Shown: positions 1 through 64,000 of the stretch, piece by piece
Layout: each line of letters opens with the position of its first letter
How positions within the stretch are numbered: position 1 is the stretch's first letter
Assembly (NCBI GenBank): GCA_021414085.1
Contig: JAIOPC010000017.1
Coordinates: 1 to 64,000 of the forward strand
Origin: Actinomycetes bacterium
GTDB taxonomy: Bacteria; Actinomycetota; Acidimicrobiia; Acidimicrobiales; Ilumatobacteraceae
Direction of reading: 5' to 3'
DNA length: 64,000 nucleotides
The notes under the pieces: generated by a model
Told to the model about the DNA's origin: nothing
Database searches by the model: none
The model's input: only the letters and a program-made list of their open reading frames with translations
Program-made: the position numbers and the translations under genes

Positions 1-291
1 CGAACCATCAGCCAACGCGGCACCCAGTTCGGGGATCGCAGCACACGTCCCGGCACGATCACGTAACCGTTCGGCAGCCATCAACGACGACTTCGACGCG
101 TCGGCCACGACGGCTTGCGGGAACAACCCGGCGTCGGTCTCCGCGAGCTCATCGAGACGACGCACCACCTCGAGCTCGCGGGCATCGAGCAACCCGCGCA
201 CGACCCCGATCGCGACCAACTCGGCGCGACACACCGCAACATCGGTCAGCTCAGTCGCCGAGATCAGGGGCCGCAAAGCCTTGATGTCCAT
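1..291 (-). CDS. DUF222/HNH (13E12-family) protein, 3' part outside window
   Basis: The first 97 codons of a leftward gene, read from ATG at 289-291 and open to the window edge. The sequence begins MDIKALRPLISATEL and continues with an Arg/Glu-rich helical stretch, ending near ELGAALADGS. This resembles the N-terminal DUF222 region of the actinobacterial 13E12 repeat family, whose members usually carry a C-terminal HNH nuclease motif. That part is not visible here, so the nuclease is assumed from the family. These genes are multicopy and behave as mobile or repetitive elements in actinobacteria. The start codon lies 18 bp from the first cassette repeat, so the gene caps the left end of the repeat-separated array. 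No convincing ribosome binding site is seen. Confidence 0.7.
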   Translation of the reverse strand, partial: MDIKALRPLISATELTDVAVCRAELVAIGVVRGLLDARELEVVRRLDELAETDAGLFPQAVVADASKSSLMAAERLRDRAGTCAAIPELGAALADGS

Positions 292-309
292 AAGAACAAC
301 AGTACGCAA

Positions 310-386
310 GGGGTGTTACAGAGATAACCCCAGCGCCAAATTCTGGACAAAGGGTCTAACCGGGATCAGGTTGCTGGTGTTGGTTG
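310..386 (+). repeat. Cassette-boundary repeat A (split copy)
   Basis: The left part GGGGTGTTA (310-318) and the right part GATCAGGTTGCTGGTG... (364-386) match the two halves of repeats B-E, but here they are separated by about 45 bp. The right end abuts the stop codon of the next gene (387-389). The left half forms a small dyad with AACCCC at 327-332. Confidence 0.65.
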
Positions 387-896
387 CTAGACCGTTTCAA
401 CGACCGGGGTAACGCTCAACTTGGCGATGCCGTTGATTGCGGCGTCGTACGCAGCCCGGTCAAAGACAAATTCGTGTTCGTCCGGTTTGCCGGTGCCAGT
501 TCTGAAACCCGACCACCGAACGGTCGTCTCATCGAATGTGATGCTCGCCTGGACTCCGCAGCATCCAACGACCCCGCACCCTCCGTCGAGGATTGCAGCG
601 AGTCCGTCGTCTCCATAGCCAGGCGGACCACTCCATTGAGTTGATTGGGGTTCGACATAGTGAGCGGGCAGGCCGGCGTATCCGCCATGGTTCAGAATTT
701 CTTGCACTGTCTTGCCATCGATCACTGGAACAATTAGGTCCAGGTTGAGTGGAGGTCGCGGTCGCCAACGGTTCTGCAGATTTCGTTTGAACACCAGCGT
801 GTACGCGTAGCGACGAAAGCTGAGTTCGTTCACGCTCGCATCGCTATCGGAACTATCACGGTGCGCATGCTGCCTGATCGCGAGGCACCTGTCCAC
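387..896 (-). CDS. Uncharacterised cassette protein 1
   Basis: An unrecognised soluble protein of up to 169 residues. The C-terminal two thirds look structured, with PPGYGDDGLAAILDGGCG, a GCCGVQASITFDE stretch, and a final FVFDRAAYDAAI segment. The Gly/Cys-rich block followed by a Trp-containing strand recalls small uncharacterised proteins common in accessory regions, but no function is claimed. The start is uncertain: GTG at 896 is the longest, and GTG at 833 is equally plausible because the residues before it look non-conserved. Its stop codon touches repeat A and its 5' side faces repeat B, so the gene fills one cassette. Confidence 0.6.
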   Translation of the reverse strand: MDRCLAIRQHAHRDSSDSDASVNELSFRRYAYTLVFKRNLQNRWRPRPPLNLDLIVPVIDGKTVQEILNHGGYAGLPAHYVEPQSTQWSGPPGYGDDGLAAILDGGCGVVGCCGVQASITFDETTVRWSGFRTGTGKPDEHEFVFDRAAYDAAINGIAKLSVTPVVETV

Positions 897-916
897 GGAT
901 AAACGAGTTCTCGGTA

Positions 917-958
917 GGGGTGCTATTAGGAGTTGATCAGGTTGCTGGTCCTAGTTTG
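917..958 (+). repeat. Cassette-boundary repeat B
   Basis: A 42-bp copy starting GGGGTGCTATTAGG and containing GAGTTGATCAGGTTGCTGG. It differs from repeat C at about 7 of 42 positions and lies in the same orientation. It separates cassette genes 1 and 2. Confidence 0.75.
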
Positions 959-1010
959 CGTTGAGTGAATTCCTCAAGCGGGTTTGGCCGAATCGGCAGA
1001 TCGGGGTGCA

Positions 1011-1547
1011 TTAGTCGTCGGAGGCGACGACGAGCGAGAGCTGATCCGAACCCCGGTTGATGACCACGAATTCGTAGAAATCTCCGAGCACCCACCCCCA
1101 GTCGTGTCCTGTCACGTCACGGTCGGCCAAGAGATACAGGATGGTCATCTCGTCGTTGAGAACCGCCGCTGAGGTTTGGAGAACGTCGGCGAATCCTTCT
1201 GCGTGTTCACCGTCATATTCCTTTGCCCAGTCACGCAAAGTCTGACGTGCAGTCGCTGGTTTGACCTGCACGAATGAGCCGACGCCGAGCAAGGACAGGC
1301 GATAGGGGCCGTGAAGATCTCCGGTCGGAATCCAGTGGGCCTCGTCCGTCGCGTAGTGATCTTGGTATCGCTGATGCTTCAACAGCGCCGACAGCGCGTC
1401 GACGTCGGACAGCGGGCGGGTCATCGCGAAGCGTTTCACGTCGAGCCACCGATAGCTGCCACTTCCGAGGTGGACCGTGCTGCGCTCGACGAAGTCGAGA
1501 CTGCCGGGCGTGCCGTTGGCCTCCCGCTTAGCGTCCAAGAAGCGCAT
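1011..1547 (-). CDS. Uncharacterised cassette protein 2
   Basis: An unrecognised protein of 178 residues starting MRFLDAKREANG. A TTG at 1574 would add nine residues, but the ATG is preferred. It is acidic, with no signal peptide or membrane segment. It ends with aromatic and hydrophobic strands (GWVLGDFYEFVVINRG). Size, composition and the mixed alpha/beta look would suit an immunity-type or ligand-binding protein, but this is only an impression. It occupies the unit between repeats B and C on the same strand as cassette genes 1 and 3, without an obvious promoter of its own. Confidence 0.6.
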   Translation of the reverse strand: MRFLDAKREANGTPGSLDFVERSTVHLGSGSYRWLDVKRFAMTRPLSDVDALSALLKHQRYQDHYATDEAHWIPTGDLHGPYRLSLLGVGSFVQVKPATARQTLRDWAKEYDGEHAEGFADVLQTSAAVLNDEMTILYLLADRDVTGHDWGWVLGDFYEFVVINRGSDQLSLVVASDD

Positions 1548-1602
1548 AGTGCCCGGGATGTGCCCACAACGCAAGCACCGCGTCGACCCACCGTCGCACG
1601 AA

Positions 1603-1644
1603 GGGGTGCTATTGAGAGTTGATCAGGTTGCTGATGTTGGTTGG
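1603..1644 (+). repeat. Cassette-boundary repeat C
   Basis: A 42-bp copy starting GGGGTGCTATTGAG with the shared core GAGTTGATCAGGTTGCTG. It ends 9 bp before the stop codon of the SMI1/KNR4-like gene at 1654. Confidence 0.75.
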
Positions 1645-1653
1645 TGATCAGAG

Positions 1654-2022
1654 TCAGGCGCCTTCGGGTGCGAGCCATGTGACGGCGAAGTCGGACAGAG
1701 TCGGGTACTCCTCGAACACCTCGCGCTCGGTCATGCTCCAACGCACGATCGTGTCTGAGGAGCCATCGAGGTACATGCAGAACGGATCACCGGCGCCGTC
1801 GTCGCCGAATGCCACGAGTGATCGATCCACCCAACCCTCGCGCCAATTCTTCTCGTTGTCTTCGACCAATTGCTCCAGCGGCCAAACAATCCACCACTGC
1901 CCGGCCGTGTCGTAACGACCATCGCCAATGCCTAAGAGGGTGCGGAGCGGGTTCGGCAACCGCAGCCCCAATCGCTGTTCGGCGGCATCCAGTTCGGACG
2001 GCTCGCATCCGGTTGCATCCAT
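1654..2022 (-). CDS. SMI1/KNR4 (SUKH) family immunity-type protein
   Basis: A 122-residue protein with the SMI1/KNR4 pattern. An N-terminal helix reads EPSELDAAEQRLGLRLP and is followed by NPLRTLLGIGDG. The middle strand VAFGDDGAGDPFCMYLDG is the typical conserved core, and the tail is LSDFAVTWL. SUKH-superfamily proteins in bacteria commonly neutralise contact-dependent or polymorphic toxins by direct binding in the cytoplasm. No matching toxin gene is visible nearby, so the partner is unknown and it may be an orphan immunity gene. The start is ATG 2022. The longer upstream frame only translates repeat D sequence and was rejected. It occupies the unit between repeats C and D. Confidence 0.75.
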   Translation of the reverse strand: MDATGCEPSELDAAEQRLGLRLPNPLRTLLGIGDGRYDTAGQWWIVWPLEQLVEDNEKNWREGWVDRSLVAFGDDGAGDPFCMYLDGSSDTIVRWSMTEREVFEEYPTLSDFAVTWLAPEGA

Positions 2023-2083
2023 CAGCGCAGACTGCCTGCAAAGAGCGCACAGCACAAGTCCCAGTCCAACTGTCGGTCGGATC

Positions 2084-2122
2084 GGTGCTATTGGGAACGC
2101 ATCAGGTTGCTGGTGCTGGTTG
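2084..2122 (+). repeat. Cassette-boundary repeat D
   Basis: A 39-bp copy: GGTGCTATTGGGAACGC, then ATCAGGTTGCTGGTGCTGG and TTG. It is two bases shorter in the middle than B and C, in the same orientation. It separates a leftward gene (1654-2022) from a rightward gene (2208-2543). Confidence 0.7.
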
Positions 2123-2207
2123 GGTCTCGCCAATCAGTCGGCGGACTCGGCGAGCAGACCCCGCCTTGGTGCCGCAGACCACCGACCGGTGTGGTCAGAT
2201 CGGTCGC

Positions 2208-2543
2208 GTGAACGACGAGCAGCGCAGACTCACGCCAGAGCGGGACAAGACGATCGAGCGGATTCAGCTCGTGTGCGTCCTCCTGCTTGTGGGCGTCTTG
2301 ATCGCGATGAAGGCTCTCGCTGACCGCGATGTGTTCGACACCTGGAAGCTGCTTCTAGCCGGGTTCTCAGTGATGGTCGCGATGGTCGCGCTGGTGGGGC
2401 TGATGGTCGGTCGCGTCGAAGAGCGACATTACGGAGAAGTCATGAGTGGTTTGTTGCGAGGAACGGGCCGCGACGTGAAGAGCATTCCGGCTCGGCTTCG
2501 TCGACGGGTTGCCGACACGATTACTCGGCTACGACCGCGCTGA
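2208..2543 (+). CDS. Small two-helix membrane protein
   Basis: An unrecognised 111-residue protein from GTG 2208. A charged N-terminus (NDEQRRLTPERDK) precedes two predicted transmembrane helices, roughly residues 19-35 (LVCVLLLVGVLIAMK) and 48-65 (LLAGFSVMVAMVALVGL). A basic C-terminal tail rich in Arg follows. It is the only gene in the repeat-bounded array before 2.6 kb that points rightward, so its unit is inverted relative to the three on its left. Upstream in-frame sequence to 1809 is not believable coding because it runs antisense through the SMI1/KNR4 gene. Confidence 0.55.
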   Translation: MNDEQRRLTPERDKTIERIQLVCVLLLVGVLIAMKALADRDVFDTWKLLLAGFSVMVAMVALVGLMVGRVEERHYGEVMSGLLRGTGRDVKSIPARLRRRVADTITRLRPR

Positions 2544-2570
2544 ATCGATTGCAGCCTGAGCTCGCGACGA

Positions 2571-2611
2571 GGGGTGCTATTAGAGACGTACGAGGTTGGC
2601 GGTGCTGGTTG
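2571..2611 (+). repeat. Cassette-boundary repeat E
   Basis: The most divergent copy: GGGGTGCTATTAGAGACG, then CGAGGTTGGCGGTGCTGG and TTG. It lies after the two-helix membrane protein gene and before the lipoprotein gene. No further copy was found to the right. Confidence 0.65.
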
Positions 2612-2751
2612 ACGCAGTCAATGAGTTAGTCAGGTTCTTCTGAGGCAGAGTGCTCACTCCCTCGACCCGCTCGGCCACCCGAGGCTCTCTAGCAGGCAGG
2701 ACACTGAAGGCGTGCGGGAACCGACCGCCTCTCGGCAGCGTCCAACCCGTC

Positions 2752-3222
2752 ATGATCAGCCCGCGTGACGGAGCCCGTCTGGCCCGTGCCGGCCTCTTCA
2801 TCGCCTGTGGTATCGGGTTCGTTGCATGCGGCTCGGATGCCGCTCCATCTCACGCGACTGCGCAGAGTCCTGCACCCGTTGAAATCATCGGGGTGTTCGA
2901 GGATGTGAAGGCGTATCCGGCGTGCGGCAACGAGACGCTTGATCATCAGGGGGTGACGTGGTATCCGGTCATGCGCTTTGGCTTTCCACCGTTCGATAGC
3001 GGCCTTCAGGCTCGTGCGGATGAGATCCTTTCGGTCGACCGAGTCGACCCGCCGAGCGCTCCGGTTTCGGGCTTCGCGCCGCTGGTGCCTAGTCCGGATC
3101 CAGGCGACGACATTGGAACGTTGGTGGTGTGGGCCGACGGTGTCGCGCGCTGGGTTTCAGATAGCGGCAAGCTCGACGTGTGGATGATCGACGACGAGAT
3201 CACCTACACATGGGTCTGTTGA
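2752..3222 (+). CDS. Secreted lipoprotein, unknown function
   Basis: A 156-residue lipoprotein. The chosen ATG 2752 gives an N-terminus with basic residues (SPRDGARLARAG), a hydrophobic core (LFIACGIGF) and a lipobox VAC at about residues 25-27, so the mature protein would be lipid-anchored outside the membrane. The mature part has few recognisable features. It has two further cysteines (CGNETLD and the C-terminal Cys) and ends with a DVWMIDDEITYTWVC strand. In-frame codons upstream to 2650 would spoil the signal peptide and were left out. It follows repeat E, so it may be the last cassette, although no closing repeat is seen. Confidence 0.65.
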   Translation: MISPRDGARLARAGLFIACGIGFVACGSDAAPSHATAQSPAPVEIIGVFEDVKAYPACGNETLDHQGVTWYPVMRFGFPPFDSGLQARADEILSVDRVDPPSAPVSGFAPLVPSPDPGDDIGTLVVWADGVARWVSDSGKLDVWMIDDEITYTWVC

Positions 3223-3260
3223 GACGCGCGTCTCTTGACCTGCCGTTAGGAACGCGCGTT
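3221..3260. repeat. Pair of short palindromes sharing ACGCGCGT
   Basis: GAGACGCGCGTCTC (3221-3234) overlaps the lipoprotein stop codon, and AACGCGCGTT (3251-3260) follows 16 bp later. Both are perfect palindromes around ACGCGCGT. They may be a weak terminator or a protein site. They mark the point where the repeat-separated units end. Confidence 0.4.
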
Positions 3261-3292
3261 ATCTCGGAGCAGCAATAAGCAATACTCATCCA

Positions 3293-3730
3293 GTGGAGAT
3301 CCGCCTACTCGCCGCAGGTGAAGCCGACCAACTGGTCGCATTGTTCGCTGCGGTGCTGCCTGGATCTCCCACAGCAGAGGCTCGCCAGCTCGACGAGCCT
3401 GAAGCGTTTCTGCGAGACCCCAGCTCCTTCGTCTTCGGCGCTTACATCGACGACGTGCCAGTCGGGCTGGCATGGGGCTTGCAGATGCGCTCACCGAGCG
3501 GCCGGCTCACGACTTACGTCCACGAGCTTGATGTGCACGAAAGCTGCCGGCGACGGGGCATCGGCTCTGCTCTCATTGCCGAGGCGATGACCCTTGCACG
3601 CCTGCGCGGGTCAACGAAGTTCTGGCTCTCGACAGGCGGACACAACTCGGGAGCACAAGCGCTGTACAAATCGCTCGGAGGAGATCGCAAACCCCTCGGC
3701 GACGTCAACTACTGGTGGGACCTCGACTGA
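3293..3730 (+). CDS. GNAT acetyltransferase, AAC(3)-I-like
   Basis: A 145-residue GNAT-fold acetyltransferase from GTG 3293. The strand YVHELDVHE and the acetyl-CoA pyrophosphate loop RRRGIGSALI at residues 83-92 are the hallmark motif A, and the C-terminal ALYKSLGG is the usual motif B end. The order and spacing resemble aminoglycoside 3-N-acetyltransferase type I, a gene classically carried on integron cassettes. The real substrate cannot be read from the sequence, and many relatives acetylate other amines. A possible weak -10 (AATACT, 3281-3286) sits 6 bases before the start. It stands right after the cassette-like array. Confidence 0.8.
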   Translation: MEIRLLAAGEADQLVALFAAVLPGSPTAEARQLDEPEAFLRDPSSFVFGAYIDDVPVGLAWGLQMRSPSGRLTTYVHELDVHESCRRRGIGSALIAEAMTLARLRGSTKFWLSTGGHNSGAQALYKSLGGDRKPLGDVNYWWDLD

Positions 3731-3765
3731 CGAGGTCCCGTCCACAACCACCCGGGTGTTCGGCT

Positions 3766-3771
3766 TAGCCT
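3766..3771 (+). promoter_or_regulatory. Leaderless -10 element TAGCCT
   Basis: TAGCCT is followed by exactly 6 bases and then ATG 3778, which fits a leaderless transcript beginning at or near the start codon. Confidence 0.5.
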
Positions 3772-3777
3772 CGCCGC

Positions 3778-4335
3778 ATGGGACTCTTGACCTTCAGCAT
3801 CAACGTCACGCTGGATGGCTGCATCGACCACCAGGAGGGAATCGCAAACGACGAGACTCACGCCTTCTTCACCCACCTCTTGGACGAGGGCGGGGCGATG
3901 CTGTGGGGCCGCGTGACCTACGAGATGATGGAGAGCTACTGGCCAGCAGTCGCCCGCGGCGACGAGGAAGCGCCACCGGCGATACGCGAGTGGGCGGTCA
4001 AGTTGGAGGCCAAGCCGAAGTACGTGGTGTCGTCAACGCGATCGGATTTCCCGTGGGCCAACAGTCACCACATCGTCGGCGACCTGCGCACGGGCGTGCA
4101 GCAGCTCAAGGACGCGACCCCGGCTGGCGTGCTCCTCGGTAGCGGCAAGCTCGCGACCGAGCTGGACCGGCTGGATCTGATCGACGAGTACATGTTTCTG
4201 GTCCACCCCCGGATCGCCGGCCACGGCCCGACCCTGTACGGAAGCGGGCTGCTCAGCACGCGACGGCTTGAGTTGGTCTCGGCAACGCCGCTGCGTAGCG
4301 GCCCGGTCGCCATGCACTACCGGCGCGAGCGCTGA
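3778..4335 (+). CDS. RibD C-terminal/dihydrofolate reductase-like protein
   Basis: A 185-residue protein of the RibD_C/DHFR-like fold. The N-terminus LTFSINVTLDGCID is the typical first strand and loop. LWGRVTYEMMESYWP is the usual helix after the nucleotide loop, VLLGSGKLATELDRLDLIDEY appears in shorter matching blocks, and LVHPRIAGHGPTLY is the conserved late strand. Members bind NADPH, but most family proteins of this length are uncharacterised reductases, not true folate or riboflavin enzymes. It stands alone behind a leaderless -10 and ends 16 bp before the convergent lipoprotein gene. Confidence 0.8.
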   Translation: MGLLTFSINVTLDGCIDHQEGIANDETHAFFTHLLDEGGAMLWGRVTYEMMESYWPAVARGDEEAPPAIREWAVKLEAKPKYVVSSTRSDFPWANSHHIVGDLRTGVQQLKDATPAGVLLGSGKLATELDRLDLIDEYMFLVHPRIAGHGPTLYGSGLLSTRRLELVSATPLRSGPVAMHYRRER

Positions 4336-4351
4336 CTCAGCGCTGCCCGAG

Positions 4352-4750
4352 CTAGCCCGCCAGGTACGCCTCGACCAGCGCTTCTAAGTTCTTCAACGCT
4401 CGGTCGGCGTCGGCGGGTCGGTTGAACTCGGCGGCATCGCGGCAGCGACGGACGACGAATTCGAAACCGCTGTACAGGTCGGGTTGCGCATCTCTCACCG
4501 ACTCTTTGATCGCTGCCCACATGTCTTCGATGCGAGTCGCGGCCGCGGTTTCGCCATCGCCCTCGCTGACCCGGCGGGCGAGGTCGGTGACTTCGACGAG
4601 CATCAGCGGCAACACTGCGACGGGATCATCAGATATTGCTGTCGTGGTGGTGGGCGCTGTCGGCGCACTCGTCTCATTCGATGCGTCGTACGTGGTTGGT
4701 GTGCAACCCGTGGCTAGCAAGCCCGCGACTACCAATCCGAAAATCTTCAT
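4352..4750 (-). CDS. Small lipoprotein
   Basis: A 132-residue lipoprotein. The signal peptide MKIFGLVVAGLLATGC has a clear lipobox ending at Cys16, followed by a Thr/Pro-rich linker to about residue 40 and then a mostly helical, acidic domain with Cys103. Its ATG overlaps the stop codon of the upstream DtxR-family gene (ATGA, 4747-4750), so the two are translationally coupled. That linkage suggests a metal-related envelope role, but no metal motif is evident. Function is not recognised. Confidence 0.75.
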   Translation of the reverse strand: MKIFGLVVAGLLATGCTPTTYDASNETSAPTAPTTTTAISDDPVAVLPLMLVEVTDLARRVSEGDGETAAATRIEDMWAAIKESVRDAQPDLYSGFEFVVRRCRDAAEFNRPADADRALKNLEALVEAYLAG

Positions 4751-5406
4751 GCGATCACCAGGATGCGGTTGCTGGCGAACGGACCAACACCGACAAACCG
4801 ACCCTCAATCTCGATCGTGATCGTGCCATCGGGCGAGGTCGAGCTGAGCACCCCGGCGTGGCCGGGCAGGATGCTGCTCTCCTCCAGAAAGTCGAGCAGG
4901 CCAGGCGTGAACTCAAGTTCCTCGGGGATGCGCGTGATCGTGAACGGACTGCCGACGGCGACCTCGGCGAGCGGAATCATCGCGGGTGCGAGATAACTCG
5001 AGCCGGGGATCGGGTTGCCGTGCGGACACGTTGTCGGGTTGCCAAGCACGCGCGCCATGGCGGCTTCCACGCCGTCGCTGATGACGTGTTCCCAACGGCC
5101 GGCTTCGTGGTGCGCTTCGGCCCACGACAGTCCGAGCATGTCGGTGAGAAAGCGTTCGGCCAGTCGATGGCGACGCACAACGCGTTGCGCAAGACCTTGT
5201 CCGGAGGGTGTTAGCCGGATGGCGCCATCGGTGGTGATCAATCCTTCGGTCTCGAGGCGCTTGATCATCTCGCTGACGGCGGGGCGACTGACCTGCAACC
5301 GTTCGGCCATACGCGCCTGAATGACGGCAACATCGTCTTCCTCAAGCTCGAAGATCGTCACGCAATACTCTTCGAACGCTGGGTGGTGTTCACCAGCCGC
5401 GGGCAT
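4747..5406 (-). CDS. DtxR/MntR-family metal-dependent repressor
   Basis: A 219-residue regulator with the family layout. It has a winged helix-turn-helix at about 25-65 (MAERLQVSRPAVSEMIKRL), a dimerisation and metal-binding domain (HRLAERFL, then EAGRWEHVISD, then NPTTCPHGNPIPG), and a C-terminal FeoA/SH3-like domain from about 145. It would repress metal-uptake genes when loaded with Fe(II) or Mn(II). Compared with mycobacterial IdeR as remembered, the Met ligand of the first helix appears replaced by Glu (FEEYCVTI) and the Cys before RWEH by Gly, so metal choice may differ. The promoter is a leaderless TAGGCT at 5414-5419. It is coupled to the lipoprotein gene downstream. Confidence 0.85.
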   Translation of the reverse strand: MPAAGEHHPAFEEYCVTIFELEEDDVAVIQARMAERLQVSRPAVSEMIKRLETEGLITTDGAIRLTPSGQGLAQRVVRRHRLAERFLTDMLGLSWAEAHHEAGRWEHVISDGVEAAMARVLGNPTTCPHGNPIPGSSYLAPAMIPLAEVAVGSPFTITRIPEELEFTPGLLDFLEESSILPGHAGVLSSTSPDGTITIEIEGRFVGVGPFASNRILVIA

Positions 5407-5413
5407 GCGGGTG

Positions 5414-5419
5414 AGCCTA
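5414..5419 (-). promoter_or_regulatory. Leaderless -10 TAGGCT overlapping a stop codon
   Basis: TAGGCT lies 7 bases before the ATG of the DtxR-family gene. Its first three bases are the TAG stop of the upstream helicase gene (5417-5419). Confidence 0.5.
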
Positions 5420-7102
5420 CCGGCGGTGCAGCCAGCCCTCGCCGTGGCGCGCTCGCTGCTCGAGCTGTTTGTTGGTGGCGCTGCCGACCGACTCGATCCC
5501 CGCCAGGCGATTCAATTCCTTCTGCACCTTGGCGTGACTCCAGCCGGTGAAATCGACGAGCCGCTTGACGATCGCCAGGTTCTGCTCGCGCAACTCTTCC
5601 TTGCGGTCGGCGATGCTCTTCGATCCGACGAGTTGGAAGCCTGCGTCGGTAGGAATCTCGGGCAGCTCCAGCACGTCGCCACTCGCTACGGAGTCATCGG
5701 GCTCCGGCGTCTCGGGTTCGTCGTCGTACGTGATGCCGTGTTCGGTGAAGGCATGCACCGTCATACCGGTGGCCGTCGACGAGAGCACGCTGAACAGCGA
5801 GAGCTGTTCGTAGAGCAGTTCGAGTTCCCTGGCCGCTTCTTGCGTCAGCTGCTCGGGAGTGAACTCGTCGCCGTCATTCGTCGCCGGTGGGCGCAGCACG
5901 TGTCGGCGCGCTTCGGCAATTTGGAATGCGTGGGCGCGCAGGCGCGGATCGTCGGGCAGGAACACGTACGCCTTCTGGTTCGGTAGGCCACTGATCCAGC
6001 GCACAAGACGACCGACGGCCTGGCGAAAGAACAACTCGGTAACGACCGTGCTGGCGTACACGCCAACACGCAGTCGCGGGATGTCGACGCCTTCGCTGAC
6101 CATGCGGACAGCGACCAGCCACGGTCGAGTGCTGTTACTAAACGCGGCGATCTTGGCGCTCGCGGTCGGATCGTCGCTCACCACGACCTCGGCCTCGACA
6201 TTGAAGCGAGTGCGGATGAAGCGCGCGATCTCGCGCGCGTGGTCCTGATCCATGCAGATCGCCAGCGCGCCAGCGTCGGGATGCAACTCGCGAATCTTCA
6301 TGAGGCGCTCGTGCGCTTGCCCGATGACGACGGCTAGCCAGTCGCCCTCCAGGCTGAGTGCCGAGCGCAAGCGGTGCGACGAACCGGTGCGGTCGAGGTC
6401 GTCGTGAAAGTTGGCGCTGACGATGCTGCCATCGGGAGCGCTCCACTCCATCAACCCGTCGAAGCGCGGGAAGTACACCGGACGAACGACGCCGCCGTCG
6501 CGCAACGCATCGGCGTAGCCGTAAGTGAAGTCGGCCTCCGCCTGGCCGCCGACGCCCGTCTCTTCGTAGCGCACGAACGGGATGCTGGCGGTGTCGCTGC
6601 GGAATGGAGTGCCACTCAACGAAAGTCGGCGGGCAGCGAGCTCGAACGCGGTGCGCACGCCATCGCCCCACGCGCGCTCGTCGCCCGCATGGTGCAGTTC
6701 GTCGAGGATCACGAACGAGTCGGCAGCAAGACCGCGGAGCTTCTTCGCCGTCTCGGGCATCGCCACTTGCTGATACGTGGTGACGATGCCGTGCACGTCC
6801 TTCGCGATGCCCTCGCTCGGCGACCAGTTATGGTCGAGTTGCAGCCCCATCGCATGTGCGGCGTGCACCCATTGCGTTTTCAGGTGCGTCGTTGGTGCGA
6901 CCACGATGAGACGGCGACGTTGTTGCGCTAGCGCCCATCGTGCGCACGCGAGTGCGAACGTCGTCTTACCTGCGCCAGGCGTAGCGACGGCGAGAAAGTC
7001 GGTTTGCTCGCTCGCCGCGAACTTGTCGAACGCAGCGCGTTGCCACGCGCGCAGCTGCACACGTGTGTCGAAGGCGTTGCTGGGGCGGTTCGAGGGGGCC
7101 AT
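5417..7102 (-). CDS. DEAD/DEAH-box (XPB/SSL2-like) helicase
   Basis: A 561-residue superfamily 2 helicase. Walker A is ATPGAGKTT at residues 40-48. Motif II is DELHHAGD, motif III is LSGTPFRSD, and the late motifs read MVSEGVDIPRL and QAVGRLVRW, so both RecA-like domains are complete. A C-terminal helical region follows. It would translocate on nucleic acid with ATP, and the exact role (repair or restriction) cannot be told. The start is ATG 7102 (MAPSNRPSNAFDT). The open frame continues to 7606, but that extension runs antisense through the neighbouring gene and is rejected. It is divergent from the SLATT/TIR pair, with about 170 bp between them. Confidence 0.88.
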   Translation of the reverse strand: MAPSNRPSNAFDTRVQLRAWQRAAFDKFAASEQTDFLAVATPGAGKTTFALACARWALAQQRRRLIVVAPTTHLKTQWVHAAHAMGLQLDHNWSPSEGIAKDVHGIVTTYQQVAMPETAKKLRGLAADSFVILDELHHAGDERAWGDGVRTAFELAARRLSLSGTPFRSDTASIPFVRYEETGVGGQAEADFTYGYADALRDGGVVRPVYFPRFDGLMEWSAPDGSIVSANFHDDLDRTGSSHRLRSALSLEGDWLAVVIGQAHERLMKIRELHPDAGALAICMDQDHAREIARFIRTRFNVEAEVVVSDDPTASAKIAAFSNSTRPWLVAVRMVSEGVDIPRLRVGVYASTVVTELFFRQAVGRLVRWISGLPNQKAYVFLPDDPRLRAHAFQIAEARRHVLRPPATNDGDEFTPEQLTQEAARELELLYEQLSLFSVLSSTATGMTVHAFTEHGITYDDEPETPEPDDSVASGDVLELPEIPTDAGFQLVGSKSIADRKEELREQNLAIVKRLVDFTGWSHAKVQKELNRLAGIESVGSATNKQLEQRARHGEGWLHRR

Positions 7103-7264
7103 GGGGGACTGACCAGTCTGGCGCGGCACAAGTGCACTAGCTCGTCGTTTGCGATCGATTCTGCCGGTTGGTTGGGCGCGAAACCGTGCCATCAGCGCCG
7201 GTTGCCGCGCCCGTGGGCGCGGGGCGGCCGCAACTGACACTGAATCGCGCCCAACGCCCGCTGG

Positions 7265-7270
7265 TAACTT
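7265..7270 (+). promoter_or_regulatory. Leaderless -10 element TAACTT
   Basis: TAACTT is followed by 6 bases and GTG 7277. It would drive the SLATT-TIR pair as one leaderless transcript. Confidence 0.5.
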
Positions 7271-7276
7271 TCGCCC

Positions 7277-8161
7277 GTGGAGATTGAGCTGCCGAGCGCG
7301 TTCACTGCGGCCGACGATCAGAGCAGCTGGGGTCAGCGAGTTCACTTGCGGCTGACCAAGATCGAGTTGGCCCTGGTGGTGCTCGGCGCGTGTGCCGGAC
7401 TGCTTGAGCACGTCGGCAAGAGCGACATCAACATGCCGCAATTGTTCGGCGGCGTGCTGTTCGTTGGTGCGCTGCTGTTGCGTGCGCACCGCTCGTCCGA
7501 GCAGTACGAGCGCCAGTGGTTCGAGGGGCGTGCCGCGGCGGAGTCGATCAAGAGTCTTGCGTGGCGTTACGCAGTTGGCGGCAAACCGACCGGGCTCGAA
7601 TTGCAATCTGCGGAGGCCGACGGTGTCCTTGTCGGACTACTGCGCGAGATCGTCACCGGCCGACCACGGGCCATCGTCCGCCACCGCGAGCTGCCAGCGG
7701 CGCAGATCACGGCGTGGATGCGCCGGACTCGTGAGTTGCCGCTCGACGAACGTGCGCACATCTACCGCACAAGTCGCATCGAGGATCAGCGCGCGTGGTA
7801 CGCGGCGAGGGCATTCTCGAACGCACAGCAACATCGTCGCTGGAACTTCGTGGTGCTGGCGCTCGAGTTTCTTGGTTTCGTTGTCGGTCTATCGCAGGCG
7901 GTCGGGTTGTTCGGCTCGTTCCGCGTTGGTGCACTCGGCGTTGCCGGTGCCGTCGTCGCCGCGGTCATCTCGTGGTCGCATGCGAAACAATTCGGCACGT
8001 TGGCCTCCGCCTATGCGCAGGCCGAACTGGAACTGAGTTCACTCCTCGATCTGTTCTTCACCGGCTCGAACGAGAACGAATGGGCGAGCTTCGTTGAGTC
8101 GGCCGAGACAGCCATCTCGCGCGAGCACCGAATGTGGCAAAGCGCGAGGAGTCTTGCGTGA
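7277..8161 (+). CDS. Tandem SLATT (DUF4231-type) membrane protein
   Basis: A 294-residue protein with two copies of a two-helix membrane module. Helices lie at about 29-46 and 55-70, followed by the motif YERQWFEGRAAAESIKSLAW (77-96). The second copy opens with YRTSRIEDQRAWYAARA (163-179) and helices at about 190-209 and 216-233. This pattern matches SLATT domains, which Burroughs and Aravind predicted to be pore-forming effectors in nucleotide-signal and TIR-linked conflict systems. A charged helical C-terminus follows. The GTG start 7277 has a leaderless -10. The stop overlaps the start of the TIR gene (GTGA), so the two proteins are probably made together. Pore activity is inferred from the family only. 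Confidence 0.75.
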   Translation: MEIELPSAFTAADDQSSWGQRVHLRLTKIELALVVLGACAGLLEHVGKSDINMPQLFGGVLFVGALLLRAHRSSEQYERQWFEGRAAAESIKSLAWRYAVGGKPTGLELQSAEADGVLVGLLREIVTGRPRAIVRHRELPAAQITAWMRRTRELPLDERAHIYRTSRIEDQRAWYAARAFSNAQQHRRWNFVVLALEFLGFVVGLSQAVGLFGSFRVGALGVAGAVVAAVISWSHAKQFGTLASAYAQAELELSSLLDLFFTGSNENEWASFVESAETAISREHRMWQSARSLA

Positions 8162-9282
8162 ACTCGCCAGCGAGTGAGGAAATCTTCATCTCGCACTCTT
8201 CAGCCGACGCTGTCGCCGCACAAGAGGTTCGTGACCTGTTGCAGAGTCTCGGTTACGCAACATGGATTGCTCCCGACGATCTTGTCGGTTCCAGTTCTTG
8301 GGCTGAACAAATCCTCGCCGCGGTGGGGCGTTGCCACGCGTTGGTCGTCCTGCTCTCCGATGCAGCCAATCGATCGGATCACGTCGCGCGAGAAGTCAGC
8401 ATCGCGGCGGAGGACGGCAAGCCCATCGTGCCGCTACGGCTGGCGGCGATCGAGCCAAGCGGCTCCCTGCGCTACCTCCTGCACCTCAGTCAGCGCATCG
8501 ACATCTTTCCGCCGCCGGTTACTGAGTACGAGGACCGAATTCGCAAAGCACTCGAAGGTCGCGGCGTTGTTCGTCGTTTGGTGGTCAGGCGGCGGTCGCG
8601 GACGCTGCGCCTGACTGCGATGGCCGCGGCTGCCGCAATCGCGCTCGGTGCGATCGCCTGGTTTGCGTTGCGCGACGACGGCACGAAGGCCGACACTGCG
8701 GACGTGTTGCGCGCGGTGCCGACATCGATCGCGGACTGGTCAGAACTGGATAGTGCGCTGATCGATCTCGCCGCGGCCGAAGAGCTCGCGAGTGGCGACG
8801 ATGTGCAATTGGTCAGCGCCCGCAACGACGAAGGGTCGATTTCATTCGCGGCCCCTTCCACCTGGTCGCAAGTCGAGGGAACCATTCCGTTCCAAGACGC
8901 GAGCGGCAATGTGCTGGGCGACCTGCTCGTCGTCTCGACGGAACGCAGCAGCTTCGATGGTGGCCGCGCCGGCGGCCTGTTCGTCGGCGCAGCCCCGATG
9001 GCGACACTCGTGCCTAACGGGCTTGATGACTTCCAACCGCGAGAGTTCTTCCTCGACCTGGGGTGCGTGTCGTCCGAATTGATCCAGATCGCGGCCCCCT
9101 TCGGCGGCGAAGCACGACTGTGGAGCGACTGCAACAACACGCCACGCATCTACGTCAGCGCGCTGTTCGGCGGCGACCAGGTGACTGGGTTCGTATTTGG
9201 GTTGGTCACCACGCGGCAGGAAGCAGCCGCCATCGCAGAAACCCTGATGTCGCTGGAGATCGACGGCACACCCCTGGCGTAG
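8158..9282 (+). CDS. Membrane-anchored TIR-domain protein
   Basis: A 374-residue protein from GTG 8158 (an ATG at 8134 is the alternative). Residues 8-130 form a TIR domain: first strand IFISHSSADA, ATWIAPDDLVGSSSW, and Glu50 in SWAEQI at the place of the catalytic Glu of NAD-cleaving bacterial TIRs. LVVLLSDAANRSDHVAREV follows. A basic stretch (RRLVVRRRSR) and one transmembrane helix (about 152-171) come next, so the TIR domain should face the cytoplasm and about 200 unrecognised residues should lie outside. The GTGA overlap with the SLATT gene implies translational coupling. A sensor outside and an NADase inside is one reading; an adaptor role is another. Confidence 0.8.
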   Translation: MNSPASEEIFISHSSADAVAAQEVRDLLQSLGYATWIAPDDLVGSSSWAEQILAAVGRCHALVVLLSDAANRSDHVAREVSIAAEDGKPIVPLRLAAIEPSGSLRYLLHLSQRIDIFPPPVTEYEDRIRKALEGRGVVRRLVVRRRSRTLRLTAMAAAAAIALGAIAWFALRDDGTKADTADVLRAVPTSIADWSELDSALIDLAAAEELASGDDVQLVSARNDEGSISFAAPSTWSQVEGTIPFQDASGNVLGDLLVVSTERSSFDGGRAGGLFVGAAPMATLVPNGLDDFQPREFFLDLGCVSSELIQIAAPFGGEARLWSDCNNTPRIYVSALFGGDQVTGFVFGLVTTRQEAAAIAETLMSLEIDGTPLA

Positions 9283-9285
9283 CCT
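9280..9285 (+). promoter_or_regulatory. Leaderless -10 TAGCCT overlapping a stop codon
   Basis: TAGCCT is 6 bases before ATG 9292 of the Lhr gene. Its TAG is the stop codon of the TIR gene (9280-9282). Confidence 0.5.
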
Positions 9286-9291
9286 CCGGGC

Positions 9292-12200
9292 ATGTCGTTG
9301 ACTTCCGGGGCCGACCACCCCGTGCTGCAGGGCTTTTCGCCCGCCGTGCGCGAGTGGTTCAGTGCGTCGTTTCCCGAGCCAACGCCCGCGCAGGTGCAAG
9401 GTTGGCCAGCCATTAAGAGCGGTCAACACACGCTGGTGTGCGCCCCGACTGGCAGCGGCAAGACACTGACGGCGTTTCTCAGCAGCATCGATCGCTTGGT
9501 CACTCCCGACGCCACGGCAGCACCGGTCGATCCCAAGGCGCGCCCCCGAGTGCTCTACATCTCGCCCTTGCGGGCGCTTGCGTTCGACGTCGAGAAGAAC
9601 CTGCGCTCACCACTGATGGGCATCCGCCTCGCGGCCGAGCGCTTAGGCGTGCCGTTCACCGAGCCGACGGTCGCGATGCGTACCGGCGATACAAGTGCTC
9701 GCGATCGTCAGGCGTTGGCTCGGCGGCCGGTCGATCTGCTGATCACGACACCCGAGAGTCTGTATCTGATGCTCACCAGCGAGGTGCGCAGCACGCTCGT
9801 CAACGTCGACACGGTCATCATCGACGAGATCCACGCAATGGCAACCACCAAGCGCGGCGCACACCTGATGCTCAGCCTCGAGCGACTCGAAGCCATCACC
9901 AAGCGTCCGCCGCAACGCCTTGGGCTCAGCGCTACCCAACGCCCACTGGAAGAGATCGCGCACTTCCTCGGTGGTCACACCGCCGACGCAAACGGCGTGA
10001 GTGCTCGACGGCCTGTCGCCATCGTCGATGCCGGTATTCGCAAACCGCTGCAGGTCGAAGTCGTTGTGCCGATCGACGACATGGGCGAGTTGGGCGAGGA
10101 CAGCAGCATCTGGCCCAGCATCTATCCCTCGATCTTGCAACAAGTGCTCGCGCATCGCAGCACCATCGTGTTCTGCAATGGCCGTCGCCAAACCGAACGG
10201 CTGGCGGCGCGCCTGAACGAACTGCACGCCGAGCAGACCGGTAGCGACAGTGGCGGCGACTTGGTGAAAGCGCACCATGGCTCGCTGGCGCGCGAGCAGC
10301 GTGTCGTCATCGAAGATCAGCTGAAGCGCGGCGAGCTGCGCGCCATCGTTGCCACCAGCAGCCTCGAGCTGGGTATCGACATGGGTGCGGTCGATCTCGT
10401 CATACAGGTCGAATCACCGGGTGCCGTGTCGCGCGGGTTGCAGCGCATCGGCCGCGCCGGTCACAGCGTTGGCGAGCCAAGCAAGGGCATCTTGTATCCA
10501 AAGCATCGCGGCGATCTGTTAGAGGCTGCTGTCGTCGCGCGTCGGATGCGCGAGGGGCTCATCGAATCCAGTCGCTTCCTGCGCAACCCACTCGATGTGC
10601 TCGCGCAACAGATCGTTGCCCACGTCAGCATGCATGTCGACTGCACTGTCGCGGAGCTAGGTGCGATGGTGCGCGGCGCAGCCTGCTTCGCCGAGCTCAG
10701 CGAGGATCTGTTGGCCAACGTGCTCGATCTGTTGTCGGGTCGTTACCCCAGCGACGAGTTCAACGAGTTGCGACCCCGATTGGTGTGGGATCGCGTTGCG
10801 GGCACGCTGCGTGCGCGCGACGGTGCCAAGCGTCTTGCGATTGCCAACGGCGGCACCATCGCGGATCGCGGGTTGTTCGGTGTGTTCCTGCCGAACGGCA
10901 CGCGTGTCGGCGAGCTCGATGAAGAGATGGTGTACGAAAGCCGGCCGGGCGAGACATTTCTCTTGGGCGCCAGCACTTGGCGAATCGAAGACATCACGTT
11001 CGATCGCGTCGTCGTATCGCCCGCTCCGGGCGAGCCGGGCAAGATGCCGTTCTGGCATGGCGATCGCCCTGGCCGCCCTCTCGAACTGGGGCGGGCATTG
11101 GGTGCATTCCAACGCGAGACGCGGGCGCTGCCCGAGAAGTCGGCACACGCGCAGTTAATGACCGACTATTCGCTCGATGCCCTCGCCGCACAGAACGTGC
11201 TGCTGTACTTGGCCGAACAAATGAAGGCCACCGGCGCGGTGCCCGACGACCGCACGATTGTCGTCGAGCGCTTCCGCGACGAGCTCGGCGATTGGCGGGT
11301 CTGCATTCTCAGCCCGTTCGGCACGCCGGTGCACGCGCCGTGGGCGATGGCCATTGAACGCCGTCTCTTCGAACACTTCGAGATGCCGGTGGAGACGATG
11401 TACACCGACGACGGCATCGTCGTGCGCTTGCCCGAAACCTCGGCCGGGGGAGTGGGCGACGAGCTGCCGCTCGCCGACCTGATCATCGACCCCGACGACA
11501 TCGACGAATTGGTGATGGCGTCGCTGCCGCAGACGTCGCTGTTCTCGGCGCGCTTCCGCGAGTGCTCGGCGCGTGCACTCCTGCTGCCGCGCCGCCGCCC
11601 CGGCCAGCGCACGCCGCTCTGGCAACAACGCCGACGCGCGTCCGACCTGCTGACGGTTGCCTCCAAGTACCCAACCTTTCCGATCCTGCTGGAAACGTCG
11701 CGTGAGTGTTTGCAAGATGTGTTCGACCTTCCCGCTCTGCGCGAGGTGCTGACGCAATTGCGCAGCCGTGCGATTCGAGTTGTCAGTGTTGATACTGCGA
11801 AAGCCTCTCCGTTCGCGCAGAGCTTGTTGTTCAACTGGATCGCGGCCTTCATGTACGAGGGCGACAGTCCCTTGGCCGAGCGACGAGCGGCCGCGCTCTC
11901 GCTCGACCGCGACCTATTGCGCGACCTGCTCGGCGCCGAAGAACTGCGCGAGTTGCTCGACCCTGGCGCGCTTGCCGACCTTGAGCTCGAGTTGCAGTTG
12001 TTGTCCGACGGTCGCCGGGCTCGCAACCGCGACGAACTTCACGATGTGTTGCGCCGTGTCGGCGATCTGGCCGGCGACGAAGCCGATCTGCGCTGCGAAG
12101 GTTCCGACAGTGCGCAATGGCTCGCCGAGTTGGTGCACGACCGGCGGGCCGTGCAGGTCTCGGTAGCTGGCGGCGATCGCTACATCGCCGCTGAAGACGC

Positions 12201-13788
12201 AGCTCGCTACCGCGACGCCTTCGGCTGCAACGTCCCGCTCGGTTTGCCGCGCGAGTTCACCGAACCAGTGCCGCTCCCGTTGGAGTCACTGGTCGCTCGC
12301 TACGCGCGCACACATGGGCCGTTCATCGCCAGCGAGTTGTCAACGCGGTTCGGTATCTCGCTCGACCGCACGCTGGGCGCGCTCGCAGCGATCGAGGCCG
12401 ACGGGCGAGTCGTGCGTGGCGAGTTCCGACCCTTCGCTGCTGGCGACTCGGCGCACCACCGACAGGGTGCTACCCACGAGTGGTGCGATGTCGAAGTGTT
12501 ACGCCAGCTGCGCCGTCGGTCGTTGGCCGCACTTCGTCGCGAAATCGAACCCGTCGAGCAGCAGGCCTACGCACGGTTCTTGCTTGGTTGGCACTCGATA
12601 CCTTCCGCGCGCCAAGGCCTCGACGGTCTCGTCGAAGCGATTGGGCAGTTGCAGGGGGCCGCGTTGGTTGCCAGCACGGTGGAGACGGAGGTGCTGCCGG
12701 CGCGCATGCGCTCGTTCCGTCCGGCGGATCTCGACGAGTTGTGCACCGCCGGCGAATTGGTGTGGATCGGCGCCGGTGGGTTGGGTGTGAACGACGGGCG
12801 CATTCGTTTGTGCTTTGCCGACCAACTCCCGACGCTGGCGCTCGGGTGGGAGTTTCCGCAGTCACCCGAAGGCGCGCTGCACGACGCCTTGCGGTTGCGA
12901 CTAGCAGAGCATGGCGCCAGCTTCTGGAATGGCGTGCGCTCCGCATCGCCCGAATCATCCGACACCGAACTGTTGACCGCGCTTTGGGATTTGGTGTGGG
13001 CCGGCGAGGTCACCAACGACTCGTTGGCACCATTGCGCGCCTTGCTGAACTCGAAGGGAGCGCGATCGGCTCGCCCCGCCGGGCCAGCACGCGGCCGACC
13101 GCGACCAGGGCGCTTGACGCGCATCGGTCCGCCGTTGGGTGCCGGCCGCTGGAGCTTGGTCGCGCCGTTGTTGCAACCGCCGCCGTCGGCCACTGTCGCT
13201 GCCCACGCCACGGCGATGCAGTTGCTTGATCGCTATGGCGTTGTCACTCGCGAGGCAGTATTGGCCGAAGGCGTGCGCGGCGGTTATGCGGCCGTATACG
13301 GCGTGTTAAAGGTGTTGGAGGAGCGCGGGCAAACCCGGCGCGGCTACTTCGTCGACGGATTGGGTGCCGCGCAATTCAGTTTGCCCGGCGCTGTCGATCG
13401 CTTGCGCTCGTTGCGCGATGCCTCCGCAACCGATGAGGTGGTCACGCTTGCCGCCACCGATCCGGCACAGCCCTACGGCGCCGCGATTGCCTGGCCCGAG
13501 TCACCCGGTCGTCCCGCACGCGCTTCCGGTGCCGTCGTGATTTCGCGTGCCGGAGTGCCACTTGTGTGGTTCGATCGCCGCTCGCATCACGTGGTCACAT
13601 TCGCAGCTGCCGGCGACGATGCCGGTTGGGCGGAAGCGTTGGCAGCACTGGTGAAGGATGGCCGCGCGCGCAGCGTGGAGGTGCGCAAGATCGACGGCGA
13701 AGCAATGACTCCAAAGTCGCAGTGGGCGCCGACGTTGATAGCCGCAGGATTCACCGAGGGCTACAAAGGCTTCGCCATCCGCGCCTGA
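9292..13788 (+). CDS. lhr: Large ATP-dependent helicase Lhr
   Basis: A 1498-residue protein of the full Lhr length. The first domain has Walker A APTGSGKT at 51-58, DEIHAM, SATQRPLEEIAHF, and the second RecA domain with TSSLELGIDMG and QRIGRAGH. A winged-helix and Lhr-specific region (DLIIDPDDIDELV, then HDRRAVQVSVAGGDRY) follows, and then the long C-terminal domain typical of bacterial Lhr. Lhr is a 3'-to-5' ssDNA translocase that unwinds RNA:DNA hybrids and is linked to DNA repair in mycobacteria. The start ATG 9292 is set by a leaderless -10, and only 9 bp separate it from the TIR gene. It ends at a hairpin before the convergent TetR gene. The frame is intact. Confidence 0.93.
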   Translation: MSLTSGADHPVLQGFSPAVREWFSASFPEPTPAQVQGWPAIKSGQHTLVCAPTGSGKTLTAFLSSIDRLVTPDATAAPVDPKARPRVLYISPLRALAFDVEKNLRSPLMGIRLAAERLGVPFTEPTVAMRTGDTSARDRQALARRPVDLLITTPESLYLMLTSEVRSTLVNVDTVIIDEIHAMATTKRGAHLMLSLERLEAITKRPPQRLGLSATQRPLEEIAHFLGGHTADANGVSARRPVAIVDAGIRKPLQVEVVVPIDDMGELGEDSSIWPSIYPSILQQVLAHRSTIVFCNGRRQTERLAARLNELHAEQTGSDSGGDLVKAHHGSLAREQRVVIEDQLKRGELRAIVATSSLELGIDMGAVDLVIQVESPGAVSRGLQRIGRAGHSVGEPSKGILYPKHRGDLLEAAVVARRMREGLIESSRFLRNPLDVLAQQIVAHVSMHVDCTVAELGAMVRGAACFAELSEDLLANVLDLLSGRYPSDEFNELRPRLVWDRVAGTLRARDGAKRLAIANGGTIADRGLFGVFLPNGTRVGELDEEMVYESRPGETFLLGASTWRIEDITFDRVVVSPAPGEPGKMPFWHGDRPGRPLELGRALGAFQRETRALPEKSAHAQLMTDYSLDALAAQNVLLYLAEQMKATGAVPDDRTIVVERFRDELGDWRVCILSPFGTPVHAPWAMAIERRLFEHFEMPVETMYTDDGIVVRLPETSAGGVGDELPLADLIIDPDDIDELVMASLPQTSLFSARFRECSARALLLPRRRPGQRTPLWQQRRRASDLLTVASKYPTFPILLETSRECLQDVFDLPALREVLTQLRSRAIRVVSVDTAKASPFAQSLLFNWIAAFMYEGDSPLAERRAAALSLDRDLLRDLLGAEELRELLDPGALADLELELQLLSDGRRARNRDELHDVLRRVGDLAGDEADLRCEGSDSAQWLAELVHDRRAVQVSVAGGDRYIAAEDAARYRDAFGCNVPLGLPREFTEPVPLPLESLVARYARTHGPFIASELSTRFGISLDRTLGALAAIEADGRVVRGEFRPFAAGDSAHHRQGATHEWCDVEVLRQLRRRSLAALRREIEPVEQQAYARFLLGWHSIPSARQGLDGLVEAIGQLQGAALVASTVETEVLPARMRSFRPADLDELCTAGELVWIGAGGLGVNDGRIRLCFADQLPTLALGWEFPQSPEGALHDALRLRLAEHGASFWNGVRSASPESSDTELLTALWDLVWAGEVTNDSLAPLRALLNSKGARSARPAGPARGRPRPGRLTRIGPPLGAGRWSLVAPLLQPPPSATVAAHATAMQLLDRYGVVTREAVLAEGVRGGYAAVYGVLKVLEERGQTRRGYFVDGLGAAQFSLPGAVDRLRSLRDASATDEVVTLAATDPAQPYGAAIAWPESPGRPARASGAVVISRAGVPLVWFDRRSHHVVTFAAAGDDAGWAEALAALVKDGRARSVEVRKIDGEAMTPKSQWAPTLIAAGFTEGYKGFAIRA

Positions 13789-13805
13789 GTCGTTCAGACA
13801 AGAGT

Positions 13806-13824
13806 CGCCGCGGCAAACGCGGCG
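13806..13824. terminator. Hairpin between convergent genes
   Basis: A stem CGCCGCG/CGCGGCG of 7 bp with a GCAAA loop lies 18 bp after the lhr stop and directly before the TetR stop. There is no U-tract, so it may act as a short bidirectional actinobacterial-type terminator. Confidence 0.5.
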
Positions 13825-14412
13825 CTAGGCGTTGCGGTGAACGGCGCGTAAGCCAGCCCAGGCCATGTCGGCCACCTGTTGGGCCAACACTTCCGGGTCG
13901 AACACCTTGCCGCGTTCGACGAGGTGGCGACTGACGCCCTCGGCGAGGCCGACCAAACCCTGCGCCAGCGTGCGCTGATGCTCGGGCTCGATATCGGCAG
14001 CGATCAACGGTGCGATGGCGTGAGCGGTTTCGGCCGTGATGCGGCGGATGGCGGCGGTGCTCTCCTCGTCGCGACTTGCGCGCGAACCGAACAGCAGCAA
14101 GAACGCGTCGTGGTCGTCGGCCACCCAACGGAAGTAGGCGCGGAAGCCCATCTCGGTTTGCTCTTTGCCGTTGGCGGCGCCGGCGACAGCCTTGCTAACC
14201 GCGGTGCGCAAACGGTTGCCCGCTTCATCAAGCAGTGCGAGGTACAGATCCTGCTTGCTGTCGAAGTGTTGGTACAGCACCGGCTTCGTGACCCCGGCCG
14301 CCTCCGCGACCTCGTTCATCGACGTCGAGTGAAAGCCGTTGCGCGCAAACACCTGCACGGAGACATCAAGGATTTGCTCGCGACGAGCGGAGGCGGGCAG
14401 ACGCAAACTCAT
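13825..14412 (-). CDS. TetR-family transcriptional regulator
   Basis: A 195-residue TetR protein. The N-terminal helix-turn-helix is clear (REQILDVSVQVFARNGF, then MNEVAEAAGVTKPVLYQHF, then KQDLYLALLDEAG), ending about residue 60. The C-terminal ligand domain (FRWVADDHDAFLLLFG, then IAPLIAADIEPEHQRTLAQ) resembles the class of regulators that sense hydrophobic or acyl compounds, but the ligand is unknown. It stands 15 bp downstream of the small membrane protein gene on the same strand, so it may be the last gene of the sortase unit or have its own promoter. It is convergent with lhr. Confidence 0.88.
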   Translation of the reverse strand: MSLRLPASARREQILDVSVQVFARNGFHSTSMNEVAEAAGVTKPVLYQHFDSKQDLYLALLDEAGNRLRTAVSKAVAGAANGKEQTEMGFRAYFRWVADDHDAFLLLFGSRASRDEESTAAIRRITAETAHAIAPLIAADIEPEHQRTLAQGLVGLAEGVSRHLVERGKVFDPEVLAQQVADMAWAGLRAVHRNA

Positions 14413-14427
14413 GTCGTTACCGTCATA

Positions 14428-14691
14428 TCACACGCCCCGCTCGCGGTCCTCGCGTTCGGCCGCCTTGATCGCGTAGCCGAGAATGATCGCCGGTGCGAGC
14501 AACACCGACCCTGCGACCAGGCCAGCAATCACGATCGTGGACACCGTGTCGTTGAAGCTGCCAATGAAACCGACGAAGAACGTGACGAGCGCGACGAGCC
14601 AGCACAGGTAGCCGAGCCGGTTCGCGAGCTTCGTGTACTTCGCGATCTGTTGTCGACGGGCGCGTACCGGATCGTTCGTTGGCGTGTTCAT
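14428..14691 (-). CDS. Small two-helix membrane protein coupled to the sortase
   Basis: An 87-residue protein from ATG 14691 (MNTPTNDPVRARRQQIAKY). It has two transmembrane helices, about 25-45 (LGYLCWLVALVTFFVGFIG) and 50-73 (VSTIVIAGLVAGSVLLAPAI), and an acidic/basic tail EREDRERGV. The first base of its start is the first base of the sortase stop region (TGATG), so translation is coupled. The upstream in-frame extension to 14778 lies inside the sortase gene and is not believed. Its helices resemble the C-terminal membrane part of the sortase, suggesting the two may contact each other. Function unknown. Confidence 0.7.
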   Translation of the reverse strand: MNTPTNDPVRARRQQIAKYTKLANRLGYLCWLVALVTFFVGFIGSFNDTVSTIVIAGLVAGSVLLAPAIILGYAIKAAEREDRERGV

Positions 14692-15875
14692 CACAGTCCT
14701 GGAGGAAGTAGGCGGTTGACGTTCTCGAACCAGAAGTAGAGAACGAACACAAATGGCACGAAGCCGACGAGAAAGCACAGATACAACCGATTCGCCGCAC
14801 GACCGACGAAGTAGGCGCCTAACCCGACGGCGAACAGCAGCACGCCCCAGCCAAGCACGTGTGGAATCGCATCCGAGTCGCTGAACCAGCCGTCGCTAAA
14901 CGCGTCGTCATCGCTGAAACCGGCATCAGCCGATGGTGCCGGCGTGGTGACATCGATGCTCGCGATCGTCGACTCGGTAGGGGCGAGCGTGTCGACGGTC
15001 GCAGGCGGTTGTGTGGTTGGGGGCGGCGTGAAGACCTGCGAGCTCACTTCGGGTACAAGTGTTGCGCGAACCACCAACCGATTGCGGGCGGTGTAGGCCG
15101 GGTCGCACGTGATGAGCGCGAGCGTCGCAACGGTCGGGTCGACCGTCGGAATGACGGCGCCGTACTCGGACGGCTTCACGACCAAACTGTCGGTCACAGA
15201 GTAGGTATAGGTGCCGACGAGCGTTGTGATCTCGATCAGGTCGCCGGGCTCGAGTTGATCAAGCTCGAGAAACGGATGACCGTGGGTGGTGCGGTGTCCG
15301 GCAATTGCGGAATTGCCCAATTGTCCGGGCATCACCGTTTCGCGGAAGTGTCCCGGGCCGTCCTTCAGGTCGGCGACCGTAACGCCCTCCACCACTTGCC
15401 AGTCGAGGCCCAGGCGCGGAATACGCAGCTGTGCAACCGGATCGCCATCCGGAACGGGGTCGGCTGGCGGAGCCACCGGAACCGTTGTCGCAACCGTGGT
15501 GGTGGTCTCGCCCGCAACGGTGGTCGAGTCGTTGACGACGGGTGCCGTGGTGGTGGTGGTGGTGGTCGTGGCGGTTGCAGCGATGGTTGTCGTCGTCGAT
15601 TCGAGCTTGGCGCGGAACTCGTCCTCTAACCGGTTCTGCGCCTGCGCGGTTTGGATGCCGGTGCCCCACAGCTGATAGCCGACGAACGCAAACATCAGCA
15701 GTCCGACAGTGATCAGCATTTTGCCGATGCCGGCAACGACCCAATGCCAGTCGTGCGGACTCTTTGGCCGGGAGAAGTACGGCACTCGCTGCTGGCGGTA
15801 GCGACGAAAGCGCGCCAAAGGGGAACGCGTCGAGGAGGAGCTGTATTCGCCGCCGCTCGCCATTGACATTGCCAT
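14691..15875 (-). CDS. Class E-like sortase with C-terminal membrane extension
   Basis: A 394-residue sortase. A basic cytoplasmic N-terminus leads to a membrane helix at 47-66, then a Thr-rich linker (about 93-140). The catalytic domain holds LRIPRLGLDW at 150-159, His194 in IAGHRTTHG, Cys257 in LITCDP and Arg266/Arg270. This His-Cys-Arg set is that of a transpeptidase joining sorted proteins to cell-wall or pilin acceptors. Unusually, after a second Thr/Pro/Asp-rich linker come two more membrane helices (about 340-358 and 364-382). The start is ambiguous: ATG 15875 is chosen, with 15869, 15863 and 15917 also in frame. It is divergent from ccmA. Confidence 0.82.
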   Translation of the reverse strand: MAMSMASGGEYSSSSTRSPLARFRRYRQQRVPYFSRPKSPHDWHWVVAGIGKMLITVGLLMFAFVGYQLWGTGIQTAQAQNRLEDEFRAKLESTTTTIAATATTTTTTTTAPVVNDSTTVAGETTTTVATTVPVAPPADPVPDGDPVAQLRIPRLGLDWQVVEGVTVADLKDGPGHFRETVMPGQLGNSAIAGHRTTHGHPFLELDQLEPGDLIEITTLVGTYTYSVTDSLVVKPSEYGAVIPTVDPTVATLALITCDPAYTARNRLVVRATLVPEVSSQVFTPPPTTQPPATVDTLAPTESTIASIDVTTPAPSADAGFSDDDAFSDGWFSDSDAIPHVLGWGVLLFAVGLGAYFVGRAANRLYLCFLVGFVPFVFVLYFWFENVNRLLPPGL

Positions 15876-15917
15876 TGACGCTATCTGCCAGCAGCGCACC
15901 CGACCCGGAGCCTCCAC

Positions 15918-15923
15918 TAGCGT
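15918..15923 (+). promoter_or_regulatory. Possible -10 element for the ccm operon
   Basis: TAGCGT lies 9 bases before GTG 15933. The spacing is slightly longer than at the other leaderless genes of the window, so it is a weaker call. Confidence 0.35.
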
Positions 15924-15932
15924 CGCCGGTTA

Positions 15933-16577
15933 GTGGAACCTGCCGTAGAGCTTGTCGATGTCGTTGCAGTGCTGGGCGCTTTTCCCGTGCTGGCTGGCGC
16001 AACGCTGAGGGTAGAGCGCAGCGAGATCGTGCTGCTGCGTGGTCCTAACGGCGCAGGCAAGACATCGCTGCTGCGGTTGTGCGCGGGTCTGCTTCCGGTC
16101 GAGCGCGGAACGGCCACCGTGCTCGGCGTCGATCTCGTTCACGATCGCACCGCAGTGCGAACGCGCGTCGGGCTGCTCGGTCATGCGAACGGCCTGTACG
16201 CCGACCTCACCGTCGCCGACAACGTTCGCTTCTGGGGCGCGACCGTTGGTGCTTCGGCCGAAGAAGTGAACGCGGCGATGGAACGCATGGGATTGGCTGA
16301 TCGCCTCGCCGACGTGTCGGTCGGCCGCCTCAGTGCTGGCCAGCGCCGGCGTACCGCGCTGGCCTGCCTGATCGCACGCCGTGCCGAGCTGTGGTTGCTG
16401 GATGAGCCGCACGCCGGCCTTGATGCCGCCGGTCGCGACGAATTGGACGCAACACTGCGATCGGCCGCAGTGGCAGGCGCCACCGTGATCGTCGCCAGCC
16501 ACGAACTCGAGCGGGCTGGCTCACTAGCGACGCGTGTCGTGCAGGTGGTCGGCGGCTGCATTCGTGAGGCCCGCTAG
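15933..16577 (+). CDS. ccmA: Heme exporter ATP-binding protein CcmA
   Basis: A 214-residue ABC ATPase. Walker A is GPNGAGKT at 37-44, the signature is RLSAGQRRRTALA, Walker B is LWLLDEPHAGLD, and the switch His sits in VASHE. It lacks membrane segments and would dimerise under CcmB/CcmC. In System I, CcmABCD uses ATP to release heme-loaded CcmE. It is the first gene of a nine-gene unit and is followed by ccmB after 34 bp. The function is assigned by both motif and operon, since many ABC ATPases look alike. Confidence 0.88.
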   Translation: MEPAVELVDVVAVLGAFPVLAGATLRVERSEIVLLRGPNGAGKTSLLRLCAGLLPVERGTATVLGVDLVHDRTAVRTRVGLLGHANGLYADLTVADNVRFWGATVGASAEEVNAAMERMGLADRLADVSVGRLSAGQRRRTALACLIARRAELWLLDEPHAGLDAAGRDELDATLRSAAVAGATVIVASHELERAGSLATRVVQVVGGCIREAR

Positions 16578-16598
16578 GACAAGGACCGACCGCGGCGT

Positions 16599-16604
16599 TA
16601 GCGT
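16599..16604 (+). promoter_or_regulatory. Leaderless -10 element TAGCGT (internal)
   Basis: TAGCGT is 7 bases before ATG 16612. It may give ccmB and the following genes an extra start of transcription inside the operon. Confidence 0.4.
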
Positions 16605-16611
16605 CTCGCGC

Positions 16612-17298
16612 ATGCTGAGTGTGTGGGCGATCAGCCGTTTGGTCGCGGGCAAAGACCTACGTGTCGAGTGGCGCAGCCGCGTCGTCAGCAATCAGGTGGT
16701 GCCGTTTGCGGCGCTGATGATGGTGATGTTTGCGTTTGCGCTCGATAGCGACTCGGTACTCAAACGTGTCGCTCCCGGGTTGGTGTGGCTCGCCGCGATG
16801 TTCAGCCTGCTGGTGATCGTGCAGCGGGCGTTCGCCGTCGAGACCGCCGACGGCGCACTCGACGCGCTGCGGGTCGCTGGCGTGCGCGGCGCTGGCATCT
16901 TCGTCGGCAAGGCGCTAGCGCTGGCCGCACAACTAGCCGTGCTGGAACTGATCCTGCTCGGGGCCGCCATCGTGCTGTACGACACACATCTCGTTGGCTC
17001 TGGGATCGCCTTGCTGGCGTGTACGTATCTGACCGCGACCCTCGGTTTGTCGTTCGTCGGCACGCTGTATGGCGGACTGGCCGCCGGCGCGAAGGGCCGC
17101 GAGACGTTGCTGCCACTGCTGATGCTGCCCGTCGCCGCCCCGGTGCTGATTGGGGCCACCCGCGCGACCGAAGCCGCGCTTGGAACTGCCGGAGCGACCA
17201 CCAGTGACGGTTGGCCGTGGATCGGTCTGTTGGCCTTGTTCGCCGTAGCCTTCGGGATCGGCGGAACCCTGGCGTTCGGCTCACTGATCGACGAATGA
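16612..17298 (+). CDS. ccmB: Heme exporter membrane protein CcmB
   Basis: A 228-residue, six-helix membrane protein. KDLRVEWRSR near the N-terminus is the typical CcmB cytoplasmic opening, and LLPLLMLPVAAPVLIGA is the conserved late helix. It forms the membrane channel partner of CcmA. The start is ATG 16612. Codons further upstream belong to the ccmA overlap region and are not needed. It is separated from ccmC by a single base. Confidence 0.88.
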   Translation: MLSVWAISRLVAGKDLRVEWRSRVVSNQVVPFAALMMVMFAFALDSDSVLKRVAPGLVWLAAMFSLLVIVQRAFAVETADGALDALRVAGVRGAGIFVGKALALAAQLAVLELILLGAAIVLYDTHLVGSGIALLACTYLTATLGLSFVGTLYGGLAAGAKGRETLLPLLMLPVAAPVLIGATRATEAALGTAGATTSDGWPWIGLLALFAVAFGIGGTLAFGSLIDE

Positions 17299-17299
17299 C

Positions 17300-18034
17300 A
17301 TGCCTCGAACAATGAACCATTTCGGACCAACCTCCACTCGCTTTACACGGGCGCTGGGCGTGGCCACGATCCTCGGCCTCGGCTGGCTCGCCGTGTTCGG
17401 ACTGTTGCTCTCGCCCGACGATGTGGTGCAAGGCAGCTACGCCCGCTTGTTGTACATCCACGTGCCTTCGGCATGGTTGGCCTATCTCGCGTTCGGAGTT
17501 ACCGGTCTCGCCAGCGGCGCTTACCTGTGGCCGCGCACGCGCAGCATGCAATGGGATCGCATCGCCGGTGCCAGCGCCGAAGTAGGTGTGCTCTTCATGG
17601 CACTCGCGCTCGTTACCGGCAGCCTGTGGGGCAAGGTCACGTGGGGCACGTACTGGACGTGGGACTCGCGCCTGACGACAACCGCGTTCCTGTTCGTCAC
17701 CTACATCGGCTACCTCGCTGTGCGCGACCTCGGCGGCAGCCACGAGCAACGTGCGCGCCGCAGCGCCGTTCTCGCGCTCTTAGCGGTGTTGGAAGTGCCG
17801 CTCGTCCACTTCAGCGTTTCCTGGTGGCGACCACTGCATCAGGCGGAAACGATCGAGCGCGGTGGTTTGAAGGGCTTGATGTTGTTCAGCTTCTTCGTTG
17901 GCATGATCGCCTTCACGCTGTTGTACGTGTGGCTAGTGATGCACCGCCAGCGTCTCATGATGTTGAACGACATGATCGACGACAGCGGTCTCGATCGCGC
18001 GCTCGCCGAACGACGCAACGAGGTCGCACCATGA
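17300..18034 (+). CDS. ccmC: Heme delivery protein CcmC
   Basis: A 244-residue, six-helix heme-handling protein. The tryptophan-rich motif WGTYWTWD is at 115-122. The flanking histidines lie in YIHVPSAW (His54) and in LVHFSVSWW, matching the heme ligands of the family. CcmC loads heme on CcmE at the outer face of the membrane. Its stop overlaps the ccmD start (ATGA, 18031-18034). Length and motif are normal for the family. Confidence 0.92.
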   Translation: MPRTMNHFGPTSTRFTRALGVATILGLGWLAVFGLLLSPDDVVQGSYARLLYIHVPSAWLAYLAFGVTGLASGAYLWPRTRSMQWDRIAGASAEVGVLFMALALVTGSLWGKVTWGTYWTWDSRLTTTAFLFVTYIGYLAVRDLGGSHEQRARRSAVLALLAVLEVPLVHFSVSWWRPLHQAETIERGGLKGLMLFSFFVGMIAFTLLYVWLVMHRQRLMMLNDMIDDSGLDRALAERRNEVAP

Positions 18035-18174
18035 TCGCACTGCGCAACGCCGCCCACGTCGTCGGTTCGTATGCGATCACGTTCGCTGCTATCGCCGTGT
18101 ACACCTGGAATCTGTTGCGGCGAGCCCGCAAGGCAGCGCGGCAGGTGCCGGTCGAGGATCGCCCGTGGACTTAA
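18031..18174 (+). CDS. ccmD: Small heme exporter subunit CcmD
   Basis: A 47-residue protein, easily missed. It starts MIALRNAAHVVGSY, has one membrane helix (about residues 14-29) and a basic cytoplasmic tail LLRRARKAARQ. Size, topology and place between ccmC and ccmE match CcmD, which stabilises the CcmABC-CcmE complex. It overlaps ccmC by 4 bases and ccmE by 10, so the three are translationally linked. Confidence 0.82.
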   Translation: MIALRNAAHVVGSYAITFAAIAVYTWNLLRRARKAARQVPVEDRPWT

Positions 18175-18659
18175 GCCCGCGCGAAGTTGTCGCAACCGCA
18201 CCCCGCGGTCGCAAGAAGCCGTGGTTCGCATACGCAGTGCTCGCGCTGGTGCTGATCGCTGGCGGGGTAGTAGTCGCGAAGTTCCTCACCTCAGCGCTCG
18301 ACTACTACTGCAACGTCGATGAAGTCGGCGTGAAGGATGGTTGCGACGAGGGTCGCAACATCCGCATTCAAGGCACTGTCGAGCAAGGCAGCGTCGAGAC
18401 AAACGATGCGACCACCAACTTCATCATCACGTTCAATGGCGCGTCAATGCCGGTGGAATTGGGCAGCGAGCCGACCGGGTTGTTCCAGGAGTGCATCCCT
18501 GTCGTAGTCACCGGCAAGGTGCTGCGTGCCGACGATGGAACGCGTTACTTCGCCGGCGAAGAGGTGATCGTCAAACACGACAATCAGTACGACGCCGAAA
18601 ATGAAGAGCGTCTCGATGAGGCGAACGCGGAGGCAGCGGCGTGCTCGCGGAAGGGCTGA
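18165..18659 (+). CDS. ccmE: Heme chaperone CcmE
   Basis: A 164-residue protein from GTG 18165. It has an N-terminal membrane anchor (about 20-43) and an external OB-fold domain. The heme-binding motif is His138-x3-Tyr142 in VKHDNQYD, so this is the histidine type of CcmE, not the Cys variant of some archaea and other bacteria. Three additional cysteines (49, 60, 110) lie in the external domain, which is unusual. The C-terminus has an acidic helix. It overlaps ccmD and ccmF. Confidence 0.88.
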   Translation: MDLSPREVVATAPRGRKKPWFAYAVLALVLIAGGVVVAKFLTSALDYYCNVDEVGVKDGCDEGRNIRIQGTVEQGSVETNDATTNFIITFNGASMPVELGSEPTGLFQECIPVVVTGKVLRADDGTRYFAGEEVIVKHDNQYDAENEERLDEANAEAAACSRKG

Positions 18660-20638
18660 ACGGTGTACTTGGTCACTCGGCGCTGATCGTCGGGTTCGCG
18701 GCCTCGTTGTTCGGTGCGATGGCGTTGGCATCGGCCACGCTGCTGAAGAACCCGAGGCTTGTGCGAACCGTGCAGGCGTACGGAACGCTCGCGCTGATCA
18801 GCGCCGTACTCGCCATCGTCGTGATGGAACGTGGGCTGATTACGCGCGACTGGTCGCTGGCCTACGTACAGAAAGTCGGCAGCAATAACACGCCGGCGCT
18901 CTACAACGTCACCGCGCTGTGGAGTGCGTTGGAGGGCAGCATCCTGCTGTGGTTGTTGCTGCTCGCGATCTATTCGTACGTGATCATGCGCCGCTACCGC
19001 AATCGACTCGGCGACCCCTTGGTCGCGTGGGCGCTAGTCGTGATGTTTCTTGTCTCCGCGTTCTTCTTCTTCCTCGCGCTGGGGCCGACCGATGCGTTCC
19101 TCGCGGCTGCGCCACCGGACTTCTTGAAGTGCTGCAAGGGACCAAATCCACTGCTGCAAAATCACGTGCTGGTGCTGTTCCACCCGCCGATCCTGTATCT
19201 CGGGTTCGTCGGCTTCACGGTTCCATTCGCGTTTGCCATCGCGGCGCTGATCACTGGCCGCGTCGGCGAGGGTTGGCTGGTCGAAACTCGCCGTTGGGCA
19301 CTCTTCGCTTGGGGCTTTCTGACGCTGGGAATCCTGCTCGGTGGCTGGTGGAGCTACGAGGTGCTCGGTTGGGGCGGCGTGTGGGGTTGGGACCCAGTCG
19401 AGAACGCGAGCTTTCTGCCATGGCTCACCGGCACGGCCTACATCCACTCGGTGATGGTGCAAGAGCGTCGCGGCATGCTGCGCGTGTGGAACCTCAGCTT
19501 GTTGGTCGCAACCTTCTCGCTGACCATCCTGGGCACGTTCCTCACTCGCAGCGGCGTGATCAACAGCGTTCACGCGTTTAGCGATGGCGAGATTGGCCCG
19601 TGCCTGCTCGGCGCTTTCGGCGTCATCCTTGTGGTGTCGTTGGCACTCATCGCGTGGCGCGGTGATCAACTTCGTTCGCCAGGCGCGATCGACTCCGCCG
19701 TTTCGCGCGAGGGAGCATTCCTGGCAAACAACGCGGTGTTTGCGTTGTTCGCATTCGTCGTGCTGCTTGGCACCGTCTTCCCTCTCATCGTTGAGGCCAA
19801 GGACGATCGCAAGATCTCCGTTGGTTCGCCGTTCTTCGACACGATGAGTCGCCCGATTGGTCTCGTGCTGTTGTTCCTGATGGCTGTCGCACCAGCGCTG
19901 CCGTGGCGCAAGGCGAGCGGCGAGTTGTTGCGTGATCGCCTGTTCTGGCCCGCATGGTGTGGTGCTGGCACGCTCGCGCTGGCGGTCGTGCTTGGTGGCA
20001 ATGGGTTCGCGCCGTTGCTCGCGTTCGGCCTCGCAGGATTCGCTGCCGGTGCGGCGCTGCGCCAGTTGGTGTTGGCGACGCGCCGCCAGGGGCTGCGCGG
20101 TTTGGTGGGCCGCACCAACGGCGGCATGATCGTGCACCTCGGCGTCATTCTGGTCGCAGTCGCGTTGGCGGCCTCCAACAGCTACACGCGCGCTGGTGAG
20201 TTCACCGTGGCCAAGGGCGAGACCATCTCGTTCGCTGGCCACACGTTCACGCTGATCGATCTCACCGACTTCACCACCTCGCGGTCGGTCGGCATTCGAG
20301 CGCAGGTCAGCATCGACGGCGGGCAGGCGTATGCGCCCGCGATCAGCAAGTACACGGCGTTCGGACAGGACATCGCGACGCCGAGCGTGAAGAGCGGAAT
20401 CGCCAACGACATTTACCTCACGCTTGAAGCGGGTTCGCAGCCCAGCAGCGGCACCGCCAAGCTGAAGATCTTCATCAAGCCGATGGTGCTGTGGATGTGG
20501 ATCGGCGGCGGATTGATCGCGTTCGGCACACTGCTCGCCGCGTTCCCGGGACGCAATCGACGTAAACCAACCGACCCGGTGTCGGCGCCAATCGCCTTTG
20601 ACCTGAACGACCCTGCACAGGAGGTGGCCGGTGTCTGA
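18641..20638 (+). CDS. ccmF: Cytochrome c heme lyase CcmF
   Basis: A 665-residue membrane protein with about 14 helices. The Trp-rich motif reads WGGVWGWDPVENASFLPW, followed by HSVMVQERRGML and the conserved GTFLTRSGV. Heme-ligand histidines are seen in LFHPPILYLG and VHAFSDG. CcmF takes heme from CcmE and joins it to apocytochrome CXXCH sites. The start is GTG 18641, overlapping ccmE by 19 bases. The periplasmic loop before the last helix (about 525-620) is complete. The stop overlaps ccmG. Confidence 0.93.
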   Translation: MLAEGLNGVLGHSALIVGFAASLFGAMALASATLLKNPRLVRTVQAYGTLALISAVLAIVVMERGLITRDWSLAYVQKVGSNNTPALYNVTALWSALEGSILLWLLLLAIYSYVIMRRYRNRLGDPLVAWALVVMFLVSAFFFFLALGPTDAFLAAAPPDFLKCCKGPNPLLQNHVLVLFHPPILYLGFVGFTVPFAFAIAALITGRVGEGWLVETRRWALFAWGFLTLGILLGGWWSYEVLGWGGVWGWDPVENASFLPWLTGTAYIHSVMVQERRGMLRVWNLSLLVATFSLTILGTFLTRSGVINSVHAFSDGEIGPCLLGAFGVILVVSLALIAWRGDQLRSPGAIDSAVSREGAFLANNAVFALFAFVVLLGTVFPLIVEAKDDRKISVGSPFFDTMSRPIGLVLLFLMAVAPALPWRKASGELLRDRLFWPAWCGAGTLALAVVLGGNGFAPLLAFGLAGFAAGAALRQLVLATRRQGLRGLVGRTNGGMIVHLGVILVAVALAASNSYTRAGEFTVAKGETISFAGHTFTLIDLTDFTTSRSVGIRAQVSIDGGQAYAPAISKYTAFGQDIATPSVKSGIANDIYLTLEAGSQPSSGTAKLKIFIKPMVLWMWIGGGLIAFGTLLAAFPGRNRRKPTDPVSAPIAFDLNDPAQEVAGV

Positions 20639-21209
20639 GGAGATCTCGCGACGTCGAATCGCCCCAGTTGTCGTACTCGTGGTCGCCGCTGTGCTTGGTG
20701 GGTTGTTTTGGGTACTCGCCAGCGGCAAGTCTGAGAACGACACGTCCGGAGTGATCGAAAGCCATCTGCTCGGTGAACCGGCGCCGTCGGTGCGCAGCAC
20801 AACACTCGACGACGAATCCTTCGATCTCGCTCGCCGCAAGGGCAGCTGGGTCGTGCTGAACTTCTTCAACTCGACGTGTGTCCCGTGCGTGGCCGAGCAT
20901 CCCGAACTGGTGCGGTTTGTCGAGCAGCAGGCAACGCTCGCCGCTGATGGAGCGGAGTTCTACACGATCCTGCAGTACGGCGATCGCATCGCGAGTGTTC
21001 GCGCGTTCTTCGAGGAACGCGACGGTGACTGGCCGGTGGTTCGTGACGATGATGGCGGCATCAACGTCTCGTTCGGCGTTGCACAGGTGCCTGAAACGTT
21101 CATCATCGACCCAGATGGAATCGTGCGCCTGCGCTGGGCCGGGCCGATCGATGCTGCGACGTTATCGACGCTGGTGCAAGAGCAACGTGAGGCGTACGCA
21201 CTGCGATGA
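20631..21209 (+). CDS. ccmG: Thiol:disulfide protein CcmG/DsbE-like
   Basis: A 192-residue membrane-tethered thioredoxin-fold protein. It has one N-terminal helix (about 12-30), then the redox motif Cys83-Val-Pro-Cys86 in NSTCVPCVAEHPE, the cis-Pro region VPETFIID and DGIVRLRWAG. It reduces the CXXCH cysteines of apocytochromes, or CcmH, outside the membrane. The electron donor (CcdA/DsbD) is not in the window. The GTG start overlaps the ccmF stop by 8 bases, and the stop overlaps ccmH (ATGA). Confidence 0.88.
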   Translation: MSEEISRRRIAPVVVLVVAAVLGGLFWVLASGKSENDTSGVIESHLLGEPAPSVRSTTLDDESFDLARRKGSWVVLNFFNSTCVPCVAEHPELVRFVEQQATLAADGAEFYTILQYGDRIASVRAFFEERDGDWPVVRDDDGGINVSFGVAQVPETFIIDPDGIVRLRWAGPIDAATLSTLVQEQREAYALR

Positions 21210-21673
21210 AGCAAGTGAAGCGTTGGCCGGGCTGGGTGTTGCTCGTGATGGTCGTTGCTGGCCTGCTGGCGTTCGGTACGACGCGCGACGCGGGTGCTCG
21301 CACGCCCGAGGAGCGCGTTGAGGAGATCAGCAAGCAGCTCGCCTGTCCGGTGTGTAACGGCGAGACCGTCTACGAGTCTCGCAACACGCAGTCCGCTTCG
21401 ATTCGCACCGAGATAAAGGCGCAGGTGACCACTACTGACGCCACCGACGACGAGATCATCGCCTACATCGTGCAAAACTTCGACGCCAAAACGCTGCTGG
21501 TACCCAGGGCGACAGGTTTTGAGTCGTTGGTTTGGGTGCTGCCGTCGGTGGCGATCGTGTGCGCGGCAGTCGGTCTGTTCTTTGTCTTTCGCCGCTGGCG
21601 GCTGGCCGCCGATCTAGTTCCTAGCGACGACGATCGCGCGCTCGTTGATGCCGAACTGAGGGCCGACTCGTGA
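21206..21673 (+). CDS. ccmH: Cytochrome c maturation protein CcmH
   Basis: A 155-residue protein. It has an N-terminal signal-anchor helix, then ERVEEISKQLACPVCNGET with the redox pair Cys47/Cys50, then the three-helix CcmH domain (IRTEIKAQV, DDEIIAYIVQNF) and a second membrane helix at about 108-127. The motif matches the LRCPVCQ signature of the family. It presents apocytochrome thiols to CcmF. It is coupled on both sides by overlaps. Confidence 0.9.
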   Translation: MKQVKRWPGWVLLVMVVAGLLAFGTTRDAGARTPEERVEEISKQLACPVCNGETVYESRNTQSASIRTEIKAQVTTTDATDDEIIAYIVQNFDAKTLLVPRATGFESLVWVLPSVAIVCAAVGLFFVFRRWRLAADLVPSDDDRALVDAELRADS

Positions 21674-22371
21674 GTTCGGAGCGCCTCGAGGAAGAACGCC
21701 GTTTCCTGCTGGGAAGCATTCGCGATCTTGAACGCGAGCACGAAGTCGGCGATGTGTCTGCCGACGACTATCACGCGTTGCGCGACGGCTACGTCGCTCG
21801 TGCAGCAGCCGTGCTGCGCGAGCTAGAGGACGGCAAGGACACGACCACGCCGCCACCCAAGCAACGGTGGATGCGACGACTCGCGATTGTCGGCGCCACC
21901 CTTGCGATCGCCGCTGCGCTCGGAATCTTCGTCGCGCAGTCCGCCGGGCAACGATTGCCCGGCCAGAGTCTCACCGGTGGTCAACCGGCCGACGAGGTCG
22001 CAGTGCAGCTCGCCGAGGGTCGTCGGCTGCTGAACCTCGGTCAGCTCGACGACTCGATCGTTGCCTACGAGCGTGTGCAGCAGCTGGAGCCCACCAATGC
22101 TGAGGCGGCGACATACGTCGGCTGGCTGAGCGTGCTGAGTGCAGATGCAGCCAGTGACTCTGCCGGCGTGCAAGACGGAATTCGATTGCTGGCAGAAGCG
22201 ACGACCCTCGACGAGACCTACGCCGACCCGCATTGCCTGCTCGCGGTCGCGCTGCACAACTTCACCGGTGACAGCGACCCGACATTGCTGGAACGCGAGG
22301 TGCAGGCGTGCCTCGCTCTCGACCCACCGGCCGACATGGTGCCAATGATCGAGGGACTGCTCAGCCCGTAA
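21670..22371 (+). CDS. CcmI-like TPR membrane protein
   Basis: A 233-residue protein from GTG 21670. An N-terminal cytoplasmic helical segment (ERLEEERRFLLGSIRDLE, then VGDVSADDYHALRDGYVARAA) is typical of the CcmI/CcmH C-terminal family. One membrane helix lies at about 69-87, and external TPR-like repeats follow (EGRRLLNLGQLDDSIVAYER, then PTNAEAATYVGWL). CcmI chaperones apocytochromes to the lyase. It is the last ccm gene and overlaps the convergent dehydratase gene by 11 bases. Confidence 0.78.
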   Translation: MSSERLEEERRFLLGSIRDLEREHEVGDVSADDYHALRDGYVARAAAVLRELEDGKDTTTPPPKQRWMRRLAIVGATLAIAAALGIFVAQSAGQRLPGQSLTGGQPADEVAVQLAEGRRLLNLGQLDDSIVAYERVQQLEPTNAEAATYVGWLSVLSADAASDSAGVQDGIRLLAEATTLDETYADPHCLLAVALHNFTGDSDPTLLEREVQACLALDPPADMVPMIEGLLSP

Positions 22372-23326
22372 CGGTTGCCGGGTCGCAGTTCGCGCCGCAC
22401 ACAACAACGACGATTCGTTCGTCGGGTTCTGGAACGTACGCACCGCTGTGCAGCGCGGCAAACGCGGTTGCTCCGCCGGGCTCGACGATCAACCGCAGTC
22501 GATCCCACAGCAATCGCTGTGCGGCACGAATCGCGTCGTCATCGACGGTTACCGAATGCGACACGTACGGGCCCACGATGCTCCACGCCACCGAACCAAG
22601 CCGACGAGCGCCCAGCGAGTCGCTCGCAACGCCAGCAACTGTCACATCGACAGGTTCGCCAGCGATGCGTGCCGCATTGAGGCACTGGCTGGTCGTTGGC
22701 TCCACGCTCACGACGCGCTTGCGTCCTTCGAACCATGCCGCCTGGCCGGCGGTGAACCCGCCGCCGCCAGTGGCGACGAGCAGCGTGTCGAAGCCGGCGG
22801 GCGCCATCTGTGCTTCGAGCTCAAGCGACATCGTGCCTTGCCCTGCGACTACATCGGGATGCTCAAACGGGTGCACAGCGAGCGCGCCCGTCTCCGCTTG
22901 CCGTTGGATCGCCGCGGCCTGTGCATCGTCGTACAGACCGTCGACCACATTCACAGTCGCGCCCAGCGATGCGATGCGATCGCGCTTCATGGCCGGACTG
23001 CTTGACGGCACAAAGACCTCCGCCCGAATGCCGAGTGCTCGGGCGACGAACGCAACCGCGGCCCCGTGGTTGCCGCCCGATGCTGCGATAAGACCCGCCT
23101 CGGGTAGCGGACCCGCCGCGAGCACACGATTGAACGCGCCGCGTGACTTGAAGCTGCCGACGTGCTGCAACAACTCCAGCTTCAAGGTCAGCGTGTTGGC
23201 GAACGGCAGATCGAACTCGCTTGCCGCTACTTGCATGATCGGTGTCACCCGCACCCTGCCGGCGATGCGTTGCGCAGCCGCTCGAATGTCAGCAGGCGTA
23301 ACGGCGGGAGTAACGGCAGACGTCAT
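22361..23326 (-). CDS. Threonine/serine dehydratase-like PLP enzyme
   Basis: A 321-residue fold-type II PLP enzyme. The Schiff-base lysine is Lys60 in HVGSFKSRGA, the substrate-loop motif is ASGGNHGAAVA, and the phosphate-binding loop is ATGGGGFTAG. It lacks a regulatory ACT domain, as in catabolic threonine dehydratase or serine racemase. The likely reaction is deamination of threonine or serine to the 2-oxoacid. A leaderless -10 (TAGGCT) sits 6 bases upstream. It is convergent with the ccm operon. Confidence 0.85.
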   Translation of the reverse strand: MTSAVTPAVTPADIRAAAQRIAGRVRVTPIMQVAASEFDLPFANTLTLKLELLQHVGSFKSRGAFNRVLAAGPLPEAGLIAASGGNHGAAVAFVARALGIRAEVFVPSSSPAMKRDRIASLGATVNVVDGLYDDAQAAAIQRQAETGALAVHPFEHPDVVAGQGTMSLELEAQMAPAGFDTLLVATGGGGFTAGQAAWFEGRKRVVSVEPTTSQCLNAARIAGEPVDVTVAGVASDSLGARRLGSVAWSIVGPYVSHSVTVDDDAIRAAQRLLWDRLRLIVEPGGATAFAALHSGAYVPEPDERIVVVVCGANCDPATVTG

Positions 23327-23332
23327 GGGCCG

Positions 23333-23338
23333 AGCCTA
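23333..23338 (-). promoter_or_regulatory. Leaderless -10 element TAGGCT
   Basis: TAGGCT, read leftward, is 6 bases before the ATG of the dehydratase gene. Confidence 0.5.
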
Positions 23339-23351
23339 AAGGCGAAACGAG

Positions 23352-23357
23352 TATCGT
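23352..23357 (+). promoter_or_regulatory. Leaderless -10 element TATCGT
   Basis: TATCGT is 7 bases before GTG 23365 of the DUF4190 gene. It is divergent from the dehydratase -10, with 13 bp between the two hexamers. Confidence 0.5.
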
Positions 23358-23364
23358 CCGCCGA

Positions 23365-23682
23365 GTGAGCCTGCCGCCGCCCAATCCGCTGGGCGGGCCG
23401 TTCATGGCGCCTCCCGGCTATCAGCCCTACGGCAGCCTGCCGCCAGCGCAAGGAACATCGGGCATGGCGATCGCGTCACTCGTGTGCAGCCTGGTCGGAG
23501 TTTTCTGTGGCCTGACGGCGATCCTCGGCATCATTTTCGGAGGGATCGCGTTGTCTCAAACGAAGCACAACGCACGGCCCGGCCGAGGCATGGCGATAGC
23601 GGGTCTGGTGATCGGGATCTTCATCAGCTTGAGTTGGATAGCCGTCATGATGATCCTCGTGAGCTTTGGCAACTCCTTGTAG
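23365..23682 (+). CDS. DUF4190-type small membrane protein
   Basis: A 105-residue protein. A proline/glycine-rich cytoplasmic head (about 1-30) is followed by two membrane helices with the DUF4190 pattern: MAIASLVCSLVGVFCGLTAI, then GIIFGGIALSQTK, and GRGMAIAGLVIGIFIS. The family is widespread in actinobacteria and of unknown function. It is read from GTG after a leaderless -10, and ends 9 bp from the convergent phosphatase gene. Confidence 0.75.
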   Translation: MSLPPPNPLGGPFMAPPGYQPYGSLPPAQGTSGMAIASLVCSLVGVFCGLTAILGIIFGGIALSQTKHNARPGRGMAIAGLVIGIFISLSWIAVMMILVSFGNSL

Positions 23683-23691
23683 CAGTCGCTC

Positions 23692-24159
23692 TTAGTCGTG
23701 CTGTGGCGGCGGCCATGCGGTCGCCTCGTGGATCGTGCCGTCGTCTGTACGTCGAAGCTGCCACACACTCGCCTTGCGCCAATCGGGTTCGCCGACGATC
23801 ACACAGCCGCGTCGTTCGAGCGCGGCGATCGTGTCCGGGATCACATCGCCGTGGCTGCTCAGCACACTCCCGTCGGGCACCGTTGCCAGCAGTGTGACCG
23901 CTCCGTCGAAGCCGGCGCCTTCCGCGAGTTTGAGATCGCGGACTACCTCGACGCCCAGCAAAGTCGCCAGCGGTTCAAGCGTTTGCACACACCGCACCGC
24001 CGGGCTGCTGATCAGCGACCCGCCAATTGCAAGTGGAGCAAGCCGTTCCGCGATCGCGATCGCTTGGCGCCTGCCCTTACCGGTGAGCGGCCGCGCCGAG
24101 TCGTCGCCATCCCAATCGGATCGCGTGCCTGCCTTGGCGTGGCGGACGATGTACAGCAT
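23692..24159 (-). CDS. SixA-like histidine phosphatase
   Basis: A 155-residue short histidine phosphatase. The catalytic motif is RHAKAG at residues 6-11, with the second His in LSSHGDVI and the Arg in SSPAVRCVQT. Size and motif resemble SixA, a phosphohistidine phosphatase of phosphorelay and PTS proteins in enterobacteria. The target here is unknown. It lies 17 bp downstream of the DUF4328 gene on the same strand and is probably co-transcribed. Confidence 0.8.
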   Translation of the reverse strand: MLYIVRHAKAGTRSDWDGDDSARPLTGKGRRQAIAIAERLAPLAIGGSLISSPAVRCVQTLEPLATLLGVEVVRDLKLAEGAGFDGAVTLLATVPDGSVLSSHGDVIPDTIAALERRGCVIVGEPDWRKASVWQLRRTDDGTIHEATAWPPPQHD

Positions 24160-24176
24160 TGACGTGCTTTCGTCGA

Positions 24177-24929
24177 TCAGGTCTCGCCGATGGCCTTCAT
24201 GTGGCGAGCCGAGAGTTGCCGCACGAGCATCAGGTAGACGATCGCGGTTCCGATGCCGACCACCCCGAGTGCGATGTTGATCGTTGCGTACTTATCGATT
24301 TGCTCAGCCAGATCGCGATTGTCGACATCCTGCAGCCCAGAGATGAGGCCCGCCGCGGTCGCAAAGCCGACGAGTGGGAGCAGCCCGTACATCACCCACC
24401 AGGCAGTGATGAGCGGCGATACGCGACCCGCTTTCCAGTTCGGATCGCCGGTGGTCAGTTCGGGGTCGCTTCCTTTCCACAACTCCTTCAGCATCAACCA
24501 CGGGACCACGTAAATGACGCACGGCGGTGTGAACCAGCCACCGATTGCCCAGCCGGGCGCGAATGTGGCACCGGTGCGGCCGAGCGCGCGCAAGTTCTTC
24601 GCCATGCGGAACATCCAGATCATCGTGAGCACGGCAACCGGTATGACGAGCAGGCCGCCGATCTGGACGAGGCTTCCTTGCGAGGCGTCCTCAAACTTCG
24701 ACTCGGAGATCGAACCATTGAGGAAGTCTTTGGCGCTGCGCGAAGTGGAGATGGTGTTGATAACTGACAACAGCTCGACCGGCACCAAGATCATCATCAA
24801 GATGCCGAGTGGCTTCGCGATGCCGCCGATTGGTTGCGTGCCGTAGGGGACCGCTCCGGGGCCGCCGTACGCGACGTAGCCGGGCGGCGGGGTCAGGTTG
24901 AATGGCGGTGGGGGTGGAAGGTCGCTCAT
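24177..24929 (-). CDS. DUF4328-type membrane protein
   Basis: A 250-residue membrane protein. A Pro-rich head (SDLPPPPPFNLTPPPGY) precedes about six helices. The block MAKNLRALGRTGATFAPGWA, then GGWFTPPCVIYVVPW, is the recognisable DUF4328 core. Function unknown. A leaderless -10 (TATGGT, 24936-24941) stands 6 bases upstream. It is divergent from the Mo-oxidoreductase gene. Confidence 0.75.
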   Translation of the reverse strand: MSDLPPPPPFNLTPPPGYVAYGGPGAVPYGTQPIGGIAKPLGILMMILVPVELLSVINTISTSRSAKDFLNGSISESKFEDASQGSLVQIGGLLVIPVAVLTMIWMFRMAKNLRALGRTGATFAPGWAIGGWFTPPCVIYVVPWLMLKELWKGSDPELTTGDPNWKAGRVSPLITAWWVMYGLLPLVGFATAAGLISGLQDVDNRDLAEQIDKYATINIALGVVGIGTAIVYLMLVRQLSARHMKAIGET

Positions 24930-24935
24930 GTGCCA

Positions 24936-24941
24936 ACCATA
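24936..24941 (-). promoter_or_regulatory. Leaderless -10 element TATGGT
   Basis: TATGGT, read leftward, is 6 bases before the ATG of the DUF4328 gene. Confidence 0.5.
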
Positions 24942-24982
24942 TGCGCGTGGCGCGCACCGGCAACGGACGGCACACTGGTGTC

Positions 24983-25594
24983 ATGGGATTTTTCGAACGC
25001 AACCGCGACGAACTGGTCGCGAAGGGAATCGACCCGGCGCGGCTGCCACCGGGCCAGTACGTCACCGATCGTTTCCCTGTTCTGCACGTTGGCGATGTTC
25101 CCGAGTACGGCCCCGGTGATTGGGATCTCACGATTAACGGTCTCGTCGACGAACCGTTCACGATCGGGCTTGACGAGTTGAAGGCCATGCCGTCGGTCAC
25201 GTTGACATTCGATATTCACTGCGTCACGAAGTGGAGCAAGTTCGACACGTCGTGGACCGGTGTTCCGGTGCGCGATCTGTTAGCCCGCGCTGGCGTGCAG
25301 AAGCGCGCCAAGTTCGTGATCGAGCACGCCGAATTTGGGTACACCACCAACTTGCCGCTCGCCGACATCACGACCGACCAAGCGATCGTTGCCTATGCCT
25401 ACGACGGTGAAGAGATCGAGGCGATCCATGGTGGGCCCGTGCGCATCGTCGTGCCGCACCTGTACTTCTGGAAGAGCGCAAAGTGGGTACGCACTCTCGA
25501 GCTGATCGACAAGGATCGGCCTGGCTTCTGGGAACACAACGGCTATCACATGTATGGCGACCCCTTCCGCGAACAACGACACACTGGAGACTGA
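24983..25594 (+). CDS. Sulfite-oxidase-fold molybdopterin oxidoreductase
   Basis: A 203-residue protein with the sulfite oxidase/YedY catalytic fold. The likely Mo-ligand cysteine is Cys80 in FDIHCVTKWS, preceded by LTINGLVDEP and followed by the cofactor-binding strand GGPVRIVVPHLYFWKSAKW. It has no signal peptide, no heme domain and no dimerisation domain, so it is a minimal cytoplasmic member. The substrate is unknown. The start is ATG 24983, since the longer frame overlaps the divergent gene. It ends one base before msrB, suggesting an operon and perhaps a sulfoxide-related role. Confidence 0.82.
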   Translation: MGFFERNRDELVAKGIDPARLPPGQYVTDRFPVLHVGDVPEYGPGDWDLTINGLVDEPFTIGLDELKAMPSVTLTFDIHCVTKWSKFDTSWTGVPVRDLLARAGVQKRAKFVIEHAEFGYTTNLPLADITTDQAIVAYAYDGEEIEAIHGGPVRIVVPHLYFWKSAKWVRTLELIDKDRPGFWEHNGYHMYGDPFREQRHTGD

Positions 25595-25595
25595 G

Positions 25596-25991
25596 ATGCC
25601 CGAGATCGAACGCACCGACGCCGAGTGGCGCGAAATCCTCACTCCCGAGCAGTACGCGGTGTTACGCCAGGCGGGTACCGAACGCGCCTGGACTGGTAAG
25701 TACGTCGACGAGCACGCCGATGGCACGTATCACTGTGCGGCGTGCGACGCCGAGCTGTTCGATGCGAGCACCAAGTTCGAGTCGGGCAGTGGCTGGCCCA
25801 GCTTCTTCGCGGCGAAGGGTTCCGACACGGTCGATCTCGTCACCGATTCGAGCCACGGCATGGTGCGCACCGAGGTGCTCTGCCATAGCTGCGGCTCGCA
25901 CCTTGGTCACCTGTTCGACGACGGGCCAGCGCCCACGGGCCAACGCTTCTGCATGAACAGCGTGTCGCTGAATCTGCACGCCGCCGACTGA
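25596..25991 (+). CDS. msrB: Peptide-methionine (R)-S-oxide reductase MsrB
   Basis: A 131-residue MsrB. Zinc-binding pairs are Cys47/Cys50 (CAAC) and Cys96/Cys99 (CHSC). The core is FESGSGWPSF, and the catalytic Cys119 lies in RFCMNSVSL. No resolving Cys is apparent near the usual position, so recycling may differ. It repairs methionine-R-sulfoxide in proteins. The start is ATG 25596 with a GGAG site about 7 bases upstream. An in-frame ATG at 25554 lies inside the upstream gene. Confidence 0.93.
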   Translation: MPEIERTDAEWREILTPEQYAVLRQAGTERAWTGKYVDEHADGTYHCAACDAELFDASTKFESGSGWPSFFAAKGSDTVDLVTDSSHGMVRTEVLCHSCGSHLGHLFDDGPAPTGQRFCMNSVSLNLHAAD

Positions 25992-26049
25992 AGCGGGCAA
26001 TTCGAATACCGTCGTTTAGTAATGCCGTAGGTGTGCCGATGACTTCGGG

Positions 26050-26445
26050 GTGCGGTACTACAAGCTCATCGCTGGGTTGCTAGTCGTAACTGGCGCCGCG
26101 AGCGTGCCTGGCGGCGTTGCGTCGGTCAGCGGCGCGAGCCAAAGTCGTCAACTGGTCGAGTCCGCCAGCTGCCATCGCCCGCCTCCCCGTGCGCAGGCTG
26201 CGGTCACGCCGGCCAATGCCCAAACGAGCATCGTGACGGTTCCAGCGACCGTCTTCTTGCGCGTCGACCGCGCCGGAAGGGTGACGGCGGCGGCAACCAA
26301 TACGGGTTGTGCTCCGCGGCACGGAGACGACGTCTATCTGTTCCGGCCCGACGGCTCAATCACAGTGACTACGACCGTTGACGTTGAAGACGTCGATTGG
26401 GTCGGCGATTTCACCACGCCCGGCGTCTTCCAGCCGCAGCGGTGA
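26050..26445 (+). CDS. Small exported protein, unknown
   Basis: An unrecognised 131-residue protein from GTG 26050. The N-terminus (RYYKLIAGLLVVTGAASVPGG) is a plausible signal peptide, and the rest is rich in Val, Thr and Ala with two cysteines that could pair (SCHRPP and TGCAPRH). The pattern of short beta strands suggests an Ig-like fold. No neighbour supports a role. It ends 25 bp before the convergent SDR gene. It may be an accessory gene, and the start is uncertain. Confidence 0.5.
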   Translation: MRYYKLIAGLLVVTGAASVPGGVASVSGASQSRQLVESASCHRPPPRAQAAVTPANAQTSIVTVPATVFLRVDRAGRVTAAATNTGCAPRHGDDVYLFRPDGSITVTTTVDVEDVDWVGDFTTPGVFQPQR

Positions 26446-26470
26446 CCCAGCGCTGGCGACCGAGACGTAG

Positions 26471-27229
26471 TTAGCGCTCGAGCAGGCTCGCCAGTTGTGG
26501 GCTGATGTCGGGCGGCACGAAGTTGTTGAAGGTGGTTGTCTCCGCCTCCGTGAGTTCGACCATTTTCTGCGTCACTTCCGACGGGTCCAGTTGCGCGCCG
26601 AGCACCATTTCGCCGATCGACTTGAAGAGCGGCGCCGAAGGAGCATTGAGCGCGTCGGCGCCAAACCACTCCCACATCGTGCCTGCCATACGGTCGTTGA
26701 ACCCGGTCTGGTACGGCCCAGGGTTCAGCATTGTGACGTCGATTCCTTGGGGCGCTAGCTCGGCGCGCATTGCCTTGCCCATCGCCTCCAGCGCGTGTTT
26801 GGTCATGGCGTATGGGCCGATCGTCTGACCCGCCACCACTCCAGCGATTGACGAAACAATCATCACCCGGCCGCTGCCCTTGGCAACCATGCCACGCAAG
26901 ACCCGTTGCGTGACTGCAAGTGTGCCGAACACATTGACCTCGAACAGTCGCCGCACGCGGTCAAGCGGTACGTCGGCCATCGGCCCCGTTTGGCCTGCGC
27001 CAGCATTGTTGATCAGCACGTCGATATCCCACGTGGATGCCTTGTTGACATCGTCGGTAGTGATGTCGACGCGCTCGACTGTCAGCTGTGGGGCTTCGGC
27101 GCGCAGCAGGTCGGCTTGCTCGTCGGTCTCGGTGGTGGCGATCACCCGATGACCGCGGGCGGCCAACGCAAGGCTCGCATCCTTCCCAAAGCCGGAACCA
27201 GCGCCGGTGATCATGACAGTAAGACTCAT
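26471..27229 (-). CDS. Short-chain dehydrogenase/reductase
   Basis: A 252-residue classical SDR. The nucleotide motif is TGAGSGFG at 8-15, NNAG follows the fourth strand, and the catalytic Ser and Tyr-x3-Lys lie in VSSIAG and YAMTKHALE. The Asp/Thr after the second strand (TTETDEQ) gives no clear NAD or NADP preference. The substrate cannot be told. The start is ATG 27229 with a leaderless -10 6 bases upstream. Confidence 0.88.
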   Translation of the reverse strand: MSLTVMITGAGSGFGKDASLALAARGHRVIATTETDEQADLLRAEAPQLTVERVDITTDDVNKASTWDIDVLINNAGAGQTGPMADVPLDRVRRLFEVNVFGTLAVTQRVLRGMVAKGSGRVMIVSSIAGVVAGQTIGPYAMTKHALEAMGKAMRAELAPQGIDVTMLNPGPYQTGFNDRMAGTMWEWFGADALNAPSAPLFKSIGEMVLGAQLDPSEVTQKMVELTEAETTTFNNFVPPDISPQLASLLER

Positions 27230-27235
27230 GCCGGC

Positions 27236-27241
27236 AACTTA
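27236..27241 (-). promoter_or_regulatory. Leaderless -10 element TAAGTT
   Basis: TAAGTT, read leftward, is 6 bases before the ATG of the SDR gene. Confidence 0.5.
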
Positions 27242-27249
27242 GACGAGGG

Positions 27250-28410
27250 TCAGTTCACCTTTAACGCCGAGCTAAAGATCTTCTTCGACTTCAACTCGGT
27301 TGCGATGCGGTTTGCGATCGCTTGGAACGATTGTGCGAGTTCGCTGTTGGGGTTCGCGGCTGTGATCGGGTTACCGCTGTCGCCGCCTTCGCGAAGTTCA
27401 GCAACGAGTGGCAGTTGACCCAAGAGCGGCACGCCGAGATCGTCGGCGAGCGCTTGGCCGCCACCGCTGCCGAATATGTCGTAGCGCTTGCCATCGTCGC
27501 CGACGAAGTAACTCATGTTCTCGATCACGCCTTTGACGGTGAGGTTGACCTTCGCCGCCATCGCCGCTGAGAGCGCCGCCACCTTCTGCGCCGCCGGTTG
27601 CGGAGTCGTGACGACGTACACCTCGCCGCGGGGGAGGTACTGGCTGAGGCTGAGTGCGATGTCACCGGTGCCGGGCGGCATGTCGATGAGTAGGAAGTCG
27701 GGGTTATCCCAGAACACGTCGGCGAGGAACTGCTCGAGCGCCTTGTGCAGCATCGGCCCACGCCAGATGACTGCCTGTCCCTCGGGTACGAAGTAGCCGA
27801 TCGAGATGCAACTAACACCGTGCGCCGATGGCGGCACCAGCATCTCGTCGATCACCACCGGATCGCGGTCAGTGCCCAGCATGCGCGGCACTGAGTAGCC
27901 GTAGATGTCGGCATCGACGACGCCCACCTTGTAACCCTGGCTGGCGAGCGCAACTGCGAGGTTGACGGTGACGCTGCTCTTGCCGACGCCGCCTTTGCCG
28001 CTGGAGATCAGCAGTGGGCGGGTCTTGTTGCCTGGCTCGTTGAACGGGACTGCCTTGCCTTCCGCGTGACCGTGCGCTTGCGCGCCGTTGGCGGGTGCGT
28101 GGCTATGCCCGTGCAACTTCTCGCGCAGATCCGCGCGCTCCTGATCGGTCATGACCGTGAAGTCGAGCGCGAAGCCGGTGACGCCGGGAACCTGGGTGAC
28201 CGCACCGCCGACGCGGTTCTGGATCTCGTTGCGCAGCGGGCAGCCGGCGACCGTGAGTGCGATCTGCACGCCGACCTTGCCGTCTTTGCCGATCTTGATA
28301 TCGCGCACCATGCCGAGGTCGACGATGCTGCGGTGCAGCTCCGGGTCTTCGACAGGCCGCAGCGCTTCGATGATCTGATCGTGCGTAACCGTGGGCATTG
28401 CCGTGGACAT
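27250..28410 (-). CDS. mrp: Mrp/NBP35-type iron-sulfur carrier ATPase
   Basis: A 386-residue protein from ATG 28410, with a GGAG site upstream. Residues 8-90 are a MIP18/DUF59 domain with Cys57 in AGCPL. A His-rich linker (HGHSHA and HGHAEG) follows, then the P-loop GKGGVGKS at 138-145, DADIYGYSVPRMLG and IDMPPGTGD. The C-terminal CxxC that binds the shared cluster in many Mrp/ApbC proteins is absent (the matching place reads YFVGDDGKRYDIFG), as I recall for other actinobacterial Mrp. It assembles or moves 4Fe-4S clusters. It is divergent from a SufR-like regulator. A longer start at 28467 exists. Confidence 0.88.
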   Translation of the reverse strand: MSTAMPTVTHDQIIEALRPVEDPELHRSIVDLGMVRDIKIGKDGKVGVQIALTVAGCPLRNEIQNRVGGAVTQVPGVTGFALDFTVMTDQERADLREKLHGHSHAPANGAQAHGHAEGKAVPFNEPGNKTRPLLISSGKGGVGKSSVTVNLAVALASQGYKVGVVDADIYGYSVPRMLGTDRDPVVIDEMLVPPSAHGVSCISIGYFVPEGQAVIWRGPMLHKALEQFLADVFWDNPDFLLIDMPPGTGDIALSLSQYLPRGEVYVVTTPQPAAQKVAALSAAMAAKVNLTVKGVIENMSYFVGDDGKRYDIFGSGGGQALADDLGVPLLGQLPLVAELREGGDSGNPITAANPNSELAQSFQAIANRIATELKSKKIFSSALKVN

Positions 28411-28470
28411 TTGGGTCTCCGTTTTGAGCGCCGGTAGTTCGAACGGCCGAATTACCACTACGCGCATAGG

Positions 28471-28476
28471 TACAAT
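28471..28476 (+). promoter_or_regulatory. Leaderless -10 TACAAT, overlapped by a leftward TATTGT
   Basis: TACAAT is 6 bases before GTG 28483. The complementary strand reads TATTGT at 28472-28477 and could start mrp transcription, so both promoters occupy the same DNA. Confidence 0.5.
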
Positions 28477-28482
28477 ATCGGC

Positions 28483-29214
28483 GTGTCCGCGAACTCGCCC
28501 TCAACGAGCCTTGCCTTCACGAGCACCGTGTCCGCGATCACCAACGCCTTCGGCGATCCGACCCGTCGTGGCATTTATCTGTTCGCCCGCGACGCAACGG
28601 CGGGCGTGACCGCCACACAGGTCGCAGATCAATTCGGAGTGCACCCCAACGTGGCGCGCCACCATCTCGACAAGTTGGCTGCTGGCGGCTACTTGGAGGT
28701 CGCTGTCGAGCGCGCCGAGGGTGCGGGGGCAGGGCGGCCCAGCAAGTACTACCGCGTGCCAGCCGACGCGAAGGTTGATTCGATCACCGACGTGCCGGTG
28801 CGCAGTGACGACCTTGTGCTATCGCTGCTCGGTCGCGCGCTGGCGTTGCTGCCGCGTGCGGAAGCTGAGGTGATGGCCGAAGAGGTCGGCCAGGAATACG
28901 GCAAGGCGATGGCGCACGGGCTCACCGGCGACGACCTCGCTGCGGGTCAGCGCAGCTTGCGCTCGGCGATGCAAGCCGTCGCCGATGCGCTGTCGGCCCA
29001 TGGTTTCGCCGCGCACGCCGATCAGCGCAACAACCAACTGCGCATCGTTAGCAACCATTGCCCGTTCGGAGATGTAGCGATCGAGAACCCGGTGATCTGC
29101 GCCGTCGATCGCGGAATGGTCAAAGGCATGTTGAAAGCGCTCTACGGCGATACCGATGTCGCCACCATGCAGTCGTTGCCGCAGGGCGACACGTTCTGCG
29201 CAACATCCGTCTGA
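28483..29214 (+). CDS. SufR-like iron-sulfur transcriptional regulator
   Basis: A 243-residue regulator. It has an N-terminal winged helix (VTATQVADQFGVHPNVARHH, residues 42-61), then GRPSKYYRV as wing end and a helical middle. The C-terminal sensor carries Cys193-x12-Cys206 (CPFGDVAIENPVIC) and Cys239 in GDTFC. SufR proteins normally use four cysteines; the third appears replaced here (QSL where SC is usual). It probably senses cluster status and controls Fe-S assembly genes. The divergent mrp gene and shared promoter fit this. The start GTG has no leader. Confidence 0.82.
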   Translation: MSANSPSTSLAFTSTVSAITNAFGDPTRRGIYLFARDATAGVTATQVADQFGVHPNVARHHLDKLAAGGYLEVAVERAEGAGAGRPSKYYRVPADAKVDSITDVPVRSDDLVLSLLGRALALLPRAEAEVMAEEVGQEYGKAMAHGLTGDDLAAGQRSLRSAMQAVADALSAHGFAAHADQRNNQLRIVSNHCPFGDVAIENPVICAVDRGMVKGMLKALYGDTDVATMQSLPQGDTFCATSV

Positions 29215-29229
29215 CAGCGTTCGACGCGA

Positions 29230-31416
29230 CTAGCGCCCGTCGCAGACCGTGAACCAGAAGTACTTCCGATCGATGTTGACCAGGTGGCTATCGACTGGAT
29301 CGGTGCTGCCGGGTAGCAAGATCGAGACAGTGGTAGCTGCGTCGACTTCGTAGGCGCGGCCGTCGGGCAGTTCCCATGTCCACGGCGCCATCTCGCCGAC
29401 CGAGTTGACCGTGATCGCGTAATCGGGTGCGACGCGCAGCGAGAGTTCCGTGTGGCACACGTCGCCGGGGAACGCTTCCAGAACCAGCGGATGGAGTCGT
29501 TCAAGCGCAAACGTCAGATCGCCGGTCGCGATGCTGCTGGACAATTGCGCGAAGAAGTCCGACGGAAGCTCGGGACCTTGTGTCGATGTCACGACGCCGA
29601 CCACGGGCTGCGGCGCTTGCGCAACTTCGCCGGTGTCGTCGCCGACCGTCACGGTGTATGTCGGGTCGGGGTTGGCAGTTCCGTCGAAAGGAATCATGAA
29701 TGTGATTGCGTCGCCGCGCAGGATTGCTCTTGCCTGTGAGCCGTCGCCTTCCGACGAAGTGAGCGTCCACGAGTCCGCTTCGCGAAGCAGTCGAACCGAA
29801 TAGTCGGCAATACCAACTTGCACGTACGTACCGACGGGCATCTCGTCCAGCCGAGAGGACCACGAGACCGTAACTGCGACAAACGAAGAGCTGGCAACCG
29901 TCGCTTCGTCCTTCGCGCAAGCTGTGTAGCCGAAGTGACCCGGGCCACACGGAAACAACGTGCCGGCGCCGAACAAACGGCTGGCACCAACGGGCGCGAT
30001 CTGGTCTGCGGTGGGTGCGGCCACGCCGAGGGGGTTGATCCAACCGGCGCCGTAGGAATCGATGCGCGGATCGCCGTACGCGGCGTTGAACGCCCACCGA
30101 TCGCCGAGGCACTGCGCGAGGGTGGATGGATTGCTTTGCGTGCTGAACCACGTGCAGGCGAGGTCGAGTGGTTTGCCACCGAGCAGCCCCAGGGATGTGC
30201 CGGCGTCGTTCAACGACGTGTCGGTCGGCACGGTGATGCCATCGATGGCCGGTGGACCTGCCGCGGCGACCGCCTCACTGACCGGGTAGTCGTAGCTGCC
30301 AATGAGTTGTCGGGTCGTTGCGGTTCGGTAGTACACGTCTGCCCGACAATCACCGAAACGTCGCAGCGGATGCAGGATCGAGGTGAGACCCGTTGGCAAC
30401 AACGGGGATGTTCCGTTGACTTCGTGATTGCCACACGCGCTGGTGACATCGACGCTCGCCGTCGCATCCGCGAGCGGGCCAACGACTTGCACGAGGTGTT
30501 CGGCCTGCGACGGCGCGGTGTCGCCGGTGACAGTGTCGGGCAGCGAGCCATCGTGGGTGACGCCGACGGTCGGACTCAAGACGATGAGGGGTACGCCACC
30601 TTTGAAGCACGGCATGAACAGTTCGTCGCATGCTTCCCAGAAGTCGGCGGGATCGATCGTGCATGGGTCGTCGGTGCCGAAGTCCGCAAGAACCTGTTGC
30701 AGGATCTCGGTTCGGGCGCAGATCTGCGTTTCGTCGATCGGCTCCTCGGTGGTGGTCGGCGCCGCGGTCGCTGCCACGGTGGTCGCCGCAGCCTGCTTGT
30801 CGTCGTCGCCGCCGCGTGTGACGAGGAACGCGATGCCAGCTCCAAGGAACAAGACAACGCAGATCAAGATGCCGACGAGGCAACCCGGCTTCAATCCGTC
30901 GCCTTCGGGCTTCGCCGGGGGCGTCTCCGATGGTGTTGGAGTGGTTGCGGGCGGTGGCGTCGTTGGAATTGGCTCAGTTGGAGTCGTCGTTGTCTGAGTT
31001 GGAGTCGTCGCCGCAATGACGCGCTTGGTCAGGTGAATCTTGCCGTCCTTCAATTCGAGGCCGGCGAGCTCTTTGCCGTTCGCCTTCAACGAGTCGTTGA
31101 AGGCCGTGACCCAGTCGTCGATCGCTTGCTTGCCAGGCAGGTTCGCCGCGTCAACGTTGAGTAGGCCGCCCGCTACCGAGACTGGCAACTTCAGCGAAAC
31201 GAAACCCCACCCAACTGCAACGTCGACGTTGTTCGCGCCATTGGGCGTGGGGGTGACGGTTGGGACCAAACCCTCTGGCACCAACTCGGGCTTCGGGATC
31301 CATCCGGCCTGCGCAGGGTCGAGGTCGACCTCCATGCTCTTGCACGCCAAAAAGTCCTTCAGCTCTTTGGGCGCCTTGGCCGGAAGCTTCGGAGGTTTGA
31401 TCTTCTTCTCGCCCAT
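29230..31416 (-). CDS. Large single-pass membrane protein, unknown
   Basis: An unrecognised 728-residue protein. Residues 1-135 are a Lys/Pro-rich cytoplasmic domain with two beta-rich segments (VDVAVGWGFVSLKLPVSVAG, then LELKDGKIHLTKRVIAA). Residues 136-172 are a Thr/Pro linker, 179-200 a membrane helix, and a second Thr/Ala linker follows. An external region of about 500 residues has many cysteines, likely disulfide-bonded, and beta-sandwich-like strands. A GAGAGG ribosome site lies upstream of ATG 31416. No enzymatic motif is evident. Domain order suggests an envelope or cell-division protein, but this is speculation. Confidence 0.7.
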   Translation of the reverse strand: MGEKKIKPPKLPAKAPKELKDFLACKSMEVDLDPAQAGWIPKPELVPEGLVPTVTPTPNGANNVDVAVGWGFVSLKLPVSVAGGLLNVDAANLPGKQAIDDWVTAFNDSLKANGKELAGLELKDGKIHLTKRVIAATTPTQTTTTPTEPIPTTPPPATTPTPSETPPAKPEGDGLKPGCLVGILICVVLFLGAGIAFLVTRGGDDDKQAAATTVAATAAPTTTEEPIDETQICARTEILQQVLADFGTDDPCTIDPADFWEACDELFMPCFKGGVPLIVLSPTVGVTHDGSLPDTVTGDTAPSQAEHLVQVVGPLADATASVDVTSACGNHEVNGTSPLLPTGLTSILHPLRRFGDCRADVYYRTATTRQLIGSYDYPVSEAVAAAGPPAIDGITVPTDTSLNDAGTSLGLLGGKPLDLACTWFSTQSNPSTLAQCLGDRWAFNAAYGDPRIDSYGAGWINPLGVAAPTADQIAPVGASRLFGAGTLFPCGPGHFGYTACAKDEATVASSSFVAVTVSWSSRLDEMPVGTYVQVGIADYSVRLLREADSWTLTSSEGDGSQARAILRGDAITFMIPFDGTANPDPTYTVTVGDDTGEVAQAPQPVVGVVTSTQGPELPSDFFAQLSSSIATGDLTFALERLHPLVLEAFPGDVCHTELSLRVAPDYAITVNSVGEMAPWTWELPDGRAYEVDAATTVSILLPGSTDPVDSHLVNIDRKYFWFTVCDGR

Positions 31417-31481
31417 GCTTGACCTCTCGTTTCGAGGAATCGTAGATCAAGCGTCTCGGCCACGGGGCTCGCAACGGTGCG

Positions 31482-33017
31482 TTACGAACCGCGGACTTCA
31501 ACCTTGGCTCGCGTTCCCCAACCCGTTTGCCGCAGGGTGAGTAGCGACCACACGCGCAGCGGGGTGAGCAGCACGACGTGCAGAACGGTGTACAACGGTG
31601 CGCTGGCGAACGTCGCCAGTTGCCCACGGACCGACTCGTTAGGGCGTCCGAAGTAGCGGACGTTGCGCGCGTACGCAAGGACTACCGCAAATGCGATGTA
31701 GCTCCACGGGATCAGCTCGCCGGTCACCAGCGGTCGTACGTACACGTTTGCGAGAAGGCTGACCGTGAACACGATCCACACTGCGAGTTCCGCAACGCTG
31801 ATCCAAAATGGCCAGCGCTGTGGGCCAAAGCGTCGAATCGCCCACAGCGACTCGCGGAAGAAACTCTTGTTCCAACGCAGCTGCTGTCGGCGGTAGTGCC
31901 CCAACGTTTCGGGCACCAATGTGTATGCGATCGATGTGTCCTGCAGTTGCACTCGCCCCTGCTGCAGCGCGTATTGCGTTAGCCGGCGGTCATCACCGTA
32001 TTGCACTTGTACGCCAAGAAAACTCTGGTGCAAGAAGTCGTCGATGTTCGCGCGGACTACATCGGTGCGAAAGAAGCTGAGGCTCCCGCAGCAACACACC
32101 ACCGATCCAACTGTCGAGTACGCCGCTCGCTCAAACTGAAACGCATTGGCATAGCGCAGGTCGATGAGTCGCGTCAGCAGATTGCGTCGGTGATTCAGCG
32201 CCCGGACGTTCGCCGCCACTCCGGTGACGCCTGGATCACTGAAAGGTCGCAAGCCTTCGGCTATTGCTGAGCTATCGAGCACGGTGTCGGAGTCGATCGT
32301 CACGACGATGTCGGACGTCGTGCGCACGAACGCGTATCCCTGTGCATGCCGTTTGCCGCTGTTGCGATCGAAGCGATGAACCACAGCACCAGGTGTGTCT
32401 TTGAATGCGCGTTCGGCGATGCTGATTGAGGAGTTGTCGGTGGATCCGTCGTCGATGATCCAGATCTCGTCGGCTGGCCGCGTCTGCGCTTTGATCGAGT
32501 CGAGGCAGCGTGCGAACGCGATGGGGTCTTCGTTGTAGACAGCAACGACCACGGCGACTCGACATGTTGCCGGAGCCTCGTTGAGGACTGGCCGGTAAAC
32601 AGCCGATCCGAACAACTTGAGAGCCAGCAAGCTGACGGCACCGATTCCGTACCAGCTGCCGATGCCGCCGCTCAACCGGGTGATGACGACGACGCCAATC
32701 AATGAGACAACAAACATCGCAATTGATTGGATGTTTCGTATCCGACGCTGCGCGGAATGCGCCGCCATCGTGGCCTCGCGGCTGCGGCGCTCGACATGCG
32801 GAGACGTGCGCCCCTGGATTTCGAGCGCAGCGTCGATCTGATCCTGGGTAGCCAAACCTTGCGCGACCAGGATCTCGCCCAGCCGGCGGGTGTCGCCGAA
32901 CTCCTGCTCGTAGCGCACGAGCAGGGCGTCGGTGGCACCCACAACTCCCAGGTCCTCAAGGATTGCGCCCAGCTGGGTCACGTCGCGGGCGGTATCGAGC
33001 CTTACTTGCATCACCAT
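31482..33017 (-). CDS. Processive GT2 glycosyltransferase with tandem MshEN-like N-terminus
   Basis: A 511-residue protein. Residues 15-38 and 45-68 each fit the 24-residue MshEN c-di-GMP motif (QLGAILEDLG... and RLGEILVAQG...), separated by six residues. Two membrane helices lie at about 98-135. The GT-A domain has VVVAVYNED, DDGSTDNS, DSDT, GDDR and the RQQLRW motif of hyaluronan/cellulose synthase-type enzymes, and four or five C-terminal helices follow. It likely polymerises a UDP-sugar into an exported polysaccharide and may be switched by c-di-GMP. Substrate unknown. It stands alone between a membrane protein gene and pfpI. Confidence 0.85.
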   Translation of the reverse strand: MVMQVRLDTARDVTQLGAILEDLGVVGATDALLVRYEQEFGDTRRLGEILVAQGLATQDQIDAALEIQGRTSPHVERRSREATMAAHSAQRRIRNIQSIAMFVVSLIGVVVITRLSGGIGSWYGIGAVSLLALKLFGSAVYRPVLNEAPATCRVAVVVAVYNEDPIAFARCLDSIKAQTRPADEIWIIDDGSTDNSSISIAERAFKDTPGAVVHRFDRNSGKRHAQGYAFVRTTSDIVVTIDSDTVLDSSAIAEGLRPFSDPGVTGVAANVRALNHRRNLLTRLIDLRYANAFQFERAAYSTVGSVVCCCGSLSFFRTDVVRANIDDFLHQSFLGVQVQYGDDRRLTQYALQQGRVQLQDTSIAYTLVPETLGHYRRQQLRWNKSFFRESLWAIRRFGPQRWPFWISVAELAVWIVFTVSLLANVYVRPLVTGELIPWSYIAFAVVLAYARNVRYFGRPNESVRGQLATFASAPLYTVLHVVLLTPLRVWSLLTLRQTGWGTRAKVEVRGS

Positions 33018-33068
33018 CTATCGGTAGCGGTTGCTCGTGAGTTGAGCGGACCTTGACGAATGGCGCGG

Positions 33069-33725
33069 CTATTGGCGGAGTTGCGCGTATTCGATCACTC
33101 TCAGCATTATGTCGCCGCTCTGCGCGGTGGCTTTGGCCATGCTGCCGCAGTCGAACGGCGGCTGCGGGTCGTACTCGATCATGAGCTGAGCCGCTTCGGC
33201 AGCGGTGCGGTCGACGAGCAACTCCACGAGTCGTAACGCCATGTCGATTCCACTCGAGACGCCCGCAGCCGTGATGATGCGCTTGTCGAGGTGCTCGACC
33301 ACCCGCTGGGCTGTCGGAATCGCGCCTTGTGCTTCTAACTCGGGATAGCACGACCAATGCGTCGTCGCGGTCAGGCCCTTCAGGATGCCGGCCGCTCCTA
33401 GCACGAGCGAGCCGGTGCACACCGAAGTCGTGAACGTCGATGTCTTGTGTACGTTGCGCACCCACTCGACAACTTGCTCGTCGTGAACCAACGGTCGCGT
33501 GCCAACGCCACCTGGAAACACCAACACATCGGGCCTCGGAAAGTCTTCGAACGTTGCATCGGCGGTGATCCCTAGGAACCCGTTCTCGCTGCGCACTTCT
33601 CCTCGCTGGTGCGCGATGAACGTGACGTCGATCGTCGGGATGCGTTGCAACACTTCGTACGGACCAATGCCGTCGAGTGCCGTGAACTTCGGGAAAAGGG
33701 GGATGACGACCTGCACGTTGCTCAT
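33069..33725 (-). CDS. DJ-1/PfpI-family protein
   Basis: A 218-residue DJ-1/PfpI superfamily protein. The nucleophile-elbow cysteine lies in TTSVCTGSLVLG, the preceding loop is LVFPGGVGTRP, and the acidic residue is in the DGIGPYEVL strand. This subgroup includes isonitrile hydratase-like enzymes and GATase1-like regulators. No DNA-binding domain follows. The start is ATG 33725 with an AGAAAGAGAA purine tract upstream. The gene is 22 bp downstream of the GlxA-type regulator gene, and the two are probably co-transcribed. Confidence 0.85.
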   Translation of the reverse strand: MSNVQVVIPLFPKFTALDGIGPYEVLQRIPTIDVTFIAHQRGEVRSENGFLGITADATFEDFPRPDVLVFPGGVGTRPLVHDEQVVEWVRNVHKTSTFTTSVCTGSLVLGAAGILKGLTATTHWSCYPELEAQGAIPTAQRVVEHLDKRIITAAGVSSGIDMALRLVELLVDRTAAEAAQLMIEYDPQPPFDCGSMAKATAQSGDIMLRVIEYAQLRQ

Positions 33726-33747
33726 GGGTTCTCTTTCTGGTGGTTGA

Positions 33748-34728
33748 TCACGAGACCGCTCGGAAGCGGCGACGGTAGGAGTCGGGAGCGACCCCGAGGC
33801 GGCGATGGAACGAACGGCGCATTGTCTCCGCCGTACCAAACCCACACCGCGTGGCGATGACATCGAGCGTGTCGCCGGTCGTTTCGAGTTCGCGGCGAGC
33901 TGCTTCCAGACGCACGCGCTCGACGTAGCGTCCGGGCGATTCGCCAACCTCGTCGGTAAACACGCGACTGAAGTGGCGCACGCTCATCGCCGCGGCAGCG
34001 GCGAGCGCCGGGACGCTGTGCTCGCCGCCCGGCGCAGCCTCGACGAGAGCTTGCGTTGCGCGCACCGTTGAGCGTTCCGCGCGCGGTGCCCACACCGGCG
34101 CAGCGAATTGCGTCTGCCCGCCGGGGCGGTGCAAGAACATCACTAGCCAACGAGCCACTGTCTGCGCGACCGCAGTGCCGTGGTCGTCTTCTACGAGCGC
34201 CAACGCGAGGTCGATGCCAGCCGTGACCCCGGCGCTGGTCCATAGGTTTCCGTCGCGCAGGTAGATCGGGTCGGGGTCAACTCTCAGATGCGGGAACTCG
34301 GACTGCAGTCGCGCGGCTCGCGCCCAGTGTGTGGTTACGGTTCGGCCGTCGAGCAAGCCCGCCTGCGCTGCGAGAAATGTGCCGGTGCAAACAGTCGCGA
34401 TGCGTCGGCATCGCGGCGCCGTTGCCGCGATCCACGCAATCAAGGCGTCGTCGTGTTGCGCGTCGAACACTCCGGTGCCGCCTGGCAACAGCAACGTGTC
34501 GATGGCACCACGCGGAAGTGGAGAAGTTGCGAGCGCGAGACCGCTCTCCGATGCAACGAGCCTTGCTGAGGGCGACACGAGCGACACCGTGTACCCCGCC
34601 GACGACCGCGACTTGTGTTCGTCGACCGCCTTTGATGCGCCGGCGAAGACTTCGAACGGCCCAACGACGTCGAGCGATTGCATGCCCGGGAACGCCACGA
34701 TGACGATGTTCCGCTTCACGAGCCTCAT
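33748..34728 (-). CDS. GlxA-family transcriptional regulator (PfpI-AraC)
   Basis: A 326-residue regulator. The N-terminal DJ-1/PfpI domain (about 6-175) has LLLPGGTGVFD and the Cys elbow TVCTGTFLAAQ. The C-terminal AraC domain has two helix-turn-helices (LAAAAAMSVRHFSRVF, then LDVIATRCGFGTAETMRRSF). Such proteins sense small metabolites and control nearby genes, here likely pfpI. The start ATG 34728 (MRLVKRN) is preferred over 34761, since the domain begins right after. Confidence 0.87.
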   Translation of the reverse strand: MRLVKRNIVIVAFPGMQSLDVVGPFEVFAGASKAVDEHKSRSSAGYTVSLVSPSARLVASESGLALATSPLPRGAIDTLLLPGGTGVFDAQHDDALIAWIAATAPRCRRIATVCTGTFLAAQAGLLDGRTVTTHWARAARLQSEFPHLRVDPDPIYLRDGNLWTSAGVTAGIDLALALVEDDHGTAVAQTVARWLVMFLHRPGGQTQFAAPVWAPRAERSTVRATQALVEAAPGGEHSVPALAAAAAMSVRHFSRVFTDEVGESPGRYVERVRLEAARRELETTGDTLDVIATRCGFGTAETMRRSFHRRLGVAPDSYRRRFRAVS

Positions 34729-34845
34729 CCTGACCGGAAGCCTCGATGGCGTCAACGACACTTATCCCACTCTTTCGGCCACCCCCGGCTCGAGGCGAAC
34801 TCACGGATACGATGAGGACGCTTTTCCGCCCCCGAAAGGACTTCT

Positions 34846-35079
34846 GTGGACGTACGCATCGGCGTGACCCAAACCCCTCGCGAGATCACCATCGACCTCG
34901 CCGACGACCTTGATCGGGTTGCGCTCAAAGCCAAGGTGGAAGATGCGCTGACCGGCGCGGTGCAAGTTCTGTGGCTGACCGACAAGAAGGGTCGCGACAT
35001 CGCGATCTCCGCCGCGAAGATCGCGTTTATCGAGCTTGGTGCTTCTGAAGGCGAGCGTCGCATCGGCTTCGGCGGCTGA
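34846..35079 (+). CDS. DUF3107 protein
   Basis: A 77-residue protein starting from GTG 34846 with GAAAGGAC upstream. It begins with [16 protein letters not shown] and ends [19 protein letters not shown], the normal whole-length DUF3107 pattern. The family is almost confined to actinobacteria and is thought to be ATP-binding, with unknown function. It is followed 20 bp later by rfbA and may form a small operon. Confidence 0.85.
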
Positions 35080-35099
35080 ACGGGCCAAGGCGCAAGACC

Positions 35100-35987
35100 A
35101 TGAAAGGCATTGTCCTCGCAGGAGGCACCGGTAGTCGTCTGTGGCCGATCACGCGTGGCGTTAGCAAGCAATTGCTACCCGTGTACGACAAGCCGATGAT
35201 CTACTTCCCGCTCACCACGCTGATGCTCGCTGGAATCCGCGATGTGCTCGTCATCACGACGCCGCACGAGCAGGAGAGCTTCCGGTCGTTGCTCGGCGAT
35301 GGCAGTCAGTGGGGCATCACGCTGCGTTACGCCGCTCAGGAAAAGCCGAACGGATTGGCGCAAGCCTTTGTGATCGGTGCCGACTTTGTCGGCGACGGTC
35401 CCTCCGCCCTCGTGCTCGGCGACAACATCTTCTTCGGGCATGGCTTGGTCGATCAGCTGCAATCCGCTCGCCAACGCGCCGTCGGCGCAACTGTGTTCGG
35501 TTATCGCGTCAGCGATCCCGAGCGCTACGGCGTCGCTGAGGTCGACGGCGAGGGCAAGGTGCTGACCATCGAGGAGAAGCCGCAAAACCCGCGCAGCAAT
35601 TACGCGGTCACGGGGCTCTACTTTTACGACGCGCAGGTTGTCGAGATTGCGACCAACCTGAAGCCGTCGGCGCGGGGCGAGTACGAGATCACCGATGTCA
35701 ACGCCGAGTATCTGCGGCGCGGCCAACTCAACATGGAACTGCTTGGCCGCGGTTATGCCTGGCTCGACACCGGTACCTACGACTCCCTGCTCGAGGCCTC
35801 GCACTTCGTTGCCACGCTGGAAAAGCGCCAGGGCCTGCAGGTCGCCTCGCCCGATGAAATTGCGTTCACGGCGGGGTGGATCGATGCGCAACAGCTCAGT
35901 GCCAACGCCAAGCCGATGATGAACAACCCATACGGGCAGTACCTGTCGCACTTGGCATCCGACGGGCGTGGCACACTCAATAGCTGA
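35100..35987 (+). CDS. rfbA: Glucose-1-phosphate thymidylyltransferase
   Basis: A 295-residue nucleotidyltransferase of normal RmlA/RfbA length. The signature is [20 protein letters not shown], with [17 protein letters not shown] and [20 protein letters not shown]. It makes dTDP-glucose from glucose-1-phosphate and dTTP, the first step to dTDP-rhamnose. The other rml genes are not in the window. Its stop overlaps the start of the kinase gene (TGATG). Confidence 0.92.
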
Positions 35988-37504
35988 TGGCGACGCTCGG
36001 CGAACTCACTCGACAGCACACGGAACTCACCGCTGAAGAAATCGATCACCTGCAACGGCTGATTGGCGAGTGGGGAATGTTGGCCGACCTTTCCTTCGCC
36101 GACCTGCTGCTGTACGTGCCCGACCACGCGCCGACCGCCAAGCCGGGCAAGGGCGACACCTGGTACGTGGTTGCACACGTGCGGCCCGCCACCGGCCAGA
36201 CGATCTACCACTACGACTACGTAGGCACCGCGGCTGCCGGCCAGGAAGTGCCGCTGCTGGGTAAGGCCTTCGCCGCTGGCGAAATCTGCGAGGGCGAAAT
36301 CACTGTCGAGAGCGTTCCCGATCCGGTGCGGATGATGGCCGTGCCCGTGCGCCTCGGTTCCAAGGTGGTGGCGGTGCTGACGCGCGAGTGGTCGAGCCGA
36401 TCTGGCCGACAGCCGGGCGAGCTGGAGCGCACATACGTCGGCCTGTTTCAACGCTTCGCGGCGATGATCGCGGAGGGTTCGTTTCCATATCGCGGGCCGG
36501 TGGCCGACTCGAGTGCCGCGCCGCGCGTGGGCGATGGCGTGTTGGTGCTCGACGACGAAGCGCGTGTTCGGTACGCGTCACCCAACGCAGTTTCGGCTCT
36601 ACATCGTGTCGGCATTGGGGCCAACGCCGTTGGCATGCGGTTGGCCGAGCTGGGTTTCAACGACAACACCGTCCGGCTGGCTTACGAAACCAAGTTGCCA
36701 GTGATCGACGAGTTCGAGCAGACCGCCGATGTCGCGCTGCTGGCGAGGTGTATGCCGATTCTCGCCACCGGTACCGGCGATCCGGAAGTCACCGGCGGCG
36801 TGCTGCTATTGCGCGACGTTACCGAGGTCCGCAAGCGCGACAAGTTGCTGTTGTCGAAGGACGCAACAATCCGCGAGATCCATCACCGGGTGAAGAACAA
36901 CCTGCAGACGATCTCGTCGCTCCTCCGCCTGCAGGGTCGTCGCCTCAGCTCACTCGAAGCCAAAGCCGCGATCGCGGAGAGCGTGCGTCGCATTCGCACC
37001 ATCGCGCTGGTGCACGAAACGTTGTCGCGCGAACCCGGCGACGACGTCGCCTTCCTCGACATTGTTCGCCCGTTGCTGCGGCTGACCGAAGAAGGGCTGC
37101 AGTCGCCCGATCGCCCCGTGCGCTTCACAGTCGACGGCGACGGCGGGCGCTTGCCGAGCGCCATCGCCACGCCGCTGTCGGTGGTACTCACCGAGTTGCT
37201 GCAGAACGCCGTCGACCATGGATTCCCGGAGGGCAGCACGGGCGGTGATGTCGTGGTGCACCTAGATAATCACGACGGTGAGCTGCACATCCGTGTGATC
37301 AACGACGGCCTCAGCCTCGACTCCGATTTCGAGTTGAACAGTGCCACCGGGCTGGGTTTGTCGATCGTGCGCACGTTGGTGACCACCGAACTCGCGGGTC
37401 GCATCAGCATGCGCAGCGGTCTCGCCGAAGACTTCGTCGCCGTCGGCCTGGTCGACAACGCCCGAGCCACGGGCACCGTTGTCGATCTCACCGTCCCCGT
37501 CTAG
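35987..37504 (+). CDS. PdtaS-like sensor histidine kinase
   Basis: A 505-residue cytosolic kinase. It has an N-terminal GAF-type domain (about 30-170), a PAS-like domain (185-285), and then a HisKA_2 box with His299/His300 in REIHHRVKNNLQTISSLLRL. The ATP domain has ELLQNAVDHGF and ATGLGLSIVRTL. This matches the actinobacterial PdtaS of the PdtaS-PdtaR system, whose response regulator binds RNA as an antiterminator. No PdtaR gene lies in the window. No membrane segments are seen, so an internal signal is likely. Translation is coupled to rfbA by a one-base overlap. Confidence 0.85.
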   Translation: MATLGELTRQHTELTAEEIDHLQRLIGEWGMLADLSFADLLLYVPDHAPTAKPGKGDTWYVVAHVRPATGQTIYHYDYVGTAAAGQEVPLLGKAFAAGEICEGEITVESVPDPVRMMAVPVRLGSKVVAVLTREWSSRSGRQPGELERTYVGLFQRFAAMIAEGSFPYRGPVADSSAAPRVGDGVLVLDDEARVRYASPNAVSALHRVGIGANAVGMRLAELGFNDNTVRLAYETKLPVIDEFEQTADVALLARCMPILATGTGDPEVTGGVLLLRDVTEVRKRDKLLLSKDATIREIHHRVKNNLQTISSLLRLQGRRLSSLEAKAAIAESVRRIRTIALVHETLSREPGDDVAFLDIVRPLLRLTEEGLQSPDRPVRFTVDGDGGRLPSAIATPLSVVLTELLQNAVDHGFPEGSTGGDVVVHLDNHDGELHIRVINDGLSLDSDFELNSATGLGLSIVRTLVTTELAGRISMRSGLAEDFVAVGLVDNARATGTVVDLTVPV

Positions 37505-37529
37505 ACCCAGGGCGCGACGCGCTGAACGA

Positions 37530-37823
37530 CTAGACCATTGCGCGTTGGCGGCCAGCGAGGCGGCGACGAATGTTGCGTCGCTCTTCCTCCGATGTGCCGC
37601 CCCAGATACCCGAGTCTTGGTTGGTCTCGAGCGCGTAGTCAAGACAGTCGATGTTCACCGGGCATTCACCGCATACTTGCTTTGCGCGATCGATCTGCAG
37701 CAATGCGTGGCCGGTGGTGCCCACTGGAAAGAACAGGTCGGGATCGGTGTCGCGACAGATGGCGAAACGCCGCCACGTGTAGTCAGCATTTGAGAGAGCA
37801 AGGCTTGAGGCCGGGATCGTCAC
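37530..37823 (-). CDS. WhiB-family iron-sulfur regulator
   Basis: A 97-residue WhiB protein from GTG 37823 with a GGAG site. Cluster ligands are Cys23, Cys51, Cys54 and Cys60 (CGECPVNIDC), followed by the turn GIWGGTSEEERR and a basic tail (RRRLAGRQRAM). The length and motif suit WhiB1/WhmA-like proteins that bind a 4Fe-4S cluster and RNA polymerase sigma factor. The 170 bp upstream, shared with the divergent phosphodiesterase gene, hold an imperfect dyad GTGA-N6-TCAC at 37891-37904. Confidence 0.9.
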   Translation of the reverse strand: MTIPASSLALSNADYTWRRFAICRDTDPDLFFPVGTTGHALLQIDRAKQVCGECPVNIDCLDYALETNQDSGIWGGTSEEERRNIRRRLAGRQRAMV

Positions 37824-37993
37824 AATTCACTCCGTTGTCGTTGAAGGTTCGTCTTCAATTTGGCTGATCACGTGGCGCCTCAAATGCTTTGTGAGCGTTT
37901 TCACGTTCAGGGCAAACGTAGGTAACAATCGGCCTTCGCACAAGGGCTGATTTTGGCCCCATCCATACTTGATCGTGATAGGGGGTATCTGTC

Positions 37994-38710
37994 GTGCCGG
38001 GAGGAACATCCAGAGGATTGTCGGGAGCCGGGGTGGCCGTGATCGCACACCGGGGTGCCAGCAAGGCGGCGCGGGAGAACACCGTTGAGGCGTTTCGGCT
38101 AGCACACGACTTGGGGGCCGATGCCGTCGAGTTGGACGTTCGGCGAACCACCGACGGCGTGCTGGTGGTGCACCACGACTGCCGGTTGCCCGACGAGCGG
38201 TTGATCGCCGCGACTGCGTACGTCGACCTGCCGGCCCACGTGCCCACGCTGGCTGAGGCGCTCGACGCATGTGAAGGCATGTGGGTGAACGTGGAAATCA
38301 AGAACGACCCGACCGAAGCCGACTTCGACGAGTCGGAATCGATTGCCGACGAAACGATTGCGCATTTGCTGGCGCGAGACGACGACGCCCGATGGGTGAT
38401 CTCGTGCTTTCGCATGGAGACCATCGATCGTTGCCGCGCTTTGGCGCCACAGATCCGCACTGCGTGGTTATGCGTGGCGGCACCGGCAGACATCGCCGAC
38501 GTATTGGTGGCCAAGGGCCACTGCGCGTTGCATCCGTGGGTGAAGGAACTGACGCAACCGACAGTGGCGGCCTGTCACGCCGCCGGGCTGCAGGTCAACA
38601 CATGGACGTGCGACGACCCGGCGCGAATTGCGGAGCTGATCGAGTGGGGAATCGACGGCATCGTCACCAACGTGCCCGATGTTGCACGCGCAACCGTCGC
38701 CTCACACTGA
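37994..38710 (+). CDS. Glycerophosphodiester phosphodiesterase
   Basis: A 238-residue GDPD-family TIM barrel. The catalytic and metal residues are visible: HRG at 19-21, EN at 29-30, ELDV with Glu46/Asp48, VVHHD at 59-62, and VEIK. It cleaves glycerophosphodiesters to glycerol-3-phosphate and an alcohol. There is no signal peptide, so it is cytoplasmic. The GTG start is the first in frame. The last 9 bases overlap the convergent lipid kinase gene. Confidence 0.88.
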   Translation: MPGGTSRGLSGAGVAVIAHRGASKAARENTVEAFRLAHDLGADAVELDVRRTTDGVLVVHHDCRLPDERLIAATAYVDLPAHVPTLAEALDACEGMWVNVEIKNDPTEADFDESESIADETIAHLLARDDDARWVISCFRMETIDRCRALAPQIRTAWLCVAAPADIADVLVAKGHCALHPWVKELTQPTVAACHAAGLQVNTWTCDDPARIAELIEWGIDGIVTNVPDVARATVASH

Positions 38711-39625
38711 CTGCGGACGAACCAGCCTGACGGCATCTGGTTCGTGCGTGAACTCGAGCCGCTTGGTCTCGCCCAAGTAATCGCCATCGAGCTGGTAAGG
38801 AAACGGCGCGTCGTGTGTGATCGACAGCGCTTCCAGATCGGTCTGGACGTCCAGCGTGGCGCTCGGCTTCACGCCGCCACCGCGTAGCGCGCCACCCAAC
38901 CCGCCAAGAATGGCTCGGATCTTCATCGTGCGAAACGTGATCGCCACCAAGCCGCGATCGAAACCCGCCGCCGGGCTGAGATCGAGAGGGCGGTTGCCGA
39001 GATAGGTGTACGGGTTGGTGTTCAGCACGACCGTGAAGTAGCCGTCGGTGACCGGCTTGCCCGATGGCGTCGTCACCGTGAAGTGCGGTTGCTTGCGGTC
39101 GTAATTCACGGCCCACGTGCGCACCGCTGCGTAGATGAAGAGCGGGTGGCCAAGCCAACGTTTCATCGCTGCGCGCCGCTCGACTTCTTTCACCACGGCG
39201 GCGTCGTAGCCGACCCCGGTGTGGAAGCAGAAGTAGCGACTGTTGACCTTGCCCAAACCGATTGGCTCGATGGCATTCGCCGCGATGCCAGCTGCCAGTT
39301 GGGCCACGGCGGCGACCGGATCGTTGGGCATGCCGAGTGTGCGCGCGAACACGTTGGTGCTGCCGCCAGGGAGCACGCCGAGGGCCGTTTCGCTGCCCGC
39401 GACGCCGGTGGCGACCTCGTTCAGCGTGCCATCGCCGCCGTAGCCGATCACCACATCGACGCCCCTGCGAGCCGCATCCTGCGCGAAACGGGTGGCATGG
39501 CCGCGCCGGTTGGTCTCGACCACTTCGACTTCGTTGTCGCCCTGCATGAGTGCGCGGTGCACCACAACGGTGTTGCGCGCCGTCACCGAAGACGCGAAAG
39601 CGTTGACCACCAGCAGAATCCGCAA
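38702..39625 (-). CDS. Diacylglycerol/lipid kinase family protein
   Basis: A 307-residue protein of the DgkB/YegS family. The nucleotide motif GGDGT lies at 63-67 and is followed by LGVLPGGSTNVFARTLG. The C-terminal beta domain ends with PYQLDGDY. It would phosphorylate a lipid such as diacylglycerol. The start codon is TTG 39625, supported by a leaderless -10 (TACTGT) 7 bases upstream. The adjacent phosphodiesterase also concerns lipid head groups. Confidence 0.85.
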   Translation of the reverse strand: MRILLVVNAFASSVTARNTVVVHRALMQGDNEVEVVETNRRGHATRFAQDAARRGVDVVIGYGGDGTLNEVATGVAGSETALGVLPGGSTNVFARTLGMPNDPVAAVAQLAAGIAANAIEPIGLGKVNSRYFCFHTGVGYDAAVVKEVERRAAMKRWLGHPLFIYAAVRTWAVNYDRKQPHFTVTTPSGKPVTDGYFTVVLNTNPYTYLGNRPLDLSPAAGFDRGLVAITFRTMKIRAILGGLGGALRGGGVKPSATLDVQTDLEALSITHDAPFPYQLDGDYLGETKRLEFTHEPDAVRLVRPQSV

Positions 39626-39632
39626 GGCATCG

Positions 39633-39638
39633 ACAGTA
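39633..39638 (-). promoter_or_regulatory. Leaderless -10 TACTGT supporting a TTG start
   Basis: TACTGT, read leftward, is 7 bases before TTG 39625 of the lipid kinase gene. Confidence 0.45.
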
Positions 39639-39705
39639 CCGCCGGTTTTGCCGGGTGGGTACCCGGTTGGGTCGCAGCCCTACCTGCCGGTAACAATGAA
39701 CACCC

Positions 39706-40479
39706 ATGAATGTCATCGTGTGCGTCAAACAAATCCCCGACCCTGCAACACCCGGCGCGCTCAACGCCGACAACACGCTGAAGCGCGAGGGCAAGCTGAT
39801 TCTCGACGAATCCGATGGCTACGGCGTCGAGATGGCGTTGCAGCTGGTCGACGGTGCGGGCGGCGGCGAAGTCAGCCTGGTCTCAATGGCCCCCAACGGT
39901 GAGGTGTCGGGCATGCGTACCGCGCTGGCGATGGGTGCCGCGAAAGGCACGCTGATCTCCGATCCGGCACTGCAGGGCAGCGACGCGTTGACCACCGCCA
40001 AGGTGCTCGCGGCTGCCATCAAGAAGATGGGCGGCGCAGATCTCATCATCGCGGCCACCGAATCGAGCGATGGTTACACCGGCACCGTGCCCGAGCAGCT
40101 CGCCGAGGTGTTGGGCCTTCCGTCGGTCACGTTCGCAAAGCGTCTCACGGTCAACGGTCAGTCGTTGACCGTTGATCGCCAGACCGAAGCTGGCTACGAC
40201 GAAGTGACGTGCCCGCTGCCCGCGGTCATCAGCGTGACCGCGGGTGTCGTCGAGCCCCGCTACCCGAGCTTCAAAGGAATCATGGCGGCGAAGTCGAAGC
40301 CCATCGACACCGTGACAGCGAGCGACCTTGGTGTCACGCCGGTCGGTTGGGCTGGCGCCGGGCAGAGCATCGTCAACGTGGCGCAGGCGGAAGCTCGCGC
40401 GGCAGGCGAAGTCATCGAAGACGATGGTGAGGCACACGCCAAGATCGTGGCGTTCCTCGAAAATCTGAAGGTCATCTGA
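39706..40479 (+). CDS. etfB: Electron transfer flavoprotein beta subunit
   Basis: A 257-residue EtfB. It starts MNVIVCVKQIPDP and contains the family signature around LAEVLGLPSVTFAKRLT with GYDEVTCPLPAVISV. It binds AMP and forms the dimer with EtfA that takes electrons from acyl-CoA dehydrogenases and related flavoenzymes. Two acyl-CoA dehydrogenase-like genes occur elsewhere in the window. An AT-rich -10-like TAACAAT lies at 39691-39697. It is followed by etfA after 10 bp. Confidence 0.94.
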   Translation: MNVIVCVKQIPDPATPGALNADNTLKREGKLILDESDGYGVEMALQLVDGAGGGEVSLVSMAPNGEVSGMRTALAMGAAKGTLISDPALQGSDALTTAKVLAAAIKKMGGADLIIAATESSDGYTGTVPEQLAEVLGLPSVTFAKRLTVNGQSLTVDRQTEAGYDEVTCPLPAVISVTAGVVEPRYPSFKGIMAAKSKPIDTVTASDLGVTPVGWAGAGQSIVNVAQAEARAAGEVIEDDGEAHAKIVAFLENLKVI

Positions 40480-40489
40480 GGAGCGCATC

Positions 40490-41449
40490 ATGAACATCTG
40501 GGTATTCGCACAAGAAGCAAACGGCGCACCGACATCGTCGACGCTGGAACTCCTCACCAAGGCGCGTGGCTTCGGCGGCACGCTGACTGCATTCCTCGGC
40601 GGCGACGCGGCTGGCATTGCCGGCGCACTCGGCGAGTTCGGCGCGACGAAGGTGTATGCAACCGGCGATCTCGGCGGCAAGCTGCCGGGTGTTGCGGTCT
40701 CGGCCGCAATGAAGGCCGTGATTGATGGCGGCGATGCGCCCGACCTGATCATGTTCCCGCAGAGCTACGAAGGCCGCGACGTGATGAGCCGCTTGTCGGT
40801 GCAGCTCGATCGCACCGTGCTCACCAACAACATCGATGTCAGCGTCGAGGGCAACGCAGTCTCGGTCACCACCCCGATTTTCGGCGGCAACGTGTTGGTC
40901 ACCACCGCGTTCTCGGGCAGCGGCCCGTTCCTCGCCGCGTTCCGCTCGAAGAGCTTCGTCGCCGAATCAGCTGGCGGTGCGGCAGCGAGTGTCGTAGCCG
41001 CACCTGTGCCCGAGCTTGGTGCGACGGGTGCTGCCCGCGTCACCGCCGTGCACACGGAAGAGACGCACGGACCAAAGCTCGACGAAGCAGCAATCGTTGT
41101 TTCCGGCGGTCGTGGTCTCGGCGAGGCCGCGAAGTACGAGATGATCGAAACGCTGGCCAAGTTGCTGAAGGGTGCGCCCGGCGCATCGCGTGCAATCGTC
41201 GATGCCGGTTGGGTGCCGTACAGCTACCAGGTTGGCCAGACCGGCAAGGTCGTGAAGCCCGGCGTGTACATCGCGTGTGGCATCTCCGGCGCCACGCAGC
41301 ACATGGTCGGCATGAAGGGCGCGAAGAACATCATCGCGATCAACAAGGACAAGGAAGCTCCCATCTTCGGCATCGCCGACTTGGGAATCGTCGGCGACGT
41401 GCACAAGGTGCTGCCGAAACTGATCGAGGCGTTGCAAGGTCGCGGCTGA
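40490..41449 (+). CDS. etfA: Electron transfer flavoprotein alpha subunit
   Basis: A 319-residue EtfA. The C-terminal FAD-binding domain is intact: [28 protein letters not shown] in pieces, [12 protein letters not shown], and [20 protein letters not shown]. It carries the redox FAD of the Etf dimer, passing electrons to the quinone pool through an Etf-quinone oxidoreductase not seen here. A GAGGAG site precedes ATG 40490. The gene ends at a strong hairpin. Confidence 0.94.
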
Positions 41450-41468
41450 CCGAGCAATTCCGGAACGA

Positions 41469-41503
41469 CTGAAGGCGGCCGCAAGGCCGCCTTCAGCCGT
41501 TTT
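41469..41503 (+). terminator. Rho-independent terminator after etfA
   Basis: A perfect 12-bp stem CTGAAGGCGGCC/GGCCGCCTTCAG with a GCAA loop, followed by CCG and TTTT. It ends the etfBA operon. Confidence 0.85.
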
Positions 41504-41560
41504 CCGGATGCGTTTGTTCGCTGCCGCGCGCTATCCGTGCGCCAGCGTTCAAACGGTGCA

Positions 41561-42538
41561 TCAATCGGAGTCGTGGGCGTTGATCGCCCAGGCGTAACCC
41601 TCGTCTTTGTCTTCGACGGCTAGCTGTAGCGACCAGCCCGATTCCGGACGATCGCCACGCCACCAATACCAACTGAGTTCGTCGGCGAGCACGTGCAGCT
41701 GGCCGGGTTGCACCGGCCAGTCATCGAGCAGATCGCCGAGCGCAGCGAGCAACCACCACGCGCCGAACCTGCCTGCCGCCGCACCGCGACGCTTTCCGTG
41801 CGCACCACCGCTGGCGCCAGCCCACGCCATCCAGGCGAGTGCGTCGGCCGCGCTCAGTTCTGCGAGGTGGGGCTGCTCGATACCCAGCGCCTCGATTGCG
41901 GTTGCTGCGTCGCCTTCGACGCACACGACCTCGACTTTGCCGTCGCTCGCGGCCGTCCATGTATCGAGCAGTTGACGCACGGCCAGTGTTACCGACACGT
42001 CATCGACGCGGGTGATCGTCGCCTTCGGCTTCGCTGCGCGGAACTGATCCGCTGGAGGCAGCGCCGGCCCTGGCGCGTCGACGCCTTCGTCCGAATAGGT
42101 CGCCAACGAGTACTCGGGTTCCCACCGCTGAATCTCGAACGGGATGTCGAGCGGGTTCGGCGCATCGTCGGGAATCGCCTCGCCGCGCAAGGCACGCTCG
42201 TGAGCGACGAACCCGGCGCGCGGTCCGCCATCGAGATGACGGGCGAGCGCTTCGTACGTGTGATGTTGCGCGGCGACTTCGGTGAGAGGGCCGATCGTGA
42301 AGCGGCCACTCGACTCGTCCAGCATTGTTGCCGCCCATTCCTCAGGAGCCCACAGCGCCAGCCGGTATTCGGCCAATGTCGCCGCTGGCCAAAGCTGACG
42401 GCCAGTGAGCACGGCCGCGCGCGAGCGATCGCGCAGGTCGGCGAGCGCCGCCCAATCCTTGCTGGCGCACAGCGAATCGACCATGCGCACTAGTCCGTCG
42501 AGGTCCGCCCGTTGAACGAGATCGCTGACGCCGCTCAT
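41561..42538 (-). CDS. Unrecognised protein of the DUF3090/SCO1664 cluster
   Basis: An unrecognised protein of 325 residues from ATG 42538 (in-frame starts at 42589 and 42613 also exist). The N-terminal half is helical with Trp-rich turns ([20 protein letters not shown]). The C-terminal half has [21 protein letters not shown] and ends [20 protein letters not shown]. There is no signal peptide and no membrane helix. It is the fourth gene of an apparent operon with the histidine phosphatase, DUF3090 and SCO1664 genes, 13 bp after the last. In many actinobacteria mshC sits nearby in this cluster, and here it does not. Confidence 0.6.
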
Positions 42539-42551
42539 CGCGATCTGGCCA

Positions 42552-43253
42552 TCAGACGAGAGGCCAGGGGTAACGGCGGCCGCTTTCATCGACTGGAAAC
42601 TCGCGATGCTCAACCACCCACCTTGCGCGCTCCTGCAATGCCATCACTTCATCATCCGCCAAGAGCGCAGCAATGTCGAGTGGAACGCTCTTTGCGATAC
42701 GAGCGGCTGCCTCCACCAGTTCGTCAGCTATCGGCTCGCCGCCGAATTCCCACACGACGGTGCGCAGTTTGAAGTCGGCTGCGAAACAAAGCCCGTGATC
42801 GATTCCCCACAGATGATCGTTCTCGTCGATCAAGACATGACCACTCTTGCGATCTGTGTTGTTGGCGATCAGGTCGAACGCCGCGACCTGGCGCAGCTGC
42901 CCATGCAAATGCGCGTGCTGCTCGAAGATCGTGAAGTAGTGCTGCTGGTGGTCGGCGTTGATGAACCATTGAACGCTGCCCTCGTCCAGCGGCCCGTCGC
43001 GGATGATCGTGGGTGGGACGAGGTCGAGACCCATCGCTTCACTCAACCGGAAGGCGGCAAGCTCGCGACGGTGCAGCCCAGGCTCGAAGTCCCACAACGG
43101 CCGCTCACCACGCACCGGCTTGTAAATCGCTTGCCCGGCGGTTTCGCCGTCGCGCAACAGGTTCACCAGGTAGGTCGCGTTGCTGCTCCACGGGACGCGA
43201 CCTTCGATATCGAGTTCGGCGGTGGCCAGCAGCGCTAGTTCATGCGCGGGCAT
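42552..43253 (-). CDS. SCO1664-family (PI3/4-kinase-like) protein
   Basis: A 233-residue protein of the SCO1664 family. Blocks are NATYLVNLL, YKPVRGERPLWDF, HRRELAAFRLSEAMG, FDLIANNTDRKSGHVL and GIDHGLCF. These resemble the catalytic loop and metal loop (D-x4-N, D-H-G) of the PI3/4-kinase-like fold, so ATP binding is likely, but activity is undetermined. The start ATG 43253 lies inside the end of the DUF3090 gene (19-base overlap). The longer upstream frame lies wholly in that gene. Confidence 0.85.
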   Translation of the reverse strand: MPAHELALLATAELDIEGRVPWSSNATYLVNLLRDGETAGQAIYKPVRGERPLWDFEPGLHRRELAAFRLSEAMGLDLVPPTIIRDGPLDEGSVQWFINADHQQHYFTIFEQHAHLHGQLRQVAAFDLIANNTDRKSGHVLIDENDHLWGIDHGLCFAADFKLRTVVWEFGGEPIADELVEAAARIAKSVPLDIAALLADDEVMALQERARWVVEHREFPVDESGRRYPWPLV

Positions 43254-43792
43254 GCGTGACCGTCGGGGTTGATCGGATGGCCACACCACCGACACGGCGG
43301 GCGGCCAGCGGCGACCACCGAATCGGCATGATCGCAAAACGCTGCAGCTTGGCTGCGGCTGAGGAACAGGCGCACGTGACCGCGATCGACATCGTCGGCC
43401 AGGTTCCTCAATCGTTCGACCGGATCGGTGCCGTCGTCTTCCGCCTCCGTGGGGTCGCTCTCGATGTCGGTTTCGATGAGCTCCTCGAGTTGCACAAGCA
43501 GGCGATCGTTCTCGCGGTCGTAACCGAGCCCGACCGGTCCGAGCACGAACGCTGCTTCGGCTGGCATCTCGAGTTGCAGTGTCGACGCAGCGGGTTTGTC
43601 CGCAGGATCGGGGAGATCGACGAGCACACGGCGGAGGTAGTCGGCGATCGCGCCGGCTTGACGCTTCTCGCACTTGATAGTCACCGATGTCGCGCCGCGC
43701 CGTGCCTGCAACAGGAACAGCCGGGCGCCCGGCTCGCCGAGCGCGCCAACGGTGAAGGCATCGACCTCATCGAAGTCGAAGTAGATGCTCAA
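43235..43792 (-). CDS. DUF3090 protein
   Basis: A 185-residue DUF3090 protein. It starts with a TTG codon at 43792 (SIYFDFDEVDAFTVG). The C-terminus carries CRWCGHPINPDGHACPRMN, a likely zinc site, preceded by LFLSRSQAAAFCDHA. The family is actinobacterial and of unknown function, and is almost always next to the histidine phosphatase and SCO1664 genes as here. An AAGG site lies upstream, 10 bp after the phosphatase stop. Confidence 0.88.
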   Translation of the reverse strand: MSIYFDFDEVDAFTVGALGEPGARLFLLQARRGATSVTIKCEKRQAGAIADYLRRVLVDLPDPADKPAASTLQLEMPAEAAFVLGPVGLGYDRENDRLLVQLEELIETDIESDPTEAEDDGTDPVERLRNLADDVDRGHVRLFLSRSQAAAFCDHADSVVAAGRPPCRWCGHPINPDGHACPRMN

Positions 43793-43802
43793 GATGAGAC
43801 CT

Positions 43803-44468
43803 TCACGATGGCCGCAGTTCCGCGAGCGAGCCGCCAGTTGAGTTCACCGTCAAGACCGCTGGTGCACCCATGCCGTAAGCGATGGCGGTAACCGAACACG
43901 TGCTGATGACGATGCGTTGGAACAAGTCGATGTGCGTGCCGAGGGCGTGCGCAACGGCAGCCTTGATCGGGTCGGCATGCGACACGCACACGACTACCTG
44001 GCCCGGGTGCGCCGCGCGCAAGCGATCAAGCGCGCCGACCATGCGGTTCTGCATGGCGGTGAAGCTCTCGCCGCCCGGAAACGTGAAGGTGCTCGGCGCG
44101 CGTTGAACGGTGTTCCACTCGGGCAGCTTCATCAGCTTCTTCAGTTCGGCACCGGTCCAGTCGCCGAAGTCGCACTCCAGCAAGCCCTTTTCGATCTGCA
44201 CACGCAGCTTGCGACCGGCAGCGATCGGCGCAGCGGTTTCACGAGCCCGTTCCAGCGGACTGGCGTAGATCGCATCGACCTTGTCGAGCTGGGCGATGCG
44301 CTCGCCAACTCGCTGCGCCTGCGCGCGACCTTCATCGGAAAGATGGAGACCCGGCGCGCGACCGGGCAGCAGCTTGCCAGTGGTGGGTGTCAGCCCGTGA
44401 CGAACCAGCAAAATGAGAGTGGATGCCGGAGGCTTGTGTGCCGGTGAAGGTTGTTTCGTTCGCGCCAT
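43803..44468 (-). CDS. Histidine phosphatase (MSMEG_4193 family)
   Basis: A 221-residue phosphoglycerate mutase-like phosphatase. Catalytic residues appear in LLVRHGLTP, YASPLERARETA and CVSHADPIKAAVAHALG. The block PGLHLSDEGRAQAQRVGERI is typical. This subfamily is paired with DUF3090 and SCO1664 in actinobacteria, and its substrate is unknown. The start is ATG 44468. The open frame upstream to 45044 is antisense to the UDG gene. A leftward TAGGTT (44480-44485) may be its -10. Confidence 0.87.
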   Translation of the reverse strand: MARTKQPSPAHKPPASTLILLVRHGLTPTTGKLLPGRAPGLHLSDEGRAQAQRVGERIAQLDKVDAIYASPLERARETAAPIAAGRKLRVQIEKGLLECDFGDWTGAELKKLMKLPEWNTVQRAPSTFTFPGGESFTAMQNRMVGALDRLRAAHPGQVVVCVSHADPIKAAVAHALGTHIDLFQRIVISTCSVTAIAYGMGAPAVLTVNSTGGSLAELRPS

Positions 44469-44483
44469 TGCAACTTGGAAACC

Positions 44484-44489
44484 TACTGT
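44484..44489 (+). promoter_or_regulatory. Leaderless -10 TACTGT sharing TA with a divergent -10
   Basis: TACTGT is 7 bases before GTG 44497 of the UDG gene. On the other strand TAGGTT (44480-44485) uses the same TA dinucleotide. Confidence 0.45.
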
Positions 44490-44496
44490 GCCTGCC

Positions 44497-45159
44497 GTGG
44501 ATTCGCCTGCTCGCTTGCGCGCCGACGTGTGTGACTGTCGGCTCTGCCCTCGGCTGGTGGAGTGGCGCGAGCAGATCGCCGAAACGAAGCGGGCTGCATA
44601 TCGCGATGAGACGTATTGGGGAAGGGGAGTGCCCGGATTTGGCGACGCCACTGCGCGGATCTTGGTGCTCGGCCTAGCTCCGGCGGCGCACGGCGCCAAC
44701 CGCACCGGGCGAGTGTTCACCGGCGATCGCTCCGGTGATTGGCTGTTTCGAGCGATGCACCGCGCCGGGCTCGCCAACCAGCCGACCTCGGTCGGCGTTG
44801 AGGATGGGTTACAGCTGAACGGCGCCTGGGTGACGGCCGCGGTGAAGTGTGCGCCGCCGGACAACAAACCGCTGCCCGACGAGCGCGTGAACTGCCGACC
44901 ATTTCTGCAGCGCGAACTCGCCCTGCTGGCCAACGTGAAGATTGTCGTGTGCCTTGGCGCTTTCGCATTCAACGCCGCGTGCGATGAATTCGGTGTGCGA
45001 CCACGCCCAAAGTTCGGCCACGGCGCACAGTGTGTCGCCGACAACGGACTGACTCTTCTGTGCTCGTTTCACCCGAGCCAACAGAACACGTTCACCGGTC
45101 GGCTCACCGAGCAGATGCTCGACGATGTGTTCAGCCGCGCCGTCCAGCTTTCTGGCTGA
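44497..45159 (+). CDS. Uracil-DNA glycosylase family 5 (UDGb)
   Basis: A 220-residue glycosylase. Cluster cysteines begin CDCRLCPRLVEW (Cys12, 14, 17). Motif 1 is LGLAPAAHGANRTGR, followed by FTGDRSGDWL, and the late motif is SFHPSQQNTFTGRLT. The AHGAN motif lacks the catalytic Asp/Glu of other UDGs, as is normal for UDGb. It removes uracil and some deaminated purines from DNA. The start GTG 44497 is chosen for its leaderless -10, and GTG 44488 is possible. The 3' end overlaps the EVE gene by 29 bases. Confidence 0.9.
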   Translation: MDSPARLRADVCDCRLCPRLVEWREQIAETKRAAYRDETYWGRGVPGFGDATARILVLGLAPAAHGANRTGRVFTGDRSGDWLFRAMHRAGLANQPTSVGVEDGLQLNGAWVTAAVKCAPPDNKPLPDERVNCRPFLQRELALLANVKIVVCLGAFAFNAACDEFGVRPRPKFGHGAQCVADNGLTLLCSFHPSQQNTFTGRLTEQMLDDVFSRAVQLSG

Positions 45160-45604
45160 ACGCAACGATCGCTTTGAACTCGGGTGCTGTGAGTGGCATC
45201 ACGGAGAGCCGGTTGCCTTTGGCCAGCAAGCGACACTCGATCAGTTCCGGCACTGAGCGCAATTCCTCGAGCGAGACAAAGGCGAGCTTCTTCACCGGTG
45301 CGACCGTGACGAGATCCCAACGCGGGTCTGTTCGCTTGGACCCCGCATCGAAGTACTTGCTCTTCGGATCGAACTGGCTCATGTCTGGTTCAGCCGTCTT
45401 GATCACCTTGCACACGCCGGCAACTCCGGGCGGTGTTGCTTGCGAGTGGTAGAAGATCGCCTGATCGCCGACTTTCATCGCGCGCATGTAGTTGCGGGCC
45501 ATGTAGTTGCGAACGCCATCCCATCCCTCGCTGCCCTTGCGCGCCAGGTCGTCGTATGAAAACACGTCGGGTTCCGACTTGAACAACCAGTACGCAGCAG
45601 CCAC
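45131..45604 (-). CDS. EVE-domain protein
   Basis: A 157-residue EVE (PUA-like) protein. It has the opening YWLFKSEPDVFSYDDL, the core GVRNYMARNYMRAMKVGD, and IFYHSQATPPGVAGV. EVE proteins are thought to bind modified bases in DNA or RNA. The GTG start 45604 follows a leaderless -10 that overlaps the azlD stop codon. Confidence 0.92.
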   Translation of the reverse strand: MAAAYWLFKSEPDVFSYDDLARKGSEGWDGVRNYMARNYMRAMKVGDQAIFYHSQATPPGVAGVCKVIKTAEPDMSQFDPKSKYFDAGSKRTDPRWDLVTVAPVKKLAFVSLEELRSVPELIECRLLAKGNRLSVMPLTAPEFKAIVAFSQKAGRRG

Positions 45605-45611
45605 GCGTGCG

Positions 45612-45617
45612 AGGTTA
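45612..45617 (-). promoter_or_regulatory. Leaderless -10 TAACCT overlapping a stop codon
   Basis: TAACCT is 7 bases before GTG 45604 of the EVE gene. Its TAA is the azlD stop codon (45615-45617). Confidence 0.5.
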
Positions 45618-45950
45618 CGCCCAGAGCCGAAGCACGGTGAAAACCGCCATGCCGACGGCGATCGTTGCGACCATGTTGCGCGTCTTAACGAAGACTGCCG
45701 CGGACGCGACTAGTGCCCACCACTGGAAGTTGTGGATAGCGAGGTAGGGCTCGTGGTTCTTGGTCAGCACGCCCTGGGCCACGATGGCGGTGAGCGCGCA
45801 GGCTGGCGCGTAACGCAACGCACGCTCGACCTGTGCGGGAAGTGCATAGCGAGCGGGCAACATGAAGAAACTGCCGCGCGTGACGACCGTAGCGATAGTC
45901 AACCCGGCGAACGCAGCGGCGAGGTAGCCCCAATCGTGGAAGTGATTCAC
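45615..45950 (-). CDS. azlD: AzlD-family branched-chain amino acid transport subunit
   Basis: A 111-residue membrane protein with three or four helices: GYLAAAFAGLTIATVVTRG, RYAPACALTAIVAQGVL, WWALVASAAVFVKTRN and a final helix. It matches the AzlD family. It acts with AzlC to export branched-chain amino acids or analogues. The GTG start 45950 overlaps the azlC stop (GTGA). The longer frame lies antiphase inside azlC. Confidence 0.88.
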   Translation of the reverse strand: MNHFHDWGYLAAAFAGLTIATVVTRGSFFMLPARYALPAQVERALRYAPACALTAIVAQGVLTKNHEPYLAIHNFQWWALVASAAVFVKTRNMVATIAVGMAVFTVLRLWA

Positions 45951-46693
45951 GTGCGCCTCGTGTGGCGATCGCGCCAGGCTTCGCCGAGCAGCGCGACGGT
46001 CACGCCGACTAGCACGGCCAGCAGCAGTCCCAATCGCATCGGCAGTCGAACCGCCGCGACGGCTACGGCAGCTGTGCTGATGACGCCGGCGACGGCAGGT
46101 ATCCGTTGCACCATCGGGATCAACACCGCCAACAGCGCGAGATATGCGGCCAATTCGAAGCCCCAGTCGCTGGGCATCAGCCCGCCCACGAGAAAGCCGA
46201 CGATCGAACCTGCCTGCCACACAATCCAGTTGAGAACGGCAAGTCCGTAGAAGTAGCCCCACTGCTCGGGGTTGCCGTACTCGTCCGCGTTCGCGAACTT
46301 GCGCGAGAACAGCGCGAAGCCGAGATCACCGTTGAGGTACGACGCCAGCAACCGTTGCCGCCACGGCAAGTGCATGAACGATCGCCGCGACGCGGCAGCA
46401 AAGATCACGAAGCGCAGGTTCACCAGCAACGCAGTCACCCACACGATCGGCAAGGGTGCGCCGGTCGCGAGTAAGGGCATGGTTGCCAGTTGCGCCGAGC
46501 CGGCGAAGACGGTGAACGTCATCACCAGCGCCGCAGGAATGGTGAGCCCTGCGTTGACCATCGCCACGCCAGTCACCACGCCCCACACTGCGATCGCCGG
46601 CCCGAGGGGTGTCATCGCCTTGATGCCGTCGCGATATGCCTCGCGGTTAATCGGTGGCAACAGCTTCGACATTCGGACCATCATGCCTGGCAT
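45947..46693 (-). CDS. azlC: AzlC-family branched-chain amino acid permease
   Basis: A 248-residue membrane protein of the AzlC family. The recognisable core is FTVFAGSAQLATMPLL, followed by LLVNLRFVIFAAASR and LASYLNGDLGFALF. Six or more helices are seen. The start is one of ATG 46693, 46681 or 46669. It is divergent from an MFS gene with 15 bp between starts. Confidence 0.9.
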   Translation of the reverse strand: MPGMMVRMSKLLPPINREAYRDGIKAMTPLGPAIAVWGVVTGVAMVNAGLTIPAALVMTFTVFAGSAQLATMPLLATGAPLPIVWVTALLVNLRFVIFAAASRRSFMHLPWRQRLLASYLNGDLGFALFSRKFANADEYGNPEQWGYFYGLAVLNWIVWQAGSIVGFLVGGLMPSDWGFELAAYLALLAVLIPMVQRIPAVAGVISTAAVAVAAVRLPMRLGLLLAVLVGVTVALLGEAWRDRHTRRT

Positions 46694-46708
46694 GCAAGGA
46701 TTTCGGAC

Positions 46709-48058
46709 GTGAGTAAGGAACGTGTCCGCCTGGGAAGCAGCTATCGCAAGTTGTACGTCTCAACTGCCATCTCCAATGTCGGCGATGGCATGGCTGCGAT
46801 CGCGTACCCGTGGCTCGCAACCGCTATTACTCGCAACCCGCTGCTGATTGCGATCGTCGCCGCGGCGCAGCGACTGCCGTGGCTGGTGTTTACTCTGCCG
46901 GCGGGCGTCATCACCGATCGCGTCGATCGACGGCGCGCAATGGTGTTGATGGACACGCTGCGCGGCATGTTGACGGCGATCGTCGCTATCTCGGTGCTCT
47001 CCGAACAGGGCACGCTGCCGGCGCCGGATGAGGTGAAGGACATTGTCGGTACCCGAATCGGGCTGTACCTGGTCTTGTTATTGGCCACTCTGCTGCTCGG
47101 TTGTGCAGAGGTCATGCGCGACAACTGCGGCCAGACGTTGATGCCGTCGATCGTCGAGCATCAACATTTGGAGCGTGCGAACGGCCGCATGTGGAGCATC
47201 GAATCCGTGGCGAACACCTTCATCGGTCCACCACTTGGTTCGCTGTTGCTGCTCGTGGCGTTCTCGGTTCCGTTCTTCATTGATGCCGCCTCGTTCTTTG
47301 CAGCTGCGGCGCTCGTTGCGCTGATCCCCGGCACGTTTCGCGCTCAGCATCCCGAGCGCGCAGCGGGTGAGCCGACGCCGTCTTGGCGCGACGACCTGAA
47401 GGAAGGAGTGCGCTGGCTGTACCACCACAAGCTGCTGTGGTCGATGGCGATCATCCTCGGCTTAATGAACATGGCGTCGATGCTCAGTGGATCGATGTTC
47501 GTGTTGTTCGCGCAGGATGTGCTCAACATCACGCCGCTGACGTTCGCGTTAATGGGGTTCGGGTTTGCGATTGGTGCAGTTATCGGCGGATACGTTGCGC
47601 CGTGGATGTCGAAGAAGCTCGGCAGCGGAACCTGCTTGGCACTCACGCTGGGCTCGTCTGCCGTTGTCAACTTTTCGGTCGGCTTGAGTTCTTGGTGGCC
47701 GCTCACCGCGCTGCTGTTCGCGATCGGAATGCTGTTTGGTTCGTCGTGGAACGTGATCACCGTCAGCTTGCGTCAATCGATTATCCCCCCGCATCTGCTC
47801 GGCCGCGTGAACAGCGTGTATCGATTCTTCGCGTGGGGCATGATGCCGATCGGCGCGATGCTCGGTGGCGTCGTCGTGACGATCGCGCGCACGTTCACCA
47901 GTCACGAAACGTCGCTGCGCGCTGTCTGGTTTGTCGATGGCGGCATCTACGCGATTCTGTTCCTGGTCGGTCGGCGATTGCTCACCACCGAACGACTTGA
48001 GGCCGCACGCGCTGCGGGCGTGTCAGCTATTGCGGCGGTCGACACCACCATGAGCTGA
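46709..48058 (+). CDS. MFS transporter (EntS/MFS_3-like)
   Basis: A 449-residue, 12-helix transporter from GTG 46709. The motif between helices 2 and 3 is PAGVITDRVDRRRAMV, and NISTAISNVGDG-like (STAISNVGDGMAA) opens helix 1. The pattern resembles the enterobactin exporter/MFS_3 group, so drug or siderophore export is likely. The substrate is unknown. A GC hairpin follows the stop, and the last 36 bases overlap the convergent gene. Confidence 0.85.
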   Translation: MSKERVRLGSSYRKLYVSTAISNVGDGMAAIAYPWLATAITRNPLLIAIVAAAQRLPWLVFTLPAGVITDRVDRRRAMVLMDTLRGMLTAIVAISVLSEQGTLPAPDEVKDIVGTRIGLYLVLLLATLLLGCAEVMRDNCGQTLMPSIVEHQHLERANGRMWSIESVANTFIGPPLGSLLLLVAFSVPFFIDAASFFAAAALVALIPGTFRAQHPERAAGEPTPSWRDDLKEGVRWLYHHKLLWSMAIILGLMNMASMLSGSMFVLFAQDVLNITPLTFALMGFGFAIGAVIGGYVAPWMSKKLGSGTCLALTLGSSAVVNFSVGLSSWWPLTALLFAIGMLFGSSWNVITVSLRQSIIPPHLLGRVNSVYRFFAWGMMPIGAMLGGVVVTIARTFTSHETSLRAVWFVDGGIYAILFLVGRRLLTTERLEAARAAGVSAIAAVDTTMS

Positions 48059-48865
48059 CGCGCGCGCCTGGGCGCGCGCCCTGGCCTCCGCGACCACGTC
48101 GCCCACGACTCGGTGCAGGTTGCCCGCCTTGGTGCCACCCTCCACGTGAATCACACCGCGGCGAATACGCCCGACAAAGCTGCGCTCGTTGAACGGAAGG
48201 ATCGTCTTCGCGATGGCCCAACCTTCGTCGCGAGTTCCCAGCACGCGCTCGTGCAGCAGGCGCACGTCTCGGAACTCGACGGTGCCCCGTATGAGATCGA
48301 CCGGCTGATACTCCAGCTCGACAATCAGCCAGGTGAGGCCGTCGCGGTCCGTGTTTTCCGGAACGCTGCGCGCCAGCATGATTGCGTGCGTGGCCGCTAA
48401 CTCGGAGCACGTCTTCGTGCCATTCAACGTCAGGTACTTCCAATCGAAGTCGGCGCGGCACGCAGTTGTTGTCGGATCGTCGCTTCCCGGCTCGTTCATC
48501 AAAGCTGTCCACATGTTGCGTCCCGTGAGCAGTCGCGGGATGGTCTGCTCGAATTGCTCAGCGGTTCCGAACTGGCGAATGGCGGCGCCGACCATGCGGA
48601 TGCCCAGCCCCATCACCGGCGGTGCGATCGCGCCGGTTTTCGCCAATTCCTCCTCGATCACCTCTTGGATGGCGGTGGTGGCCGCCAGGCCGCCCTGGCT
48701 GCGCGGCCAGGTAGGGGCCGTCAATCCCGTGCGTGCCAAACGGTCCCACCATTCCGCGACGGTGATCTCGAGGTCCCAGTTGTCGGCAATCCAGCGCTGC
48801 AGTTCGGCGCGGAACCCTTCTGGATCGGCGATGGGCCAGCGGGGTCGTTGTCCGGCAAGGTCCAC
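48023..48865 (-). CDS. Acyl-CoA dehydrogenase-like protein lacking the C-terminal domain
   Basis: A 280-residue protein with the N-terminal helical and middle beta domains of acyl-CoA dehydrogenases: TAPTWPRSQGGLAATTA, GLGIRMVGAAIRQFG, MWTALMNEPGSDD, LNGTKTCSELA, then VEFRDVRLLHERVLG and GWAIAKTILPFNER. The C-terminal helical domain, which carries the catalytic base and part of the FAD and tetramer contacts, is missing. The tail instead ends in an Ala/Arg-rich helix. It may be a remnant or a non-catalytic partner of another dehydrogenase. GTG 48865 has a leaderless -10. The 3' end overlaps the MFS gene. Confidence 0.75.
   Translation of the reverse strand: MDLAGQRPRWPIADPEGFRAELQRWIADNWDLEITVAEWWDRLARTGLTAPTWPRSQGGLAATTAIQEVIEEELAKTGAIAPPVMGLGIRMVGAAIRQFGTAEQFEQTIPRLLTGRNMWTALMNEPGSDDPTTTACRADFDWKYLTLNGTKTCSELAATHAIMLARSVPENTDRDGLTWLIVELEYQPVDLIRGTVEFRDVRLLHERVLGTRDEGWAIAKTILPFNERSFVGRIRRGVIHVEGGTKAGNLHRVVGDVVAEARARAQARASAHGGVDRRNS
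48060..48075 (+). terminator. GC-rich hairpin after the MFS gene
   Basis: A stem GCGCGC/GCGCGC with a CTGG loop starts 2 bp after the MFS stop codon, inside the 3' end of the convergent gene. There is no U-tract, so termination is uncertain. Confidence 0.35.
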
Positions 48866-48871
48866 ACCCGA

Positions 48872-48877
48872 AATCTA
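48872..48877 (-). promoter_or_regulatory. Leaderless -10 element TAGATT
   Basis: TAGATT, read leftward, is 6 bases before GTG 48865. Confidence 0.5.
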
Positions 48878-48943
48878 CTGGCGCGTTGCTTGGCAAGGTG
48901 GAGGGTCGCCATTCCCAAGACAGTCGTCCCGGGAATTCTGCGT

Positions 48944-48949
48944 TACGCT
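48944..48949 (+). promoter_or_regulatory. Probable -10 of the formate dehydrogenase/sarcosine oxidase operon
   Basis: TACGCT is 8 bases before GTG 48958. It is the only promoter-like element seen ahead of the six-gene operon. Confidence 0.4.
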
Positions 48950-48957
48950 GGCCAGTC

Positions 48958-50999
<2,042 letters not shown>

Positions 51000-51003
<4 letters not shown>

Positions 51004-54000
51004 CACTTCCACTTTCTCTGATCATCGACTCCGGAACGAACGACAAACATCTCGACCCCGAACACGATTACGGCACACCATCGCCTGACCGCAAGCTGCG
51101 CGACCCTGGTGTGCCGACGGTGCAGCTGACAATCGACGGCTTGCCCGTCTCGGTGGTCGAAGGAACTTCGGTGATGCGTGCCGCTGCGCTGTGCGGTGTC
51201 GATGTTCCGAAGTTGTGCTCGACCGATCGGCTGGATCCGTTTGGTTCATGCCGGTTGTGCTTGGTCGAGATTGAAGGGCGCAAGGGCACTCCCGCGTCGT
51301 GCACCACGCCGGTTGCGCCGGGTATGAACGTCACAACGCAGTCCCCGAAGCTGGAACGCATGCGTCGCGGGGTGATGGAGCTGTACATCAGCGATCATCC
51401 GCTCGACTGCCTCACCTGCGCTGCCAACGGCGATTGTGAGCTACAAGACATGGCTGGCGTCGTGGGATTGCGCGACGTGCGGTACGGCTATGCCGGTGAC
51501 AACCACTTGGGCCTGCCGAAGGACGAATCGAATCCGTACTTCACGTTCGAGTCGTCGAAGTGCATCGTGTGTTCGCGATGCGTGCGCGCCTGCGAAGAAG
51601 TGCAGGGCACGTTCGCACTCACGATCGCAGGTCGCGGGTTCGGCTCGCGTGTCGCGGCTGGCTTCAACGGTTCGTTCTTCGATTCGGAGTGCGTGTCGTG
51701 CGGTGCGTGTGTGCAGGTATGCCCGACTGCCACGTTGAACGAGAAATCGGTGATCGAAATGGGTCAGCCGCGGCGCACGGTGCTGACCACCTGCGCGTAT
51801 TGCGGTGTTGGTTGCAGTTTCAAGGCAGAAATGCAAGGCGAGCAGGTCGTGCGCATGGTGCCGTACAAGGATGGCGGCGCCAACGAAGGCCACTCGTGCG
51901 TGAAGGGCCGCTTCGCTTTTGGCTACGCCAACCACGCAGACCGAGTGCTCTCTCCGATGGTGCGCGAGAAGACCACCGACGAGTGGCGGGAAGTCTCGTG
52001 GGAGGAAGCGATTTCGTTCGCCGCCACCCGACTGCTCGACATTCAGAAGCGCCACGGACAGAACTCGATTGGCGGCATCACCTCGTCGCGCTGCACGAAC
52101 GAGGAAGTGTTCGCGGTGCAGAAGATGATCCGCATGGCGTTTGGTAACAACAACGTCGATACGTGCGCGCGGGTGTGCCACTCGCCGACGGGCTTCGGAT
52201 TGAACTCGGCCTTCGGTACGTCTGCCGGAACTCAGGACTTCAAGTCGGTGGAAGATGCCGACGTCATTCTGCTGATCGGTGCGAATCCCACCGACGCACA
52301 CCCTGTTTTCGCATCGCGGATGAAGAAGCGCATTCGCGACGGCGCCCGCCTGATCGTGGTCGATCCGCGGCGTATCGACATGGTGCGCAGCCCGCACGTA
52401 CAGGCCGAGCATTTCCTGCAGTTGCGTCCGGGCACCAACGTTGCGATCGTGAACGCACTAGCCCACGTCATCGTCACGGAAGACTTGGTCGATCATCGCT
52501 TCGTGCAAGAGCGCTGCGAGCCGGGCGCGTTCGCGCATTGGGCCGAGTTTGTCGCCAGCGCCGAGAACAGCCCGGAAGCAACCGAGCAGCACACCGGGGT
52601 GCCCGCGGCAGAGGTGCGTGCCGCGGCCCGAGCCTACGCAACTGGTGGCAATGGCGCGATCTACTACGGCCTCGGCGTCACCGAGCACAGCCAGGGCAGC
52701 ACGATGGTGATGGGCATGGCCAACTTGGCGATGGCCACCGGCAACCTCGGCCGCGACGGCGTGGGCGTCAATCCGCTGCGCGGGCAGAACAACGTGCAGG
52801 GCTCGTGCGATATGGGTTCCTTCCCGCACGAACTGTCCGGCTATCGCCACGTCGGCGACGAAACCGCGCGCTCGATGTTCGAAGCGCTGTGGGGGCACGC
52901 AATTCAGCCCGAGCCCGGCCTGCGCATTCCCAACATGTTCGACGCCGCGATCGATGGCCACTTCAAGGGCCTGTTCGTGCAGGGCGAGGACATCGCGCAG
53001 AGCGATCCCAACACTGTCCACGTCATGCATGCGCTCGAGTCGCTTGAGTTGTTGATTGTGCAGGACCTGTTCATCAACGAGACGGCCAAACTGGCACACG
53101 TGTTCTTCCCGGGCACGTCGTTCCTCGAGAAGGACGGCACGTTCACCAACGCAGAGCGCCGGATCAACCGTGTACGGCCGGCGATGCGACCGAAGAACGG
53201 CAAGCAAGAGTGGGAGGTCGTGTGCGAGTTGGCGACTGCACTTGGTGTGCCCATGCACTACGAGAGCGGCGCGCAGATCATGGATGAGATTGCGACGCTT
53301 ACGCCCACGTTCGCAGGCGTGTCGTTCGCGATGCTCGATGAGGTCGGCAGTGTGCAGTGGCCGTGCAACGAGGCGCATCCGATGGGCACGCCGATCATGC
53401 ACGAAGGCAGCTTCGTGCGCGGGCTCGGGCACTTCGCAGTAACGCCGTATCTGCCCACCGACGAGAAGTCGACGCGGCGTTTCCCACTGCTGCTGACCAC
53501 TGGCCGCATTCTCAGCCAGTACAACGTCGGCGCGCAGACGCGCCGTACCGCGAACGTGCAGTGGCATGAAGAAGATCTGCTGGAAATTCATCCGCACGAC
53601 GCGGAAGAGCGCGGCATTCGCGATGGCGACGAGGTCACGTTGGCTAGCCGTGTCGGGGCAACAACGCTGCACGCGCAGATCTCGGATCGCATGTCGCAGG
53701 GCGTGGTGTACACCACGTTCCACTATCCGGTCAGCGGCGCCAACGTGGTCACCACCGAGCATTCCGACTGGGCGACCAACTGCCCCGAATACAAAGTCAC
53801 CGCTGTGCAGGTGTCCCCTGGGCACACCGCGGCGACGGTCGAGATCGAGCATCCGGAACATCGACTCGGTGCCCTGGTGCGCATGGCCAACCAGATCGCC
53901 CGCCAGTTCGCTGCGGATACGGGCACCGATGCGGTTGCATCGACAGCGAGGCACATCGACCGCTTCTGGGAGCACGAAATGCGTGTCGACCTGGCCCGCG

Positions 54001-54074
54001 CAATCGAGGGCGGCACGGTGACCCTCGACGCGGTAGTGGTAGAGGCTATGCAACAACTAGCTGTTACCGCCTAA
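51000..54074 (+). CDS. Formate dehydrogenase alpha subunit with fused delta domain (FdsA-FdsD)
   Basis: A 1024-residue molybdo- or tungsto-enzyme. Order: 2Fe-2S domain (Cys73, 84, 87, 101), His-Cys3 cluster (His133, Cys137, 140, 146), two ferredoxin-type 4Fe-4S sites (188-198 and 231-241), the bis-MGD domain cluster (Cys265, 268, 272, 300), then catalytic Cys393-His394 in CARVCHSPT. The active site is Cys, not selenocysteine. The MGD C-terminal domain ends near 950. The last 65 residues (LVRMANQIARQFA, then HIDRFWEHEMR) look like FdsD fused on. It oxidises formate to CO2. FdhD/FdsC, needed for sulfuration, is not in the window. Confidence 0.9.
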
Positions 54075-54076
54075 CG

Positions 54077-56221
54077 ATGAGTCGGATCATTTACGACGGG
54101 ACTCCCATCGAGTTTGCCGATGGCGATTCGCTGGCTGTTGCGGCTGTGCGCAACGGGGAGCATCCGGCGCGTGGTGGCACGTTGTGTTTGGCGGGGGATT
54201 GCGGCAACTGTGTCGCTGTCGTCGACGGTGTTCCGTGGGTGCGCACTTGCCAGACACCGGCACGTGGGGGCACGGTCGTGCGCCGCCATCCCGCGGTCGG
54301 ACAGCCTTCGCCTGGCGGCCCGGAAAGCCACGCGCATGTCTCCGTTCGCCATCGGCGCGCCGACCACGTGGTGATTGGCGCCGGCGAGAGCGGTGCCCGT
54401 GCTGCCGACGAAGCGAGGTCTGCCGGACACGATGTCTTGGTGCTCGACTCGCACGACGGCAACGACGTCGTCGGGATCTTCGACGGGCCGACGATCGTGG
54501 TGCGAACATCCGATGGCATCGATCAGCTGCACGCGCATCACATCACGCTCGCTACCGGCGCGGCCGAAGTGCATCCGGTGTGTCCCGGCAACATGCTCGC
54601 TGGTCTGTACACACCCAAGGCAGCCGCAGAACTTCTGGCAGCCGGAGTCGACCTCGGCCGCGTCGTCACGGTCGGCAGCGATTTAGTCGCGCTGCACGGT
54701 GACGTTCGCGTGGCTGCGGTCGAGCTTGCCGACGGAACGCGAACGGAATGCGACGGTGTCGTCATCGCCCTCGGCAGCGCACCGCGCGATGTGCTTGCGC
54801 GAATGGCGCCGATGGTGCCGGTCACCGTCGTCGGCCCAGCCGCCGAAGCGCATGCGTTGCCCGCTGCGCCGAAGGAAGGCGTGCTGTGTCCGTGCGGCAA
54901 GATCACGGTGGAAGATCTCGATGGTGTGTGGCAGAAGGGCTTCAACGAACTTGAACTGGTGAAGCGTTCCAGCCTCACCGGTGTCGGCACATGCCAGGGC
55001 GGTGTGTGTATGCCGCACCTGCGCGCGTTCGTCGCCGATCGCAGCGGCACGGAGCCCGAGCCGTTCACCGCTCGTCCGGCGGCACGCCAGATCACGATGG
55101 GCGAAGCCGCGGCCGGTTATCACATCGACACGTTTCGTCGTACTCCGCTGCACGGCGAGCACGAAGCGCTCGGCGCAACGCTCGATCGCTTTGGTGGTTG
55201 GTTCCGGCCGTGGCACTACGGCGATCCGGTCGCCGAGTATTGGGCGGTGCGCGAAGCCGTGTCACTGGGCGATGTCAGCACGCTCGGCAAGATGATCGTG
55301 TCGGGGCCGGACGTGGTCGAGATGCTCGAGCGCTTGTACCCGAACAATGTGCACGACATCAAGGTCGGGCGCGCGCGGTACGTCATCAACCTGAACGAGC
55401 GTGGCCACATTCTCGACGACGGCATGATCTTGCGCGACGACGACGACCGTTTCACGCTCACCTTCACCTCAGGTGGCGCGAGCGTCGCGGAGATGTGGGT
55501 TCGCGACTGGGTGGAGACGTGGGGATTGCGCGTGCATGTGCTGGATCGCACCGTTTCGCACGGAGCGATCAACGTCACCGGGCCTCTTGCGGGCGAACTG
55601 CTGCGCCGCGCTGGCGTCGCCGACGACGTATCGCCCAAGTTTCTGCAACACCGTCGACTGGACGTTGCCGGTGTGCCGTGCCACGTGATGCGCCTGTCGT
55701 TCACCGGTGAAGCGAGCTTCGAGCTTCATCACCAGATCGACCGCAGCGTCGAACTGTGGCAAGCGCTGATGCACCTCGGCGCGCCGCTTGGCGTGAAGCC
55801 ACACGGATTGCAAGCGCTGTTCGGGCTGCGCTGCGAGAAGGGCCACATCATCGTCGGCCAAGACACCGAACTCGACTCGTCGCCGCGGCGCGTCAACATG
55901 GATTGGGCGGTCAAGCTCGACAAGGCGGCGTTCATCGGTCGCGACGCGTTGCTGCGCACCGCACCGTTGCCCGACCCGCGCCGGCTCTTTGGTTTCACGA
56001 TGGAGGGCCCTGCGCCGCTGGAGGGCAGCATCATTCGCGTGAAAGATGAAGTGGTAGGACACGTGACCTCTAGCTGGAACTCGCCACTGTTCGGACACGC
56101 CGTGCTGATGGGTTGGCAGAAGCGGATGCCGCATGCCGACGTCGTGCAGATCGACGGTCGCGATGCGCACGTCAGCCCCGTCCCGTTCTACGACCCGGAT
56201 GGTGCACGTGCACGCGGCTGA
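54077..56221 (+). CDS. soxA: Sarcosine oxidase alpha-like subunit, compact form
   Basis: A 714-residue protein, short against about 960 for usual SoxA. Residues 1-75 are a 2Fe-2S domain (Cys37, 42, 45, 58). About 95-255 is a reduced nucleotide-binding domain with GAGESG at 101-106. About 268-315 is a BFD-type 2Fe-2S site (Cys271, 273, 306, 311). About 340-700 are the GcvT-like folate domains. It follows the formate dehydrogenase gene by 2 bp. With SoxB, G and D it would oxidise N-methyl groups and pass C1 units to folate. N-methylglutamate or another methylated amine is also a possible substrate. The frame is continuous, so the shortness is genuine. Confidence 0.82.
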   Translation: MSRIIYDGTPIEFADGDSLAVAAVRNGEHPARGGTLCLAGDCGNCVAVVDGVPWVRTCQTPARGGTVVRRHPAVGQPSPGGPESHAHVSVRHRRADHVVIGAGESGARAADEARSAGHDVLVLDSHDGNDVVGIFDGPTIVVRTSDGIDQLHAHHITLATGAAEVHPVCPGNMLAGLYTPKAAAELLAAGVDLGRVVTVGSDLVALHGDVRVAAVELADGTRTECDGVVIALGSAPRDVLARMAPMVPVTVVGPAAEAHALPAAPKEGVLCPCGKITVEDLDGVWQKGFNELELVKRSSLTGVGTCQGGVCMPHLRAFVADRSGTEPEPFTARPAARQITMGEAAAGYHIDTFRRTPLHGEHEALGATLDRFGGWFRPWHYGDPVAEYWAVREAVSLGDVSTLGKMIVSGPDVVEMLERLYPNNVHDIKVGRARYVINLNERGHILDDGMILRDDDDRFTLTFTSGGASVAEMWVRDWVETWGLRVHVLDRTVSHGAINVTGPLAGELLRRAGVADDVSPKFLQHRRLDVAGVPCHVMRLSFTGEASFELHHQIDRSVELWQALMHLGAPLGVKPHGLQALFGLRCEKGHIIVGQDTELDSSPRRVNMDWAVKLDKAAFIGRDALLRTAPLPDPRRLFGFTMEGPAPLEGSIIRVKDEVVGHVTSSWNSPLFGHAVLMGWQKRMPHADVVQIDGRDAHVSPVPFYDPDGARARG

Positions 56222-56615
56222 GGTCTTCGCGCGGCCGCTGGTTGGCTGGCGGATCATCGCCGAGCCGGCGGCGCTCGACGCGGTCAAGTGGCCGAAGGGT
56301 TCGCGCGTGGTGCGCATCTCGCCCGACGACGTATTCCTGATTGGCGCTACCGAACCGAAGGTTCCGGGTGATGCGCACGCCATCGTGACGCCCGAGCACG
56401 GCTTCAGCGGCATCGAGTTGTCAGCGGCGCAGGTCGCAGCGATCGCCGAACAGCACATCGAATGGCAGCTGCCCTCCAAGCTGCCGGCCATGGCGCAAGG
56501 ACAGATCGCCGGCGTGCCCGCGAAGTTGTTGCTCAGTCCCGATGGTTCGGCGTTGCTACTGGTCGCTTGCGCCGCGAGCCACGAACTCGTCGGCCGTTTG
56601 GAGCTCACGGCATGA
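56199..56615 (+). CDS. soxG: Sarcosine oxidase gamma-like subunit
   Basis: A 138-residue protein of the SoxG/YgfZ-like fold. Recognisable parts are VVRISPDDVFLIG, PEHGFSGIELS and LLLSPDGSALLLVACAAS. It packs against SoxA and SoxB and has no cofactor of its own. The start ATG 56199 overlaps the soxA end by 23 bases, and GTG 56202 or 56208 are alternatives. The stop overlaps soxB (ATGA). Assigned mainly by operon position and size. Confidence 0.72.
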   Translation: MVHVHAAEVFARPLVGWRIIAEPAALDAVKWPKGSRVVRISPDDVFLIGATEPKVPGDAHAIVTPEHGFSGIELSAAQVAAIAEQHIEWQLPSKLPAMAQGQIAGVPAKLLLSPDGSALLLVACAASHELVGRLELTA

Positions 56616-57841
56616 ACGAGTTCGTCGAGACACTGCTTGACCTGCCGTGGCAGATCGGCGATCCGAAGCCGGCATACGACGTCGTCATCATCGGCGGTGG
56701 CGGCCACGGTTTGTCCACTGCGTACTACCTCGCCACGCGCCACGGCATCACCAACGTATGTGTGTTGGAAGCCAACTACATCGGTTCGGGCAACAGCGGC
56801 CGCAACACGACGATCATCCGCAGCAACTACGGCCTCGCCGAATCTGTGCGCTTCTACCAACGCAGCCTCGAGCTGTACCAAGGGCTGGAAGAGGAAACCG
56901 GCTGCTGGATCATGCACAGCACCAAGGGTCAGATTTGGTTGGCGCACTCGGTGATGACGGCGCGCACCGAGCAGACGCGTGCCTTGATGAACGCAGCGTG
57001 CGGCGCGCGCACCGACTACATCCTTCCCGATGAGATCAAGGCGCGCTGTCCGCAAATCGATCTCACCGGTGGTGGTCGCTATCCCGTGCACGGTGCGAGC
57101 TATCACCACGAGGGTGCGACCGCGCGACACGACCGTGTGGTGTGGGCGTATGCGCAGGGTGCGTTGCGCAAGGGCGTGCACGTCTATCAGCACACGCCGG
57201 TCACCGGCCTGCTCACCGAGACGTCGAGTAGTGGTGTCGATCGAGTCACTGGCGTGCAGACACCCAATGGTCCGATCTCGGCTGGCGTCGTGTTGTCGGC
57301 TGTTGGTGGCAACGTCAGCGTCGTCGCCGACTGGGCTGGTGTGCGGCTGCCGATCCGCACGCACGCGCTGCAAGCGTTTGTCACCAACGCTTACGCGCAG
57401 GAATTCGCACCGATCATTTCCAGCAACGACCTCGTCTTCTACGTCAGTCAGACACCGCGCGGGCAGATGCTGATCGGCGCTGAGTACGACCGGCAGGCGA
57501 GCTATCGCACGTCGACGAGTTACGCCTACCTGCAAGCGTGCTCGGCGAAGGCGACCACCATGTTCCCGTTCCTGTCGAAGCTGCGCATCCTGCGCTCGTG
57601 GGCAGGTATCTGCGACGTCAGCCCCGACTTCTCACCGATCCTTGGCAACACCGGCGTCGACGGGTTCATGGTGTCGACCGGTTGGGGCACGTGGGGGTTC
57701 AAGGCGATTCCGGTCGCGGGCGAGCAACTCGCGCAACTGATCGCAACGGGCGCTCCGTCGCCACTGCTGGCGCCGTTCGGGCTCGATCGCTTCTCGACCG
57801 AATCGGTGATGGCCGACCCCAGCTCAGCAGGGACGAGGTAG
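56612..57841 (+). CDS. soxB: Sarcosine oxidase beta-like flavoprotein subunit
   Basis: A 409-residue DAO-family flavoprotein. The FAD motif is IIGGGGHGLSTAYYLA at about 26-41. The covalent FMN histidine is His173 in GATARHDRVVWAY, the same motif as known heterotetrameric sarcosine oxidases. The C-terminus has GWGTWGFKAIPVAG, the substrate/FAD closing loop. It oxidises the N-methyl amine. It is coupled to soxG by overlap and followed by soxD after 7 bp. Confidence 0.92.
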   Translation: MNEFVETLLDLPWQIGDPKPAYDVVIIGGGGHGLSTAYYLATRHGITNVCVLEANYIGSGNSGRNTTIIRSNYGLAESVRFYQRSLELYQGLEEETGCWIMHSTKGQIWLAHSVMTARTEQTRALMNAACGARTDYILPDEIKARCPQIDLTGGGRYPVHGASYHHEGATARHDRVVWAYAQGALRKGVHVYQHTPVTGLLTETSSSGVDRVTGVQTPNGPISAGVVLSAVGGNVSVVADWAGVRLPIRTHALQAFVTNAYAQEFAPIISSNDLVFYVSQTPRGQMLIGAEYDRQASYRTSTSYAYLQACSAKATTMFPFLSKLRILRSWAGICDVSPDFSPILGNTGVDGFMVSTGWGTWGFKAIPVAGEQLAQLIATGAPSPLLAPFGLDRFSTESVMADPSSAGTR

Positions 57842-57848
57842 GCGCGCC

Positions 57849-58094
57849 ATGTTGTGGATCAAGTGCCCCACCTGCGGCGAGCGTCCGTTTGAGGAGTATC
57901 GCTACGGCAGCGTGTTTCCGGTGACGCCCGATTCGATCACTGACCCCGCGGCGCGCAACGTCGACTACGGCTGGATGCAGGACAACATCAAAGGCGTCAC
58001 CCTCGAGCGCTGGTTCCACGAGTCAGGCTGCCGCCGCTGGTTCACCGCCAAACGCGACACCACCACCGACCAGTTCCTCCCCCTAGACGACTAG
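57849..58094 (+). CDS. soxD: Sarcosine oxidase delta subunit
   Basis: An 81-residue SoxD. The zinc site is CPTCGERPFEEY at the N-terminus with a later HESGCRRWF, and the usual ending FTAKRDTTTDQF is present. It is a small zinc-binding structural subunit. In most sox operons the order is B-D-A-G. Here it is A-G-B-D, with D last. Confidence 0.92.
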   Translation: MLWIKCPTCGERPFEEYRYGSVFPVTPDSITDPAARNVDYGWMQDNIKGVTLERWFHESGCRRWFTAKRDTTTDQFLPLDD

Positions 58095-58098
58095 TAGT

Positions 58099-58182
58099 CG
58101 GGGGTTTGCTGCACGTCGGGGGTTTCATGCCGGAAAACCTGCACGAAACCCCCCGCCGATACCCTCGTGCGGGAAACCCCCC
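58099..58182. repeat. Nested inverted GGGGGTTT repeats between convergent genes
   Basis: Two direct copies of GGGGGTTT (58100-58107 and 58118-58125) are followed by two inverted copies, AAACCCCCC (58146-58154 and 58174-58182). GGGGGTTTC can pair with GAAACCCCC, and GCACGA (58141-58146) with TCGTGC (58165-58170). CTGCACG also occurs twice. It may be a bidirectional terminator for soxD and glnS. Confidence 0.6.
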
Positions 58183-58194
58183 GCAACGCAAGGG

Positions 58195-59880
58195 TTACTT
58201 GGAGCGTTTTTGGACGTTGGCCCATTCGTCCTTGAGGCCGACGGTGCGGTGGAACAGACCAGACTCGACGTCGTCTGCCGCGAAGTAGCCGAGGCGTTCA
58301 AACTGCACGACCTGGCCGAAGGCAACCGATGCCAGCGCAGACTCGGCCTTGCCGGTGAGCACTGTCTTGGACTCGCGGTTGAGGTCGTCGAATGGATCAC
58401 CCGTTCGGTCACCCGGAACCTCGGCGCTGAACAGGCGCTCGTAAAGCGCGACCTGCACATCGACGGCGTGTGCGGTGGAGACCCAGTGGATCGTCGCTTT
58501 CACCTTGCGACCTTCGGGTGAGTTACCGCCGCGCGTGTCGGGGTCGTACGTGCAGTGAACCTCGGTGACGTTGCCGAGCATGTCGGTTTCGTATCCGGTG
58601 CACTTGACGAAGAACGCACCGCGCAAACGGACTTCGGTGCCCGGCGTGAGGCGGTAGTACTTCGGCGTGGGGTCGGCCATGAAGTCGTCGGCCTCGATCC
58701 ACAGCTCGCCGGTGAATTGCACATCGCGCGTCCCGTCCGCATCGTTCTCGGGATTGTTCTGCAACTTCATCGTTTCGACGTGACCCGCGGGCCAATTGGT
58801 GACAACCAACTTGATCGGTCGCAGCACGGCCATCCGCCGCTGCGCGGTGTGATTGAGCTGGTTGCGGATGAACCACTCGAGCAGTTCGATCTGGTGGCGG
58901 CTGTTGGTCTTGGCGACGCCGATGAACTCGCAGAACTCGCGAATCGCGGAGGCGGGGTAACCGCGTCGACGAAGTGCGCGCAGCGTCGGCAAACGCGGGT
59001 CGTCCCAACCATCGACTACGCCATCAGCGATCAACTGGCGCAGCTTGCGCTTCGAAGTGATCGTGTGCGTCAGCTCCAAGCGAGCGAACTCGGTCTGTCG
59101 CGGTTGGTCGCCAGGCAGCGGGAGGTGTTCGAGGTACCAGTCGTAGAGCGCGCGGTGACTGTCGAACTCCAGCGAACACAGCGAGTGCGTGACGCCCTCA
59201 ATCGCGTCGCTTTGGCCGTGCGCCCAGTCGTAGGTGGGATACAAGACCCACGCATCGCCAGTTCGGTGGTGATGCTCGTGGCGAATGCGATACATGATCG
59301 GATCGCGCAGCTGCATGTTGTCGTGCTGCATGTCGGCTTTCGCGCGCAACACGTAAGCGCCGTCCGGAAACTCGCCAGCGCGCATGCGTCGAAATAGATC
59401 GAGGCTTTCTGCCGCGTCACGATCGCGGTGTGGGCTTTCGATGCCGGGTTTGCCGTATCCACCGCGCTGCGCGGAGATCGTGTCGGCATCCTGGTCGTCG
59501 ACATAGGCGAAGCCAGTGCTGATCAGGTGCTCGGCCCACTGGTAGAGCTGCTCGAAGTAGTCGCTCGCATACACCGGCTCACCAGGCTCGAAGCCGAGCC
59601 AGCGAACATCGTCGACAATTGCATCGACGTACTCGGTCTCTTCCGTCTCCGGGTTCGTGTCGTCGAAGCGCAGTTTGCAGATGCCGCCAAACTCCTCGGC
59701 GATTCCGAAGTCCACGCAGATCGCCTTCGCATGGCCGATGTGGAGGTAGCCGTTGGGTTCTGGTGGGAACCGGGTTTGCACGCGTCCGCCGAAGGTGCCG
59801 GCCTGGATGTCGGCCGCCACAAGGTCGCGTACAAAGTTGGCGGCGGCGGGCGTATCGGGGGCGCGGGAATGGTCGGTCAT
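58195..59880 (-). CDS. glnS: Glutaminyl-tRNA synthetase
   Basis: A 561-residue class I synthetase of normal bacterial GlnRS length. HIGH is at 47-50 in PPEPNGYLHIGHAK, with RFDDTNPETE and WVLYPTYDWAHG. The KMSKS-like loop is TITSKRKLRQLI. The two-barrel C-terminal anticodon domain is complete (YYRLTPGTEVRLRGAFFVK). It charges tRNA-Gln directly. Most actinobacteria instead use GatCAB, so gain by transfer is likely. The start is ATG 59880 (MTDHSRAPD). Confidence 0.93.
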   Translation of the reverse strand: MTDHSRAPDTPAAANFVRDLVAADIQAGTFGGRVQTRFPPEPNGYLHIGHAKAICVDFGIAEEFGGICKLRFDDTNPETEETEYVDAIVDDVRWLGFEPGEPVYASDYFEQLYQWAEHLISTGFAYVDDQDADTISAQRGGYGKPGIESPHRDRDAAESLDLFRRMRAGEFPDGAYVLRAKADMQHDNMQLRDPIMYRIRHEHHHRTGDAWVLYPTYDWAHGQSDAIEGVTHSLCSLEFDSHRALYDWYLEHLPLPGDQPRQTEFARLELTHTITSKRKLRQLIADGVVDGWDDPRLPTLRALRRRGYPASAIREFCEFIGVAKTNSRHQIELLEWFIRNQLNHTAQRRMAVLRPIKLVVTNWPAGHVETMKLQNNPENDADGTRDVQFTGELWIEADDFMADPTPKYYRLTPGTEVRLRGAFFVKCTGYETDMLGNVTEVHCTYDPDTRGGNSPEGRKVKATIHWVSTAHAVDVQVALYERLFSAEVPGDRTGDPFDDLNRESKTVLTGKAESALASVAFGQVVQFERLGYFAADDVESGLFHRTVGLKDEWANVQKRSK

Positions 59881-59977
59881 GGCACGCAGACGGTATCTGA
59901 AATGGCGACGCGGTGACCGAGAGGTAAAAGGCCAGCGCTGCGTGAGCATTGATCACTCTCCGTGATGGGAGTCGCCT

Positions 59978-60400
59978 ATGCTGAACGACGTGACCTTCGC
60001 CCCAGCTACTGCCGGCCGCTTATTGCTGGCAAATCTGGGCCTCGACGGGTTCGACCGTGGTGTCAAGGCTTTGGCAAGAACGCTCGGCGATGCCGGTTTT
60101 GAGTGCATCTCCACGGGCCTGTTCCAGCAGCCCAGCGCCGTGGCGCAGGCGGCAGTCGACGAGCACGCCGATGCGATCGCGGTGTCGATGCCGTCTGGCG
60201 GCCACCCGATGCTGGTGCGCATGCTGATCCACGAGCTGTGGTCGCGCGGTGCCGACATTCCCGTGCTGCTCATCGGAGCGCTGTCGGGTGCAGATCAGGC
60301 TGCGCTCAAAGCTGCGGGCGCAGCCGGAATCATCGCTCCCGGTTTCAGCGGTCCACAAACAATTGCGCAATTCGTCAGCGCAGTGCGCCACTCCGCCTAA
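59978..60400 (+). CDS. B12-binding-domain protein lacking the cobalt-ligand His
   Basis: A 140-residue stand-alone protein matching the small B12-binding subunit/domain of methylmalonyl-CoA mutase. It has ANLGLDGFDRGVKALARTL, then TGLFQQPSAVAQAAV, VSMPSGGH and GAAGIIAPGFSG. In the family the first motif is D-x-H-x-x-G, with His as lower cobalt ligand. Here it reads Asp23-Gly-Phe25-Asp-Arg-Gly28, so the ligand is missing. The fold seems intact. It may bind B12 base-on, bind nothing, or act as a regulator. No mutase large subunit is in the window. Confidence 0.78.
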   Translation: MLNDVTFAPATAGRLLLANLGLDGFDRGVKALARTLGDAGFECISTGLFQQPSAVAQAAVDEHADAIAVSMPSGGHPMLVRMLIHELWSRGADIPVLLIGALSGADQAALKAAGAAGIIAPGFSGPQTIAQFVSAVRHSA

Positions 60401-60912
60401 CCAGCGGTGCGCAGCGCTTCCGTCAACGACAACTGACATCCATTGAGCGACAGTCGATCTTGATCTTGCTGGATGTGTCGCGCAGTCGGCGCAAGTCGCG
60501 CGAATCCAGCCAGCGTGAACGCGGCACCGAGGTAGTACACCCACCACGGCCCCAAGGCGATTCCCATCGCGAAGGCTGCTAACCCGACAACTTCCGACAT
60601 TGCCAATCGAAGGAAGAATCGCGCTCGATAACTCATCGCAAGCGACTTCAGCGATGCGCAATCCAACGGTCGCGGAATCAAAGCCTGTGCGACAAGGGAC
60701 ATGCATCCGACTGCGACCGTCGCCACAAGCGACAGCCACCTCGGTGCGCTTCCTTCAGACGTATCGCCCAAGAAGACCACAACGACGCCCATGCCCAAGA
60801 CGGCGAGGCAGAACGAAATGAACAGGTAGCGAAGAACGACGAGCGGATCGGAGTTCTCGCGGCCCCACCCCGGATCTTCGCCGAGACCCTTGTCCTTGAA
60901 GATGTCAGTCAT
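60397..60912 (-). CDS. Four-helix membrane protein, unknown
   Basis: An unrecognised 171-residue protein. An acidic cytoplasmic head (TDIFKDKGLGEDPGWGRE) is followed by about four membrane helices: RYLFISFCLAVLGMGVVVVF, LSLVATVAVGCMSLVAQAL, SEVVGLAAFAMGIALG and WVYYLGAAFTLAGFARL. A soluble tail with HIQQDQDRLS follows. No family is recognised. Its stop overlaps the B12-domain gene end by 4 bases (convergent). It is 32 bp downstream of the acyl-CoA dehydrogenase gene's stop on the opposite reading side, so it has its own promoter. Confidence 0.6.
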   Translation of the reverse strand: MTDIFKDKGLGEDPGWGRENSDPLVVLRYLFISFCLAVLGMGVVVVFLGDTSEGSAPRWLSLVATVAVGCMSLVAQALIPRPLDCASLKSLAMSYRARFFLRLAMSEVVGLAAFAMGIALGPWWVYYLGAAFTLAGFARLAPTARHIQQDQDRLSLNGCQLSLTEALRTAG

Positions 60913-60944
60913 GAGGGCACGGTACTGCGCGCCGCATTCCCGAA

Positions 60945-62150
60945 CTAGTTACGCGGGACCTTGCTCCACGCAATGTCTTTGTCGCCCCGGGGCTCGCCGG
61001 GCAAGCCGAGCACTTGTTCGCCAAGGATGTTCTTCATGATCTCGGTGGTGCCGCCCTCGATGCTGTTCGCACGCGAACGTAGGAAGCTGTGGCGCGCGCC
61101 CGATTCCATGCCGTCGACCGACAGGTTCTCCGGACGACGGAACGTGAAGTCGAAGTCGACCATGCCGTGTGCACCCATCAGGTCGACGCAGAACTCGGTG
61201 CACACCTTGTTGAAGTCGCTGAGCGCCAGTTTGGCGATCGACCCTTCCGGCCCGGGGTTGCCTGCCTTCGCCTTCGCGCCAGCCCGCGCCGTCGTCAACC
61301 GCATCGCCTCCGACACGCAGTACAACTTCATCAAGTGCTCGCGACGCGAACCGGTTTGCTCATCCTTGGGCAGTGCCTTCCACAAGCGAATCGCCTCGTC
61401 GATCGGCCCCTTGCGACGTGCGCCACCACCGGCCGACCCGATCGCGGTGCGCTCGTTCATCAATGTCGTCAGCGCCGCGCGCCAACCCTCGCCGATTGCA
61501 CCGATGCGGCAATCGTCGGGCACGCGCGCGTCGGTCATGTAGACCTCGTTGAACTCCGCCTCGCCCGTGATCTGGCGCAGCGGTCGCACCTCAACACCAG
61601 GCAGGCGCATATTGAGCGCGAAGTAAGTCATGCCCTTGTGCTTGGGCTGCTCAGGGTCGGTGCGGGTGACCAGCATTCCCCAGTCGGCGACGTGGGCCAG
61701 CGTGTTCCACACTTTCTGCCCGTTGACGACCCACTCGTCGCCATCGCGCACCGCGCGGGTGGCGAGGCCAGCGAAGTCGCTGCCCGCGCCGGGCTCGCTG
61801 AACAGCTGACACCAGCGCTCGGCGCCGGTGAACATCGGTCGCAGAAAGCGGCGCTTCTGTTCGTCGGTTCCGTGGGTGACGATCGTTGGCGCGGCGAGCG
61901 CCATGAAGAACGTGCTCGCATCGGTGGCCTTGGCGCCGGCGGTGCGACAGCGCTCTTCGACAATGCGGTTCAGCTCGGGCCGCACGCCGAGACCGCCGAA
62001 ACCCTCGGCGAAGTGCACCCACGCCAACCCGGCGTCGTAGCGATGGCCGCGGAACTCGCGGTCGTCGGTCGCCTTCGGCGGATGATCGGCGAGCAATGTG
62101 TCGATCGCCTTGGTGACGAGTGCGAGCTGAGGATCGTCGGGGGTACTCAT
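60945..62150 (-). CDS. Acyl-CoA dehydrogenase
   Basis: A 401-residue full-length acyl-CoA dehydrogenase. The FAD region has LFSEPGAGSDFAGLATRA and WVVNGQKVWNTLAH, and the C-terminal helical domain ends IEGGTTEIMKNILGEQVLG. It oxidises an acyl-CoA to the enoyl-CoA and passes electrons to Etf, encoded in the same window. The chain-length or steroid preference cannot be judged. The gene ends ahead of the membrane protein gene on the same strand and may be co-transcribed with the release factor gene upstream (59 bp gap). Confidence 0.92.
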   Translation of the reverse strand: MSTPDDPQLALVTKAIDTLLADHPPKATDDREFRGHRYDAGLAWVHFAEGFGGLGVRPELNRIVEERCRTAGAKATDASTFFMALAAPTIVTHGTDEQKRRFLRPMFTGAERWCQLFSEPGAGSDFAGLATRAVRDGDEWVVNGQKVWNTLAHVADWGMLVTRTDPEQPKHKGMTYFALNMRLPGVEVRPLRQITGEAEFNEVYMTDARVPDDCRIGAIGEGWRAALTTLMNERTAIGSAGGGARRKGPIDEAIRLWKALPKDEQTGSRREHLMKLYCVSEAMRLTTARAGAKAKAGNPGPEGSIAKLALSDFNKVCTEFCVDLMGAHGMVDFDFTFRRPENLSVDGMESGARHSFLRSRANSIEGGTTEIMKNILGEQVLGLPGEPRGDKDIAWSKVPRN

Positions 62151-62209
62151 GGCGACAGTCTCGCCGTCGCGAACCGTCGAGTGCGAGTCCTGGTGCGGTC
62201 GTCGGCGTT

Positions 62210-63817
62210 CTAGGACAGCGGAGTGGCGTCGGCGATGATCGGCTCGAGCGTCAGCTCTGGCTCGTCGCTCCTCAGCCGCTGCAACCGATAGCGGTTCTCG
62301 AACAGGGCGACGAGCTCGCCGTCGCCGCGCGTGAGAATGCGGATGCCGCCGATCTGGCGTAGACGATCGGCCGATGCCTTGTCGGTGAGTCGAATCGCTT
62401 GATATGGCGCCGACAGCAACTCGGTGGGCGCGCCGAACTCGCTGCCCAAGCGATGCACGAAGACCTCGAACTGCAGTTGGCCGACGGCGGCCAGCACGTT
62501 CTCGATGTCGCCCATGTCGGGGTCGCGCAAGACCTGCACGACGCCCTCCTCGTCGAGTTGTTCCAAGCCCTTTCGGAACTGCTTGGCCTTCGCATTGTCG
62601 AGTGGGCGGGCGCGGGCGAAGACCTCTGGTGCGAAGCGAGGAAGCGGGGGATACTCGACCGCCGAGCCGCTACTGCCCGCCTCGAACAACGTGTCGCCGA
62701 TGTTGACGCCGCTGGCGTTGACCAGCCCGACCACGTCGCCCGGGAACGCATCGTCGACCGTTTCGCGGTCGGGACCAAATGCGGTTGTCGCATACTTGGT
62801 CGTCATGTCGCGACCGGTGCGCGAGTTGGTCACTGACATGCCGCGCTCAAAGTGGCCCGAGCAGATGCGAGCGAAGGCAATGCGGTCGCGGTGCGACGGA
62901 TCCATGTTTGCCTGCACCTTGAACACAAACGCGCTGAACGGCGCGGCAAGCGGGCGCGACTTGCCCTCGTTGTCGACGCGTGGCGATGGCGGCGGTGCTA
63001 GCTCGACGACGGCCTCCAGCAGCGTGCGCACGCCGAAGTTGGTGAGTGCCGACCCGATGAACACTGGCGTTGACTCGCCGGCAAGGAACGACGGCAGATC
63101 GAGGTCGGCGCCGATCGCTTGCAGCAGACCGATCTCGTCGATCGCTGTCTTCCATGCACGGCGACTCTCCGGCGGCGGATCGGCCGAAGCATCGGCGACA
63201 TCCGACGATTCCTCCAACGCCACCGACGCGCCGCGTGCGGTGCGCGTGAAACGCGTGTACCGGTTGTCGCGGCGGTCGATTAGCCCGACGAACTCCTCGC
63301 CGCTTCCCACCGGCCAGGTCACCGGTGTCGGACGCAGCTGGATCTGCGCCTCGATCTCGTCGAGTAACTCCAGCGGTTCGCGGCCGGGGCGGTCGTACTT
63401 GTTGAGGAACGTGATCACCGGCAGGTTGCGCGAACGGCAGACCTGGAACAGCTTGAGCGTCTGGCTCTCGATGCCCTTCGCGGCGTCGAGCACCATCACG
63501 ACTGCGTCGACCGCCGAAAGAACGCGATAGGTGTCCTCGCTGAAGTCGCGGTGGCCAGGCGTGTCGAGCAAGTTGATCGTGTGCTCGCCGTACGGGAACT
63601 GCAGCACGGTGGAACTGATCGAAATGCCGCGCTGCTGTTCGAGTTCCATCCAGTCGCTGCGTGCGCTGCGCCGACCTTCGCGGGCGTGCACCGCACCGGC
63701 TTCCTGGACCGCACCGCTGTACAGCAGGAACTTCTCGGTCAGCGTGGTCTTGCCCGCGTCGGGATGGCTGATGATGGCGAACGTGCGTCGCTGGCGGCTC
63801 TCGGCGATCACGTCCAT
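62210..63817 (-). CDS. prfC: Peptide chain release factor 3
   Basis: A 535-residue translational GTPase. G1 is HPDAGKTT at 18-25, G2 is RGISISSTVLQF, G3 is DTPGHRDFSEDTYR, and G4 is NKYDRPGREP. The later domains (FVFKVQANMDPSHRDRIAF in part, and VGQLQFEVFVHRLGSEFG) are those of RF3 and not EF-G. It recycles RF1/RF2 from the ribosome. RF3 is patchily distributed in bacteria. A leftward TAACCT (63827-63832) lies 9 bases before ATG 63817. Confidence 0.94.
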   Translation of the reverse strand: MDVIAESRQRRTFAIISHPDAGKTTLTEKFLLYSGAVQEAGAVHAREGRRSARSDWMELEQQRGISISSTVLQFPYGEHTINLLDTPGHRDFSEDTYRVLSAVDAVVMVLDAAKGIESQTLKLFQVCRSRNLPVITFLNKYDRPGREPLELLDEIEAQIQLRPTPVTWPVGSGEEFVGLIDRRDNRYTRFTRTARGASVALEESSDVADASADPPPESRRAWKTAIDEIGLLQAIGADLDLPSFLAGESTPVFIGSALTNFGVRTLLEAVVELAPPPSPRVDNEGKSRPLAAPFSAFVFKVQANMDPSHRDRIAFARICSGHFERGMSVTNSRTGRDMTTKYATTAFGPDRETVDDAFPGDVVGLVNASGVNIGDTLFEAGSSGSAVEYPPLPRFAPEVFARARPLDNAKAKQFRKGLEQLDEEGVVQVLRDPDMGDIENVLAAVGQLQFEVFVHRLGSEFGAPTELLSAPYQAIRLTDKASADRLRQIGGIRILTRGDGELVALFENRYRLQRLRSDEPELTLEPIIADATPLS

Positions 63818-63830
63818 GGCTGGACGAGGT

Positions 63831-63836
63831 TATCGT
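63831..63836 (+). promoter_or_regulatory. Leaderless -10 TATCGT sharing TA with a divergent -10
   Basis: TATCGT is 6 bases before GTG 63843. The leftward TAACCT (63827-63832) of prfC uses the same TA pair. Confidence 0.5.
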
Positions 63837-63842
63837 TTAGGC

Positions 63843-64000
63843 GTGAACGAAAGTCTGGGGATCGACTATCCGGTGCTCACACTCGATGTCGCCGATCTCG
63901 AGCGCCAGACGGCGTTCTGGTGCGCGGCGTTCGGCTACGAACACAAGGGCGGAATCGCGCAGTACCACGTGCTGGAGGACCCAACCGGCACATTGCCGAA
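63843..64000 (+). CDS. VOC-family (glyoxalase-like) protein, cut by window end
   Basis: The first 52 codons of a rightward gene from GTG 63843, open to the window edge. The sequence LTLDVADLERQTAFWCAAFG followed by YEHKGGIAQYHVLEDPTG is the typical first beta-alpha-beta unit of a vicinal oxygen chelate domain. The substrate is unknown and many members are uncharacterised. It has a leaderless -10. Confidence 0.75.
   Translation, partial: MNESLGIDYPVLTLDVADLERQTAFWCAAFGYEHKGGIAQYHVLEDPTGTLP

Follow-up and report, generated by a model that had tools for sequence, protein, structure and literature searches.

Putative gene-cassette array on serine-integrase attachment sites in an uncultured actinobacterium

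The standard platform for acquiring cassettes one gene at a time is the integron, which relies on folded attC sites and on an integrase of the tyrosine recombinase class. Staphylococcal SCC elements use Ccr serine recombinases, their units measure tens of kb, many carry ccr genes, and they have one target gene, rlmH. In Mycobacterium, phiRv1 has its attB in REP13E12/DUF222-HNH repeats. Integrons are very rare in Actinobacteria (PMC9024848). Characterised large serine integrases (LSRs) recombine attP with attB, or attL with attR together with a directionality factor, and not other pairings; in the model of the Listeria integrase the zinc-domain motif lies at bp 16-24 of the attP half-site and at bp 11-19 of the attB half-site, a 5-bp shift (PMC3783163). 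None of the papers searched describes serine-integrase cassette arrays.

The stretch analysed here (the window, 64,000 nucleotides) is the left end of contig C1 in an 18-contig, 3.2-Mb draft genome of an uncultured actinobacterium (G000, completeness 97%). Position 1, the contig end, falls inside a DUF222-HNH gene that starts ~60 bp from the array-end site, and the sequence further left is missing; the first 376 bp share 89% identity with contig C7 at its left end. The features are collected in the table. An earlier note, made from the letters alone, had described five related repeats in one orientation: four are full copies and share one orientation, but the first (310-386) is a different element, of which only the right half (about 364-386) is common; the left half, GGGTCTAACCGGGATCAGG, belongs to another type of half-site, seen again at array ends and nowhere else. 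Other points of that description held, namely one small gene in each interval, a SUKH protein among the contents and an integron-like layout of unrelated accessory genes with one gene per repeat. The start of cassette 3 (2022) was picked by eye, and the Pfam search gave no family for 2247-2543 in cassette 4.

Table. Features of the window and related sites elsewhere. R1 is a sequence model built from 14 repeat copies, all from G000 and none an LSR site; the window copies belong to this building set, so that their R1 E-values are partly by construction.
Feature	Position	Strand	Evidence
N-terminal part of DUF222-HNH (13E12-type) gene, truncated by contig end	1..291	-	51% identity over 88 aa to DUF222-HNH protein of G013 C45, E = 1e-24
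Array-end site B'.B (attB-like), proposed centre 371/372	351..393	+	left half also at array ends L045, L046, L048, L047; outer motif at -5 register
Cassette 1 gene, 169-aa ORF	387..896	-	no Pfam family
Internal site P'.B (attL-like), proposed centre 942/943	911..958	+	R1 48.8 bits, E = 1.4e-12
Cassette 2 gene, 187-aa ORF	1011..1574	-	no Pfam family
Internal site P'.B, proposed centre 1628/1629	1597..1644	+	R1 48.3 bits, E = 1.9e-12
Cassette 3 gene, SUKH family (immunity-type)	1654..2022	-	PF09346 E = 8.6e-15 on ORF 1654-2133
Internal site P'.B, proposed centre 2107/2108	2076..2123	+	R1 40.0 bits, E = 8.3e-10
Cassette 4 gene, probable small membrane protein	2208..2543	+	ORF; hydrophobic stretches seen by eye
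Last recognised internal site P'.B, proposed centre 2596/2597	2565..2612	+	R1 33.7 bits, E = 7.7e-8
Array-end sites	window 351-393; L045 371; L046 8531; L048 4635; L047 about 6372 (diverged)
Further arrays in G000	C7:889-3565; C17:95313-96060; C17:260810 (single); C1:195771-196924		R1
Weaker copies in G000	C1:85088; C1:86930		R1
Congener G001 (nearest relative with the same repeat)	array on C59; another copy on C174		R1 search

Searching the whole genome and its relatives for the 45-bp repeat revealed further arrays in G000 and one array in the congener G001. G000 holds 14 well-matching copies and some diverged ones, with arrays at five places, or six if a weaker one is included; BLAST with one copy, which is independent of R1, found six other places (best E = 1.5e-12). 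A scan of genome contigs for the exact pattern matched one contig only, apparently that of G001, and viral contigs gave no match; the exact site is thus rare. A model search across the order (397 genomes, at reduced sensitivity) added few further sites; another model, R2, includes, unlike R1, the LSR junction on C137 of G013 and weak sites from G027 and G029. The copies are clustered in arrays, keep one orientation whichever way the genes point and, at the array ends, share only one half, which differs from what dispersed promoters or terminators would show.

The cassette contents are integron-like and typical of accessory genes: they comprise SUKH, SnoaL, an AAA/zeta-like kinase, APH (twice), a nucleotidyltransferase, glyoxalase, DUF6869 and EamA, beside unknowns. 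Units measure about 0.1-1.5 kb at several loci, L047 has a single cassette, and different units have only ~40 bp in common. Some units hold no gene and measure only about 110-130 bp from one site to the next (L046:9344-9471, L091:4090-4391, L092:4531-4680), and each of these is dominated by a long inverted repeat; two neighbouring ones in G001 are 82% identical over 170 bp. They may be cassettes reduced to a minimum, or their hairpins may have a separate function. A conserved stretch, CACAAGTnCC..., lies ~45 bp left of P' at several sites (window 1605 and 2084, L046:10023, L048:6483, L045:1570), mostly near the starts of minus-strand genes, and is a possible promoter common to some units.

The internal repeats read roughly GGGTCGTATTAAGAGTGGATCAGG-TT-GCTGGTGTTGGTTGG or GGGTGCTATTAGGAGTTGATCAGG-TT-GCTGG. 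Each array ends on one side in a site with another left half, GGTCTAACCGGGATCAGG-TT-GCTGG, and a site with only one half in common is the expected leftover of site-specific recombination. The central TT is invariant in 25/25 aligned copies; the invariant columns of the 25 aligned sites are T17, T32, T33 and G34. T32-T33, which we propose as the crossover dinucleotide, falls within the stretch that attL and attR have in common in four LSR elements. On its reverse complement the right half codes for ..GPTDTSNL(I/V), which is the HNH motif found in DUF222-HNH (13E12-type) proteins.

LSRs are found in this same motif. One DUF222-HNH gene of G013 is split at the codons of the HNH motif: the first half ends HAHHIAWWNRDHGPTDYDNLV (L105, about 2862-2902), the second half begins NLVLLCSRHHH at L105:7695, 4.8 kb from the first, and the insert carries the LSR P0001 beside the right junction (Resolvase 8e-28, Recombinase 8e-13, zinc ribbon 1e-9). 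Relatives of P0001 (63-65% identity) are adjoined by an HNH second half in G219, G298 and G332, with the first half 3.8-5.9 kb away. A second serine integrase of G013 (on C45) starts directly after HGPTDIDNLV of another DUF222-HNH gene. Because LSRs split or adjoin the motif twice in G013 and in G219, G298 and G332, it appears to be a recurrent LSR attB, used by serine integrases in several families within a single order. The DUF222-HNH protein had also been considered as the recombinase itself, an idea that was abandoned when serine integrases turned up inside DUF222-HNH genes.

The internal repeat thus resembles a hybrid LSR attachment site, in which a B half (the HNH motif) would be joined to a P' half (the attP arm). 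A matrix of P' was built from positions 12-27 outward from the central AA/TT in 24 array sites, leaving the LSR site out, and half-site boundaries had been placed by eye, using the junctions, ahead of testing the shifts. The matrix scored best at shift 0 in all eight attP half-sites (4 P' and 4 P arms) of the four LSR elements inserted in the HNH motif; in each of the five array-end halves it scored best at shift -5. The LSR arms scored 14.3, 4.9, -0.8, -4.0, 9.1, 9.6, -1.3 and 3.5, against a background in which 1% of random 16-mers exceed -2.2; the most distant elements, G298 and G332, score weakly, which counts against the hybrid-site explanation, yet are best at shift 0. The outer motif, AATACGACC, occupies 16-24 in P', and GGTTAGACC occupies 11-19 in the array-end half of the window; by its position the array-end motif, 5 bp nearer the centre, corresponds to the offset between attP and attB that has been published for LSRs (PMC3783163). 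The top three matches of R1 in 89 kb were three LSR attL junctions. Scoring all array sites with the matrix revealed no P-type arm at shift 0 in the other half, and so the internal repeats would be B.P' (attL-like) and the array ends B.B' (attB-like). No attR was seen at the arrays, and neither a complete attP (P and P') nor an attL/attR pair was found around each array unit.

Two sibling arrays, C1b and C17a, are, judging by gene order, insertions that congeners lack. The genes flanking C1b are adjacent in G001, G007 and G003, and those flanking C17a lie 31-79 bp apart in G007, G014, G003 and G009; the inserts measure about 2.8 and 3.2 kb. Their right limits, both at CACTCCnnGGGAG beside the host stop codon, lie ~0.5 and 1.5 kb past the last recognised site, which counts against the explanation proposed below. 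At the tldE locus (L047) the downstream gene is not conserved, so the congeners offer no usable empty site. Several arrays occupy loci without an HNH gene and adjoin unrelated host genes. As an inverted repeat, CACTCCnnGGGAG occurs at L046 about 11584, L048 about 7363, L045 about 2492 and L093 about 6187, and at L045 a sequence similar to it precedes the P' arm.

No LSR was found adjoining an array, and PF07508 had no match in G001, which has arrays; like the missing P arm, this counts against the explanation proposed below. G000 encodes two full-length LSRs, 37% and 34% identical to P0001, elsewhere in its genome; LSRs of G000 lie at C13:244195 and C1:180565. The recombinase would have to act in trans. 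The proposal of the earlier note, a different cassette-exchange system, is fair as far as the anatomy goes (an integron-like layout without attC, and inserted sibling arrays), because the repeat resembles a recombination site of the serine-integrase class; the exchange itself is putative, and no recombinase linked to the arrays was found.

Our best explanation, which we hold with moderate confidence, is that the window contains a gene-cassette array on LSR attachment sites, which an HNH-targeting LSR would have built up in trans. From the sequence-based elements (the identity and register of the sites, the LSR clade with its HNH target, and the insertion of two sibling arrays) we infer circular cassettes, action in trans and P'.B x B'.B recombination. 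A cassette unit would be a gene beginning with B and ending with P', and the array would start at an attB-like B'.B site. Acting in trans, the LSR that targets the HNH motif would recombine the P'.B site of a circular cassette with the B'.B site of the array end. Insertion would regenerate both types of site, leaving P'.B between the units and B'.B again at the end of the array. Units could then accrete one after another, integron-fashion, with the non-palindromic centre fixing the orientation of the cassette. Such P'.B x B'.B recombination would mirror attI x attC with serine-integrase half-sites. It is not among the pairings of characterised LSRs, so that either this LSR clade is less strict in pairing or the arrays are relics minus the P side; we favour the first. 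More tentatively, the arrays may represent a second, independently evolved integron-type system, with a serine integrase, P'.B cassette sites and B'.B array sites that are regenerated, and the DUF222-HNH gene as ancestral target. If true, a gene store of this kind has evolved two times, once on serine-integrase sites, which would help to explain the gain of small accessory genes in a phylum nearly devoid of integrons (PMC9024848); it would also bear on whether a serine integrase can pair an attB site with a hybrid site for recombination.

The array sites resemble known LSR sites in their two half-sites around an invariant central dinucleotide, in the 5-bp attP/attB shift of the outer motif and in the HNH target of DUF222-HNH genes. 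They differ in lying as repeats between single genes, all attL-like, without attR, P arm or integrase in the array. The likeness to SCC and composite SCC, drawn by analogy only, lies in sites of the serine-recombinase type, in insertions that recur at one place, in direct repeats between units and in some units without a recombinase; unlike SCC, the units are about 0.1-1.5 kb, occur at several loci and use an HNH-derived site.

The first alternative, which we judge unlikely, is that the units are remnants of separate autonomous LSR elements (integrated by attP x attB) whose integrase and P arm were later lost, as in composite SCC islands; the array would then be a graveyard and not an exchange system. 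Accretion of relics explains the identity of the sites equally well, autonomous LSR elements do exist in the same kind of site, and no LSR is left in the arrays. However, the loss of the P arm would have to leave a clean B half again and again, at each of ~20 sites; the units are very small, some even gene-less, and no remnants of integrases were noticed in the arrays. A quite improbable alternative dispenses with site-specific exchange: decayed remnants of HNH genes, with old LSR attL sites in them, would have recombined by homology to give the arrays. G000 has multiple copies of DUF222-HNH genes and several contigs break in them, but the ~40 bp common to units is short for homologous recombination, and several arrays lie at loci that have no HNH gene, beside unrelated host genes.

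It is also very doubtful that this is an ordinary integron or CALIN whose attC sites have diverged and whose IntI is lost or missing from the assembly. The arrays share with integrons the unrelated single-gene cassettes of similar content, one repeat per gene in one repeat orientation and an array-end site with a different half, and an RYYYAAC-like box occurs in 3/5 array-end halves; they differ in lacking IntI and a folded attC, in their serine-integrase-type half-sites and in genes of both orientations. As the earlier note had claimed, the repeats do not fold as attC (strand-fold z-scores -0.7 to +2.1 for full repeats) and the paired R boxes of attC ends were not found. Matches in G000 to TIGR02249, the integron integrase family, all fell below the cut-off, as did matches in 14/14 control genomes, and its three tyrosine recombinases resemble XerC, XerD and, in the third case, neither, being unrelated. 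Moreover, the LSR register and the TT core account for the site. A regulatory role of the repeats, as promoters, terminators or the like, is least credible: the CACAAGTnCC... stretch left of some sites near gene starts could be a promoter, but the repeats keep one orientation whatever the gene direction, are clustered and not dispersed, share only a half at array ends and match LSR attL junctions.

Other candidates for the repeat were rejected. An attC hairpin was sought also in a ~95-bp version with the left arm, present in few copies, but the complementarity at L046:10023 fails elsewhere and the fold is no better than that of shuffles; the resemblance to a XerC/D dif-like site is limited, by eye, to the GGTGC start; and an Rfam search of the repeat returned nothing convincing.

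Some further observations concern the genomes themselves. A stand-alone tyrosine recombinase of 303 aa in G000 (C10:121623-122324, L123) is neither XerC nor XerD by context and adjoins a CGNR zinc-finger-like gene. DUF222-HNH genes lie at or contain five contig ends of G000 (window 1-291, the left ends of C7 and C17, the right ends of C6 and C14), and assemblies tend to break where arrays start because these genes are multicopy and near-identical. The HNH-splitting element on C137 of G013 (L105:2900-7716) also encodes two secreted small proteins and a replication-initiator-like protein of 354 aa with no Pfam match, and is possibly a small replicon that carries its own serine integrase.
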